NCBI GenBank assembly: GCA_017428785.1
Contig: JAFRQD010000021.1
Coordinates: 1-37,203, forward strand
Reading direction: 5' to 3'
DNA from: Bacteroidaceae bacterium
Lineage (GTDB): Bacteria > Bacteroidota > Bacteroidia > Bacteroidales > Bacteroidaceae
Length of the DNA: 37,203 nucleotides
Each line of letters begins with the position of its first letter. The first letter of the stretch is position 1. This document shows positions 1 to 37,203 of this stretch, piece by piece. The notes beneath the pieces were generated by a model. The model ran no database searches and had not been told where the DNA came from. It was given only the letters and a program-made list of their open reading frames with translations. The translations under genes were made by a program, and so were the position numbers.

Positions 1-66
1 AAAGTGAAAAGTGAAAAATTATAATAAATGCGAAATATCTTTAATCTCTAATCCTTTATCTCTAAT
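1..66. repeat. Heptad array pair upstream of phoH
   Basis: A-rich 7-base units (AAAGTGA twice, then AAAATTA, TAATAAA) fill bases 1-28. Four T-rich heptads (CTTTAAT, CTCTAAT, CCTTTAT, CTCTAAT) fill 39-66. The two arms are loosely complementary and lie just before the phoH promoter. The left arm may continue beyond the window start. Confidence 0.6.
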
Positions 67-74
67 CTTTTTAT

Positions 75-82
75 TACTTTTG
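75..82 (+). promoter_or_regulatory. Promoter -7 box of the phoH operon
   Basis: TACTTTTG matches the Bacteroidetes -7 consensus TAnnTTTG and lies 17 bases before the phoH ATG. No convincing -33 TTTG is seen, because heptad repeats occupy that position. It probably drives phoH-purC-menG-aroE. Confidence 0.6.
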
Positions 83-99
83 CATTAAAATACTGGCGA

Positions 100-1068
100 A
101 TGATAGAAAAGCATATCCTTATCGAGGACATCGACCCCCTGCTGCTTTATGGCGTGAACAACATCAATATGCAGATGCTGAAGGCACTCTATCCGAAGCT
201 CCGCATCGTGGCTCGAGGCAACGTCATACATGTGATGGGCGACGAACTGGAGATGTGTGCCTTCGAGGAAATCGTGCAGAAACTGCAGAAGCACATCAAC
301 AAATACAACAGTCTGACCGAAGAGGAACTCCTGCACATCACGCGGGGCGAACGCTCGGAGCGCGACGGAGTGGAAGGCGTGATTGTCTATAGTGTGACTG
401 GCCGCCCGATATGTGCCCGCACGACCAACCAGCAGTTGCTCGTCAAAGCCTATCAGGAGAACGACCTCGTCTTTGCTGTAGGACCGGCAGGCTCTGGCAA
501 AACGTACACCAGCATAGCCCTCGCCGTGCGTGCCCTCAAGAACAAAGAGATAAGGCGGATCGTCCTGTCGCGTCCCGCAGTAGAGGCCGGCGAGAAACTC
601 GGCTTCCTGCCCGGCGACATGAAGGAGAAGATAGACCCCTATCTCCAGCCGCTGTATGACGCGTTGGAGGACATGATACCGACCCAGAAGCTACGCGAGA
701 TGATGGATCAGAACATTATTCAGATTGCTCCGCTTGCCTTTATGCGAGGCCGCACACTGAGCGACGCCGTCGTCATCCTCGATGAGGCACAGAACACAAC
801 CTCTGCCCAGTTGAAGATGTTCCTTACCCGTATGGGCATGAACACCAAGATGATTGTGACGGGCGACACCACTCAGATCGACCTCCCCCACAACGTCCGC
901 TCCGGTCTCATCGAGGCGCTCGGCCTACTGAAGGACATCAAAGGCATCGGTTTCATCGAGCTCACCAAGAAGGACATCGTGCGCCACAAACTCGTCACGC
1001 GCATCGTGGAGGCCTACGAGAAGCAACAGACAGCCTCCCCCGACCCCTCCAAAGGAGGGGAGAACTAA
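100..1068 (+). CDS. phoH: PhoH family ATPase
   Basis: A 322-residue cytoplasmic P-loop ATPase of the PhoH (PhoH/YbeZ) family, which is linked to RNA metabolism and ribosome maturation. Walker A is GPAGSGKT (residues 128-135) and Walker B is VVILDEAQ (224-231). The N-terminal part before about residue 105 is the usual PhoH extension. The ATG at 100 follows a good -7 box and is the first in frame. Genes downstream on the same strand are purC, menG and aroE, an order I associate with Bacteroidales. The last residues (ASPDPSKGGEN) are encoded by a C-run/G-run palindrome that also supplies the approach to the stop, so the native C-terminus has probably been replaced or extended. The family call is secure; the exact cellular role is not known. 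Confidence 0.95.
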   Translation: MIEKHILIEDIDPLLLYGVNNINMQMLKALYPKLRIVARGNVIHVMGDELEMCAFEEIVQKLQKHINKYNSLTEEELLHITRGERSERDGVEGVIVYSVTGRPICARTTNQQLLVKAYQENDLVFAVGPAGSGKTYTSIALAVRALKNKEIRRIVLSRPAVEAGEKLGFLPGDMKEKIDPYLQPLYDALEDMIPTQKLREMMDQNIIQIAPLAFMRGRTLSDAVVILDEAQNTTSAQLKMFLTRMGMNTKMIVTGDTTQIDLPHNVRSGLIEALGLLKDIKGIGFIELTKKDIVRHKLVTRIVEAYEKQQTASPDPSKGGEN

Positions 1069-1069
1069 G
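1034..1069. repeat. C-run/G-run palindrome forming the phoH 3' end
   Basis: CCCCTCCAAAGGAGGGG (1044-1060) is a near-perfect palindrome after a CCTCCCCCGA lead. It is translated as the phoH C-terminus and runs to its stop codon. The same type occurs at 1119, 12169, 15473 and 33424. Confidence 0.7.
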
Positions 1070-1118
1070 GAGAAAGCATCTTTATAACTAACCAAAGGAC
1101 CCAAGCCCCGCAGCAGGT

Positions 1119-1153
1119 CCTCCCCCCTTTGGGGGGATAAGAGGGGGGCTGGA
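1119..1153. repeat. C-run/G-run palindrome between phoH and purC
   Basis: CCCCCCTTTGGGGGG (1122-1136) is followed by GAGGGGGGCT. It ends 6 bases before the purC ATG, so in the mRNA it would fold beside the purC start region. Confidence 0.7.
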
Positions 1154-1158
1154 AGTGA

Positions 1159-2103
1159 ATGAAAGCTTTAACAAGAACTGACTTCAACCTGCCCGGGCAG
1201 GTGAGTGTATATCACGGCAAAGTGCGTGATGTCTATAACATCAACGACGACCTCATGGTGATGGTGGCTACGGACCGCATCTCGGCCTTCGACGTCATCC
1301 TCCCCAAAGGCATTCCCTACAAGGGACAGGTGCTCAACCAGATTGCCGCCTCGTTCCTCGATGCCACAGCCGACATCGTGCCCAACTGGAAACTGGCAAC
1401 GCCGGACCCGATGGTGACGGTCGGTCTCAAGGCAGAAGGCTTCCGGGTAGAGATGATTATCCGTGGATACCTGACTGGTTCGGCATGGCGCGAGTACAAA
1501 GCAGGCTGCCGTGAGCTCTGCGGCGTGAAGCTTCCGGAAGGCATGAAGGAGAACCAGAAGTTCCCCGAACCCATCATCACACCGACCACAAAGGCTGAGG
1601 AAGGTCACGACGAGAACATCTCCGCCGAGGAAATCATCAAGCAGGGATTGGTCAGCAAGGAAGATTGGGAGACCATGGTTCGCTATACGCGTGCCCTGTT
1701 CCAGCGTGGTACGGAGATTGCCGCCGCCAAGGGCCTCATCCTGGTTGACACGAAGTATGAGTTCGGCAAGCGTGACGGAAAGGTCATCCTCATCGACGAA
1801 ATTCACACGCCCGACAGCAGCCGCTACTTCTATGCCGACGGTTACGAAGAGAAGTTCGCGAAGGGCGAGCCTCAGAAGCAGCTGTCGAAGGAGTTCGTGC
1901 GGCAGTGGCTCATCGAGCACAACTTCATGAATCAGCCCGGACAGACCATGCCGGAGATTACCGACGAATACGCTCAGAGTGTGGCCGACCGCTACATCGA
2001 GCTCTACGAACACATTGTGGGCAAGAAGTTTGTGCCTGCCGACAGCGAAGGCGACCTTGCCCGCCGCATCGAGAGGAACGTGACGGAATGGCTGAAACGA
2101 TAA
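1159..2103 (+). CDS. purC: Phosphoribosylaminoimidazole-succinocarboxamide synthase
   Basis: SAICAR synthetase of 314 residues. It joins aspartate to CAIR with ATP in de novo purine synthesis, in the cytoplasm. The N-terminus shows the family pattern ([12 protein letters not shown], then [20 protein letters not shown]), followed by the substrate-binding [16 protein letters not shown] and [15 protein letters not shown]. The length fits the longer Bacteroidetes/eukaryote-like form. The ATG at 1159 follows directly after a GC-rich palindrome. The gene lies 90 bases after phoH and its end overlaps the menG start by 16 bases, so it is very likely in one transcript with its neighbours. Confidence 0.97.
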
Positions 2104-2822
2104 AGGGGCAAGGAGCAAGGAGCAAGGAGCGAGAGACTATACGGCAGATGTTCGACCGCATCGCGCCGACCTACGACAAGCTGAACCATCTTATGTCGCT
2201 CGGCATCGACCGTCGTTGGCGACGCAAGGCCGTTGATGCGCTTGGCAAGCACAAGCCGCAGGAAATCCTCGACATTGCTACAGGGACGGGCGACTTCGCG
2301 TTACTCATGGCCCGACGCATCCAGCCCCGCCACATCACGGGGGCAGACATCTCCGAAGGCATGATGAGCGTCGGTAGGGAGAAAGTCAAGCAGGAAGGAC
2401 TGCAGGACACTATCTCCTTCGAGCACGAGGACTGCATGAATCTCTCCTTCCCGGACGGTTCGTTCGATGCCGTAACATCCACCTATGGCGTCCGCAACTT
2501 CCAGGACCTCGACAAGGGACTGCGAGAGATGCGACGCGTCCTGCGCCCGGGCGGACATCTCCTCATCGTGGAGCTCACGCCGCCGCCGCGTTTCCCTATG
2601 AAGCAGCTGTTCTGGGTTTATGCCCACGTCGTGATGCCTTTGCTCGGCCGCCTCATCAGCCACGACAGCAGCGCCTACACTTATCTGCCGGCCTCGATGG
2701 AGGCTTTCCCGCAGGCGGAGCAGATGGAAGGCATCCTGCGCAGCGCCGGCTTCTCGGACGTGCAATGGCGTCGCTTCACCTTCGGCATCAGCACGATGTA
2801 CCTGGCAACCGCCCCACTCTAA
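2088..2822 (+). CDS. menG: Demethylmenaquinone methyltransferase (MenG/UbiE)
   Basis: SAM-dependent C-methyltransferase of 244 residues, making the last step of menaquinone synthesis. The SAM-binding motif [11 protein letters not shown] lies at residues 60-70. The [26 protein letters not shown] block at the N-terminus and the TYGVRNF and [21 protein letters not shown] segments are typical of UbiE/MenG. I chose the ATG at 2088, which overlaps purC by 16 bases; an alternative ATG at 2149 would remove the conserved residues just before MFDRIAP. Residues 7-16 ([10 protein letters not shown]) are translated from four heptads (2106-2133), so the N-terminus is unlike that of relatives. A MenA-like prenyltransferase lies elsewhere in the window. 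Confidence 0.93.
2106..2133 (+). repeat. Four-unit heptad array in the menG 5' end
   Basis: GGGCAAG, GAGCAAG, GAGCAAG, GAGCGAG: four contiguous 7-base units, 28 bases, starting 2 bases after the purC stop. It is translated as the menG N-terminus. The same unit type occurs in aroE and in the gltA linker. Confidence 0.85.
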
Positions 2823-2873
2823 CTCCTCCAAGGGGAGAACTCATGGGCAATGTCGTCCCGCTTCGAGCGAAAA

Positions 2874-2902
2874 CTTCAATATTACAATGTTCAATGTTCA
2901 AT
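2874..2902 (+). repeat. Heptad array supplying the aroE start codon
   Basis: Units CTTCAAT, ATTACAAT, GTTCAAT, GTTCAAT run into GATTAAA. The A and T of the aroE ATG (2901) belong to the last unit. Confidence 0.7.
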
Positions 2903-3764
2903 GATTAAATTCGGCATCATAGGCTACCCTTTGGGGCACAGTTTCAGCAGAGGTTTCTTTACCGAGAAGTTCGCTCGCGAAGGCATCGACGCACAATACC
3001 TCAACTTCGAGATTCCCGACGTGACGATGCTCCTCGACGTGCTTCGCGAGAACCCCGAACTAAGAGGACTCAATGTGACGCTGCCCCACAAACAGGCCGT
3101 CATCCCGCTTCTCGACGAGCTCAGCGACGAAGCACGCGAGATAGGCGCTGTCAATGTGATTAGGATTGAAAGATTTGATGATTTACGATTTAAAGAATGC
3201 TCTGCTCAATCCTTAAATCCTCAAATCCTTAAATCCTCCATTCACCTGAAGGGTTTCAACAGCGACATCATCGGGTTTACCGACAGCATACGCCCTTTGC
3301 TGCAGCCGCACCATAAGAAAGCGCTCGTCCTGGGTACTGGCGGAGCAAGCAAAGCCATTTGCGTCGGCCTTCGCCGCATGGGTTTGGAGTGGAAATATGT
3401 GAGCCGCAATGGGGGACAAGGAGCAAGGGGCAAGGAGCAAACTTCCTGCCCCAACAATCCTCTTGCCCCTTGCCCCCTGCCCCTTGCCCCTTTGAATTAC
3501 TCCGACCTCACACCGGAAGTGATGGCGGAATACACCGTCATTGTCAATTGCAGCCCCGTCGGGATGTTCCCCAAAGTGGATGAAGCCCCGGCCATCCCTT
3601 ATGAACTCCTCACTCCCGAGCACCTTCTCTTCGACTGCGTCTATAACCCCGAGGACACCCTCTTCCTCAAAAAGGGCAGGGAGCAGGGAGCAAGGGGCAA
3701 GAACGGCTTGGAGATGCTCCACCTCCAAGCCATTGCAAGTTGGCGCTTTTGGAACGAAGAGTAA
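2901..3764 (+). CDS. aroE: Shikimate dehydrogenase with repeat-encoded insertions
   Basis: NADPH-dependent shikimate dehydrogenase (3-dehydroshikimate to shikimate), cytoplasmic, 287 residues. Substrate side: SFSRGFF (14-20), NVTLPHK with catalytic Lys64, and NSD with Asp122. Cofactor side: GTGGAS (145-150). The C-terminal NGLEMLHLQAIASW is typical. The ATG at 2901 gives the canonical MIKFGIIGYPLGHS start; an earlier ATG at 2850 would only add repeat-derived sequence. From memory, relatives are close to 250 residues. The excess sits in two loops made of repeats: about residues 90-115 (8-base units) and 171-198 (inverted GGGCAAG-type heptads). A third heptad array (residues 259-267) occupies a position where relatives have a similar motif of about the same length, so there it adds nothing. 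Active-site residues are intact. Confidence 0.95.
   Translation: MIKFGIIGYPLGHSFSRGFFTEKFAREGIDAQYLNFEIPDVTMLLDVLRENPELRGLNVTLPHKQAVIPLLDELSDEAREIGAVNVIRIERFDDLRFKECSAQSLNPQILKSSIHLKGFNSDIIGFTDSIRPLLQPHHKKALVLGTGGASKAICVGLRRMGLEWKYVSRNGGQGARGKEQTSCPNNPLAPCPLPLAPLNYSDLTPEVMAEYTVIVNCSPVGMFPKVDEAPAIPYELLTPEHLLFDCVYNPEDTLFLKKGREQGARGKNGLEMLHLQAIASWRFWNEE
3161..3239. repeat. Inverted octad arrays inside aroE
   Basis: Left arm 3161-3192 has four 8-base units (TAGGATTG, AAAGATTT, GATGATTT, ACGATTTA). Right arm 3208-3239 has four units (AATCCTTA, AATCCTCA, AATCCTTA, AATCCTCC). The arms are inverted relative to each other with a 15-base loop. They are translated in frame as a loop before the NSD motif. 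Confidence 0.8.
3414..3489. repeat. Inverted heptad arrays inside aroE
   Basis: Left arm 3414-3441: GGACAAG, GAGCAAG, GGGCAAG, GAGCAAA. Right arm 3462-3489: CTTGCCC, CTTGCCC, CCTGCCC, CTTGCCC. Four units per arm, complementary, 20-base loop. Translated in frame as a Pro-rich loop after the GTGGAS domain. It should form a strong hairpin in the mRNA. Confidence 0.88.
3674..3701 (+). repeat. Third heptad array in aroE
   Basis: GGGCAGG, GAGCAGG, GAGCAAG, GGGCAAG: four units, no inverted partner. It encodes GREQGARGK, at a place where I recall a naturally similar motif of equal length in relatives (G-x-E-Q-G-A). Confidence 0.7.
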
Positions 3765-3767
3765 CCG

Positions 3768-3921
3768 TCTGATACTCAGGAACAATCAACACCCTATAGG
3801 ATGTCTCCAAACGCCGCCTGCGGAAATTGCAATCGCCGCACGCGGGGATGGGCAACGCCGCACGCGGAAATTGCAATCGCCGCAGGCGGCGTTTTTTACC
3901 CCTCCACAAGGGGGTTGTCAG
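3768..3921 (+). repeat. 22-base-period palindrome array between aroE and tamL
   Basis: The core at 3812-3889 has four 12-base units spaced exactly 22 bases apart: CGCCGCCTGCGG, CGCCGCACGCGG twice, CGCCGCAGGCGG. The linkers are AAATTGCAAT, GGATGGGCAA, AAATTGCAAT. The first and last units are exact reverse complements over CCGCCTGCGG/CCGCAGGCGG. Flanking units keep the register with other stems: TCTGATACTCAG (3768), CACCCTATAGGA (3790) and CCCTCCACAAGG (3900). It fills the gap between convergent aroE and tamL and touches the tamL stop. Confidence 0.85.
3878..3897 (+). terminator. Intrinsic-terminator-like hairpin after aroE
   Basis: The last core unit, CGCCGCAGGCGGCG, folds as CGCCG/CGGCG and is followed by six T. 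On sequence it would end the phoH-purC-menG-aroE transcript. Confidence 0.6.
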
Positions 3922-6572
3922 AAGGGGTAGCCGATGGCGAAATGATAGCCGAGGGACTTGCCGAAGCTGGGCATGTTGTAGTAGCCTCGCTTGCCGGTGT
4001 TGTAGGGTGCGTGGATGCCGATGCCGAGATCGAAGCGAATGACGAGGAAATCGAGGTCGTAGCGGATGCCGACACCTGTGCCGAGGGCAATCTGCTTGCC
4101 GAAGTCCTTGAAGCGGAACTTGCCGCCGGGCTGGTTCTCGCTACCACGCAGAAGCCAGACATTGCCTGCGTCGAGGAATGTCGCGCCCTGCAGCTTGCCA
4201 ACAATCGGGAAGCGGTACTCCACATTGGCCTCCAGCTTGAAATCGCCCATCTGGTCGACATAAGAATACTGCGACTTCTCGGGATGATAACTGCCCGGGC
4301 CTATCGTTCGCATACCGAAGGCACGGATGCTGTTGGCGCCGCCTACGGAGAAGAGTTCGCTGTACGGCGCAGTCTTCGCATTGCCGTAGCTATAGATGAT
4401 GCCGCCGAAGGTTCGCATGGCAATCAGGCTGCGCTTCGTCAGGAGGAACTGGCGGGTGTATTGCAAAGTCAGCTTGAGGAACTGAGCGTAAGGCACTCCC
4501 AGGAGCCGCTTGCCCTCCTTGCTGTAGGAGTCGCCGGCAATGGCATAGAAGCTCGAAAGCAGCGCCGATGCCTCCTTCGCCGTCAGGGTCAGGGCAGAGG
4601 GATGCTTGGGGCTTCCTGCCCAAGAGAACGTGTACCACATGCTCGGCACGAACTGGTCGCGCATGGAGACGTAGAGAGCGGGATTGGCATTCATGATGGA
4701 ATCGAAGCGCTCCGTGCTGTGCAGCAACTGGTCGTAGGTGATGGTCAGAGGCGAGAACTCGTGCTTGATGCGCTGCTGGCGTTGCAAAGTGTAGTTGACG
4801 CCGCCGCTCCATGAGACTCTGCCGAAGTATCTTGCCCGATTCTGCCAGCGGGCCTGCAGGTCGAGGGCTGTGGTGGCCACAAACTTGCGACCTATCTTCT
4901 TGCCCAGCCCGAAGAAGCGGAAGCGAGGATAGGACAGCGAACCGCTCAACCCATACTCATAGGAGTTGAACAGCGAGCGCTTGCCCTCGAGGTTGGCGCC
5001 TGTCTGCCATTCATACGAGCCCCAGAGCTTGAGCGTCAGCGTCTCGGCAGCCCGGAAGGCGTTGCGCTTGGAGAACGAGAAGCTGGCACCCGGACCTATC
5101 TGTCCCCCCGTCTTGCCCGTGAGGTTTCCCTGGAACTCGGCATCGTAGGGCTTGTCGAGCGTTGCATTGATGACGATGTCGAGCGTATCGGTCCCTGCCT
5201 TCACAACAGATTCCAGGCTATCGACGGCAGAGGCTTGTCCGCCGTCTGTTGCCTGTTGCCTGGGAACATAGTTGATGCGCAGGGACGAGAAGACATTCGT
5301 CGCCGCCAGCCTTTCCTGCATCAGCTCGCCGAGGGACTGCTTGTAGAGGTCGCCCTTGCGGAAGAGCAGCGAGCGCCACACGGCACGCGGCCGCAGCAAG
5401 AAGCCCTTAACGCCTTTCCAGGGAGAAGTCACGCCCTCCTTTCGCGTAAGGGGCTGACTATAGCCGAAGGAGTAACCTCCGCGCATGGCCATGCTATCCA
5501 CTATCTGCCGGTCGCCATATTTATAAATGTTCACGCGCGTGTTACCTATATTATATGGCCTCATGGCCTCTCTTGGGGCGGTTGGCGAAGGCTGCACCTG
5601 CAGTTTGACGAGCATAGGCGTCTGCAGTGTGTCGGCTCGGAAGTTGATATGTTCGTTGCGCTGATAATAGTAGCCCTGCTCTCGCAAAGCATTGACGATG
5701 CGGGTTCGCTCAGCCTCGAGGGTCACCACACTGAATGGGTCGCCGCGGTGCAAGGCCGAAGGCTCGGGGCTGTTCCTGATAATGCTGTCAGCCTCGGGAG
5801 GGAAGTTCATGTAGCTGATGCTGTCCAGATGATAGACGGGACCCGGATGGATATTGTAGCGAACACGCTCCTTCAATGAGTCGCGCGGGTCGGGAATGGT
5901 CTCGAAACCTGTCTGCGCACGGAAAAAGCCTCGACTGCGCAGGGTGTTCTTCGCAACGGTGGACCTCAGGCGAGGATTGACGTTGCTCATGAGCACAGGC
6001 GAAGCGGCAAAGTGGTTGAACATCCACTTGCCGAAACGATGCTTGCTGCCTGCATAGCGGTTGTAGATGAGCAGCTTGATGGGGAAGGGATGCGTCACGA
6101 AGCTGCTGCCCATGAAGGCTCCGTTGGGCGTATAGGAGAGCACGGCCTCCACCTCTGTCTTCGCTTCATCGAAAGCCGCCTTGTCCTTCTCCGAAGCATG
6201 ACGGAGGCTATCGCGAATGGCCTTGCTGTCCATGTCCTCCGACTTCAGGACAGAAGCATCGCCGCTCAACAAACCCTCCACCGTTGTGTAAGCGTCGGCC
6301 AAGGCAGTTATGACGCCCGTCTCCTGTCCGTTGTCGGCGGTCTGCTGTCTTTTGTCATAGTCGATGCTCTTGATGCCACGGTAAAGCGTCTCGCCCTCGG
6401 GCAGGTTCTTTGTGAGGGTACAAGCCGAGGCAAAAAAACACAGCAGGAGGGCCTTCAAAACGCCGCACGCGGAAATGCCCAACGCCGCACGCGGGGATTG
6501 CCATCGCCGCACGCGGGGATTGCCATCGCCGCAGCCGGCGTTTTTGTCCTTCCACTCTATATTGATTTTCAT
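3918..6572 (-). CDS. tamL: TamL-type lipoprotein of the BamA/Omp85 family
   Basis: Outer-membrane Omp85-family protein, 884 residues from the ATG at 6572, which lies 4 bases after the tamB stop. It has POTRA-like N-terminal parts and a C-terminal barrel (surface antigen D15 type) with the late SIRAFGMRTIGPGSY and LEANVEYRFPIVGKLQGATFLDAGNVW patterns. A lipobox (FFASAC, Cys51) follows a hydrophobic stretch and precedes TLTKNLPEGE, as in the lipid-modified TamL of Bacteroidetes, partner of TamB. Odd: residues 11-38 are translated from a 22-base-period array, putting the signal peptide far from the ATG. Without it the start would read MKINIEWKDK directly followed by LKALLLCFFASAC, a normal lipoprotein signal. 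A TTG at 6458 is an alternative start with a very short signal. Two further heptad arrays are translated within the gene. Confidence 0.9.
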   Translation of the reverse strand: MKINIEWKDKNAGCGDGNPRVRRWQSPRAALGISACGVLKALLLCFFASACTLTKNLPEGETLYRGIKSIDYDKRQQTADNGQETGVITALADAYTTVEGLLSGDASVLKSEDMDSKAIRDSLRHASEKDKAAFDEAKTEVEAVLSYTPNGAFMGSSFVTHPFPIKLLIYNRYAGSKHRFGKWMFNHFAASPVLMSNVNPRLRSTVAKNTLRSRGFFRAQTGFETIPDPRDSLKERVRYNIHPGPVYHLDSISYMNFPPEADSIIRNSPEPSALHRGDPFSVVTLEAERTRIVNALREQGYYYQRNEHINFRADTLQTPMLVKLQVQPSPTAPREAMRPYNIGNTRVNIYKYGDRQIVDSMAMRGGYSFGYSQPLTRKEGVTSPWKGVKGFLLRPRAVWRSLLFRKGDLYKQSLGELMQERLAATNVFSSLRINYVPRQQATDGGQASAVDSLESVVKAGTDTLDIVINATLDKPYDAEFQGNLTGKTGGQIGPGASFSFSKRNAFRAAETLTLKLWGSYEWQTGANLEGKRSLFNSYEYGLSGSLSYPRFRFFGLGKKIGRKFVATTALDLQARWQNRARYFGRVSWSGGVNYTLQRQQRIKHEFSPLTITYDQLLHSTERFDSIMNANPALYVSMRDQFVPSMWYTFSWAGSPKHPSALTLTAKEASALLSSFYAIAGDSYSKEGKRLLGVPYAQFLKLTLQYTRQFLLTKRSLIAMRTFGGIIYSYGNAKTAPYSELFSVGGANSIRAFGMRTIGPGSYHPEKSQYSYVDQMGDFKLEANVEYRFPIVGKLQGATFLDAGNVWLLRGSENQPGGKFRFKDFGKQIALGTGVGIRYDLDFLVIRFDLGIGIHAPYNTGKRGYYNMPSFGKSLGYHFAIGYPF
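5234..5261. repeat. Four-unit heptad array in tamL
   Basis: On the + strand: CTTGTCC, GCCGTCT, GTTGCCT, GTTGCCT. Translated in tamL as RQQATDGGQA, a low-complexity loop. Confidence 0.7.
6317..6358. repeat. Six-unit heptad array in tamL
   Basis: On the + strand: CCGTCTC, CTGTCCG, TTGTCGG, CGGTCTG, CTGTCTT, TTGTCAT. Translated in tamL as KRQQTADNGQETG near the mature N-terminus. Related to the array at 5234, as both encode RQQ(A)T(A)D-like peptides. Confidence 0.7.
6461..6548 (+). repeat. 22-base-period array inside the tamL signal region
   Basis: Four 12-base units at 6461, 6483, 6505 and 6527 (CGCCGCACGCGG three times, then CGCCGCAGCCGG). The linkers are AAATGCCCAA, GGATTGCCAT, GGATTGCCAT; then CGTTTTTGTC. 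The same 78-base core occurs at 3812, 14022, 28373 and (inverted) 19370. It is open in the tamL reading frame without stops. In the tamL mRNA it reads as a string of GC hairpins ending in a GCGGCGTTTT-like sequence. Confidence 0.9.
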
Positions 6573-6576
6573 ACTG

Positions 6577-9500
6577 TTACGGCTTTAGAGGTTTGGGGTT
6601 GTCGGGGCCTTCTTTCGGTGTAGGCTTTTTGAAGATGAAGAGCTCGCTCAGCTTGTCGGCCTTCTTCCTGAACACGATGCCGCCGCCCATCTTGGTGACT
6701 TCGCCCTCGAGCAACGACTCATAGTTGCGGTCGTAGAAGAGGTTGACGTAGCGTGAGGCCGTCTTGTCGAGCCGGTACTCTATGGATACATTGTCGATGA
6801 TGGTCTCTCCCGTGTTGACGGCATCGCGACCGGTGCTGACCTTGCCGCCGATGATGACACTGATGCGGTTGCCCCAGAAGCGCTTGGCGAAGCTGAAGCT
6901 GTAGTCGGTGGTGTTGGAGCCCGTCTCCGACGTGCCGCTCTGGATGCCGAAGTTGACATCGACGGTGCTGAGTGCCTTGCCTGCTATCTCGTTGATGGCG
7001 CTCTGCAAGTAAGCGTTGAGCGTGTTGGCATAGTTGTAGCCGCCATTCGTCTCAGCATCGTCCGTGACATACATTCCCGTGACAAGCATCGTGACAGCCA
7101 CACGGCCGCGTTCCTCCGCAGTCATCGCCGTAAGCTGGTTCTGCACAGTCATATCCTCCGGTGCCTGCAAGGTGAACTCCAAACCCATATCATCGAGAGT
7201 CCTACTGATGGCAAGGCCGACATCGAAGGCCACATTGCGCGGCACACTGTTCTCCGTCACAGTCGACCTCACTCGCTCACTCGCATTGATGTTCAGGCGA
7301 GGGTTCGTCATCTTTCCCTGGAACTCGACATAGCTGCCGCTGGCTATCAGGAAATCATTCAGCGGGATAGCCATCAGCGAATAGCGCATCGTGCCCTTGT
7401 TGATGGTGTAGCGTCCCCATAGCTGCATGTCGTTCTGGAGGTCGTAGGTCATCGTCAGTTCTCCCCCACCCTGGAGGTCGATGTAGTCGTTGCCGTTGTC
7501 GCTCAGGAAGCAGTGTATCTGCGCTGTTTCCGCAATGCTCACGTTCATCTGCATGTCGATGCTCTGTCGCTTCACATCTATCGGCTCGACGGTTATGGTG
7601 TCGTTGAAGTCGCAGAAGGTCACGATGTCTGCGAGCTGGTCGTCAACGGTGAGCGGCGTATCTGTCAGGACGCAGCTGACATCGGTGCTGCCGAGCACAT
7701 CGAGGCGTCCCCTCATCTTCAGGTCGGAGAGTGTTCCCCAGAGACGACCGCCTACATTGACAAAGACCTTGCCGTACGCCAGCGAGCCTTGTCGCTTAGG
7801 CGCATTGATGAGTTGGTAGTTGTTGGCTCTCACATTCATATCCAGCTGCACCCGCTCGAGGTTGCTGAAGTCGATGTTTCCGTCGAGCACGAGTGGAGTC
7901 TTGCCTGCCGCGTATGCCTCGATGCGGTTGAGCTCAAGGCGGCTGTTGTTAACGGTGATTGTGTGGTCGGGAATCTGCAAGTTCACATTGTAGCTGTCCG
8001 CATCGATATGAAGGGACTCGGTCTTCAGCTCGCCGTTCAGGATGGGATTGTCCGTATAGCCTTTCAGCGCGAAGTCTCCCCAGGCATAGCCGCTCAAAGC
8101 AAACGGCCCGTCAGGCATGAAGGCATTGAGGAACGCAAAGGGCAGTTTCCGGAAGGATGTCTCGCCGTCTATCATTCCCTTCCCTTTCTCCTCATGATAC
8201 CTGCCGTTCACCAAAAGCACCTCTTCGCCGTTGAGCGTGACGATGCCGTCAACATAATGCGAGGCATCGGCATTTGGGAAATAGACGCCGTTCAGACCGA
8301 TGTCGCCGAGCCCGACACCGTTGTATGCCATCTGCTTCACAACCATTTCCGCCGAGACGGTCGTTGTGCTGTCGGCTTGCATGTAGTGGAAGTCGCCATG
8401 CAGGAAGCCGCTCAGGTCAGGCATGAATGGGATGACCTGCGTCAGCTCTCCTACATTGAAGTGATTGACGCTGAGCGACACATCCTGCTGCGCATCATCG
8501 TTTGGCGTAGTATAGAGCTTCAGGCCGGTGCCGTCGTCGGCAAGGAGGTCAACCAGCGCATCGAGATGTCCGCTGTTGGTGAGGGTGACGAAGTTGTCTT
8601 CATTGAGCGTGAAGCGGCGGTAGGCGATGATAGGATTGAGCGGCGTGAGGTGGGCACGGAAGCCGTCGGCCAGCAAATCGAGTGCCATACCAAAGTCCAC
8701 ACTCTTCTTCCCTTGAGCGTCGAAGAAGGTGAGATTGGCATTGGCGCCGGTCTCGGTCAGTGCTGCATGCATCTGCGACATAAAGGTCACTATGCTGTTC
8801 TTCGGTCCGTTGGCCACGCGGGCATCAAGCGCCACACCGCTCGATTCATGTTTGATATTCCAATAAATGCTGTCGAGCAGGATGGCACCGGTGTTGAGGG
8901 CATGCATATAGCCATTTCCCTTCAGCCCTTCTTCGGGAGATGCAAGGAGACGGAAGGAGAGGTCGCGGAAGCTGTAGCCTGTTGCATGACGCAGGATGTT
9001 TCCTATCGGGTTCTTCTGTCCGCAAGTAAGCTCCAGGTTGATATGCGGCAGGAGCGTTCGCAGCGTGTCTTGCCGGATGCGAAGGCTGTCTATCTCCCTT
9101 TGAAGTTCCCCCGTGAAGTTCCCGACACGAGCCAACAGGGAGTCCAGTCCTTGGTCGGACGAGACGGAGAGGCTGAGGTCGCCGGCAAGTGCCTTTGCCT
9201 GGATGAGGTCGGGCGTGAGGTTGGCATCCAGTGTGAGGTCGAGAGGATGGACCACGCTGTCGGCTGTCATCAGCTCCATCGCCTCGATGCGAGCCTTCAG
9301 GTTATGTGTCTGCCGGAAGTCGGAAGCACCGTCCAGGTGCATCACCATGCTTGCCGAAAGCGGCTTCTTCGCCAAATGGAGGGCATAGAGGTCGATGCGG
9401 CTCACATCCATATTGAATGCCGCCGCCTGCAGTTTCCTGTCTGTAATAGAGGCTTCTATGCAACCCTGCAGGCCGAGCAAGTCGTTCTGGCTGTTCACAT

Positions 9501-11169
9501 CTACCAACGCCTTACCCTTCTCCAGGCGACAGTCTGCCTTGATGTTGTCAAGGTCCCACGACGCATAGCCGAGGTGAGCGATGTCGGCCTGCGCACGAAG
9601 CGTGGTATGGGGGCTGAGCATGTCTGTGCCGCGACCGGCGAACTTGGCGTTGGCTGTGAGCATATAGAGCGAGTCCTTGGGCAGGAAGTCGTGAAGCTGG
9701 AGGTTACTGATGCGGGCATTGCCTTGGTAAGCCATCGAGTTCAGGTCGATGTTGCCGATGAGATGAGCCCTGCCCTTGCCTTCCTGAAGCAACGCATCAG
9801 CCGTCAGTTTCGAAGCCTCACGCAGCTTGGTGTCGGCATGAATGGTCATCTTTGGGAAGCGCACATCGGTCAAGCCGAGGTAGCGGTTGACGCAGCGGAG
9901 GTCCATCGTGGTGATGTCCCACTTCAGGTCTGCCCCGATGCTTTTGCTGTCCGTCAGGTTCTGCACAGAGCCAGTGGTGCGGACATCAATCACCGACGGC
10001 ATCAGCACATTGCAGGTCTGCAGGCGGAGGTTATCCACATTGCCGTCGGCGTCGAGGTCGATGTTGAGGGGTTGCGACGGGTAGCACTTCGCAAGGTCTT
10101 TCGGCATGTAAGCCTCAGCCAGGCAGAGCACATCCTCGTGTCCCAAGGAGGCCTGCATGTCTGCCTTCAGTTGTCCGCGTTCCTTGGGCGAGAAGGCGTT
10201 CCAGTCGAAGTCGATGTTGCCGCTGGCAGAACTGTGCGGCGTCTTCAGGTCGAGGCCTCGTGCCGTGAATTGCTTTGCATCGAGGGATATGTTTCCGGCA
10301 AGGTTGTCGAGCTGGAAACCGCTCTTTTCCTTGAAGGCAAGCTTCTTCAGCTGAACATTGAACTGTGAGCTATGGACATTATAGGCCAGCTTGTCGAGCT
10401 CGAGTTCCGCATCGCGGAAGGCGAGGTGGTTCACATCGAGGCCTTTCACAGGATTCGAGCCCGGGATGTCGTAGGAGAGACTGTCTGCCGAGAGGCTGAC
10501 CTTGCCGACTCGGTAAACGCCTTTGCTCAGGCTGATGTCGCCGCCGTCGAGGCTTGCCTCACGGATAGCGGCAGCCACATTGAAGCTTTGCGGCTCGTCC
10601 TTTAGCTTTAAGCGCGACTTTGTGATTCTTAATATCTCAACGTCTATCTGCCAATCGACGGGTGTGCTCTGCGTCGTGTCCTCCTCCGTTTCACGAAGTA
10701 CCATGTCGAGCACACAGCCATCCAGAGAGGCCTCAGTCACATTGACCTTCTTCTTTTTCAAGTCAATGTCGTCGCAAACTATCCTGAGGTTGCCGATGCT
10801 GCCGTCCATCTGGAGCGACTCTATCCAGTCGGTCGTGTTGATGCGTCCTTTAGAGAGCTCAATGGCCTCCACGCCTACATGTCCTGACAGCAAGCGCGTA
10901 AGGTCGAGATCTACAAGCGCACCATCCACATTTAGCAGGTCGGTAGGCGGCTTCGCCACGCGCACTTGCCCGAGTTTCAGGTCGAGGAGAGGAGAGAGAT
11001 GCACGCTTCCGATGGACACCTCGAGGCCTGTCTGCTTCTCGATGTAGGCAGTAAGCCTGTTCACTGCCCACCTTTGCACCGGGGGCAGATAAAGGCTGGC
11101 CACAAGCATCACGACGAGCAACACCAGCGCCAGAAGCGTCCTGAGAATATATTTCAGCGCACGTTTCAT
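6577..11169 (-). CDS. tamB: TamB-like translocation and assembly protein
   Basis: A very large inner-membrane-anchored, periplasm-spanning protein (1530 residues from the ATG at 11169) of the AsmA/TamB (DUF490) type. One N-terminal membrane segment (YILRTLLALVLLVVMLVASLY) is followed by the TamB-type VQRWAVNRLTAYIEKQTGLEVSIGSVHLSPL. A long repetitive beta-rich body follows, then a C-terminal DUF490 region with LWGRYTINKGTMRYSL and the barrel-like end FSFAKRFWGNRISVIIGGKVSTG. Members of this family are thought to form lipid-conducting or assembly bridges to the outer membrane. I prefer 11169 to the in-frame ATG at 11196, because the latter lies inside the -7 promoter box. tamL follows 4 bases downstream, as expected for a TamB-TamL pair. 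Confidence 0.93.
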   Translation of the reverse strand: MKRALKYILRTLLALVLLVVMLVASLYLPPVQRWAVNRLTAYIEKQTGLEVSIGSVHLSPLLDLKLGQVRVAKPPTDLLNVDGALVDLDLTRLLSGHVGVEAIELSKGRINTTDWIESLQMDGSIGNLRIVCDDIDLKKKKVNVTEASLDGCVLDMVLRETEEDTTQSTPVDWQIDVEILRITKSRLKLKDEPQSFNVAAAIREASLDGGDISLSKGVYRVGKVSLSADSLSYDIPGSNPVKGLDVNHLAFRDAELELDKLAYNVHSSQFNVQLKKLAFKEKSGFQLDNLAGNISLDAKQFTARGLDLKTPHSSASGNIDFDWNAFSPKERGQLKADMQASLGHEDVLCLAEAYMPKDLAKCYPSQPLNIDLDADGNVDNLRLQTCNVLMPSVIDVRTTGSVQNLTDSKSIGADLKWDITTMDLRCVNRYLGLTDVRFPKMTIHADTKLREASKLTADALLQEGKGRAHLIGNIDLNSMAYQGNARISNLQLHDFLPKDSLYMLTANAKFAGRGTDMLSPHTTLRAQADIAHLGYASWDLDNIKADCRLEKGKALVDVNSQNDLLGLQGCIEASITDRKLQAAAFNMDVSRIDLYALHLAKKPLSASMVMHLDGASDFRQTHNLKARIEAMELMTADSVVHPLDLTLDANLTPDLIQAKALAGDLSLSVSSDQGLDSLLARVGNFTGELQREIDSLRIRQDTLRTLLPHINLELTCGQKNPIGNILRHATGYSFRDLSFRLLASPEEGLKGNGYMHALNTGAILLDSIYWNIKHESSGVALDARVANGPKNSIVTFMSQMHAALTETGANANLTFFDAQGKKSVDFGMALDLLADGFRAHLTPLNPIIAYRRFTLNEDNFVTLTNSGHLDALVDLLADDGTGLKLYTTPNDDAQQDVSLSVNHFNVGELTQVIPFMPDLSGFLHGDFHYMQADSTTTVSAEMVVKQMAYNGVGLGDIGLNGVYFPNADASHYVDGIVTLNGEEVLLVNGRYHEEKGKGMIDGETSFRKLPFAFLNAFMPDGPFALSGYAWGDFALKGYTDNPILNGELKTESLHIDADSYNVNLQIPDHTITVNNSRLELNRIEAYAAGKTPLVLDGNIDFSNLERVQLDMNVRANNYQLINAPKRQGSLAYGKVFVNVGGRLWGTLSDLKMRGRLDVLGSTDVSCVLTDTPLTVDDQLADIVTFCDFNDTITVEPIDVKRQSIDMQMNVSIAETAQIHCFLSDNGNDYIDLQGGGELTMTYDLQNDMQLWGRYTINKGTMRYSLMAIPLNDFLIASGSYVEFQGKMTNPRLNINASERVRSTVTENSVPRNVAFDVGLAISRTLDDMGLEFTLQAPEDMTVQNQLTAMTAEERGRVAVTMLVTGMYVTDDAETNGGYNYANTLNAYLQSAINEIAGKALSTVDVNFGIQSGTSETGSNTTDYSFSFAKRFWGNRISVIIGGKVSTGRDAVNTGETIIDNVSIEYRLDKTASRYVNLFYDRNYESLLEGEVTKMGGGIVFRKKADKLSELFIFKKPTPKEGPDNPKPLKP

Positions 11170-11193
11170 GCGTTTGCATGCAGTATCACACTG

Positions 11194-11201
11194 CAAAAGT
11201 A
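11194..11201 (-). promoter_or_regulatory. Promoter -7 box of tamB-tamL
   Basis: On the minus strand TACTTTTG matches TAnnTTTG, 25 bases upstream of the tamB ATG. Confidence 0.6.
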
Positions 11202-11329
11202 CGAAAAACTCTTCACTCTGCCACGCGTTATAAAGGAAAATGTTGCTGTTCGCAAAACTTTTTTGCGCTCACGCATATTTTTGTTTTATAATGCTGATAT
11301 CTGCTTCGGGCTGTGCAGGATTCTTCAGA

Positions 11330-11405
11330 CGCAACTTGCGAATGCACAGACACAGCTTGCGTTCCAACATTTTCAGTCTGCGTTTCTCCATACGCAAGCT
11401 GCAAA
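11330..11405. repeat. Approximate 21-base-period palindrome array upstream of tamB
   Basis: TTGCG/CTGCG-like cores recur every 21 bases: CGCAACTTGCG (11330-11340), then AGCTTGCGT, then GTCTGCGTT, then AGCTGCA. CAGCTTGCGT (11353-11362) and ACGCAAGCTG (11392-11401) form a perfect 10-base inverted pair. The 306-base gap between tamB and the pseudouridine synthase otherwise holds only the tamB promoter. I see no gene in it. Confidence 0.45.
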
Positions 11406-11475
11406 CAAAGGTTGGATTATGGGGTGAGACGGAATCCTCAAGAGGGGAAAAAGGATTGCCCTGTAGGGAAAGACA

Positions 11476-12165
11476 TTATTGGGCTCGCCCCTGCATAATC
11501 TCCTGCCAGAGGCGCTCTTCCGGCACGGGTGCCTCGATAGTGAGCGGAAGGTGCGAGACGGGATGCTCCAGCTCGAGGCGCCAGGCATGGAGGCTGATGC
11601 TGCCGTCGGGATTGCTGCGGGGAGCGCCGTACTTCAAGTCGCCCTTGATGGGACAGCCTATCTTGGCAAGCTGGCAGCGTATCTGATGGTGGCGGCCGGT
11701 GTGCAGCGTGATTTCAAGCAAGAAGTAGCGGTCCGACTGTGCCACGACGCGATAATCGAGCACGGCCCTCTTGCTGCCAGGCACCTCGCGGTCGTAGGCT
11801 CGGGCTGTGTTCTGCTTCTCATTGCGCGTCAGCCAATGGACGAGCGTGCCCTCCTGCTGCTGCGGAGGCTTGTTCGCAACGATGGCCAGATAGGTCTTCC
11901 TGACCGCCTCGTGCTCGGCGAACATCTTGTTGAGTCGCGGCAGAGCCTTGCTCGTCTTGGCAAACAGCACGACGCCGCTGACGGGACGGTCCAGCCTGTG
12001 AACCACACCGAGATAGACGTTGCCGGGCTTCTGGTACTTGTCCTTGAGATAGGCCTTGACGATATCAGACAAGGGGACATCGCCGGTCTTGTCTCCCTGC
12101 ACGATGTCCCCTGCTTTCTTGGCTACGGCAATCAAGTGATTGTCCTCGTATATGATATTTACCAT
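11476..12165 (-). CDS. RluA-family RNA pseudouridine synthase
   Basis: Pseudouridine synthase of 229 residues from the RluA/RluC/RluD family, which isomerises uridines in rRNA or tRNA. The catalytic motif VVHRLDRPVSGVVLFAKT places the active Asp at residue 59. The later GRHHQIRCQLAKIGCPIKGD is the second family signature. No N-terminal S4 domain is present, so it is the short form. The exact target uridine cannot be told from sequence. It starts at ATG 12165 and lies 29 bases downstream of fabG on the same strand, with a C-run/G-run palindrome between them, so it is probably the last gene of a tetR-fabG-rlu transcript. Confidence 0.92.
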   Translation of the reverse strand: MVNIIYEDNHLIAVAKKAGDIVQGDKTGDVPLSDIVKAYLKDKYQKPGNVYLGVVHRLDRPVSGVVLFAKTSKALPRLNKMFAEHEAVRKTYLAIVANKPPQQQEGTLVHWLTRNEKQNTARAYDREVPGSKRAVLDYRVVAQSDRYFLLEITLHTGRHHQIRCQLAKIGCPIKGDLKYGAPRSNPDGSISLHAWRLELEHPVSHLPLTIEAPVPEERLWQEIMQGRAQ

Positions 12166-12168
12166 CTA

Positions 12169-12194
12169 TTTCCCCCTAAAGGGGTTAGGGGGTC
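12169..12194. repeat. C-run/G-run palindrome between fabG and the pseudouridine synthase
   Basis: CCCCCTAAAGGGG followed by TTAGGGGG fills the 29-base gap and abuts the fabG stop codon. Confidence 0.6.
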
Positions 12195-12953
12195 CTACAT
12201 ATTCATGCCGCCATCCACCTGGATGACCTGTCCGCTGACATAGCTGCTCATGTCGCTGGCAAGGAAGGTTGCCACGTTGGCAATGTCCTCCACCTGTCCG
12301 CCACGACGCAGAGGTATCTTCTTCTTCCATTCCTCGCGTATCTCCTCGCTGAGCTGCGCCGTCATGGCTGTCTCGATGAAGCCGGGGGCGATGGCGTTGG
12401 CGCGTATGCCCTTCGGACCCATCTCCTGCGCGATGCTCTTGGCAAGGGCTATCATGCCGGCCTTCGAGGCTGCGTAGTTTGCCTGGCCTGCATTGCCGTG
12501 CACACCGACCACGCTGGCCATGTTGATGATGCTGCCGCCTCTTTGTCTCATCATGACAGGCACGCAGGCATGTGTGAAGTTGAAGGTGCTCTTCAGATTG
12601 ACGTTGATGACGGCGTCCCACTGTTGCTCGGTCATGCGGAGCATGAGGCCGTCCTTCGTGATGCCGGCGTTGTTGACCAGGATGTCAATCGTGCCGAAGT
12701 CTTCCTTTATCTGCTTCACCACCTCTTCCGTTGCTGCGAAGTCGGCCGCATTGCCTGCATAAGCACGACATGTGACGCCCACCGCCTCAATCTCCTTGCG
12801 TGTGGCTTCCAGTCCGGCAGCCATCTCGTCGTTGAGAACGAGGTCTGTGAATGCTATGTTAGCGCCTTCAGAGGCAAACTTCAGGGCAATCGCCTTACCG
12901 ATGCCGCGTGCTGCACCCGTGATGAGTGCTGTCTTTCCTTCTAATAGTTTCAT
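12195..12953 (-). CDS. fabG: 3-oxoacyl-ACP reductase
   Basis: Short-chain dehydrogenase of 252 residues that reduces 3-oxoacyl-ACP with NADPH in fatty-acid elongation. NADP-binding TGAARGIG lies at residues 12-19, NNAG at 94-97, and the catalytic Ser147, Tyr160 and Lys164 are in NMASVVG and YAASK. The C-terminus (VATFLASDMSSYVSGQVIQVDGGMNM) is typical of FabG. The gene lies downstream of a TetR-type regulator, a pairing I recall in Bacteroidales. Four octads (12961-12992) lie just upstream of its start. Confidence 0.95.
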   Translation of the reverse strand: MKLLEGKTALITGAARGIGKAIALKFASEGANIAFTDLVLNDEMAAGLEATRKEIEAVGVTCRAYAGNAADFAATEEVVKQIKEDFGTIDILVNNAGITKDGLMLRMTEQQWDAVINVNLKSTFNFTHACVPVMMRQRGGSIINMASVVGVHGNAGQANYAASKAGMIALAKSIAQEMGPKGIRANAIAPGFIETAMTAQLSEEIREEWKKKIPLRRGGQVEDIANVATFLASDMSSYVSGQVIQVDGGMNM

Positions 12954-12960
12954 ATTTTGT

Positions 12961-12992
12961 CGTTTATTCGTTTATTCGTTTATTTGTTTGGT
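12961..12992. repeat. Octad array upstream of fabG
   Basis: CGTTTATT three times then TGTTTGGT: four contiguous 8-base units, 7 bases upstream of the fabG ATG. Confidence 0.7.
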
Positions 12993-13043
12993 CGTGTAGC
13001 GAGATTGGCAGATTGGCCGTTTAGGGAAACAAGAACGGTAGCA

Positions 13044-13078
13044 CATTCTTCACTCTTCTTTCTTCATTCTTAATTCTC
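13044..13078. repeat. Heptad array at the tetR 3' end
   Basis: Five units: CATTCTT, CACTCTT, CTTTCTT, CATTCTT, AATTCTC. The last unit includes two bases of the tetR stop codon. Confidence 0.65.
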
Positions 13079-13685
13079 ACAGGTACTGGCTGATGTGCTT
13101 CTCCTGTCTGCTCAATGCCTTGTGTATGAGCTTCTGCACGATTCCGCGGCTCATACCTTGCGGCATTCCATCGGCCAGACGGCCATAGATGTAGGGAATC
13201 TCGAGGCCTTTCACACAGTAGTGCATGATGTCGGAACAAAGAGGGATGCTGTCTATCTCGAAGCGCCCTTGCTGCACGCCCTCCGCCATGATGGATGCAA
13301 AGAGCCTCTGTTCGCTTCGGTCGAAGTTCTTGCGAACCTTTTCCACCATGATGATGTTGCGGAAGAACTCGGCTCGCAGGTTGCCGTTGCGCTGCACGGC
13401 TTCCTTTATCATATTGAGGTGCGTATAGATGACCTCGACAAGTTTGTCCTCGGGCTCCATCGGCTGTGTGGCCACCTCGTTCATCCTCTCGTTGATTCGC
13501 TCCAGTTCCCCCTCGATGACGGCCCAGTAGATCTCTTCCTTACTCTTGAAATAGGTATAAAGCGTGCGCCGACCCTTGCCAGAAGCCTGAGCAATGTCGT
13601 TCATCGTGGTGTTCTCAAGACCATTCTTTGCGAACAGCTGACGAGCCACATCTACAAGTTTGATACGTGTCTTAACTACTGCCAT
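13077..13685 (-). CDS. TetR/AcrR family transcriptional regulator
   Basis: A 202-residue one-component regulator. The N-terminal helix-turn-helix (ARQLFAKNGLENTTMNDIAQASGKGRRTLYTYFKSKEEIY, about residues 14-53) is a standard TetR DNA-binding domain. The rest is a variable helical ligand domain. The ligand is unknown; its place upstream of fabG on the same strand suggests a role linked to fatty-acid synthesis, but that is inference. Its own promoter (13694-13701) is clear. The stop codon falls in a heptad repeat. Confidence 0.9.
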   Translation of the reverse strand: MAVVKTRIKLVDVARQLFAKNGLENTTMNDIAQASGKGRRTLYTYFKSKEEIYWAVIEGELERINERMNEVATQPMEPEDKLVEVIYTHLNMIKEAVQRNGNLRAEFFRNIIMVEKVRKNFDRSEQRLFASIMAEGVQQGRFEIDSIPLCSDIMHYCVKGLEIPYIYGRLADGMPQGMSRGIVQKLIHKALSRQEKHISQYL

Positions 13686-13693
13686 TTCGTTTG

Positions 13694-13701
13694 CAAAGAT
13701 A
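13694..13701 (-). promoter_or_regulatory. Promoter -7 box of the tetR-type gene
   Basis: On the minus strand TATCTTTG matches TAnnTTTG, 9 bases before the start codon, so the mRNA leader would be very short or absent. Confidence 0.55.
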
Positions 13702-13800
13702 GCACATTTTCTTTTATTTGTGCAATAATTGGGTGTTAAAAAATGCTCAAACGGGTGTATTTAGTGCAATAAAAGTCAAAAAAGCACGTTCAAACAAATA

Positions 13801-13835
13801 ATTTTTCATTTTTCATATTTCATTTTTCATTTTTA
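13801..13835. repeat. Heptad array upstream of tRNA-fMet
   Basis: ATTTTTC twice, ATATTTC, ATTTTTC, ATTTTTA: five units ending 4 bases before the tRNA promoter -7 box. It occupies the place where a -33 element would be. Confidence 0.65.
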
Positions 13836-13839
13836 TTTG

Positions 13840-13847
13840 TACCTTTG
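13840..13847 (+). promoter_or_regulatory. Promoter -7 box of tRNA-fMet
   Basis: TACCTTTG matches TAnnTTTG, 20 bases before the tRNA 5' end. Confidence 0.6.
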
Positions 13848-13867
13848 CACCCGCAAAACAAGAACAT

Positions 13868-13940
13868 CGCGGGGTAGAGCAGTTGGTAGCTCGTCAGGCT
13901 CATAACCTGGAGGTCGCACGTTCGAGTCGTGCTCCCGCAA
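13868..13940 (+). tRNA. Initiator tRNA-Met (CAU)
   Basis: A complete cloverleaf. Acceptor CGCGGGG pairs with TCCCGCA, with C1-A72 unpaired, the hallmark of bacterial initiator tRNA. The D stem is GAGC/GCTC with A11-U24, also an initiator feature. The anticodon loop is CTCATAA (CAU at 13901-13903), the T arm GCACG TTCGAGT CGTGC, and the discriminator A. CCA is not encoded. The anticodon stem reads TCAGG/CCTGG, so only two of the usual three G-C pairs next to the loop are kept (A29-U41 replaces G-C). Confidence 0.95.
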
Positions 13941-13952
13941 CGAGGGTGGTAG

Positions 13953-13988
13953 CAATCCGGTGGCATTCGTGCCCCGGGTTGTTTTTTT
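13953..13988 (+). terminator. Intrinsic terminator after tRNA-fMet
   Basis: CAATCCGG (13953-13960) pairs with CCGGGTTG (13974-13981), eight pairs including one G-U, followed by seven T. Confidence 0.75.
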
Positions 13989-13999
13989 ATGTCTGAAAG

Positions 14000-14275
14000 G
14001 GCCTCACGAGGGGGTTCAAAACGCCGCACGCGGAAATGGGCAACGCCGCAGCCGGGGATTGCCATCGCCGCACGCGGAATTTGCCATCGCCGCACGCGGC
14101 GTTTGGAAGGCCTGCACAGGGGGGCTGGAAAGCCCTGCTGCCAAGTCACCAAACAACACACGTAATCTTTTCAAACTAAACCTGTTAAATCCGCAAACAA
14201 AGCGTGCTTAGTTTGAAAACAAAGCGTGCTTAGTTTGAAAACCAAGCACGCCATAATATCAATCGAAACACGCTC
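14000..14275 (+). repeat. Thirteen-unit 22-base-period palindrome array
   Basis: Units of a 12-base imperfect palindrome plus a 10-base linker stay in register from 14000 to the bglX stop. Starts and 12-mers: 14000 GGCCTCACGAGG; 14022, 14066 and 14088 CGCCGCACGCGG; 14044 CGCCGCAGCCGG; 14110 GCCTGCACAGGG; 14132 GCCCTGCTGCCA; 14154 CAACACACGTAA; 14176 CTAAACCTGTTA; 14198 and 14220 CAAAGCGTGCTT; 14242 CCAAGCACGCCA; 14264 CGAAACACGCTC. Linkers often end in CAAA, GAAAA or CCAT. Stems differ but many centres are CACG or CGTG. No coding signal is seen here. Confidence 0.8.
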
Positions 14276-14277
14276 CG

Positions 14278-16725
14278 TTATTCCAGAGAGAACTCTACGC
14301 GCTGGTTTCCGACAGCCGCACGGAACTGACCCGGCTCGAGAACCCACTCCATATCCTCGTTCACGAAAGCGAGGTCGGAAGGCTGGACATGAAGTGTCAC
14401 CGTCTTCGTCTCGTGAGCGTCGAGTTCGACCTTTGTGAACGCCCGCAGCCGCTTGACATCGGGCGTCAGCGAGGCAACGAGGTCGGACACAAAGAGAAGC
14501 ACCGGTTCCTTGACCTTGCGGTCCGATTGGTTCGTGACATCCACGCTGAAGACCAAGTCGCCGTCGTACTTCGTGCCAGCCGCCGAGCGGGGAGAGAAGC
14601 CTTTGCCGGGCTTCACCTTGCCTGCCGCTTTTGGTGTCTCGACACGCAGGTTGGCGAACTTCACCTCGGAATAGGAGATGCCGGAGCCGAAGGTCCATTG
14701 CACCGTGGTGTTGGCATCGTAGTTATACGCGCCGGCCATTGTCTCTACATACTCGCAGGGCTTGCAGTCGTAGGTGATGAACGAGCCGTGATGCTTCGGG
14801 TAGGTGTAGGGCATGCGGCCTGAGAAGTTGGCTTCTCCGGCGAGCAGATTGGCCAAAGCATCGCCGCCATAATTGCCGGGCAGGAAGGTGTGGACCACCG
14901 CCTTCGCCAGGGGCTCAATCCCGCTCACAATGCGGGGTCGGCCCTCATTCAACACGAGAACAATCGGCTTTCCGTAGCCCGACAGCGACCGCACCATATC
15001 CTGCTGGTTGGGCGAGAGTGTGAGGTCGTCGATGTTGCCGGGCGTCTCGGTATAGGAGTTCTCGCCGACAAAGGCCACGATGACATCGGCGGCTGCTATC
15101 TTGGCTTTGAGAGCATCATCGCCTTGCTGGCCGTCCTGCACCTTATGGTCGAGGTTGAAGTTACGTGCATCATAGCGAACCATCTCGCTGAACGCGACAT
15201 TCTCCTTGCCGAACTTCGCTTCGAGGGCTCCCAGGAAAGTCCTGTATTTGCCAATCTTCGTGGCAATCTCGTCGGTCTGGTTGCCTTGCCAGGTGTACGT
15301 CCAACCCCCATTCATCGTGCGGAACGAGTTGGCATTGGGGCCGCAGACAAACAACTTGGCGCCTTTCCTGAGCGGCAACACCTGTTGCTCGTTCTTAAGG
15401 AGCACCATGCACTCTTCGGCCATGCTCGTCGCCTCTTGAGCAAAGCGGTCGCTTCCGAAGTCGGGATAAAGACCCTCTAAATCTCCCTTAAAGGGAGACT
15501 TCTTGTTCTTCTTCGCTTTAGACGAAGACCTGTAAGGCATGTCCCATGTTTCCTTATCCATCAGGCCGACACGAATCTTGAGTCGGAGGATGCGGCGAAC
15601 GGCGTCGTCGATGCGCGACATCGGCACTCTGCCCTCGTTCACCAGCTCGACGAGCAGGTCGCAGAAGTCCGTGGAATAGGGGTCCATCGTCATGTCAATG
15701 CCCGCATTGATGGCGAGCGCAATGGCGTCTTTCTTAGTGGCGGCAACGTGGTCGCGGCGCCAGATGTTGTCGATGTCCGCCCAGTCCGTCACAATCATGC
15801 CGTCCCAGTCAAGGCCTTCCTTCAGCCACTCTGTGAGCAAGCGGTGATTTGCATGGAAGGGCACGCCGTTGTTGTTGGCCGAGTTGACCATCAGGCTCAG
15901 CGCTCCTGCCTCGCAACACATGCGGAAGGGCTGGAAGTACTTCTCCATCATGTCGCGATAGGTGACGCTCGAGGGCGTGCGGTCCTTGCCGCTCACAGCC
16001 GCACCGTATGCCATGTAGTGCTTCAGGCAAGCCGCCACATTCTGCATTCCCACGCTGTTCGGGTTGTCGCCCTGCAGGCCGCGCGTCAGTTCGGAAGCCA
16101 TGATGCCGTTCAGCAGGACGTCCTCGCCGAAGCTTTCCCACACGCGAGGCCAAAGCGGCGAACGCGCTATGTCCATCACAGGCGAATAGACCCAGGGGAT
16201 GAGGCAGGCTCGGGTCTCGTACGCCGTTATCTCTCCGATGCGACGGGGAATGGCGGGATTGAAGCTGGAGCCTTGTCCCACTTCCTGCGGAAAGAGCGTC
16301 GCGCCCCAAGTATAGCTGGCGCCGTGTATCTGATCGACGCCGTAGATTTGCGGCACACCGCACTGCTCCATCGATGCCTGGTTGAGGGCACGGATGATGT
16401 CGGCCCATTTCTCGGGCGTCTGGGCAGTGCCGAACGGGACGTTCAATATGGAGCCCACCTTGTATTTGCCAAAGACATCGTTGACTGCGTCTGCCGAAAG
16501 CAATCCGCCGGCCAGCGTCTGCGAGGCATTTCCTGCCATCGGGTTCTGCACCACCTTGTCGATGGCGAGTTCACACATCTGCCCAACTTTGTCTTTGAGG
16601 GACATCTTGGAGAGCAAGGCCTCGACCTGCGCCTCTACTTTCTCATCATGAGGGATGCACTGCGAACGGGCTGGCAGTGCTATGACAGCACACATAAGGA
16701 CTGAGGATAAAAGATGTTTGTTCAT
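14278..16725 (-). CDS. bglX: Exported GH3 beta-glucosidase
   Basis: Glycoside hydrolase family 3 enzyme, 815 residues from the ATG at 16725, likely a periplasmic beta-glucosidase (BglX type). MNKHLLSSVLMCAVIALPARSQ is a Sec signal peptide; the longer frame upstream has no signal and is discarded. The nucleophile Asp314 lies in GMIVTDWADI. Substrate-pocket parts include GVDQIHGASYTW and ACLKHYMAYG. A C-terminal fibronectin-III-like domain follows (after about 690). Residues about 409-419 (KSPFKGDLEGL) come from a C-run/G-run palindrome inserted between the two catalytic domains, where a loop is tolerated. It starts 8 bases after the upstream GH3 gene, so the two form an operon, probably for plant or dietary oligosaccharides; the substrate is inferred. 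Confidence 0.93.
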   Translation of the reverse strand: MNKHLLSSVLMCAVIALPARSQCIPHDEKVEAQVEALLSKMSLKDKVGQMCELAIDKVVQNPMAGNASQTLAGGLLSADAVNDVFGKYKVGSILNVPFGTAQTPEKWADIIRALNQASMEQCGVPQIYGVDQIHGASYTWGATLFPQEVGQGSSFNPAIPRRIGEITAYETRACLIPWVYSPVMDIARSPLWPRVWESFGEDVLLNGIMASELTRGLQGDNPNSVGMQNVAACLKHYMAYGAAVSGKDRTPSSVTYRDMMEKYFQPFRMCCEAGALSLMVNSANNNGVPFHANHRLLTEWLKEGLDWDGMIVTDWADIDNIWRRDHVAATKKDAIALAINAGIDMTMDPYSTDFCDLLVELVNEGRVPMSRIDDAVRRILRLKIRVGLMDKETWDMPYRSSSKAKKNKKSPFKGDLEGLYPDFGSDRFAQEATSMAEECMVLLKNEQQVLPLRKGAKLFVCGPNANSFRTMNGGWTYTWQGNQTDEIATKIGKYRTFLGALEAKFGKENVAFSEMVRYDARNFNLDHKVQDGQQGDDALKAKIAAADVIVAFVGENSYTETPGNIDDLTLSPNQQDMVRSLSGYGKPIVLVLNEGRPRIVSGIEPLAKAVVHTFLPGNYGGDALANLLAGEANFSGRMPYTYPKHHGSFITYDCKPCEYVETMAGAYNYDANTTVQWTFGSGISYSEVKFANLRVETPKAAGKVKPGKGFSPRSAAGTKYDGDLVFSVDVTNQSDRKVKEPVLLFVSDLVASLTPDVKRLRAFTKVELDAHETKTVTLHVQPSDLAFVNEDMEWVLEPGQFRAAVGNQRVEFSLE
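15473..15503. repeat. Palindrome translated inside bglX
   Basis: TCTCCCTTAAAGGGAGA (15482-15498) with flanks is a C-run/G-run palindrome. It is translated as SPFKGDLEG between the two catalytic domains, in frame. Confidence 0.75.
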
Positions 16726-16733
16726 AGTTCTTC

Positions 16734-18848
16734 CTATCTGATTATACGGAGGCGCTGGTTGCCTACCTGAATGATGTACTCTCCGGGGAGGACTCTCATG
16801 GCGTTCGACTTCACATCCCACCATTCGAAAGCACTGTCGGGCAAGGGGATGCTGACGGTCTGGCTGCTTCCGGCGGCAACATCGACGCGCTGGAAGGCAC
16901 GAAGCGTGCGGATGGGGCCGTCTGTGTCGCCTACCTTATTTATATATACGAGCACCGTCTCCGTGCCGTCCCGCTTACTCTTATTGCTGAGGGAAAGCGT
17001 CAACTGGCCGTCTGCGAAACGCGGCTTACCATAGACGAACTTGCTGTAACTGAGGCCGTAGCCGAATGGATAGAGCGGTTCGCCACGGAAGAAGCGGTAG
17101 GTATGCCCTTCCATGTTGTAGTCCTCGAAGTCGGGCAGTTGCTCCACATTACGGTAGAATGTCACGGGCAGCTTGCCGCTCGGGTTGACGCGCCCGAAGA
17201 TGACCTCTGCCAAAGCCTGTCCGCCTGCCTGACCACCATACCAAGCCTGCACGATGGCATCCGCGGATTGCTGTTCCGGGACGAGGCCGATGGCACTGCC
17301 TGAGCAGTTTGCGAGGATGACTTTCTTGCCTGCCTTATGCAGAGCGGCGAGGATGTCGCGTTGCGATTGCGGCAGCTCTATCATCGTGCGGTCGCCTCCC
17401 TTGAAGCCTTCCTCCTTTACTTCCATCTCTTCGCCCTCGAGCCGCGGGTTAATGCCGCCGCAGAAGATGACGATCTGAGCGTCTTTTGCGGCCTCTACCT
17501 GTTGCTGCACATCCCTTTCCCAGGGAACGAGCTTGGCCGACGGACAAAGGGCTTTGATGCCTTCTGCCAGTGTAATCGTGTGCAGGGGGAAGCCGTTGTA
17601 GTTGCCCCACATCATCGTGCTGTCCGCTGCATTCGGCCCCATGATGTAAAGCCCTTGTGTCCCTGTTTCGGAAAGGGGCAGGATGCTCTTCTCGTTTCGC
17701 AGCAGGACAATGCTCTTTCGGGCAGCCTCGAGTGCCAAATCGGCGAACTCCTGGCAGCAAAGACGCTCGTCGGGTATCCTGTTCCAGGGATTGAGGTTGG
17801 GGTCGTCGAAGTCGCCCAAGCGGAAACGCGCCTCGAGGAGCCGGACGAGGCTCCTGTCGATGGTCTCCTCCTTGATGCGCCCCTCCTTCACGCCATCCTT
17901 GAGGCTGCCGAATGTTTCGCCGCATTCGACGTCAGTCCCGGCGATGACCGCCTCGCTCACAGCTATGGTCTTGCTCTCGCTGTAATGGTGTCCCCACTCT
18001 TTCCAGAAGTCGTCGACAGCCCAACAATCGCTGGTGACCAGGCCTTCGAAGTGCCATTCGTCGCGAAGAATCTGCTGCAAGAGGCGGTCGCTGCCGCAAC
18101 AGGGTTTGCCCTCGAAGCGGTTGTAGGCGCACATTATCTCCGCCACCTTCGCCTCTTTCACGAGGGCACGGAAGGCATAGAGGTATGTCTCGTAAAGGTC
18201 TCTGAGCTTGATGTTCTCGGCATTGAAGCGGTGGCGGCTCCACTCGGGGCCGCTGTGAACGGCAAAGTGCTTTGCGCAAGCCAGCAGTTTCTGGTAACGG
18301 GCATCCGCAGGGCCTTGCAGTCCGCGCACCACGCTCTTGCCCATCACGGCCGTCAGGTACGGGTCTTCGCCGTAGGTTTCCTGTCCCCTGCCCCATCGCG
18401 GGTCGCGGAAGATGTTGATGTTCGGCGTCCAGAAAGAGAGACCGTGATACATCTCCCTTTGTGTCCCGAGACGGTGTGCCTGGTTGTGCTTCACGCGAGC
18501 CTCGTCGCTGACTGCTGTGAACACGCGCTCCACAAGCAGGGTGTCGAACGTAGCAGCCATGCCCATCGTGATGGGGAAGACGGTGGCATTGCCGTTGCGC
18601 CCCACGCCATGAAGTGCCTCGCTCCACCATTGGAAGACCGGCACGCCGAGCCGCTCCACTGGTTTCGAGTAGTGCATCATGAGTCCGACCTTCTCGTCCA
18701 AAGTCAGGCGACCACACAGGTCGTGGGCCCTTTCCTTGGGGCTGAGGTTCGGATTCTGATAGGGATACTTCTGCGCTGCTGCCGGAAGACATACAAAAGC
18801 CAGCAAGGCAAACAATAAAACGCAAGAAGAAAGACTTTTCTTTTTCAT
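16734..18848 (-). CDS. Exported GH3 glycosidase, beta-xylosidase-like
   Basis: GH3 enzyme of 704 residues from ATG 18848 (an ATG four codons earlier is possible). The Sec signal is MKKKSLSSCVLLFALLAFVCLPAAAQ. Family marks are FQWWSEALHGVGRNGNATVFP, the long FWTPNINIFRDPRWGRGQETYGEDPYL block, and the nucleophile Asp274 in LVTSDCWAVDD. The EALHGV and RWGRGQETYGEDP patterns match the xylosidase/arabinosidase branch of GH3, so xylo-oligosaccharide cleavage is likely but not proven. A fibronectin-III-like C-terminal domain is present. It is first in a two-gene operon with bglX, behind its own promoter. Confidence 0.92.
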   Translation of the reverse strand: MKKKSLSSCVLLFALLAFVCLPAAAQKYPYQNPNLSPKERAHDLCGRLTLDEKVGLMMHYSKPVERLGVPVFQWWSEALHGVGRNGNATVFPITMGMAATFDTLLVERVFTAVSDEARVKHNQAHRLGTQREMYHGLSFWTPNINIFRDPRWGRGQETYGEDPYLTAVMGKSVVRGLQGPADARYQKLLACAKHFAVHSGPEWSRHRFNAENIKLRDLYETYLYAFRALVKEAKVAEIMCAYNRFEGKPCCGSDRLLQQILRDEWHFEGLVTSDCWAVDDFWKEWGHHYSESKTIAVSEAVIAGTDVECGETFGSLKDGVKEGRIKEETIDRSLVRLLEARFRLGDFDDPNLNPWNRIPDERLCCQEFADLALEAARKSIVLLRNEKSILPLSETGTQGLYIMGPNAADSTMMWGNYNGFPLHTITLAEGIKALCPSAKLVPWERDVQQQVEAAKDAQIVIFCGGINPRLEGEEMEVKEEGFKGGDRTMIELPQSQRDILAALHKAGKKVILANCSGSAIGLVPEQQSADAIVQAWYGGQAGGQALAEVIFGRVNPSGKLPVTFYRNVEQLPDFEDYNMEGHTYRFFRGEPLYPFGYGLSYSKFVYGKPRFADGQLTLSLSNKSKRDGTETVLVYINKVGDTDGPIRTLRAFQRVDVAAGSSQTVSIPLPDSAFEWWDVKSNAMRVLPGEYIIQVGNQRLRIIR

Positions 18849-18883
18849 AAATAAAATCACACGTAAAACGGGTTATTCTTTTG

Positions 18884-18891
18884 CAAAGGTA
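18884..18891 (-). promoter_or_regulatory. Promoter -7 box of the GH3 operon
   Basis: On the minus strand TACCTTTG matches TAnnTTTG, 36 bases before the ATG at 18848. Confidence 0.6.
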
Positions 18892-19369
18892 AGCAAAAAT
18901 ATCGAAACTCCTGCCTGTTTGATAAACAAAATATTGCTGTGTGCTAAAATTTGGCCCGTTCTGACCAAACTGCCATTCAGCGTCCCTAATCCTCACTCAG
19001 GGGCAAAAAGCCTTCACAGGGCTGCTCCGGATGCAGGGCTCACGGAAAGACTCGCCCAACGGGGGCAAGAAAAGCGATGCTTTTGGCCTTGCATAAGCCC
19101 TTTCGGACAAAGGCGCGTCTTGCAAAGAGCCGAGCAGGAGAATAAAGCGTTGGGCAACAAATTTGTAAAGATTTTTCGCAGGCACACGCGTTCTGGCGGC
19201 TTATTTTTGGTCGGGTGGCACTTTGCTACCCTGAACGCAAAATAAGGGCTTAAATCGCGTTTCCGGCTTCAGCTGGCGGCTTGCGAAGACAAATTTTCCA
19301 GCGTCAGGTAAAGAAAGTATGACTCCCGCTCGCTATCCTGTTAAACAACGCGTGCTTTTCTGCCAAATT

Positions 19370-19447
19370 CCGCCTGCGGGGTTGGTCAACCTCGCGTGGG
19401 GAAATTGCAAACGTCGCGTGCGGCGTTGACCAACTTCGCGTGCGGCG
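19370..19447 (-). repeat. 22-base-period array, inverted copy
   Basis: Read on the minus strand, 12-base units at 19447, 19425, 19403 and 19381 are CGCCGCACGCGA twice, TTCCCCACGCGA and CCCCGCAGGCGG, exactly 22 bases apart. This is the same 78-base core as at 3812, 6461, 14022 and 28373. The linkers differ: AGTTGGTCAA, CGTTTGCAAT, GGTTGACCAA; the first and third are nearly reverse complements. Possible extra units lie at 19348-19359 and 19458-19469. Confidence 0.8.
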
Positions 19448-19680
19448 TTTGATTTTTCTGCACGCGTCGATGCCGATTGCCTCGTTTTTCGCCACAATTT
19501 TTGTAAAGTTTTTGGTTGGCGTCCGCCATGAAATATGACGCCTCTTGGATACCTGCCAATCATCGCGCTTTGTCTTCACCTTTATCATGACGGGACTCGA
19601 AAACGCCACAAAGGGGCAGGACGCTATCAGGAGGATGCGCCTATCTTGAAGCGCACGCCTGTTCCTGCCAGGATGAGCGA

Positions 19681-19768
19681 CACCGGCTGTCTCGGAGGAC
19701 AACACCGGCTGTTTCGGGGGACAACGCGGGCTGTCTCGGGGGGCGACTGGGGATTTCGGGTTTGGCAG
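19681..19768. repeat. Second 22-base tandem repeat in the gap
   Basis: Three clear units start at 19681, 19703 and 19725, plus a degenerate fourth. They share CGGCTGT-TTCGG. Each can pair TGTC (or TGTT) with GACA (or GGCG) around the centre, with changes that keep pairing by G-U. Its sequence is unlike the CGCCGC family but the period is the same. Confidence 0.65.
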
Positions 19769-19813
19769 GATGGAGTGTAAAAATGAATAATGAAAAAAAA
19801 AATCACATTTTCC

Positions 19814-19844
19814 TTTGCAGCAATAGATAAATGTTCTATATTTG
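19814..19844 (+). promoter_or_regulatory. Bacteroidetes-type promoter of the RQC gene
   Basis: TTTG (19814-19817) and TATATTTG (19837-19844) are separated by 19 bases, matching the -33/-7 consensus. It lies 51 bases before the start codon, which supports a real gene start there. Confidence 0.75.
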
Positions 19845-19866
19845 CACCCCGAAACGATGTTCCATC

Positions 19867-19894
19867 GAACATTGACCATTGTACACTGAAGATT
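19867..19894 (+). repeat. Four-unit heptad array in the leader of the RQC gene
   Basis: GAACATT, GACCATT, GTACACT, GAAGATT: four contiguous units ending one base before the ATG at 19896. Confidence 0.7.
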
Positions 19895-19895
19895 A

Positions 19896-20636
19896 ATGGA
19901 AGCTAAAGAACAGATAGTCAAGCTCATCAAGTCGCTGGGAGAGATAAACATGCCTGCACCGCGACAGCTGCTCATCGATTTCATGATGGGCAGGAGGAGC
20001 CGCCAGATAGAGGAATACGAACTGTTTGACAAAGAGTACTTCGGCGTCGGCGAGACCAACGACGAGGACTTCTGGGCATCTATCATCGATGTTGCCTACG
20101 AGAACGGTCTGCTCAAGCAGATGGTCACGAAGAAGAATGCTCTGGTGCCTACCGCAACAGGAAAGAAGTTTGCCAAGAAGCCCAAGTCGCTCATCATTCC
20201 CGACGACGAATCTATCAACGAGACTGAATCCGAGGTGCCCGAATTCGACTCTATCCTCGAGCAGGCTCAGAAGGACAAGTCCGCTGCAGGTCACTCTGTC
20301 TCACAACTCGCCAAGCAACAGATCAAACTCATCACGGCCATCGACCGTCACATCGCTCTCGACTCCTATGCCGAAAGCGAGGGACTGGGCCTCGACGAGG
20401 TGCTCGACGAACTGGAGTTGCTGGCCGAGCAGAAGCGCCATCTCGACATCACCTACTTCACAGACGAGGTGCTGGGGGACGATTGCATGAACGAGTTGCT
20501 GGACTACTTCGAGAATGCTAAGTCGGATGATATGGTGAAGGCGATGAAGGAATACGGCGACACTTACGAGGAAGAAGAGCTACGCCTGGCGAGAATCGTG
20601 TTCAGGATGAACCGCCTCAGCTCGAATCCCTCTTGA
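19896..20636 (+). CDS. Stand-alone RecQ C-terminal (RQC-domain) protein without helicase
   Basis: A 246-residue protein that resembles only the end of Bacteroidetes RecQ. Residues about 5-100 match the RQC winged-helix region (LGEINMPAPRQLLIDFMMGRRS, then YFGVGETNDEDFWASIIDVAYENGLL). Residues about 140-240 match the C-terminal region after HRDC (IKLITAIDRHIALDSYAESEGLGLDEVLDELE, then DITYFTDEVLGDDCMNELLDYF and YEEEELRLARIVF). There is no helicase core, no zinc cluster and apparently no HRDC. An in-frame stop (19887-19889) lies just upstream and a good promoter precedes it, so it is not simply the tail of a longer gene in this window. It could be a DNA-binding partner of a full RecQ or a remnant. 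Comparison with RecQ is from memory. Confidence 0.72.
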   Translation: MEAKEQIVKLIKSLGEINMPAPRQLLIDFMMGRRSRQIEEYELFDKEYFGVGETNDEDFWASIIDVAYENGLLKQMVTKKNALVPTATGKKFAKKPKSLIIPDDESINETESEVPEFDSILEQAQKDKSAAGHSVSQLAKQQIKLITAIDRHIALDSYAESEGLGLDEVLDELELLAEQKRHLDITYFTDEVLGDDCMNELLDYFENAKSDDMVKAMKEYGDTYEEEELRLARIVFRMNRLSSNPS

Positions 20637-20673
20637 AGCCTCTTCCCAAGCCTCCTTCGAAGGGAAAGGAAAC

Positions 20674-20698
20674 GATAAATGCTAAATGATTAAATGGT
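20674..20698 (+). repeat. Short heptad array at the manA start
   Basis: GATAAAT, GCTAAAT, GATTAAAT, then GGTAGAT. It contains an upstream in-frame ATG of manA (20694). Confidence 0.5.
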
Positions 20699-20708
20699 AG
20701 ATAAAATT

Positions 20709-21632
20709 ATGGATATACTAAAGTTTAGTCCTATCTTCAAGCCCACGCTTTGGGGCTCCGAGACGTGGGTCGTCTCTGCAGTTAAGGGGTCTGAATCCAT
20801 TGCCACAAACGGCATAGACAAAGGCCTGACCTTGCCCGAAATCGTGTCTCGTTATGGTGCCGACTTCCTGGGAAAGAAGAACTTCGAGAAGTTCGGCAAT
20901 GACTTCCCCCTCCTCATCAAGTTCATCGATGCCCGACAGGACCTCTCGATTCAGGTTCATCCCGACGACGCACTCAGCGCCAAAAGGCATGGGAAGATGG
21001 GCAAGAACGAGATGTGGTACGTTGTGGATGCCGACCGCGGCAGTCAGCTCATAGCAGGTTTCCGACAGAAAATCGAGACGAGCGACTACGCACAGAAGGT
21101 GGCCGACGGCAGCATCGAGGACGACCTCAACAAGGTCAACGTGAGCGAAGGCGACTGCTTCTACATCCCAGCCGGCCGCGTGCACGGCATCGGCGCAGGA
21201 ATGGTCATCGCAGAGATTCAGCAGACCAGCGACGTCACCTATCGCATCTACGACTATCTGCGCCGCGACCGCGACGGGAACCTCCGCGAACTGCACACCG
21301 AGCTCGCCCTCGAAGCAATAAACTTCCAGGACATCACCACCGACCCGAAGGTCGCCTACACCGAAAGCCGCGACGCCATCGTGAGTCTCGTGGAGTGTCC
21401 CTTCTTCACGACAAACGAACTCAAGCTGACGAAACCCTTCCGTCGCGACTATTCAGGCATCGACAGCTTCCGCGTCTATATGTGCCTCGACGGCCAATGC
21501 TGCTTCCTCAGCCCAGCCGGACAAGGCATCTTCCTGCACCAGGGCGAGTCACTCGTCGTGCCAGCCTCCATCCAGGAAGTCACCATCCTGCCCGACGAAG
21601 GCGCCAAGCTGCTGGAAAGCTACGTGGAATGA
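20709..21632 (+). CDS. manA: Class I mannose-6-phosphate isomerase
   Basis: Zinc-dependent phosphomannose isomerase (mannose-6-P to fructose-6-P), 307 residues, cytoplasmic; it links mannose use and GDP-mannose supply. The cupin zinc-site motifs are present: SIQVHPDD, NEMWYVVDA, and GRVHGIGAGMVIAEIQQTSDVTYRIYDY. The start KFSPIFKPTLWGSETW is typical of the short Bacteroidetes/Firmicutes form. I chose ATG 20709, which gives MDILKFSP; ATG 20694 lies in a repeat and adds only five residues. It follows the RQC gene by about 70 bases, probably in the same transcript. Confidence 0.94.
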   Translation: MDILKFSPIFKPTLWGSETWVVSAVKGSESIATNGIDKGLTLPEIVSRYGADFLGKKNFEKFGNDFPLLIKFIDARQDLSIQVHPDDALSAKRHGKMGKNEMWYVVDADRGSQLIAGFRQKIETSDYAQKVADGSIEDDLNKVNVSEGDCFYIPAGRVHGIGAGMVIAEIQQTSDVTYRIYDYLRRDRDGNLRELHTELALEAINFQDITTDPKVAYTESRDAIVSLVECPFFTTNELKLTKPFRRDYSGIDSFRVYMCLDGQCCFLSPAGQGIFLHQGESLVVPASIQEVTILPDEGAKLLESYVE

Positions 21633-21637
21633 CAAAT

Positions 21638-21742
21638 CATTGAAGATTGAAGATTGAAAAATGAAAAATGAGATAGGTTATTGAATATCATGGATTGAAC
21701 TTAAATGATTTACCTTTCCATATTCAATCTCCAATCTTCAAT
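21638..21742. repeat. Inverted heptad arrays between manA and rplU
   Basis: Left arm 21638-21672: CATTGAA, GATTGAA twice, AAATGAA, AAATGAG. Right arm 21722-21742: ATTCAAT, CTCCAAT, CTTCAAT. The arms can pair across a loop of about 50 bases that holds no gene. Same unit type as the arms around the four-helix-bundle ORF. Confidence 0.75.
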
Positions 21743-21766
21743 TACTTAAAAAATCTTGCCCAAAAA

Positions 21767-21798
21767 TTTGGCAGATAAGCAGAAAAGCCGTACCTTTG
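21767..21798 (+). promoter_or_regulatory. Promoter of rplU-rpmA
   Basis: TTTG (21767-21770) and TACCTTTG (21791-21798) are 20 bases apart, an excellent match to the Bacteroidetes consensus. The leader of about 80 bases contains GAGGGTCACGAG and CGGTCAAACCC, which can partly pair (GGGT/ACCC). Autogenous control is possible but unproven. Confidence 0.75.
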
Positions 21799-21885
21799 CA
21801 GCCGATTTATGCCGTAGAGGCCAGAAAAAGAGGGTCACGAGTTGGCTCCGCCCCGCGGTCAAACCCGTTATAATAATTAAATAAA

Positions 21886-22200
21886 ATGTACGCAATCGTA
21901 GAGATTAACGGTCAGCAGTTCCGTGTTGAAGAGGGTCAGAAGCTCTTCGTACATCACATTACCGACGCTGAAGCCGGTAAGACTGTTGAATTTGAGAATG
22001 TGTTGTTGGTCGATAACGGCACCATCACAGTGGGCACTCCCACCGTTGAAGGCGCAAAGGTTACGGCCGAAGTCGTTTCACCCCTGGTAAAGGGCGACAA
22101 GGTTCTTGTCTTCCACAAGAAGCGTCGTAAGGGCTATCGCAAGCTCAACGGCCATCGCCAGCAGTTCACCGAGCTGACCATCAAGGGTATCAACGCTTAA
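21886..22200 (+). CDS. rplU: 50S ribosomal protein L21
   Basis: Ribosomal protein bL21, 104 residues, the normal length. The N-terminus [23 protein letters not shown] and the C-terminal [34 protein letters not shown] are diagnostic. It binds 23S rRNA in the large subunit. It is followed 26 bases later by rpmA, the usual pair, behind a strong promoter. Confidence 0.99.
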
Positions 22201-22226
22201 TGTTTAACGCTAAAGACTAAACAAAA

Positions 22227-22493
22227 ATGGCACATAAAAAAGGTGTAGGTAGTTCTAAGAACGGACGCGAATCACACGCTCAAAGACTGGGCGTCAAGAT
22301 TTTTGGTGGTGAAAAGTGCGTAGCAGGCAACATCATTGTTCGTCAGCGTGGCACTCGTCACTATCCCGGCACTAACGTTGCTATGGGCAAGGACAACACT
22401 CTCTATGCTCTCGTTGACGGAACCGTACAGTTCAGGAAAGGTCGCCTCGACCGTAGTACTGTCAGTGTAGTTCCTGTCACTGCTGAGGCATAA
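22227..22493 (+). CDS. rpmA: 50S ribosomal protein L27
   Basis: Ribosomal protein bL27, 88 residues. It starts [29 protein letters not shown], directly after the initiator Met as in Gram-negative bacteria, with no cleaved N-terminal extension. The N-terminal tail reaches the peptidyl-transferase centre. It is co-transcribed with rplU and ends before a strong terminator. Confidence 0.99.
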
Positions 22494-22539
22494 GGGCGTC
22501 CACGCTCATCTGAAACAGACAATCACAACTCAAATCAAG

Positions 22540-22577
22540 GTCCCCTCATGCTTTCAGCAGCGAGGGGACTGTGTTTT
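22540..22577 (+). terminator. Intrinsic terminator of rplU-rpmA
   Basis: GTCCCCTC (22540-22547) pairs perfectly with GAGGGGAC (22562-22569), followed by TGTGTTTTT. Confidence 0.85.
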
Positions 22578-22587
22578 TAAGAACACT

Positions 22588-23481
22588 ATGATAGGACAAC
22601 ATACGATAAAAGAGTGGGTGCTGGCAACAAGGCCTTGGTCTTTCCCTGCCTCCACAATGCCCGTCTTAGTCACGATGATGTTCCTCTGGAGCAAGGGTTT
22701 CGAGGTATCATGGTGGCTCGGCGTCTTGGCTCTTGTGAATATCGTGCTTGTTCATGCCGCAGGCAATGTCTGGAGCGACTATCATGATTACAAGCGAGGC
22801 GTGGATGCCCCCGACACTTATGGTGTCCGCATTCTTACCGACAAGCAGTTCACGCCGAAGGAAGTATATACTCTCTCTGTCACCTTGCAAGTCGCAGCAG
22901 TCGTGATGGGCTTGCTGATGGTAGGGCTCACAGGCATCACATTGCTTTGGTTCGGCTTGGCAGGCATCGCTCTTTCTTTGCTTTATCCGCCATTGAAATA
23001 TGCTGCCCTCGGCGACCTCGTCATCATGGCATGCTATGCTCTCCTGCCCATGCTCGGCACCACATTCATCTGTACAGGTAATGTCGTGCCCCAAGTACTT
23101 TGGCTGGCCGTTCCGGTAGGAAGTATCACGGTTGCCATCCTGCATGTCAACAATGCCCGAGACATTGAGACTGACCGAAGAGCAGGCATTAAGACCTTTG
23201 CCTTATTAACAGGAAGGCCTTTCGCAATCAATGTCTATCTCTTCGAGTTACTACTCCCCTACTGTTGGCTTTTAGTGACAGCATTACTGGGATACGTAAG
23301 CCCCTGGACACTCGTCACATTCATCACTCTCCCCACAGCTCTTGGCAACTGTAAGAAGATGCTTTCCTGCAAGACAGAAGGCATCAAGGCAATCGCTAAA
23401 CTCGACGAGGCGACGGCACAGCTGCAACTTGCTTTCAGCCTGACCCTCGCCATCGGACTCATCACCGAAGCGCTGACATAA
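22588..23481 (+). CDS. menA: UbiA-family prenyltransferase, MenA-like
   Basis: Integral membrane prenyltransferase of 297 residues, with about eight or nine hydrophobic segments. The first Asp-rich motif is NVWSDYHDYKRGVD and the second NNARDIETDRRAGIKT, as in MenA and UbiA enzymes. The N-terminal ATRPWSFPASTMPVLV resembles 1,4-dihydroxy-2-naphthoate prenyltransferase. That enzyme attaches the polyprenyl tail to DHNA, the step before MenG, whose gene is in this window. MenA is the most likely call, but another UbiA-family aromatic substrate cannot be excluded. A CPBP protease gene starts 4 bases after its stop. Confidence 0.8.
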   Translation: MIGQHTIKEWVLATRPWSFPASTMPVLVTMMFLWSKGFEVSWWLGVLALVNIVLVHAAGNVWSDYHDYKRGVDAPDTYGVRILTDKQFTPKEVYTLSVTLQVAAVVMGLLMVGLTGITLLWFGLAGIALSLLYPPLKYAALGDLVIMACYALLPMLGTTFICTGNVVPQVLWLAVPVGSITVAILHVNNARDIETDRRAGIKTFALLTGRPFAINVYLFELLLPYCWLLVTALLGYVSPWTLVTFITLPTALGNCKKMLSCKTEGIKAIAKLDEATAQLQLAFSLTLAIGLITEALT

Positions 23482-23485
23482 GAAC

Positions 23486-24154
23486 ATGAACAGAATGCCA
23501 AGCAACTCCATAAAGATACGCGACAAAAGCAAACTCGTGCTGAGTGTGCTTGTAGCTGCCTTGCTATGGTTCATCATGTTCTCGCCCTGGATATCGCCAC
23601 ACATAAACTTCTGGCTTTGCATGACGGCTTCGGCAATCGTGCTCACATGTTTCGCCTTTGCTTTTGGTGGGAAAGAGAGCATAGGAACAGACAGCGACCT
23701 GTCTGGTACTAAGACTGCAACTGTCCTCATTGGCATTCTCATAGCAGCCTCATTATGGGGCGTCTTCTGGGTTGGCGACAAACTCTCCCAACTCCTTTTT
23801 TCTTTTTCGCGCGCGCAAGTGAACCTTATATATAATATAAAGGGAAATGTCTCGCCTACTCTGCTTGCTTTGCTCCTGCTCTTCGTCATCGGACCTGCCG
23901 AAGAGATATTCTGGAGAGGCTATGTGCAGAGGACACTATCTAAATACCGTTCGCCCTTTGTCGCTTTCCTGTTGACCACCGCCTGTTATACCGCGGTTCA
24001 TCTGCCATCGGGCAACTTCATGCTCATCATGGCAGCCCTTGTTTGCGGCATTGTTTGGGGCGGGCTCTATTGGCTTATGCCTCAGAATCTGAAAGCAATC
24101 ATCATCAGTCACGCACTTTGGGACGCAGCAGCATTTGTCTGGCTGCCGTTCTGA
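23486..24154 (+). CDS. CPBP-family intramembrane metalloprotease
   Basis: A 222-residue membrane protein with about six hydrophobic segments and the CPBP (CAAX protease/bacteriocin-processing) signatures. EEIFWRG supplies the EExxxR motif, YTAVHLPSG the second-motif histidine, and SHALWDAA the last histidine motif. The role is unknown; family members process prenylated or secreted peptides or act in immunity to bacteriocins. It is tightly coupled to the MenA-like gene upstream (4-base gap), though that may be only an operon effect. It ends just before a heptad array. Confidence 0.88.
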   Translation: MNRMPSNSIKIRDKSKLVLSVLVAALLWFIMFSPWISPHINFWLCMTASAIVLTCFAFAFGGKESIGTDSDLSGTKTATVLIGILIAASLWGVFWVGDKLSQLLFSFSRAQVNLIYNIKGNVSPTLLALLLLFVIGPAEEIFWRGYVQRTLSKYRSPFVAFLLTTACYTAVHLPSGNFMLIMAALVCGIVWGGLYWLMPQNLKAIIISHALWDAAAFVWLPF

Positions 24155-24165
24155 GGAAAAAGAGA

Positions 24166-24232
24166 AAAATTGAAAAGGTGAAAAGGTGAAACAATAAATC
24201 GTAAATAGTAAATCGTTAAATAGTAAATACAA
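24166..24232. repeat. Heptad array between the protease gene and serS
   Basis: A run of 7- and 8-base units (AAAAGGTG twice, AAACAAT, AAATCGT, AAATAGT, AAATCGTT, AAATAGT) fills almost the whole gap and ends just before the serS ATG at 24236. No inverted partner. Confidence 0.65.
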
Positions 24233-24235
24233 TAT

Positions 24236-25564
24236 ATGCTTACACTTAAACTCATCACAGAACAAACCGAACGCGTCATCGCGGGATTGGAAAAGAAGCA
24301 CTTCACAGGTGCTCGTCAGGCAATAGAAGAAGTGATTGCCGTCGATAAGAGCCGTCGTCAGGCACAAACTGAGCTTGACCAGAACCTCTCAGCCGCCAAG
24401 AAGTTGGCTGCAGAGATCGGCATGCTCATGAAGCAGGGAAAGCGAGAAGAGGCAGAAGAAGTCAAGGCCAAAGTGGCTGCTCTCAAGGAAACAAGCAAGG
24501 AACTCGAGGACAAGAAGGAGACTGCTGAGCAGGAACTCACTCGTCTTCTCTGCCAAATTCCCAACATTCCCTACGACGAGGTGCCCGAAGGAACATGTGC
24601 TGAAGACAACTGGGTCGTGAAGTCCAACCTCAAGGAATGCGTTCTTGGCAAAGACACCGTTGGCAACTGGGACGCGAATCCTGTTGTGGAGACAGCCAAG
24701 CTCCCGCATTGGGAACTCGCCAAGAAGTACAATCTCATCGACTTCGACCTTGGTGTGAAGATAACGGGCGCAGGTTTCCCTGTCTACAGAGGCAAGGGCG
24801 CAAGGCTGCAGCGTGCTTTGATTGACTTCTTTCTCGACGAGGCACAGAAGTCTGGCTACGAGGAAATCATGCCTCCCACCGTGGTGAATGCCGCATCGGG
24901 CTATGGCACAGGACAGCTGCCCGACAAGGAGGGCCAGATGTATCATTGCGAAGTCGATGACCTCTACCTCATCCCGACAGCCGAGGTGCCTGTGACAAAC
25001 ATCTATCGCGATGTGATTATCGACGAGAAGGACCTGCCCATCAAGAACTGCGCCTACACGCAATGTTTCCGTCGCGAAGCAGGAAGTTATGGCAAGGACG
25101 TACGCGGACTGAACCGTCTGCATGAGTTCAGCAAGATAGAAATTGTGCGCATCGACACGCCGGAACATAGTGCAGAGAGCCACAAGGAGATGCTTGCCCA
25201 CGTGGAAGGCCTGTTGCAGAAGCTTGAGCTTCCCTATCGCATCCTTCGCCTTTGCGGCGGCGACCAGAGCTTCACCAGCGCCATTTGCTACGACTTCGAG
25301 GTCTATAGCGAGGCTCAGAAGCGTTGGCTCGAGGTCAGCTCCGTCTCGAACTTCGACACCTATCAGGCCAACCGCTTGAAGTGCCGCGTTCGTCGCACCG
25401 CAACAGGCAAGACGGAACTCTGCCACACCCTCAACGGCTCAGCCCTCGCCCTGCCCCGCATCGTGGCATCCATCTTGGAGAACAACCAAACGGAACAGGG
25501 CATCCGCGTTCCTAAGGTGCTCGTCCCCTATATGGGTTGCGAGATTATTAATATTGAAAATTGA
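24236..25564 (+). CDS. serS: Seryl-tRNA synthetase
   Basis: Class II aminoacyl-tRNA synthetase of 442 residues that charges tRNA-Ser. The N-terminal coiled-coil arm spans about residues 25-110 (Lys/Glu-rich AEEVKAKVAALKETSKELEDKKE). The catalytic core has FPVYRGKGARLQRALIDFFLDEA, the TAEVPVTNIY loop, FRREAGSYGKDVRGLNRLHEF (motif 2) and LNGSALALPRIVASILENNQ (motif 3). The last residues (IINIEN) and the stop codon are read from an ATTGAAA heptad array, so the C-terminus is repeat-derived. It starts at the standard MLTLKLI. Confidence 0.98.
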   Translation: MLTLKLITEQTERVIAGLEKKHFTGARQAIEEVIAVDKSRRQAQTELDQNLSAAKKLAAEIGMLMKQGKREEAEEVKAKVAALKETSKELEDKKETAEQELTRLLCQIPNIPYDEVPEGTCAEDNWVVKSNLKECVLGKDTVGNWDANPVVETAKLPHWELAKKYNLIDFDLGVKITGAGFPVYRGKGARLQRALIDFFLDEAQKSGYEEIMPPTVVNAASGYGTGQLPDKEGQMYHCEVDDLYLIPTAEVPVTNIYRDVIIDEKDLPIKNCAYTQCFRREAGSYGKDVRGLNRLHEFSKIEIVRIDTPEHSAESHKEMLAHVEGLLQKLELPYRILRLCGGDQSFTSAICYDFEVYSEAQKRWLEVSSVSNFDTYQANRLKCRVRRTATGKTELCHTLNGSALALPRIVASILENNQTEQGIRVPKVLVPYMGCEIINIEN

Positions 25565-25580
25565 TAATTGAAAATTGAAA
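25553..25580 (+). repeat. Left heptad arm of the four-helix-bundle cassette
   Basis: ATTGAAA, ATTGATA, ATTGAAA, ATTGAAA: four units. They contain the serS stop codon and end 2 bases before the GTG start of the next ORF. Complementary to the arm at 25943-25970. Confidence 0.85.
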
Positions 25581-25582
25581 AG

Positions 25583-25942
25583 GTGAGGGAAGATAACACT
25601 ATACAAATTATATCTAAGGCTTTCGCCTTGCGAATAATTAAGTTATATCAATATCTACAAGACGAGAAACATGAATTTGTCATATCTAAACAGATACTGA
25701 AAAGTGGTACCAGTATTGGAGCAAACACACGCGAAAGCATCAATGCAGAAAGCTCCCAGGATTTCATCCATAAACTAGGAATTGCATTAAAAGAAGCAAA
25801 CGAAACACAATATTGGCTTGAATTGCTATTTGAGTCTAACTATATAAGCGAAGCTCAGTTTAATTCAATCTACCCAGAATGTGGAAGAATAGTAGCGACA
25901 CTCATCAGGATAATAAAAACAAAGAAAGATAATATAGAGTAA
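25583..25942 (+). CDS. Four-helix-bundle protein (23S rRNA IVS-type)
   Basis: A 119-residue protein of the four-helix-bundle family first seen in intervening sequences of 23S rRNA genes. The GTG at 25583 gives a start of the family's usual form (M-R-E-D-N then SKAFALRIIKLYQYL); an in-frame TTG at 25568 lies in the repeat. Other family marks are ILKSGTSIGANTRES, FIHKLGIALKEANETQYWLELL and ECGRIVATLIRIIKT. It is visibly AT-richer than serS and gltA. It sits exactly between two inverted four-heptad arms, with its stop codon directly before the right arm, so gene plus arms look like one inserted unit. Molecular function is unknown; in 23S rRNA such ORFs lie in spacers that fold on flanking inverted repeats. 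Confidence 0.9.
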   Translation: MREDNTIQIISKAFALRIIKLYQYLQDEKHEFVISKQILKSGTSIGANTRESINAESSQDFIHKLGIALKEANETQYWLELLFESNYISEAQFNSIYPECGRIVATLIRIIKTKKDNIE

Positions 25943-25970
25943 TTTCAATATTCAATCTTCAATTTTCAAT
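25943..25970 (-). repeat. Right heptad arm of the four-helix-bundle cassette
   Basis: TTTCAAT, ATTCAAT, CTTCAAT, TTTCAAT: four units, the inverted complement of the arm at 25553-25580. They begin directly after the TAA of the ORF and end 9 bases before the gltA fusion gene. Confidence 0.85.
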
Positions 25971-25979
25971 AAACTAACT

Positions 25980-28358
25980 ATGTTCAAGATTGTTAAGAAA
26001 GTTCAGTTCAGCGAGAAGGTTTTCCGCCTGGACGTTGAGGCTCCGTTGATTGCAAAGGCACGCAAAGCCGGTCATTTCGTCATCGTTCGCGTTGACGAGA
26101 AGGGCGAGCGTGTGCCTCTTACTATAGCTGGCAGCGATAAAGATAAGGGAACCATCACGCTGGTTATCCAGACGGTTGGTGCCAGCACGAGTCAGCTCTG
26201 CGCCCTGAATGAAGGAGACTATATAGCAGACGTGGTCGGGCCTCTTGGTCGCGCCACGCACATCGAGAACTACGGCACCGTGCTCTGTGCAGGTGGTGGC
26301 GTGGGAACGGCTCCCATGCTGCCCATCATCCAGGCTCTCAAGGCAGCTGGAAATAAAGTAATCAGTGTGATTGCAGGTCGCAGCAAGGAGCTCATCATAT
26401 TGGAGGACGAGGTGCGTGCCGCAAGCGATGAGGTCATCATCATGACCGACGACGGCTCTTACGGCAAGCAAGGCGTGGTGACAGTCGGCATGGAAGAGGT
26501 CATCCAGCGCGAGAAGGTGGACAAGTGCTTTGCCATCGGCCCTGCCATCATGATGAAGTTCTGCTGCTTGCTGACTAAGAAATACGACATTCCGACCGAC
26601 GTAAGCCTCAACACCATCATGGTGGACGGCACAGGCATGTGCGGTGCTTGCCGCGTAAGTGTTGGCGGCAAGACGAAGTTCGTCTGCGTGGACGGCCCCG
26701 AGTTCGACGGCCATCAGGTTGACTTCAACGAGATGATGCAACGCGGCGGTGCGTTCAAGGCGGAGGAGGCAGAAGCCATGGCAGCCTATCAGGCTGCATT
26801 AGAGGGGCAAGGAGCAAGGAGCAAGGAGCAAGAGAAATGTTCCAAGACCTGTGCTCAAAACGCTCAAGTTAGTGCCAACAACATGGACACAACTACGTCT
26901 CTCTCTGAACTTACAGACAGAAGTGCGGCATGGCGCGAAGAGCTTCGCAAGTCGATGAAGGCAAAGGAACGCATGCAGATTGAGCGCTGCAAAATGCCTG
27001 AGCTCGATCCGGTCTATCGTGCTACAACCAGAACTGAGGAGGTGAACCAGGGCTTGACTGTAGAGCAGGCCATGACAGAAGCAAAGCGCTGTCTCGACTG
27101 CGCCAACCCGACCTGTATGCAAGGCTGTCCCGTCGGCATCAACATCCCGTCGTTCATCAAGAACATCGAGCGTGGCGAGTTCCTCGATGCAGCCCGAGTG
27201 CTGAAGATGACCTCTTCCCTGCCCGCCGTTTGCGGTCGTGTCTGCCCTCAGGAGAAGCAATGCGAGGCACAATGTATCCACCTGAAGATGAACGAGCCGG
27301 CCGTCGCTATCGGCAACTTGGAACGCTTCGCAGCCGACTACGAGCGCCAGTCTGGCAAGATGTCTCTGCCCGATGTGGCCGAGAAGAACGGCAAGAAGAT
27401 TGCAGTCATTGGCTCAGGTCCTTCGGGACTGAGTTTCGCAGGCGATATGGCAAAGGCCGGCTACGACGTGACTGTCTTCGAAGCCCTGCATGAGATAGGC
27501 GGTGTGTTGAAGTACGGCATTCCCGAGTTCCGTCTGCCCAACGCGATTGTCGATGTCGAGATACAGAACCTGGAGAAGATCGGCGTGAAGTTCGTGAAGG
27601 ACTGCGTCGTAGGCAAGACCATCACGATTGCCGACCTTGAGAAGGAAGACTACAAGGGCATCTTCGTAGGCTCCGGCGCAGGTCTGCCCAACTTCATGAA
27701 CATTCCTGGCGAGAACTCGAACGGCATCATGTCGAGCAACGAGTACCTGACACGCGTCAACCTCATGGATGCAAGCAATCCTGAGTACGCTACGCCCATC
27801 AAGAAGGCGAAGAATGTGATGGTAGTGGGTGGCGGCAACACCGCTATGGACAGCTGCCGCACGGCAAAGCGCCTGGGTGCCGAGCGCGTGCTCCTCGTCT
27901 ATCGCAGAAGCGAGGAAGAGATGCCGGCACGTCTCGAAGAGGTGAAGCACGCAAAAGAAGAGGGAATAGAATTCCTCACCCTGCACAATCCCCTCGAGTA
28001 TCATGCTGACGAGAAGGGAAATGTCTGCGAAGTGGTGCTCCAGAAGATGGAGCTTGGCGAGCCTGATGCCAGCGGACGCCGTTCGCCTGTGCCCATTCCG
28101 GGAGCAACCGAAACCATCGCCATCGACCAGGCCATCGTGGCTGTCGGCGTAAGTCCCAATCCTCTCGTACCCAATTCGATACAGGGCCTTGAGCTTGGCC
28201 GTAAGAATACTATTGTCGTGAACGACGGCATGCAGACCAACATCCCGACCATCTTTGCCGGTGGCGACATCGTCCGTGGTGGCGCGACCGTCATCCTGGC
28301 GATGGGCGACGGACGCCGTGCTGCAGCGGCTATGCAGGAGTATTTGACAACAGCGTAA
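25980..28358 (+). CDS. gltA: Fused PyrK-like electron-transfer subunit / NADPH-dependent glutamate synthase small subunit
   Basis: A 792-residue fusion known in Bacteroidales. Residues 1 to about 265 are a ferredoxin-NADP reductase/PyrK-like module: FAD part (RVPLTIAGSD), NAD part (GGGVGTAPMLPI), and a 2Fe-2S Cys set in GTGMCGACRVSVGGKTKFVC. Residues about 310-792 are the GltD-like module: Cys-rich CLDCANPTCMQGCPVG and CGRVCPQEKQCEAQC for 4Fe-4S clusters, FAD site VIGSGPSGLSFAGDMAKAGY, and NADPH site VVGGGNTAMDSCRTAKRLGA. A role like NfnAB (electron bifurcation with ferredoxin) or glutamate synthesis is possible; the sequence alone does not decide. The linker (276-285, [10 protein letters not shown]) is a four-heptad array. 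All visible cofactor motifs are intact. Confidence 0.93.
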   Translation: MFKIVKKVQFSEKVFRLDVEAPLIAKARKAGHFVIVRVDEKGERVPLTIAGSDKDKGTITLVIQTVGASTSQLCALNEGDYIADVVGPLGRATHIENYGTVLCAGGGVGTAPMLPIIQALKAAGNKVISVIAGRSKELIILEDEVRAASDEVIIMTDDGSYGKQGVVTVGMEEVIQREKVDKCFAIGPAIMMKFCCLLTKKYDIPTDVSLNTIMVDGTGMCGACRVSVGGKTKFVCVDGPEFDGHQVDFNEMMQRGGAFKAEEAEAMAAYQAALEGQGARSKEQEKCSKTCAQNAQVSANNMDTTTSLSELTDRSAAWREELRKSMKAKERMQIERCKMPELDPVYRATTRTEEVNQGLTVEQAMTEAKRCLDCANPTCMQGCPVGINIPSFIKNIERGEFLDAARVLKMTSSLPAVCGRVCPQEKQCEAQCIHLKMNEPAVAIGNLERFAADYERQSGKMSLPDVAEKNGKKIAVIGSGPSGLSFAGDMAKAGYDVTVFEALHEIGGVLKYGIPEFRLPNAIVDVEIQNLEKIGVKFVKDCVVGKTITIADLEKEDYKGIFVGSGAGLPNFMNIPGENSNGIMSSNEYLTRVNLMDASNPEYATPIKKAKNVMVVGGGNTAMDSCRTAKRLGAERVLLVYRRSEEEMPARLEEVKHAKEEGIEFLTLHNPLEYHADEKGNVCEVVLQKMELGEPDASGRRSPVPIPGATETIAIDQAIVAVGVSPNPLVPNSIQGLELGRKNTIVVNDGMQTNIPTIFAGGDIVRGGATVILAMGDGRRAAAAMQEYLTTA
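26805..26832 (+). repeat. Four-unit heptad array in the gltA fusion linker
   Basis: GGGCAAG then GAGCAAG three times: exactly four units, 28 bases, in frame at the junction of the two enzyme modules. Nearly identical to the array in menG. Confidence 0.88.
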
Positions 28359-28472
28359 GAGGGGCTTGAAAACGCCGCACGCGGAATTGGCCATCGCCGC
28401 AGCCGGGGATTGCCATCGCCGCACGCGGAAATCACCATCGCCGCACGCGGCGTTTTCAACCCCCGCACGACA
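28351..28472 (+). repeat. 22-base-period array after gltA
   Basis: The core at 28373-28450 has four 12-base units (CGCCGCACGCGG, CGCCGCAGCCGG, CGCCGCACGCGG twice) with linkers AATTGGCCAT, GGATTGCCAT, AAATCACCAT. In-register flanks are CAGCGTAAGAGG (28351, contains the gltA stop) and CCCCGCACGACA (28461). The last core unit with CGTTTTC resembles a terminator hairpin for gltA. Confidence 0.87.
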
Positions 28473-28492
28473 TCATATAAAAGACAACAAAA

Positions 28493-28858
28493 ATGAGTGG
28501 ACTTTATACTATTTTACTGCTGGTTTGCAGCAACGTTTTCATGACACTTGCATGGTACGGACACCTGAAGCTCAACCAGGCAGGCATCTCGTCGAACTGG
28601 CCGCTGATTGCCGTCATCGGCTTCTCGTGGATGATAGCCGGCATCGAGTATTGCTTCCTGGTGCCTGCCAACCGTATCGGCTTCATCGACAACGGCGGAC
28701 CGTTCAACCTGATGCAGCTCAAAGTCATACAGGAAGTCATCTCTTTGATTGTCTTCTGCGTCATCGCCAACATCCTCTTCCAAGGGCAACACCTGCACTG
28801 GAACCACCTCGCGGCACTCATCTGCCTTGTGCTCGCCGTGTATTTCATATTCAAATAA
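28493..28858 (+). CDS. DUF486 (DMT-type) small membrane protein
   Basis: A 121-residue protein with four hydrophobic helices (starting at about 4, 38, 79 and 102), of the DUF486/DMT family. Signatures are SNVFMTLAWYGHLK, GFSWMIAGIEYCFLVPANRIGF, FNLMQLKVIQEVISL and HWNHLAALICLVLAVYFIF. Function is unknown; it is related in fold to small drug/metabolite transporters. It starts at ATG 28493 just after the period-22 array, and the next gene starts 10 bases after its stop. Confidence 0.9.
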   Translation: MSGLYTILLLVCSNVFMTLAWYGHLKLNQAGISSNWPLIAVIGFSWMIAGIEYCFLVPANRIGFIDNGGPFNLMQLKVIQEVISLIVFCVIANILFQGQHLHWNHLAALICLVLAVYFIFK

Positions 28859-28868
28859 TCGCCCGAAC

Positions 28869-30122
28869 ATGAAGAAACCTCTCATCATATTTTTAGCCTT
28901 GCTTGCAGTCCTTTCTGTTTCTGCCCAACGCAGAGGAAAGAAGGTGCAGCAGCCTGTCTATACCGTCACGCCTCAAGAGGCAATGGCTGATTATGACTTC
29001 GCTCTTGCCGAGGAAATCCTGCAGCATCAGATTGCCGAGCTGACGAAGAAAAAGCTTCCGACCATCCAAGAAGAGGCTTTGCTGGAGATGGCTCGCAAGT
29101 CGCGCATCAAGCTTCACGCCACAGAGCAAGTGACCTTCATCGACAGCGTGGTACTGCCCAGAAAAGAGGTGCTGCAGCAGATAAGGCTGTCGCAGGAGTG
29201 CGGCACCATAATGAAGTGCTCCGAGTTCTTCAAGTCCGTGGACAACAACTGCACGCTCTTCTGCAACGAACTGGGCAATCGCATCGTCTATGCAGAACCC
29301 AACCAGAAAGGGCATCTGCGCCTGAAGGAGAAGTCGCTCATCGGTGGAGAATGGTCGATGGAACGCCAACTGAAAGGACTCCAAGAGGAGGAAGGCGAGA
29401 ACTTCAACTTCCCGTTCATGCTCACCGACGGCATCACGATTTACTATGCTGCGGTATGTGAGGAAAGCATCGGTGGCTACGATATCTTTATGACACGCTA
29501 TGATGCCGACAACCAGCAGTTCCTCGCCCCCGAGAACATCGGAATGCCTTTCAACTCGCCTGCCAACGACTACATGATGGTCATAGACGAGTTCCAGCAG
29601 TTGGGCTGGTTCGTCACCGACCGCAACCAGCCGGAAGATAAGGTTTGCCTCTATACGTTCATTCCCACAGAGACCCGTCGCATCTACAACGAAGAGCAGA
29701 TTGGCAAGACCAAACTCGCCTCGCTGGCACGCATCGCGTCCATCAAGGACACTTGGAAAGACATGAATGCTGTCAACGCCGCCAAGAAGCGTCTCGCAGA
29801 AGCACGCCAAGAGTCTAAGAATGAAAAGAAAAACCGCGAGTTCACCTTCGTCGTAAACGACAGCAAGACATACTATACCTCATCTGATTTCAAGAATCCA
29901 CAGGCTCAGCAAAAGGCTAAAGTCTGGCTCGAAACACAGAAGGAATGTGAGGCAAGGACAGCAGAACTGAAAGCCCTTCGCGACAAGTATGCCGCTATGA
30001 CTGAGGCCCAGCGCTCACAAACGAAGTCGCAAATCCTTCTATTAGAGTCTAAGGTTGAACGCCTCGCTGCCGAAGGATTGGACCTCGAAAAGGAAATACG
30101 CAGATTGGAACTTAACAAATAA
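28869..30122 (+). CDS. Exported protein with a WD40/PD40-like propeller segment
   Basis: A 417-residue protein with a Sec signal (MKKPLIIFLALLAVLSVSAQ) from ATG 28869; the longer upstream frame overlaps the DUF486 gene and has no signal. After a helical part (about 40-100) come propeller-like repeats such as FPFMLTDGITIYYAAVCEESIGGYDIFMTRYDADNQQFLAPENIGMPFNSPANDYMMVID, resembling TolB/PD40-type blades. The C-terminal 120 residues are Lys/Glu-rich and probably coiled coil. It is a periplasmic or envelope protein of unknown function. It lies between a small membrane protein and a nucleoside phosphorylase on the same strand with short gaps. Confidence 0.8.
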   Translation: MKKPLIIFLALLAVLSVSAQRRGKKVQQPVYTVTPQEAMADYDFALAEEILQHQIAELTKKKLPTIQEEALLEMARKSRIKLHATEQVTFIDSVVLPRKEVLQQIRLSQECGTIMKCSEFFKSVDNNCTLFCNELGNRIVYAEPNQKGHLRLKEKSLIGGEWSMERQLKGLQEEEGENFNFPFMLTDGITIYYAAVCEESIGGYDIFMTRYDADNQQFLAPENIGMPFNSPANDYMMVIDEFQQLGWFVTDRNQPEDKVCLYTFIPTETRRIYNEEQIGKTKLASLARIASIKDTWKDMNAVNAAKKRLAEARQESKNEKKNREFTFVVNDSKTYYTSSDFKNPQAQQKAKVWLETQKECEARTAELKALRDKYAAMTEAQRSQTKSQILLLESKVERLAAEGLDLEKEIRRLELNK

Positions 30123-30133
30123 TACCACCCACC

Positions 30134-31015
30134 ATGAAAAAGTACGAACCATCTGAACTTATCATCAACGAAGACGGCAGCATATTCCATCTTCACATCA
30201 AGCCCGAACAGCTGGCAGACCGTGTTGTTCTTGTAGGCGACCCGGGGCGAGTCGATACAGTTGCCGCGCATTTCGACACGAAAGAATGTGAGATACAGAG
30301 CCGCGAGTTCCACACAATCACCGGCACCTACAAGGGGAAACGCATCACTTGCCTCAGTCACGGCATCGGTTGCGACAACCTCGACATCGTGATAAACGAG
30401 CTGGATGCCCTCGCCAACATCGACTTCAAGGAGCGTCAGGACAAGCCCGAACATCGGACACTCACACTTGTCCGCATCGGCACCTGTGGCGGCCTTCAAC
30501 CCGAAGCACCACTCGGCACATTCATAGCCAGCGTGAAGAGCATCGGCTTCGACGGCTTGCTCAACTACTATGCTGGAAGAAACGAAGTCTGCGACCTCGA
30601 GCTGGAGAAGGCTTTCACCGAGCACATGGACTGGTGTCCGCAGAAAGGAGCGCCGTATGTAGCAACCGCAAATCCCTCTCTCATAGAGCAAGTTGCAGGC
30701 AAGGAAATGCTTCGCGGCATCACGGTGGCTTGCGGCGGATTCTACGGACCTCAAGGACGCCAGATTCGACTCAAGATTCAAGACCCCAATCAGAACGAGA
30801 AGATTGAGTCCTTCCGCTATGTTTCCGACGGAAAAGAGCTGAAGATTTGCAACTTCGAAATGGAGTCGTCGGCTCTTGCCGGCCTTGCTTCCCTGCTCGG
30901 GCACCGCGCCATGACTTGCTGCATGGTGATTGCCAACCGCTATGCAAAGGAGATGAACACCGACTACAAAGGCAGCATCGACAACCTCATCAAGCTTGTC
31001 CTCGACCGAATCTGA
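30134..31015 (+). CDS. Nucleoside phosphorylase (uridine/purine type)
   Basis: A 293-residue phosphorylase of the PNP/UDP superfamily, which splits nucleosides with phosphate in salvage. Marks are VVLVGDPGRVDTVAAHF (phosphate loop), CLSHGIGCDNLDIVINEL, LVRIGTCGGLQPEAPLGTFI, and the base-binding end KICNFEMESSALAGLASLLGHRAMTCCMVIANR. The NFEMESS motif and GTCGG fit the uridine phosphorylase-like branch, but substrate choice is not certain. It starts 11 bases after the upstream stop; the threonine aldolase gene starts 5 bases after its stop. Confidence 0.9.
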   Translation: MKKYEPSELIINEDGSIFHLHIKPEQLADRVVLVGDPGRVDTVAAHFDTKECEIQSREFHTITGTYKGKRITCLSHGIGCDNLDIVINELDALANIDFKERQDKPEHRTLTLVRIGTCGGLQPEAPLGTFIASVKSIGFDGLLNYYAGRNEVCDLELEKAFTEHMDWCPQKGAPYVATANPSLIEQVAGKEMLRGITVACGGFYGPQGRQIRLKIQDPNQNEKIESFRYVSDGKELKICNFEMESSALAGLASLLGHRAMTCCMVIANRYAKEMNTDYKGSIDNLIKLVLDRI

Positions 31016-31020
31016 TAGCC

Positions 31021-32055
31021 ATGAAAACTTCTTTTGAGAGCGATTATAACAACGGCGCACATCCTGAAGTGATTTGTCATCTGCTCGAGACAAACGGCAA
31101 ACAAAGCCAGTCGTATGGTTTCGATGAATGGAGCGAGCAGGCACGAAACAAGATACGCACAGCCTGCAAGTGCCCCGAGGCTGACATCTTCTTCCTCGTG
31201 GGCGGCACGCAGGCCAATGCAACGGTCATCGACGGCATGCTTCAGACCTACGAAGGCGTGATAGCCGTGCAGACGGCCCACATCAATGTGCACGAGTCGG
31301 GAGCCGTAGAAGCCAGCGGACACAAAGTCATCACCCAGCCCTCTCATGGTGGCAAGATGGATGCAGGCGAACTGGAAGCCTGGCTCAAAGCCTTCCATGC
31401 CGACCCCACACTCGAGCACATGGTCATCCCGGGCATGGTCTATATCACCTTCCCCACGGAGCTCGGGAGCGTTTATAGCGCCAAAGAGATAGAAGAGATA
31501 CTTGCCGTTTGCCGACGCTATGAGCTCAAACTCTTCATCGACGGAGCACGTCTGGGCTACGGACTTGCATCTTCGGAATGCGACTTCGACCTCGCTTGGC
31601 TGGCCAGCCATTGTGATGCCTTCTACATCGGCGGCACGAAAGTCGGGGCTTTGTGCGGCGAGGCAGTCGTCTTCCCCCAAGGTAATGCCCCTCGCCACTT
31701 CATGAACATCGTGAAGCGGCACGGAGCCCTGCTTGCCAAGAGCCGTCTCGCTGGCGTACAGTTCGATGCATTATTCACGGACAACCTCTACATGAAGATT
31801 GCCAAGCACGCTATCGACATGGCAATGAAAATGCGTCAAATCTTTGCGGATGCAGGCATCCCCATGCGCGACTCCAGCACCAACCAGCAGTTCGTTGAGC
31901 TCACAAACAAGCAGATGAAGCACATCCTGCAGGACGTCCTCTTCGAGACCTGGGAGCCCATCGACGCAGACCGCACCCTCTGCCGTTTCGTAACGAGCTG
32001 GGCCACAACCGACCGCGACCTCAAAGTCCTTGAATCTGCCCTCAACACACTTTGA
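31021..32055 (+). CDS. ltaE: Low-specificity L-threonine aldolase
   Basis: PLP-dependent fold-type I enzyme of 344 residues, cleaving L-threonine or allo-threonine to glycine and acetaldehyde. The start MKTSFESDYNNGAHPEVICHL matches the family (the YNNGAHP segment); the longer upstream frame overlaps the phosphorylase gene. PLP-site marks are FLVGGTQANATVIDGML, KLFIDGARLGYGL (the Asp that holds the ring) and FYIGGTKVGALCGEAVVF (the Schiff-base Lys). It lies 5 bases after the phosphorylase gene, so the two are co-transcribed. A period-22 array follows. Confidence 0.93.
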   Translation: MKTSFESDYNNGAHPEVICHLLETNGKQSQSYGFDEWSEQARNKIRTACKCPEADIFFLVGGTQANATVIDGMLQTYEGVIAVQTAHINVHESGAVEASGHKVITQPSHGGKMDAGELEAWLKAFHADPTLEHMVIPGMVYITFPTELGSVYSAKEIEEILAVCRRYELKLFIDGARLGYGLASSECDFDLAWLASHCDAFYIGGTKVGALCGEAVVFPQGNAPRHFMNIVKRHGALLAKSRLAGVQFDALFTDNLYMKIAKHAIDMAMKMRQIFADAGIPMRDSSTNQQFVELTNKQMKHILQDVLFETWEPIDADRTLCRFVTSWATTDRDLKVLESALNTL

Positions 32056-32088
32056 CCTTCTGGGACCAATACGAGTGAAGGTTTCTGA

Positions 32089-32232
32089 TTACTCGTAAGG
32101 ACTTGTAAGAAAGGACGTGTCCATTTCCTCATAAGGACGTGTCCATTTGGGCAAATCGACGTGTTGATTTTACAAAATCCACACGAGGATTTTTATAATG
32201 CCTCCAGAGAAAGTCATCAAGACGTCATCTCA
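32089..32232 (+). repeat. 22-base-period array between ltaE and the RM gene
   Basis: In-register 12-mers every 22 bases: TTACTCGTAAGG (32089), AAGGACGTGTCC (32111 and 32133), ATCGACGTGTTG (32155), ATCCACACGAGG (32177), TGCCTCCAGAGA (32199), GACGTCATCTCA (32221). Linkers include ATTTCCTCAT, ATTTGGGCAA, ATTTTACAAA, ATTTTTATAA and AAGTCATCAA. Stem sequences change but most stay self-complementary (GGAC/GTCC, CGA/TTG with G-U, TTAC/GTAA). It fills most of the 288-base gap; the rest holds the next promoter. Confidence 0.78.
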
Positions 32233-32285
32233 AGGCAATTATATCTTAGACAGACTGACATAAATAAAAAAGCAGGAAATGATTT

Positions 32286-32315
32286 TTTGAAAATGAAATC
32301 TTTTTCGTAACTTTA
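32286..32315 (+). promoter_or_regulatory. Likely promoter of the RM gene
   Basis: TTTG (32286-32289) and TAACTTTA (32308-32315, one mismatch to TAnnTTTG) lie 18 bases apart, 28 bases before the ATG. Confidence 0.5.
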
Positions 32316-32343
32316 CGCCCGAAAAACCGAACTCATCGCCTTT

Positions 32344-35340
32344 ATGCTATTCCAAAAGAACATCCTCAGGAAATACCTCGCCCTGCTGCCTGCTGAACGG
32401 ATGGCCGAGGCGTGGAGCACGTTCCAAAGCTATTTCCTCAATGCCGACATACAGCAGAACATCCTCCAGTCGAAGGAAGAGCAGTTCCAGGAAGGTTTCC
32501 TGCGCGAACTCTTCGTCAAGGTGCTTGGCTACACGCTCAATCCATCGCCCAACTTCAACCTCATCACCGAGCAGAAGAACGAGACGAACTCCAAGAAAGC
32601 CGATGGCGCCATCTTGATTGAAGAAAAGGTTGTGGGCATCATCGAGCTGAAGGACCACAAGACGCCCGACCTCTCGAAGGTCGAGACACAAGCCTTCGGC
32701 TACAAGAACCAGCATCCCGATGCCCGACTTGTCGTCATTTCCAACTTCGAGAAATTGCGCCTCTACATCGACAATACGGTGGAGCATATCGAGTGGAACC
32801 TTTTTACGCTCACAGAGCAGGAGTTCCGCGAAATGTACCTCTGCCTCGCTTTCGAGCAGGTAAAGCAGGAAACAGCCCTGAAGATGAAGCGGGAATCCGT
32901 CTCCAGCGAAGACCAGATAACAAAGGCGCTCTACAAGGACTACTCCCAGTTCAAGCGAGCCCTCTTTGCCGACATCGTCGCTCACAATCCCGACTACGAC
33001 CAGCTTCTGCTCTTCAAGAAGACACAAAAGCTGCTCGACCGCCTGCTCTTCATCTTCTTTGCCGAAGACTGCGCACTTTTGCCCCCAAACTCCATGATGC
33101 AAATCATCGACCAATGGGAGAAACTCTCGGAACTGGATGCCTACGTCCCCTTCTACGAGCGCATCAAGAAGTATTTCGGCTATATGAACACAGGCTTCCA
33201 AGGCAAGAAGTACGAAATCTTCGCCTACAACGGAGGCCTGTTCAAGCCCGATGAGGTGCTCGACAATATCACAATCACCGACGCTGTGCTTGTGGAGCAC
33301 ACCAAACGCCTCTCGGAATACGACTTCGAGAGCGAAGTCGATGTCAACATCCTTGGCCACATCTTCGAGAACTCCCTCAGCGAGATTGAAGAAATGACTC
33401 AACAAATTGAGGCAGGTCTTGGCTCTTCCCCCTCGGGGGAAGCAGGAAGGGGGCTTGTTTCCAAGCGCAAGCAGGACGGCGTCTTCTATACGCCCCAATA
33501 CATTACGAAATATATAGTCGAGAACACCGTGGGACGACTCTGCACGGAAAAGAAGCAAGAACTGGGCATCGACGAGGCAGAGTACTTTGCCGACGCCCAC
33601 CGACAAAAGCAAACCAAGATTCGCCTGCTCGACAAGTTGACGCAATATCGCGACTGGCTCAAGCAAATCACGATTCTCGACCCTGCTTGCGGTTCTGGTG
33701 CCTTCCTGAATGCAGCACTTCGTTTCCTGATAGACGAGCACCACAAAATCGACGTAATGGAAGCCAAAGTGACGGAATCCACTTTCGTCTATCCCGATAT
33801 AGACAAAGAGATACTGGAGCACAACCTCTTTGGCGTGGACATCAACGAAGAGAGCGTCGAGATAGCGCAACTGGCCCTCTGGCTACGCACAGCCCAGCCC
33901 CGTCGCAAACTCAACACATTGAACCAGAACATCAAGTGCGGCAACTCGCTCATCAGCGACCCAGCCATAGCAGGCGACAAAGCATTCGACTGGCAGAAAG
34001 AGTTCCCGCAAGTCTTCGCCAAAGGAGGATTTGATGTCGTCATAGGCAATCCACCGTATGTGAATATGGCAAACATTCTAAATGAACAGGAAAGAAAATA
34101 CTATCAAAACAACTATTCAACTGTTAAGAATAAATGCGACCTTTATTCCATATTTACAGAACGGTCAAAAACCTTGTTAAAAGATAATGGATTGTTTGGG
34201 TTCATATTCCCAAATAGTTGGATGGGCACAGAAAGTTTCTCCAAGTTTAGAGAGTTCCTTTCAAAAGAAGTAAATGTATATCAACTTGTAGAGTTGCCCC
34301 CAGGTGTTTTTGAAGATGCAATTGTTACAACTGTCTTGTGCTTCTATAAGAATGCAACGCCAAAAGCAAGTAATAATGTTGATGTTTATTCCTGTATCAA
34401 TAAGGAGTTTGTCAAAAAAGACTTTGTGTTATCGTACGAACAGATACTAAAAAATCCCAATTCGTCGTTTGCTTTCGAGAAGACAATTTCATTAGAGAAT
34501 GTTTCCTGCAAGAAACTATCAGAGATTGCGTCTTTCTCCTTAGGAATCAAAACAAGCGATGATGCACGATTTGTATTTGATGAGCCAATAGATAATACCT
34601 GTTACAAGTTTATTCGTGGACGCAACATTTCAAGATGGTCTCATCCATATAACGATGAATGGATATGGTATCAGCCAACCTTAATATGTGAGAAGCCTGG
34701 AGGAAGGCCAAGAGTTCTTGAGAACTTCTTAGTTAAAAGAAAGATTGTTATACAAGACATAGCGACACAAATTACCGCCACAATAGATTGTGAAAAGTTC
34801 TTGTGCAACGACACGCTAAACATTATCTATTCATTAGATAACGAGTATTCTTTTGAGTATATTCTATGTATTTTGAACTCCAAGTTAGTCAATGTTTGGT
34901 TTAAGAAGATATTTCCTGCGGGTCTTCATATAAAGACAAATCAATTAGAACAGATACCTATTCCTGCCATATCTCTTGATGCCCAGCAGCCTTTCATCGC
35001 CCTTGCCGATAAGATGCTCTCCCTTCATAAGGACTTGCAGGAGAAGCGTTCTCGTTTCCTGCGTCGTTTGGGTGAAAACATAGAGGGCGTGAAGATAACA
35101 ACTGCCCTGCAAACCTTCGACGAGCTGGACTTCGCAGGCTTCGTGGCAGAGCTGAAGAAGCAGAAGAAAAAGCTCTCCCTCTCCCAGCAGGACGAATGGG
35201 AGGAATACTTCAACCAGAACAAAGAGACCTGCCAAGCCCTCGCCCAGCAAATCAGCGAGACAGACCAGGAGATAGACACCCGCGTCTTCGACCTCTACGG
35301 CCTCACCCCAGAAGAACGACAGACTGTACTCAATACATAA
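32344..35340 (+). CDS. Type IIG restriction-modification enzyme (Eco57I-like)
   Basis: A single 998-residue protein with nuclease, adenine methyltransferase and target recognition. The N-terminal PD-(D/E)xK-type nuclease is suggested by Asp87 (KKADGAIL) and E101-L-K103 (GIIELK). A helical connector follows to about residue 355. Methyltransferase motif I is ILDPACGSGAFLNAALRF and motif IV is VVIGNPPYV, typical of N6-adenine enzymes. The target-recognition region (about 34060-34975) is visibly AT-richer than both flanks. The C-terminal helical domain ends PEERQTVLNT. Residues about 360-372 (GLGSSPSGEAGRG) are translated from a C-run/G-run palindrome inserted just before KQDGVFYTPQYI. No separate specificity or helicase gene is nearby, so it acts alone. 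The recognition site cannot be predicted. Confidence 0.92.
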   Translation: MLFQKNILRKYLALLPAERMAEAWSTFQSYFLNADIQQNILQSKEEQFQEGFLRELFVKVLGYTLNPSPNFNLITEQKNETNSKKADGAILIEEKVVGIIELKDHKTPDLSKVETQAFGYKNQHPDARLVVISNFEKLRLYIDNTVEHIEWNLFTLTEQEFREMYLCLAFEQVKQETALKMKRESVSSEDQITKALYKDYSQFKRALFADIVAHNPDYDQLLLFKKTQKLLDRLLFIFFAEDCALLPPNSMMQIIDQWEKLSELDAYVPFYERIKKYFGYMNTGFQGKKYEIFAYNGGLFKPDEVLDNITITDAVLVEHTKRLSEYDFESEVDVNILGHIFENSLSEIEEMTQQIEAGLGSSPSGEAGRGLVSKRKQDGVFYTPQYITKYIVENTVGRLCTEKKQELGIDEAEYFADAHRQKQTKIRLLDKLTQYRDWLKQITILDPACGSGAFLNAALRFLIDEHHKIDVMEAKVTESTFVYPDIDKEILEHNLFGVDINEESVEIAQLALWLRTAQPRRKLNTLNQNIKCGNSLISDPAIAGDKAFDWQKEFPQVFAKGGFDVVIGNPPYVNMANILNEQERKYYQNNYSTVKNKCDLYSIFTERSKTLLKDNGLFGFIFPNSWMGTESFSKFREFLSKEVNVYQLVELPPGVFEDAIVTTVLCFYKNATPKASNNVDVYSCINKEFVKKDFVLSYEQILKNPNSSFAFEKTISLENVSCKKLSEIASFSLGIKTSDDARFVFDEPIDNTCYKFIRGRNISRWSHPYNDEWIWYQPTLICEKPGGRPRVLENFLVKRKIVIQDIATQITATIDCEKFLCNDTLNIIYSLDNEYSFEYILCILNSKLVNVWFKKIFPAGLHIKTNQLEQIPIPAISLDAQQPFIALADKMLSLHKDLQEKRSRFLRRLGENIEGVKITTALQTFDELDFAGFVAELKKQKKKLSLSQQDEWEEYFNQNKETCQALAQQISETDQEIDTRVFDLYGLTPEERQTVLNT
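33424..33457. repeat. Palindrome translated inside the RM gene
   Basis: CTTCCCCCTCGGGGGAAG (33424-33441) followed by AAGGGGGCTTG (33447-33457). In frame, encoding SSPSGEAGRGL between the connector and the methyltransferase domain. Confidence 0.8.
34060..34975 (+). other. AT-rich target-recognition segment of the RM gene
   Basis: Composition and codon use shift sharply to AT-rich right after the NPPYVNMAN segment (about 34070). They return to the GC-richer style near ISLDAQQPF (about 34975). The shifted segment spans the expected target-recognition domain. Confidence 0.7.
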
Positions 35341-35371
35341 CATCCAAATGCGTTCACAATACTAACCTCTC

Positions 35372-35428
35372 ATTTTTCAATCTTCAATTTTTCAATCTTC
35401 AATATTAAATCTTCAATATTAAATGTAA
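35372..35428 (+). repeat. Heptad array upstream of mnmE
   Basis: Eight consecutive units of 7 (one of 8) bases: ATTTTTC, AATCTTC, AATTTTTC, AATCTTC, AATATTA, AATCTTC, AATATTA, AATGTAA. They end 4 bases before the mnmE ATG. One orientation only. Confidence 0.75.
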
Positions 35429-35432
35429 TAAG

Positions 35433-36782
35433 ATGAAACAAGATACCATTTGCGCCCTTGCCACCCCTCCAGGTGGAGCCATCGCCGTTGTTCGCGTCAG
35501 CGGACCTGATGCCGTTGCCATTACCGGAAGCATCTTCTCAAAACCTCTTGACAAAGCAGAAGGCTATTCCCTGCACTTCGGACAAATCAAGGATATGGAC
35601 GGCAAGGAACTCGACGAGGTGCTTGTCTCAGTCTTCCGTGCACCCCACTCCTATACGGGCGAGGACAGCACCGAGATAAGCTGTCACGGCAGTTCCTATA
35701 TCGCAAAGAACCTTCTGGAGTCGCTCATCTGGGCAGGCGCCCGACAGGCAGAACCCGGTGAATATACGATGCGAGCCTTCATGAACGGCAAGCTCGACCT
35801 CAGTCAGGCAGAAGCCGTGGCCGACCTCATTGCCTCTTCCACACAGGCAACACATCAGATGGCCATGAGCCAAATGCGCGGCCAGTTCAGCCAAGAACTT
35901 AAAGACCTGCAAGGACAACTCCTGCACCTCACCTCCCTGCTCGAGCTCGAACTTGACTTCAACGACCAGGATGTAGAGTTCGCAGACAGGAAGAAACTCT
36001 CCGAGCTGATGGATAAGATTGAGCTTCATATCAGCCAATTGGCAGACTCGTTCCAAGTGGGCAATGCCATCAAAAACGGCATACCCGTCGCCATCATCGG
36101 TGCTCCGAATGTTGGCAAATCGACCCTCCTCAATGCCCTTGTGGGTGAGGAAAGGGCTATCGTCTCGAGCATTCAGGGAACGACACGCGACCTTATAGAG
36201 GACACGACACAAATCGGCGGAATAACCTTCCGCTTTATTGATACCGCAGGCATTCGCAAGACACAAAGCAAGTTAGAGCGAATGGGCATAGAACGCTCCA
36301 TCGAAGCTGCCGAGAAAGCCAAAATCATATTACTCATAACCGATGCAGGCCAGCCCTTCCCCGATTTAGAGTTTAAGGACAACCAAATCGTATTGCAAGT
36401 CATCAACAAGTGCGACATTTCGCTGCCAAGCAGTTCATACCTCTATCATCGTTTGCCAGACGACCGCTTGTTCCATATCTCTGCAGCAAAAGGCGACGGC
36501 ATGGACATCCTGCGTCAGGCTTTGGTAAAGGAAGTCTCCCTGCCCACCAATCTTGATGCCACACATTCCATTGTAACCAATGTGCGCCACTACAACGCCC
36601 TCAAGCAAGCACTCAAAGCCCTTCGTCACGCGAAGAAAGCCTTTGCCGACCAAACACCAACAGACCTTGTCGCCGAAGATCTCCGAGCGTGCCTCCACCA
36701 CCTCGGCGAAATCACCGGCAGCGAAATCACATCCGAAGATGTCCTCCACAACATCTTCTCTTCTTTTTGCGTGGGCAAATAA
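35433..36782 (+). CDS. mnmE: tRNA U34 modification GTPase MnmE
   Basis: A 449-residue GTPase that, with MnmG, installs the 5-carboxymethylaminomethyl group at wobble uridine. The N-terminal formyl-THF-binding domain (TICALATPPGGAIAVVRVSG, then HSYTGEDSTEISCHGS) is followed by a helical domain and an inserted G domain: G1 GAPNVGKS at 223-230, the TTRD loop, DTAG at 270-273, NKCD at 325-328. The C-terminal end FCVGK carries the conserved cysteine. The length is normal. The start at 35433 is standard (MKQDTICALATPPG). Its leader is a heptad array, so no promoter is obvious. Confidence 0.98.
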   Translation: MKQDTICALATPPGGAIAVVRVSGPDAVAITGSIFSKPLDKAEGYSLHFGQIKDMDGKELDEVLVSVFRAPHSYTGEDSTEISCHGSSYIAKNLLESLIWAGARQAEPGEYTMRAFMNGKLDLSQAEAVADLIASSTQATHQMAMSQMRGQFSQELKDLQGQLLHLTSLLELELDFNDQDVEFADRKKLSELMDKIELHISQLADSFQVGNAIKNGIPVAIIGAPNVGKSTLLNALVGEERAIVSSIQGTTRDLIEDTTQIGGITFRFIDTAGIRKTQSKLERMGIERSIEAAEKAKIILLITDAGQPFPDLEFKDNQIVLQVINKCDISLPSSSYLYHRLPDDRLFHISAAKGDGMDILRQALVKEVSLPTNLDATHSIVTNVRHYNALKQALKALRHAKKAFADQTPTDLVAEDLRACLHHLGEITGSEITSEDVLHNIFSSFCVGK

Positions 36783-37138
36783 ATTGACGCAACTCATTGA
36801 TATACAAGATGTTATAATTCTCTTAAAATAGAAAATAGGAGCAATTTGTCATTTTTGACATTGCTGAATTTCAACACTTTACGTTTTTTATTTCAAGTTA
36901 TTCGAGTCTATTTATTATCTTTTTTCTACCGTATTTCTACCGTATAAAGTACGATTTATGTCTCCGAAGCCCATCAATAGCCGACAAAAGTGCGCAATTA
37001 TTGTTAATAGTTGGTAGATTTCTGTTAACAAACGTATAATATTCTAGTTTATGTAAACTTTATTGACCCAGTTCATACTCATTTTGCCACTTGTAGACCA
37101 TATTTATTTACTGTCACACAAAAGTGACATCAATAATT
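36783..37138. other. AT-rich intergenic region after mnmE
   Basis: No convincing gene. A hairpin at 36840-36864 (AGCAA, TGTCA / TGACA, TTGCT) could stop mnmE transcription. The 11-base unit TTTCTACCGTA is directly repeated at 36923 and 36934. TGTCAC (37112) and GTGACA (37124) form an inverted pair 10 bases before the next ATG and could be an operator. The composition change may mark the edge of an acquired segment. Confidence 0.5.
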
Positions 37139-37203
37139 ATGAGTAATTACAAGCATTTCAAACATTACTACAATCCATACGATAGTTTGGATGTAGAGTG
37201 GCA
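37139..37203 (+). CDS. Partial unknown gene at the window end
   Basis: An open frame from ATG 37139 reads MSNYKHFKHYYNPYDSLDVEW and runs off the window. I do not recognise it. It lies in AT-rich sequence behind a TGTCAC/GTGACA inverted repeat, which supports a real start, but only 21 codons are visible. Confidence 0.4.
   Translation, partial: MSNYKHFKHYYNPYDSLDVEW

Follow-up and report, generated by a model that had tools for sequence, protein, structure and literature searches.

The segment at 25552-25971 of the window, by which we mean the whole 37,203-nucleotide stretch of Bacteroidaceae DNA analysed, is probably one copy of a transposase-less cassette resembling an intervening sequence (IVS), with an S23 gene between inverted arms of short tandem repeats. 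The same arrangement, an S23 gene between mirror-image short-repeat arrays, recurs across several bacterial phyla. These cassettes look like a little-noticed sort of mobile element, and the best reading is that of a selfish IVS-like element with foldback-type arms.

Anatomy of the window cassette

The initial annotation had described an open reading frame (ORF) precisely framed by inverted arms of four heptads, and this description was confirmed. The two arms are 29 nt each and 90% complementary. The left arm stops 2 nt upstream of the GTG start codon at 25583, and the right arm begins at the base directly after the TAA stop codon (25940-25942), with a gap of 8 nt to the ATG of the downstream gene. 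Since serS ends at 25564, its stop codon falls within the left arm, as had been proposed. The ORF encodes a protein of 119 aa and is the sole ORF of at least 60 aa read between the arms (longest open stretch 119 codons). It belongs to the S23 family by its matches to the profiles PF05635 (93.3 bits, cut-off 33.8) and TIGR02436 (104.5 bits, cut-off 24). A sequence search of the PDB with this ORF matched 2RLD only (E 1.5e-34), and a profile built from nine sequences additionally recovered entry 2GSC; both are solved structures of S23/IVP proteins.

Features of the window and of its possible ORF-less relatives.
Feature	Position	Strand	Remarks
serS, upstream host gene	24236..25564	+	3' end changed by left arm
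Left arm, four ATTGAAA-type heptads	25552..25580	+	inverted repeat; serS stop codon inside
S23 four-helix-bundle gene, PF05635 / TIGR02436	25583..25942	+	GTG start, profile matches
Right arm, four TTCAAT-type heptads	25943..25971	-	inverted repeat partner of left arm
gltA/sudA-like oxidoreductase, downstream host gene	25980..28358	+	profile identification
ORF-less inverted heptad pair, possible relative	21639-21666 / 21715-21742		loop 48 nt
ORF-less inverted heptad pair within aroE, in frame; possible relative	3413-3440 / 3463-3490		loop 22 nt

No transposase gene was present among the ORFs of at least 60 aa read between the arms. Inverted ends built of short tandem repeats, a foldback-type feature, are found in the window cassette and in other copies. 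The window cassette also has the S23 ORF between complementary borders that is a feature of the 23S rRNA IVS element. Its location is not in an rRNA helix: it is flanked by serS and an oxidoreductase gene, an Rfam scan of the window matched a tRNA only, with no rRNA around the cassette, and an Rfam scan of 14 other S23 loci gave no match. The window cassette is therefore not classed as a 23S rRNA IVS. Other repeats in the window include an AAGGAGC heptad array in frame within the downstream oxidoreductase gene (26803-26832) and recurring arrays of a 22-nt unit (CGCCGCACGCGG...) at 3808-3889, 6461-6533, 14022-14099 and 28373-28469.

Armed S23 genes in other genomes

Arms were scored as the best local alignment of the 200 nt upstream of an ORF plus its first 75 nt against the reverse complement of the 200 nt downstream; the window pair scored 21.5 (in one scoring scheme). 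Four PF05635 genes occur in the source draft genome (2.98 Mb, 71 contigs), each flanked by an inverted pair of tandem-repeat arms that match each other but differ in wording from gene to gene (scores 16 to 44). Across the genus, 104 S23 matches among those listed, strongest first, gave 101 unique ORFs, a sample skewed to strong family members. Scores of at least 14 were reached by 82 of these 101 ORFs and scores of at least 18 by 67, against 5 and 2 of 276 control genes (from 291 genes in the window and 20 further stretches, ORFs too close to contig ends being dropped) and, at the threshold of 14, 37 of 801 mismatched S23 pairings. The initial annotation had suggested a survey of S23 genes for such flanks and had taken unarmed copies as evidence against a cassette. 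The survey found arms around most genes, yet 19 of the 101 ORFs score under 14, so some copies have no clear arms.

Arms also occur well outside the genus. In Bacteroidota the family was found in 90 of 118 genomes; 14 of the best 30 loci reach 14 and 16 lie below (mismatched pairings 10/870), so that arms are weaker in this wider set than in the genus. A GTDB scan of the subfamily covered the best 80 of 532 relatives, with group names taken from record titles. Here 75 of 79 scorable loci reach 14: Bacteroidota 49/50, Bacillota 18/19, Cyanobacteria 2/3, Campylobacterota 2/2, Deferribacteres 1/1, Ignavibacteria 1/1, Verrucomicrobia 1/1, Desulfobacterales 0/1 and unassigned 1/1. Mismatched pairings in this subfamily also reach 14 in 204 of 941 cases, because the copies have AATTGAC-like units in common. 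Among the matches listed for 16 named genomes out of the subfamily set, 24 of 30 PF05635 loci reach 14 (mismatched pairings 19/870), 8 of the 30 repeating elements of the subfamily scan. The multi-phylum set (L185-L214 and L275-L384), in which the same repeated elements are counted, gave 106 of 129 S23 ORFs at 14 or above; among the remaining complete ORFs of these loci, 10 of 259 did so. The repeat units are mostly 7-8 nt, and their wording differs from copy to copy but usually agrees within one copy. A cyanobacterial S23 gene (L325:1430-1940) has long TAATTGA arms on both sides, near the published TAACTGA wording. Two S23 ORFs lie a few kilobases apart in L070, L082, L107 and L113, in opposite directions in L113.

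Where an upstream gene was found in the genus and Bacteroidota sets, it was co-directional with the S23 gene at 80 of 94 loci (96 scored), with its stop codon a median of 4 nt from the left arm and inside the arm at 29 of the 80. The multi-phylum values were 77 of 86 co-directional (91 scored) and 57 of 77 with the stop inside the arm. The cassette thus usually sits at the stop codon of a co-directional upstream gene, its left arm often supplying that stop. All three frames are closed in 60 of 96 left arms versus 38 of 96 right arms (Wilcoxon, 57 locus groups, p 1.8e-4), and in 60 versus 16 of 90 in the multi-phylum set. The mean number of closed frames, out of three, was 2.42 for left arms (shuffled 1.87) and 1.69 for right arms (shuffled 1.11) at the 96 loci, and 2.41 and 1.22 in the multi-phylum set. 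Stop codons are plentiful in every frame of the left arm, which gives the host gene a clean end. G exceeded C in 81 of 86 left arms of the genus set and 70 of 90 of the multi-phylum set. The orientation of the cassette agrees with the left arm serving to provide stop codons, a role for which it may have been selected.

Filled sites, arm evolution and alternative readings

Filled and empty sites were called by eye at three junctions, with 30 loci at each. The serS-gltA junction is filled at three loci (L035, which is the window, L041 and L049), has a short S23-free spacer at 14 and other inserts at nine, and is unreadable at four. The 14 short junctions, the cassette-free serS-gltA loci that had been sought, contain neither ORF nor ATTGAAA array and come from relatives whose SerS is 93-99% identical over the part searched. 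At rnfE-rnfA, four loci are filled (L247, the source genome, L263, L264 and L268), 24 empty and two unreadable, and the left arm provides the rnfE stop at the filled loci. The cysD-cysN junction of Bacteroides is filled at L385 (the L351 locus of B. rodentium) and L400, where the right arm is open and in frame with the N-terminus of CysN (start codon inferred). At the three junctions, the majority of readable relatives are without the ORF and its matched arms. ORF and arms are jointly present or absent, so both behave as one insertion, in agreement with the initial annotation, and the ORF is not fixed at the serS-gltA locus. No clear target duplication was seen by eye at the serS, rnf and cys sites, where the arms mask the exact ends. 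Orthologous copies at one locus are many and close pairs at different loci few, so movement is rare or old.

Several spacers hold repeats and no S23 gene. The empty serS spacers of L039 and L047 carry a lone ATTGAAAA, that of L062 is mildly repetitive, and about ten other cysD-cysN spacers, judged by eye, have one-sided heptad-like arrays. Arrays can therefore pre-exist the S23 gene or occur without it. At L405, an ORF-less inverted heptad hairpin occupies the cysD-cysN site where L385 and L400 hold S23. The other inserts in nine of the 30 serS-gltA spacers (L042-L046, L048, L053, L054, L056) suggest that this spacer may be an insertion hot spot. We also observed that the start of the window S23 ORF at 25583-25620 (GGAAGATAACACTATACA) is similar to the empty serS-gltA spacer of L036 (AAGGATAACACAATACA), by chance or as a trace of insertion.

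We compared the complementarity of each copy's own arms with that of arms paired across species, using orthologs with both flanks alike. The values were equivalent at 90-100% ORF identity (18.3 own vs 18.2 cross-species, 11 pairs) and 80-90% (19.5 vs 19.4, 19 pairs). At 70-80% they separated, to 24.4 own against 15.5 cross-species over 79 pairs, the own value being the higher in 66 and the lower in 13. Below 70% they were 23.7 and 11.9 over 15 pairs, with the own value above the other in 13 and under it in one. All these pairs, drawn from 18 ortholog groups, are non-independent. Arm sequence shifts between species, yet the complementarity of both arms persists. Mirrored unit order, which arm copying would produce, is only slightly above a unit-shuffled control (0.901 vs 0.886, 93 pairs, p 6e-4). 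Copies with unlike flanks share left arms in 56% of 161 pairs at 70% protein identity or more, 12% of 2569 at 55-70%, 5% of 2106 at 45-55%, 1% of 2939 at 35-45% and 0% below, although some of these pairs may be orthologs with diverged flanks. Arms are more alike the more similar the S23 proteins, even where the flanks differ, and the arms thus belong to the unit. The S23 protein is under strong purifying selection, with a median dN/dS of 0.06 (44 pairs); for the window gene dN/dS is 0.049 against L041 and 0.044 against L049 (dS 1.7, near saturation). That the cassette inverts by way of its arms was considered and rejected, as no pair has both flanks swapped and there is a lone one-sided match, L113/L114.

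A scan excluding N runs found no periodic inverted pairs in 214 kb from ten S23-free genomes, none in the 445 kb sampled from genomes carrying one to three S23 copies, and nine in 398 kb from genomes with at least four. These nine, located in G000 (the source genome), G064, G114 and G117, comprise two S23 cassettes, five pairs with loops of 22-48 nt and two that link neighbouring arrays. The initial annotation had suggested that empty heptad pairs could be ORF-less relatives of the cassette; such pairs do exist at 21639-21742, in aroE and at L405, and their relatedness is possible. In the AroE of relatives (L215-L222) the heptad-pair loop is optional, and other genomes have unrelated hairpins there. 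AroE of the window has two in-frame loops with hairpin-like inserts, 3208-3238 and 3413-3492.

Outside S23 loci, period-7 arrays numbered 0 per 100 kb in genomes without S23 (10 genomes), 1.3 with one copy (14), 2.3 with 2-3 (13), 4.7 with 4-6 (9) and 12.8 with at least seven (8), a correlation of array density with copy number (Spearman 0.43, p 0.0012, 54 genomes). On a serS tree of 49 of the 54 genomes, with masking limited to the S23 arms of the window, the slope had a p value of 4e-5 at lambda 0, 0.003 at lambda 0.5 and 0.08 at lambda 1. No period-7 arrays were found in 40 kb of G089 (14 S23 copies) or in 20 kb of G096 (11 copies). The rise of heptad density with S23 copy number is suggestive, not proof that S23 makes heptads, as the dose trend fades on the species tree. 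The role in spreading such insertions that the initial annotation had proposed for the four-helix-bundle protein is conjectural.

Complementarity that stays while arm sequence varies would also be expected if the arms were RNA signals, pairing in polycistronic mRNA so that an RNase III cut frees the S23 message from that of the host genes, with selection on pairing and not on sequence. The upstream gene is co-directional for most cassettes, the RNA fold of the window cassette closes on its arms (z -2.98; none of 100 shuffles equally stable), and RNase III excision has been reported for rRNA IVSs (part of PMC4990558). However, a stem in the sense RNA should accept G.U over A.C mismatches. The 86 loci of the genus set have 107 G.U and 146 A.C mismatches, the 23 loci of the Bacteroidota set 31 and 26, and the 90 arm pairs of the multi-phylum set 87 and 127 (p 0.0075), mismatches within one locus and kindred loci being non-independent. 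This comparison leaves a sense-RNA stem unsupported as the selected feature, and we consider the RNA-signal explanation unlikely.

A history in which slippage and template switching first create inverted heptad arrays in spacers, whose hairpin loops S23 genes then enter, much as rRNA helices host IVSs, would account for the ORF-less inverted pairs, such as L405 at the S23 site of L385 and L400, and for the S23-free one-sided arrays of the cysD-cysN spacers. It is nevertheless quite improbable given the short array-free junctions at serS-gltA (14/30) and rnfE-rnfA (24/30), the dependence of arm sequence on S23 protein identity across unlike flanks, and the restriction of periodic inverted pairs to genomes with at least four S23 copies. 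Heptad arrays are abundant within the window, and common arrays might flank an ORF by coincidence. We give this next to no credence, since the scores of control genes (5/276), mismatched S23 pairings (37/801) and other ORFs of the same loci (10/259) speak against it and the identical pattern recurs in several phyla.

Candidate mechanism and known systems

If the cassette is a selfish IVS-like element with foldback-type arms, the arms would be held matched mainly at the DNA level, one arm being copied from the other within the foldback. Such copying could proceed by template switching or gene conversion, together with slippage inside the arms. The S23 protein is a pentamer, and S23/IVP proteins have no known function, according to the portion of PMC4990558 used here. 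The pentamer might bind the foldback in its DNA or RNA form and so aid the persistence or movement of the element, while the left arm would insulate the upstream gene. ORF-less pairs could then be remnants or non-autonomous relatives. A wider proposal, which is possible but which we advance only tentatively, is that PF05635 outside rRNA is the core gene of bacteria-wide transposase-less foldback elements, that the S23 pentamer drives arm-to-arm copying and new copies at gene ends, and that these elements left behind many of the intergenic heptad arrays seen in Bacteroidota, Cyanobacteria and Beggiatoaceae.

Neither reverse transcriptase nor Y1 transposase consistently accompanies S23 cassettes. 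A reverse transcriptase was rejected as a required partner, as the S23-bearing drafts G000, G050, G114, G264, G265 and G267 have no match. PF00078 is present in 9 of 20 genomes searched, and gave no match in the source genome, an incomplete draft (84% complete). Matches to Y1 (HUH) transposase occur in 51 of 121 genus genomes, including one of 12 S23-free genomes (G061) and 13 of 31 with at least seven S23 copies by our count, so there is no dose effect. The S23-bearing G096, G265, G267 and G269 have no Y1 match, and Y1 was likewise rejected as the mobiliser.

S23/IVP proteins are familiar chiefly from 23S rRNA intervening sequences. An anatomical rule, inverted short-repeat arms with the upstream gene ending at or within the left arm, would unite scattered "four helix bundle protein" genes and rRNA IVSs in a single kind of element, and S23 cassettes are a possible source of intergenic heptamer arrays. 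The rule also cautions against guilt by association, as a cassette slipped between operon genes appears tied to the operon it entered. In the parts of the sources consulted, PF05635 is listed in cas loci (PMC3936711; PMC10910872) and in retroelement searches (PMC10053308), and S23 ORFs are reported at several rRNA gene sites of CPR bacteria (PMC11270868). In the open-licence full-text library searched, we recognised no description of S23 genes with tandem-repeat arms.

Eukaryotic foldback transposons have long inverted ends composed of short tandem repeats. The window cassette differs from these in being bacterial, about 420 bp long and transposase-less, with an S23 gene inside. The Avd protein of diversity-generating retroelements (4DWL) has been described, on sequence and structural grounds, as a homologue of PF05635 (part of PMC10053308), whereas the source draft genome (84% complete) has no reverse transcriptase match. 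Intergenic TAACTGA heptamer arrays are described from Cyanobacteria and Bacteroidetes (PMC4679880), with wording near the TAATTGA arms of L325; those arrays are mostly direct repeats, and the main text of that paper does not contain the words four helix, S23 or intervening. The BrickBuilt MITE of Porphyromonas gingivalis (PMC4596501) is also intergenic and has inverted repeats, with a tandem repeat inside it, but the units of that repeat are 23 nt and internal, and its abstract does not mention an S23 gene. The parallel with the 23S rRNA IVS drawn in the initial annotation holds, by anatomy and by the part of PMC4990558 that describes these elements. The two share the protein family, one small ORF, stem-capable borders and a sporadic distribution, whereas the window cassette is flanked by protein-coding genes and its arms consist of short units in tandem.
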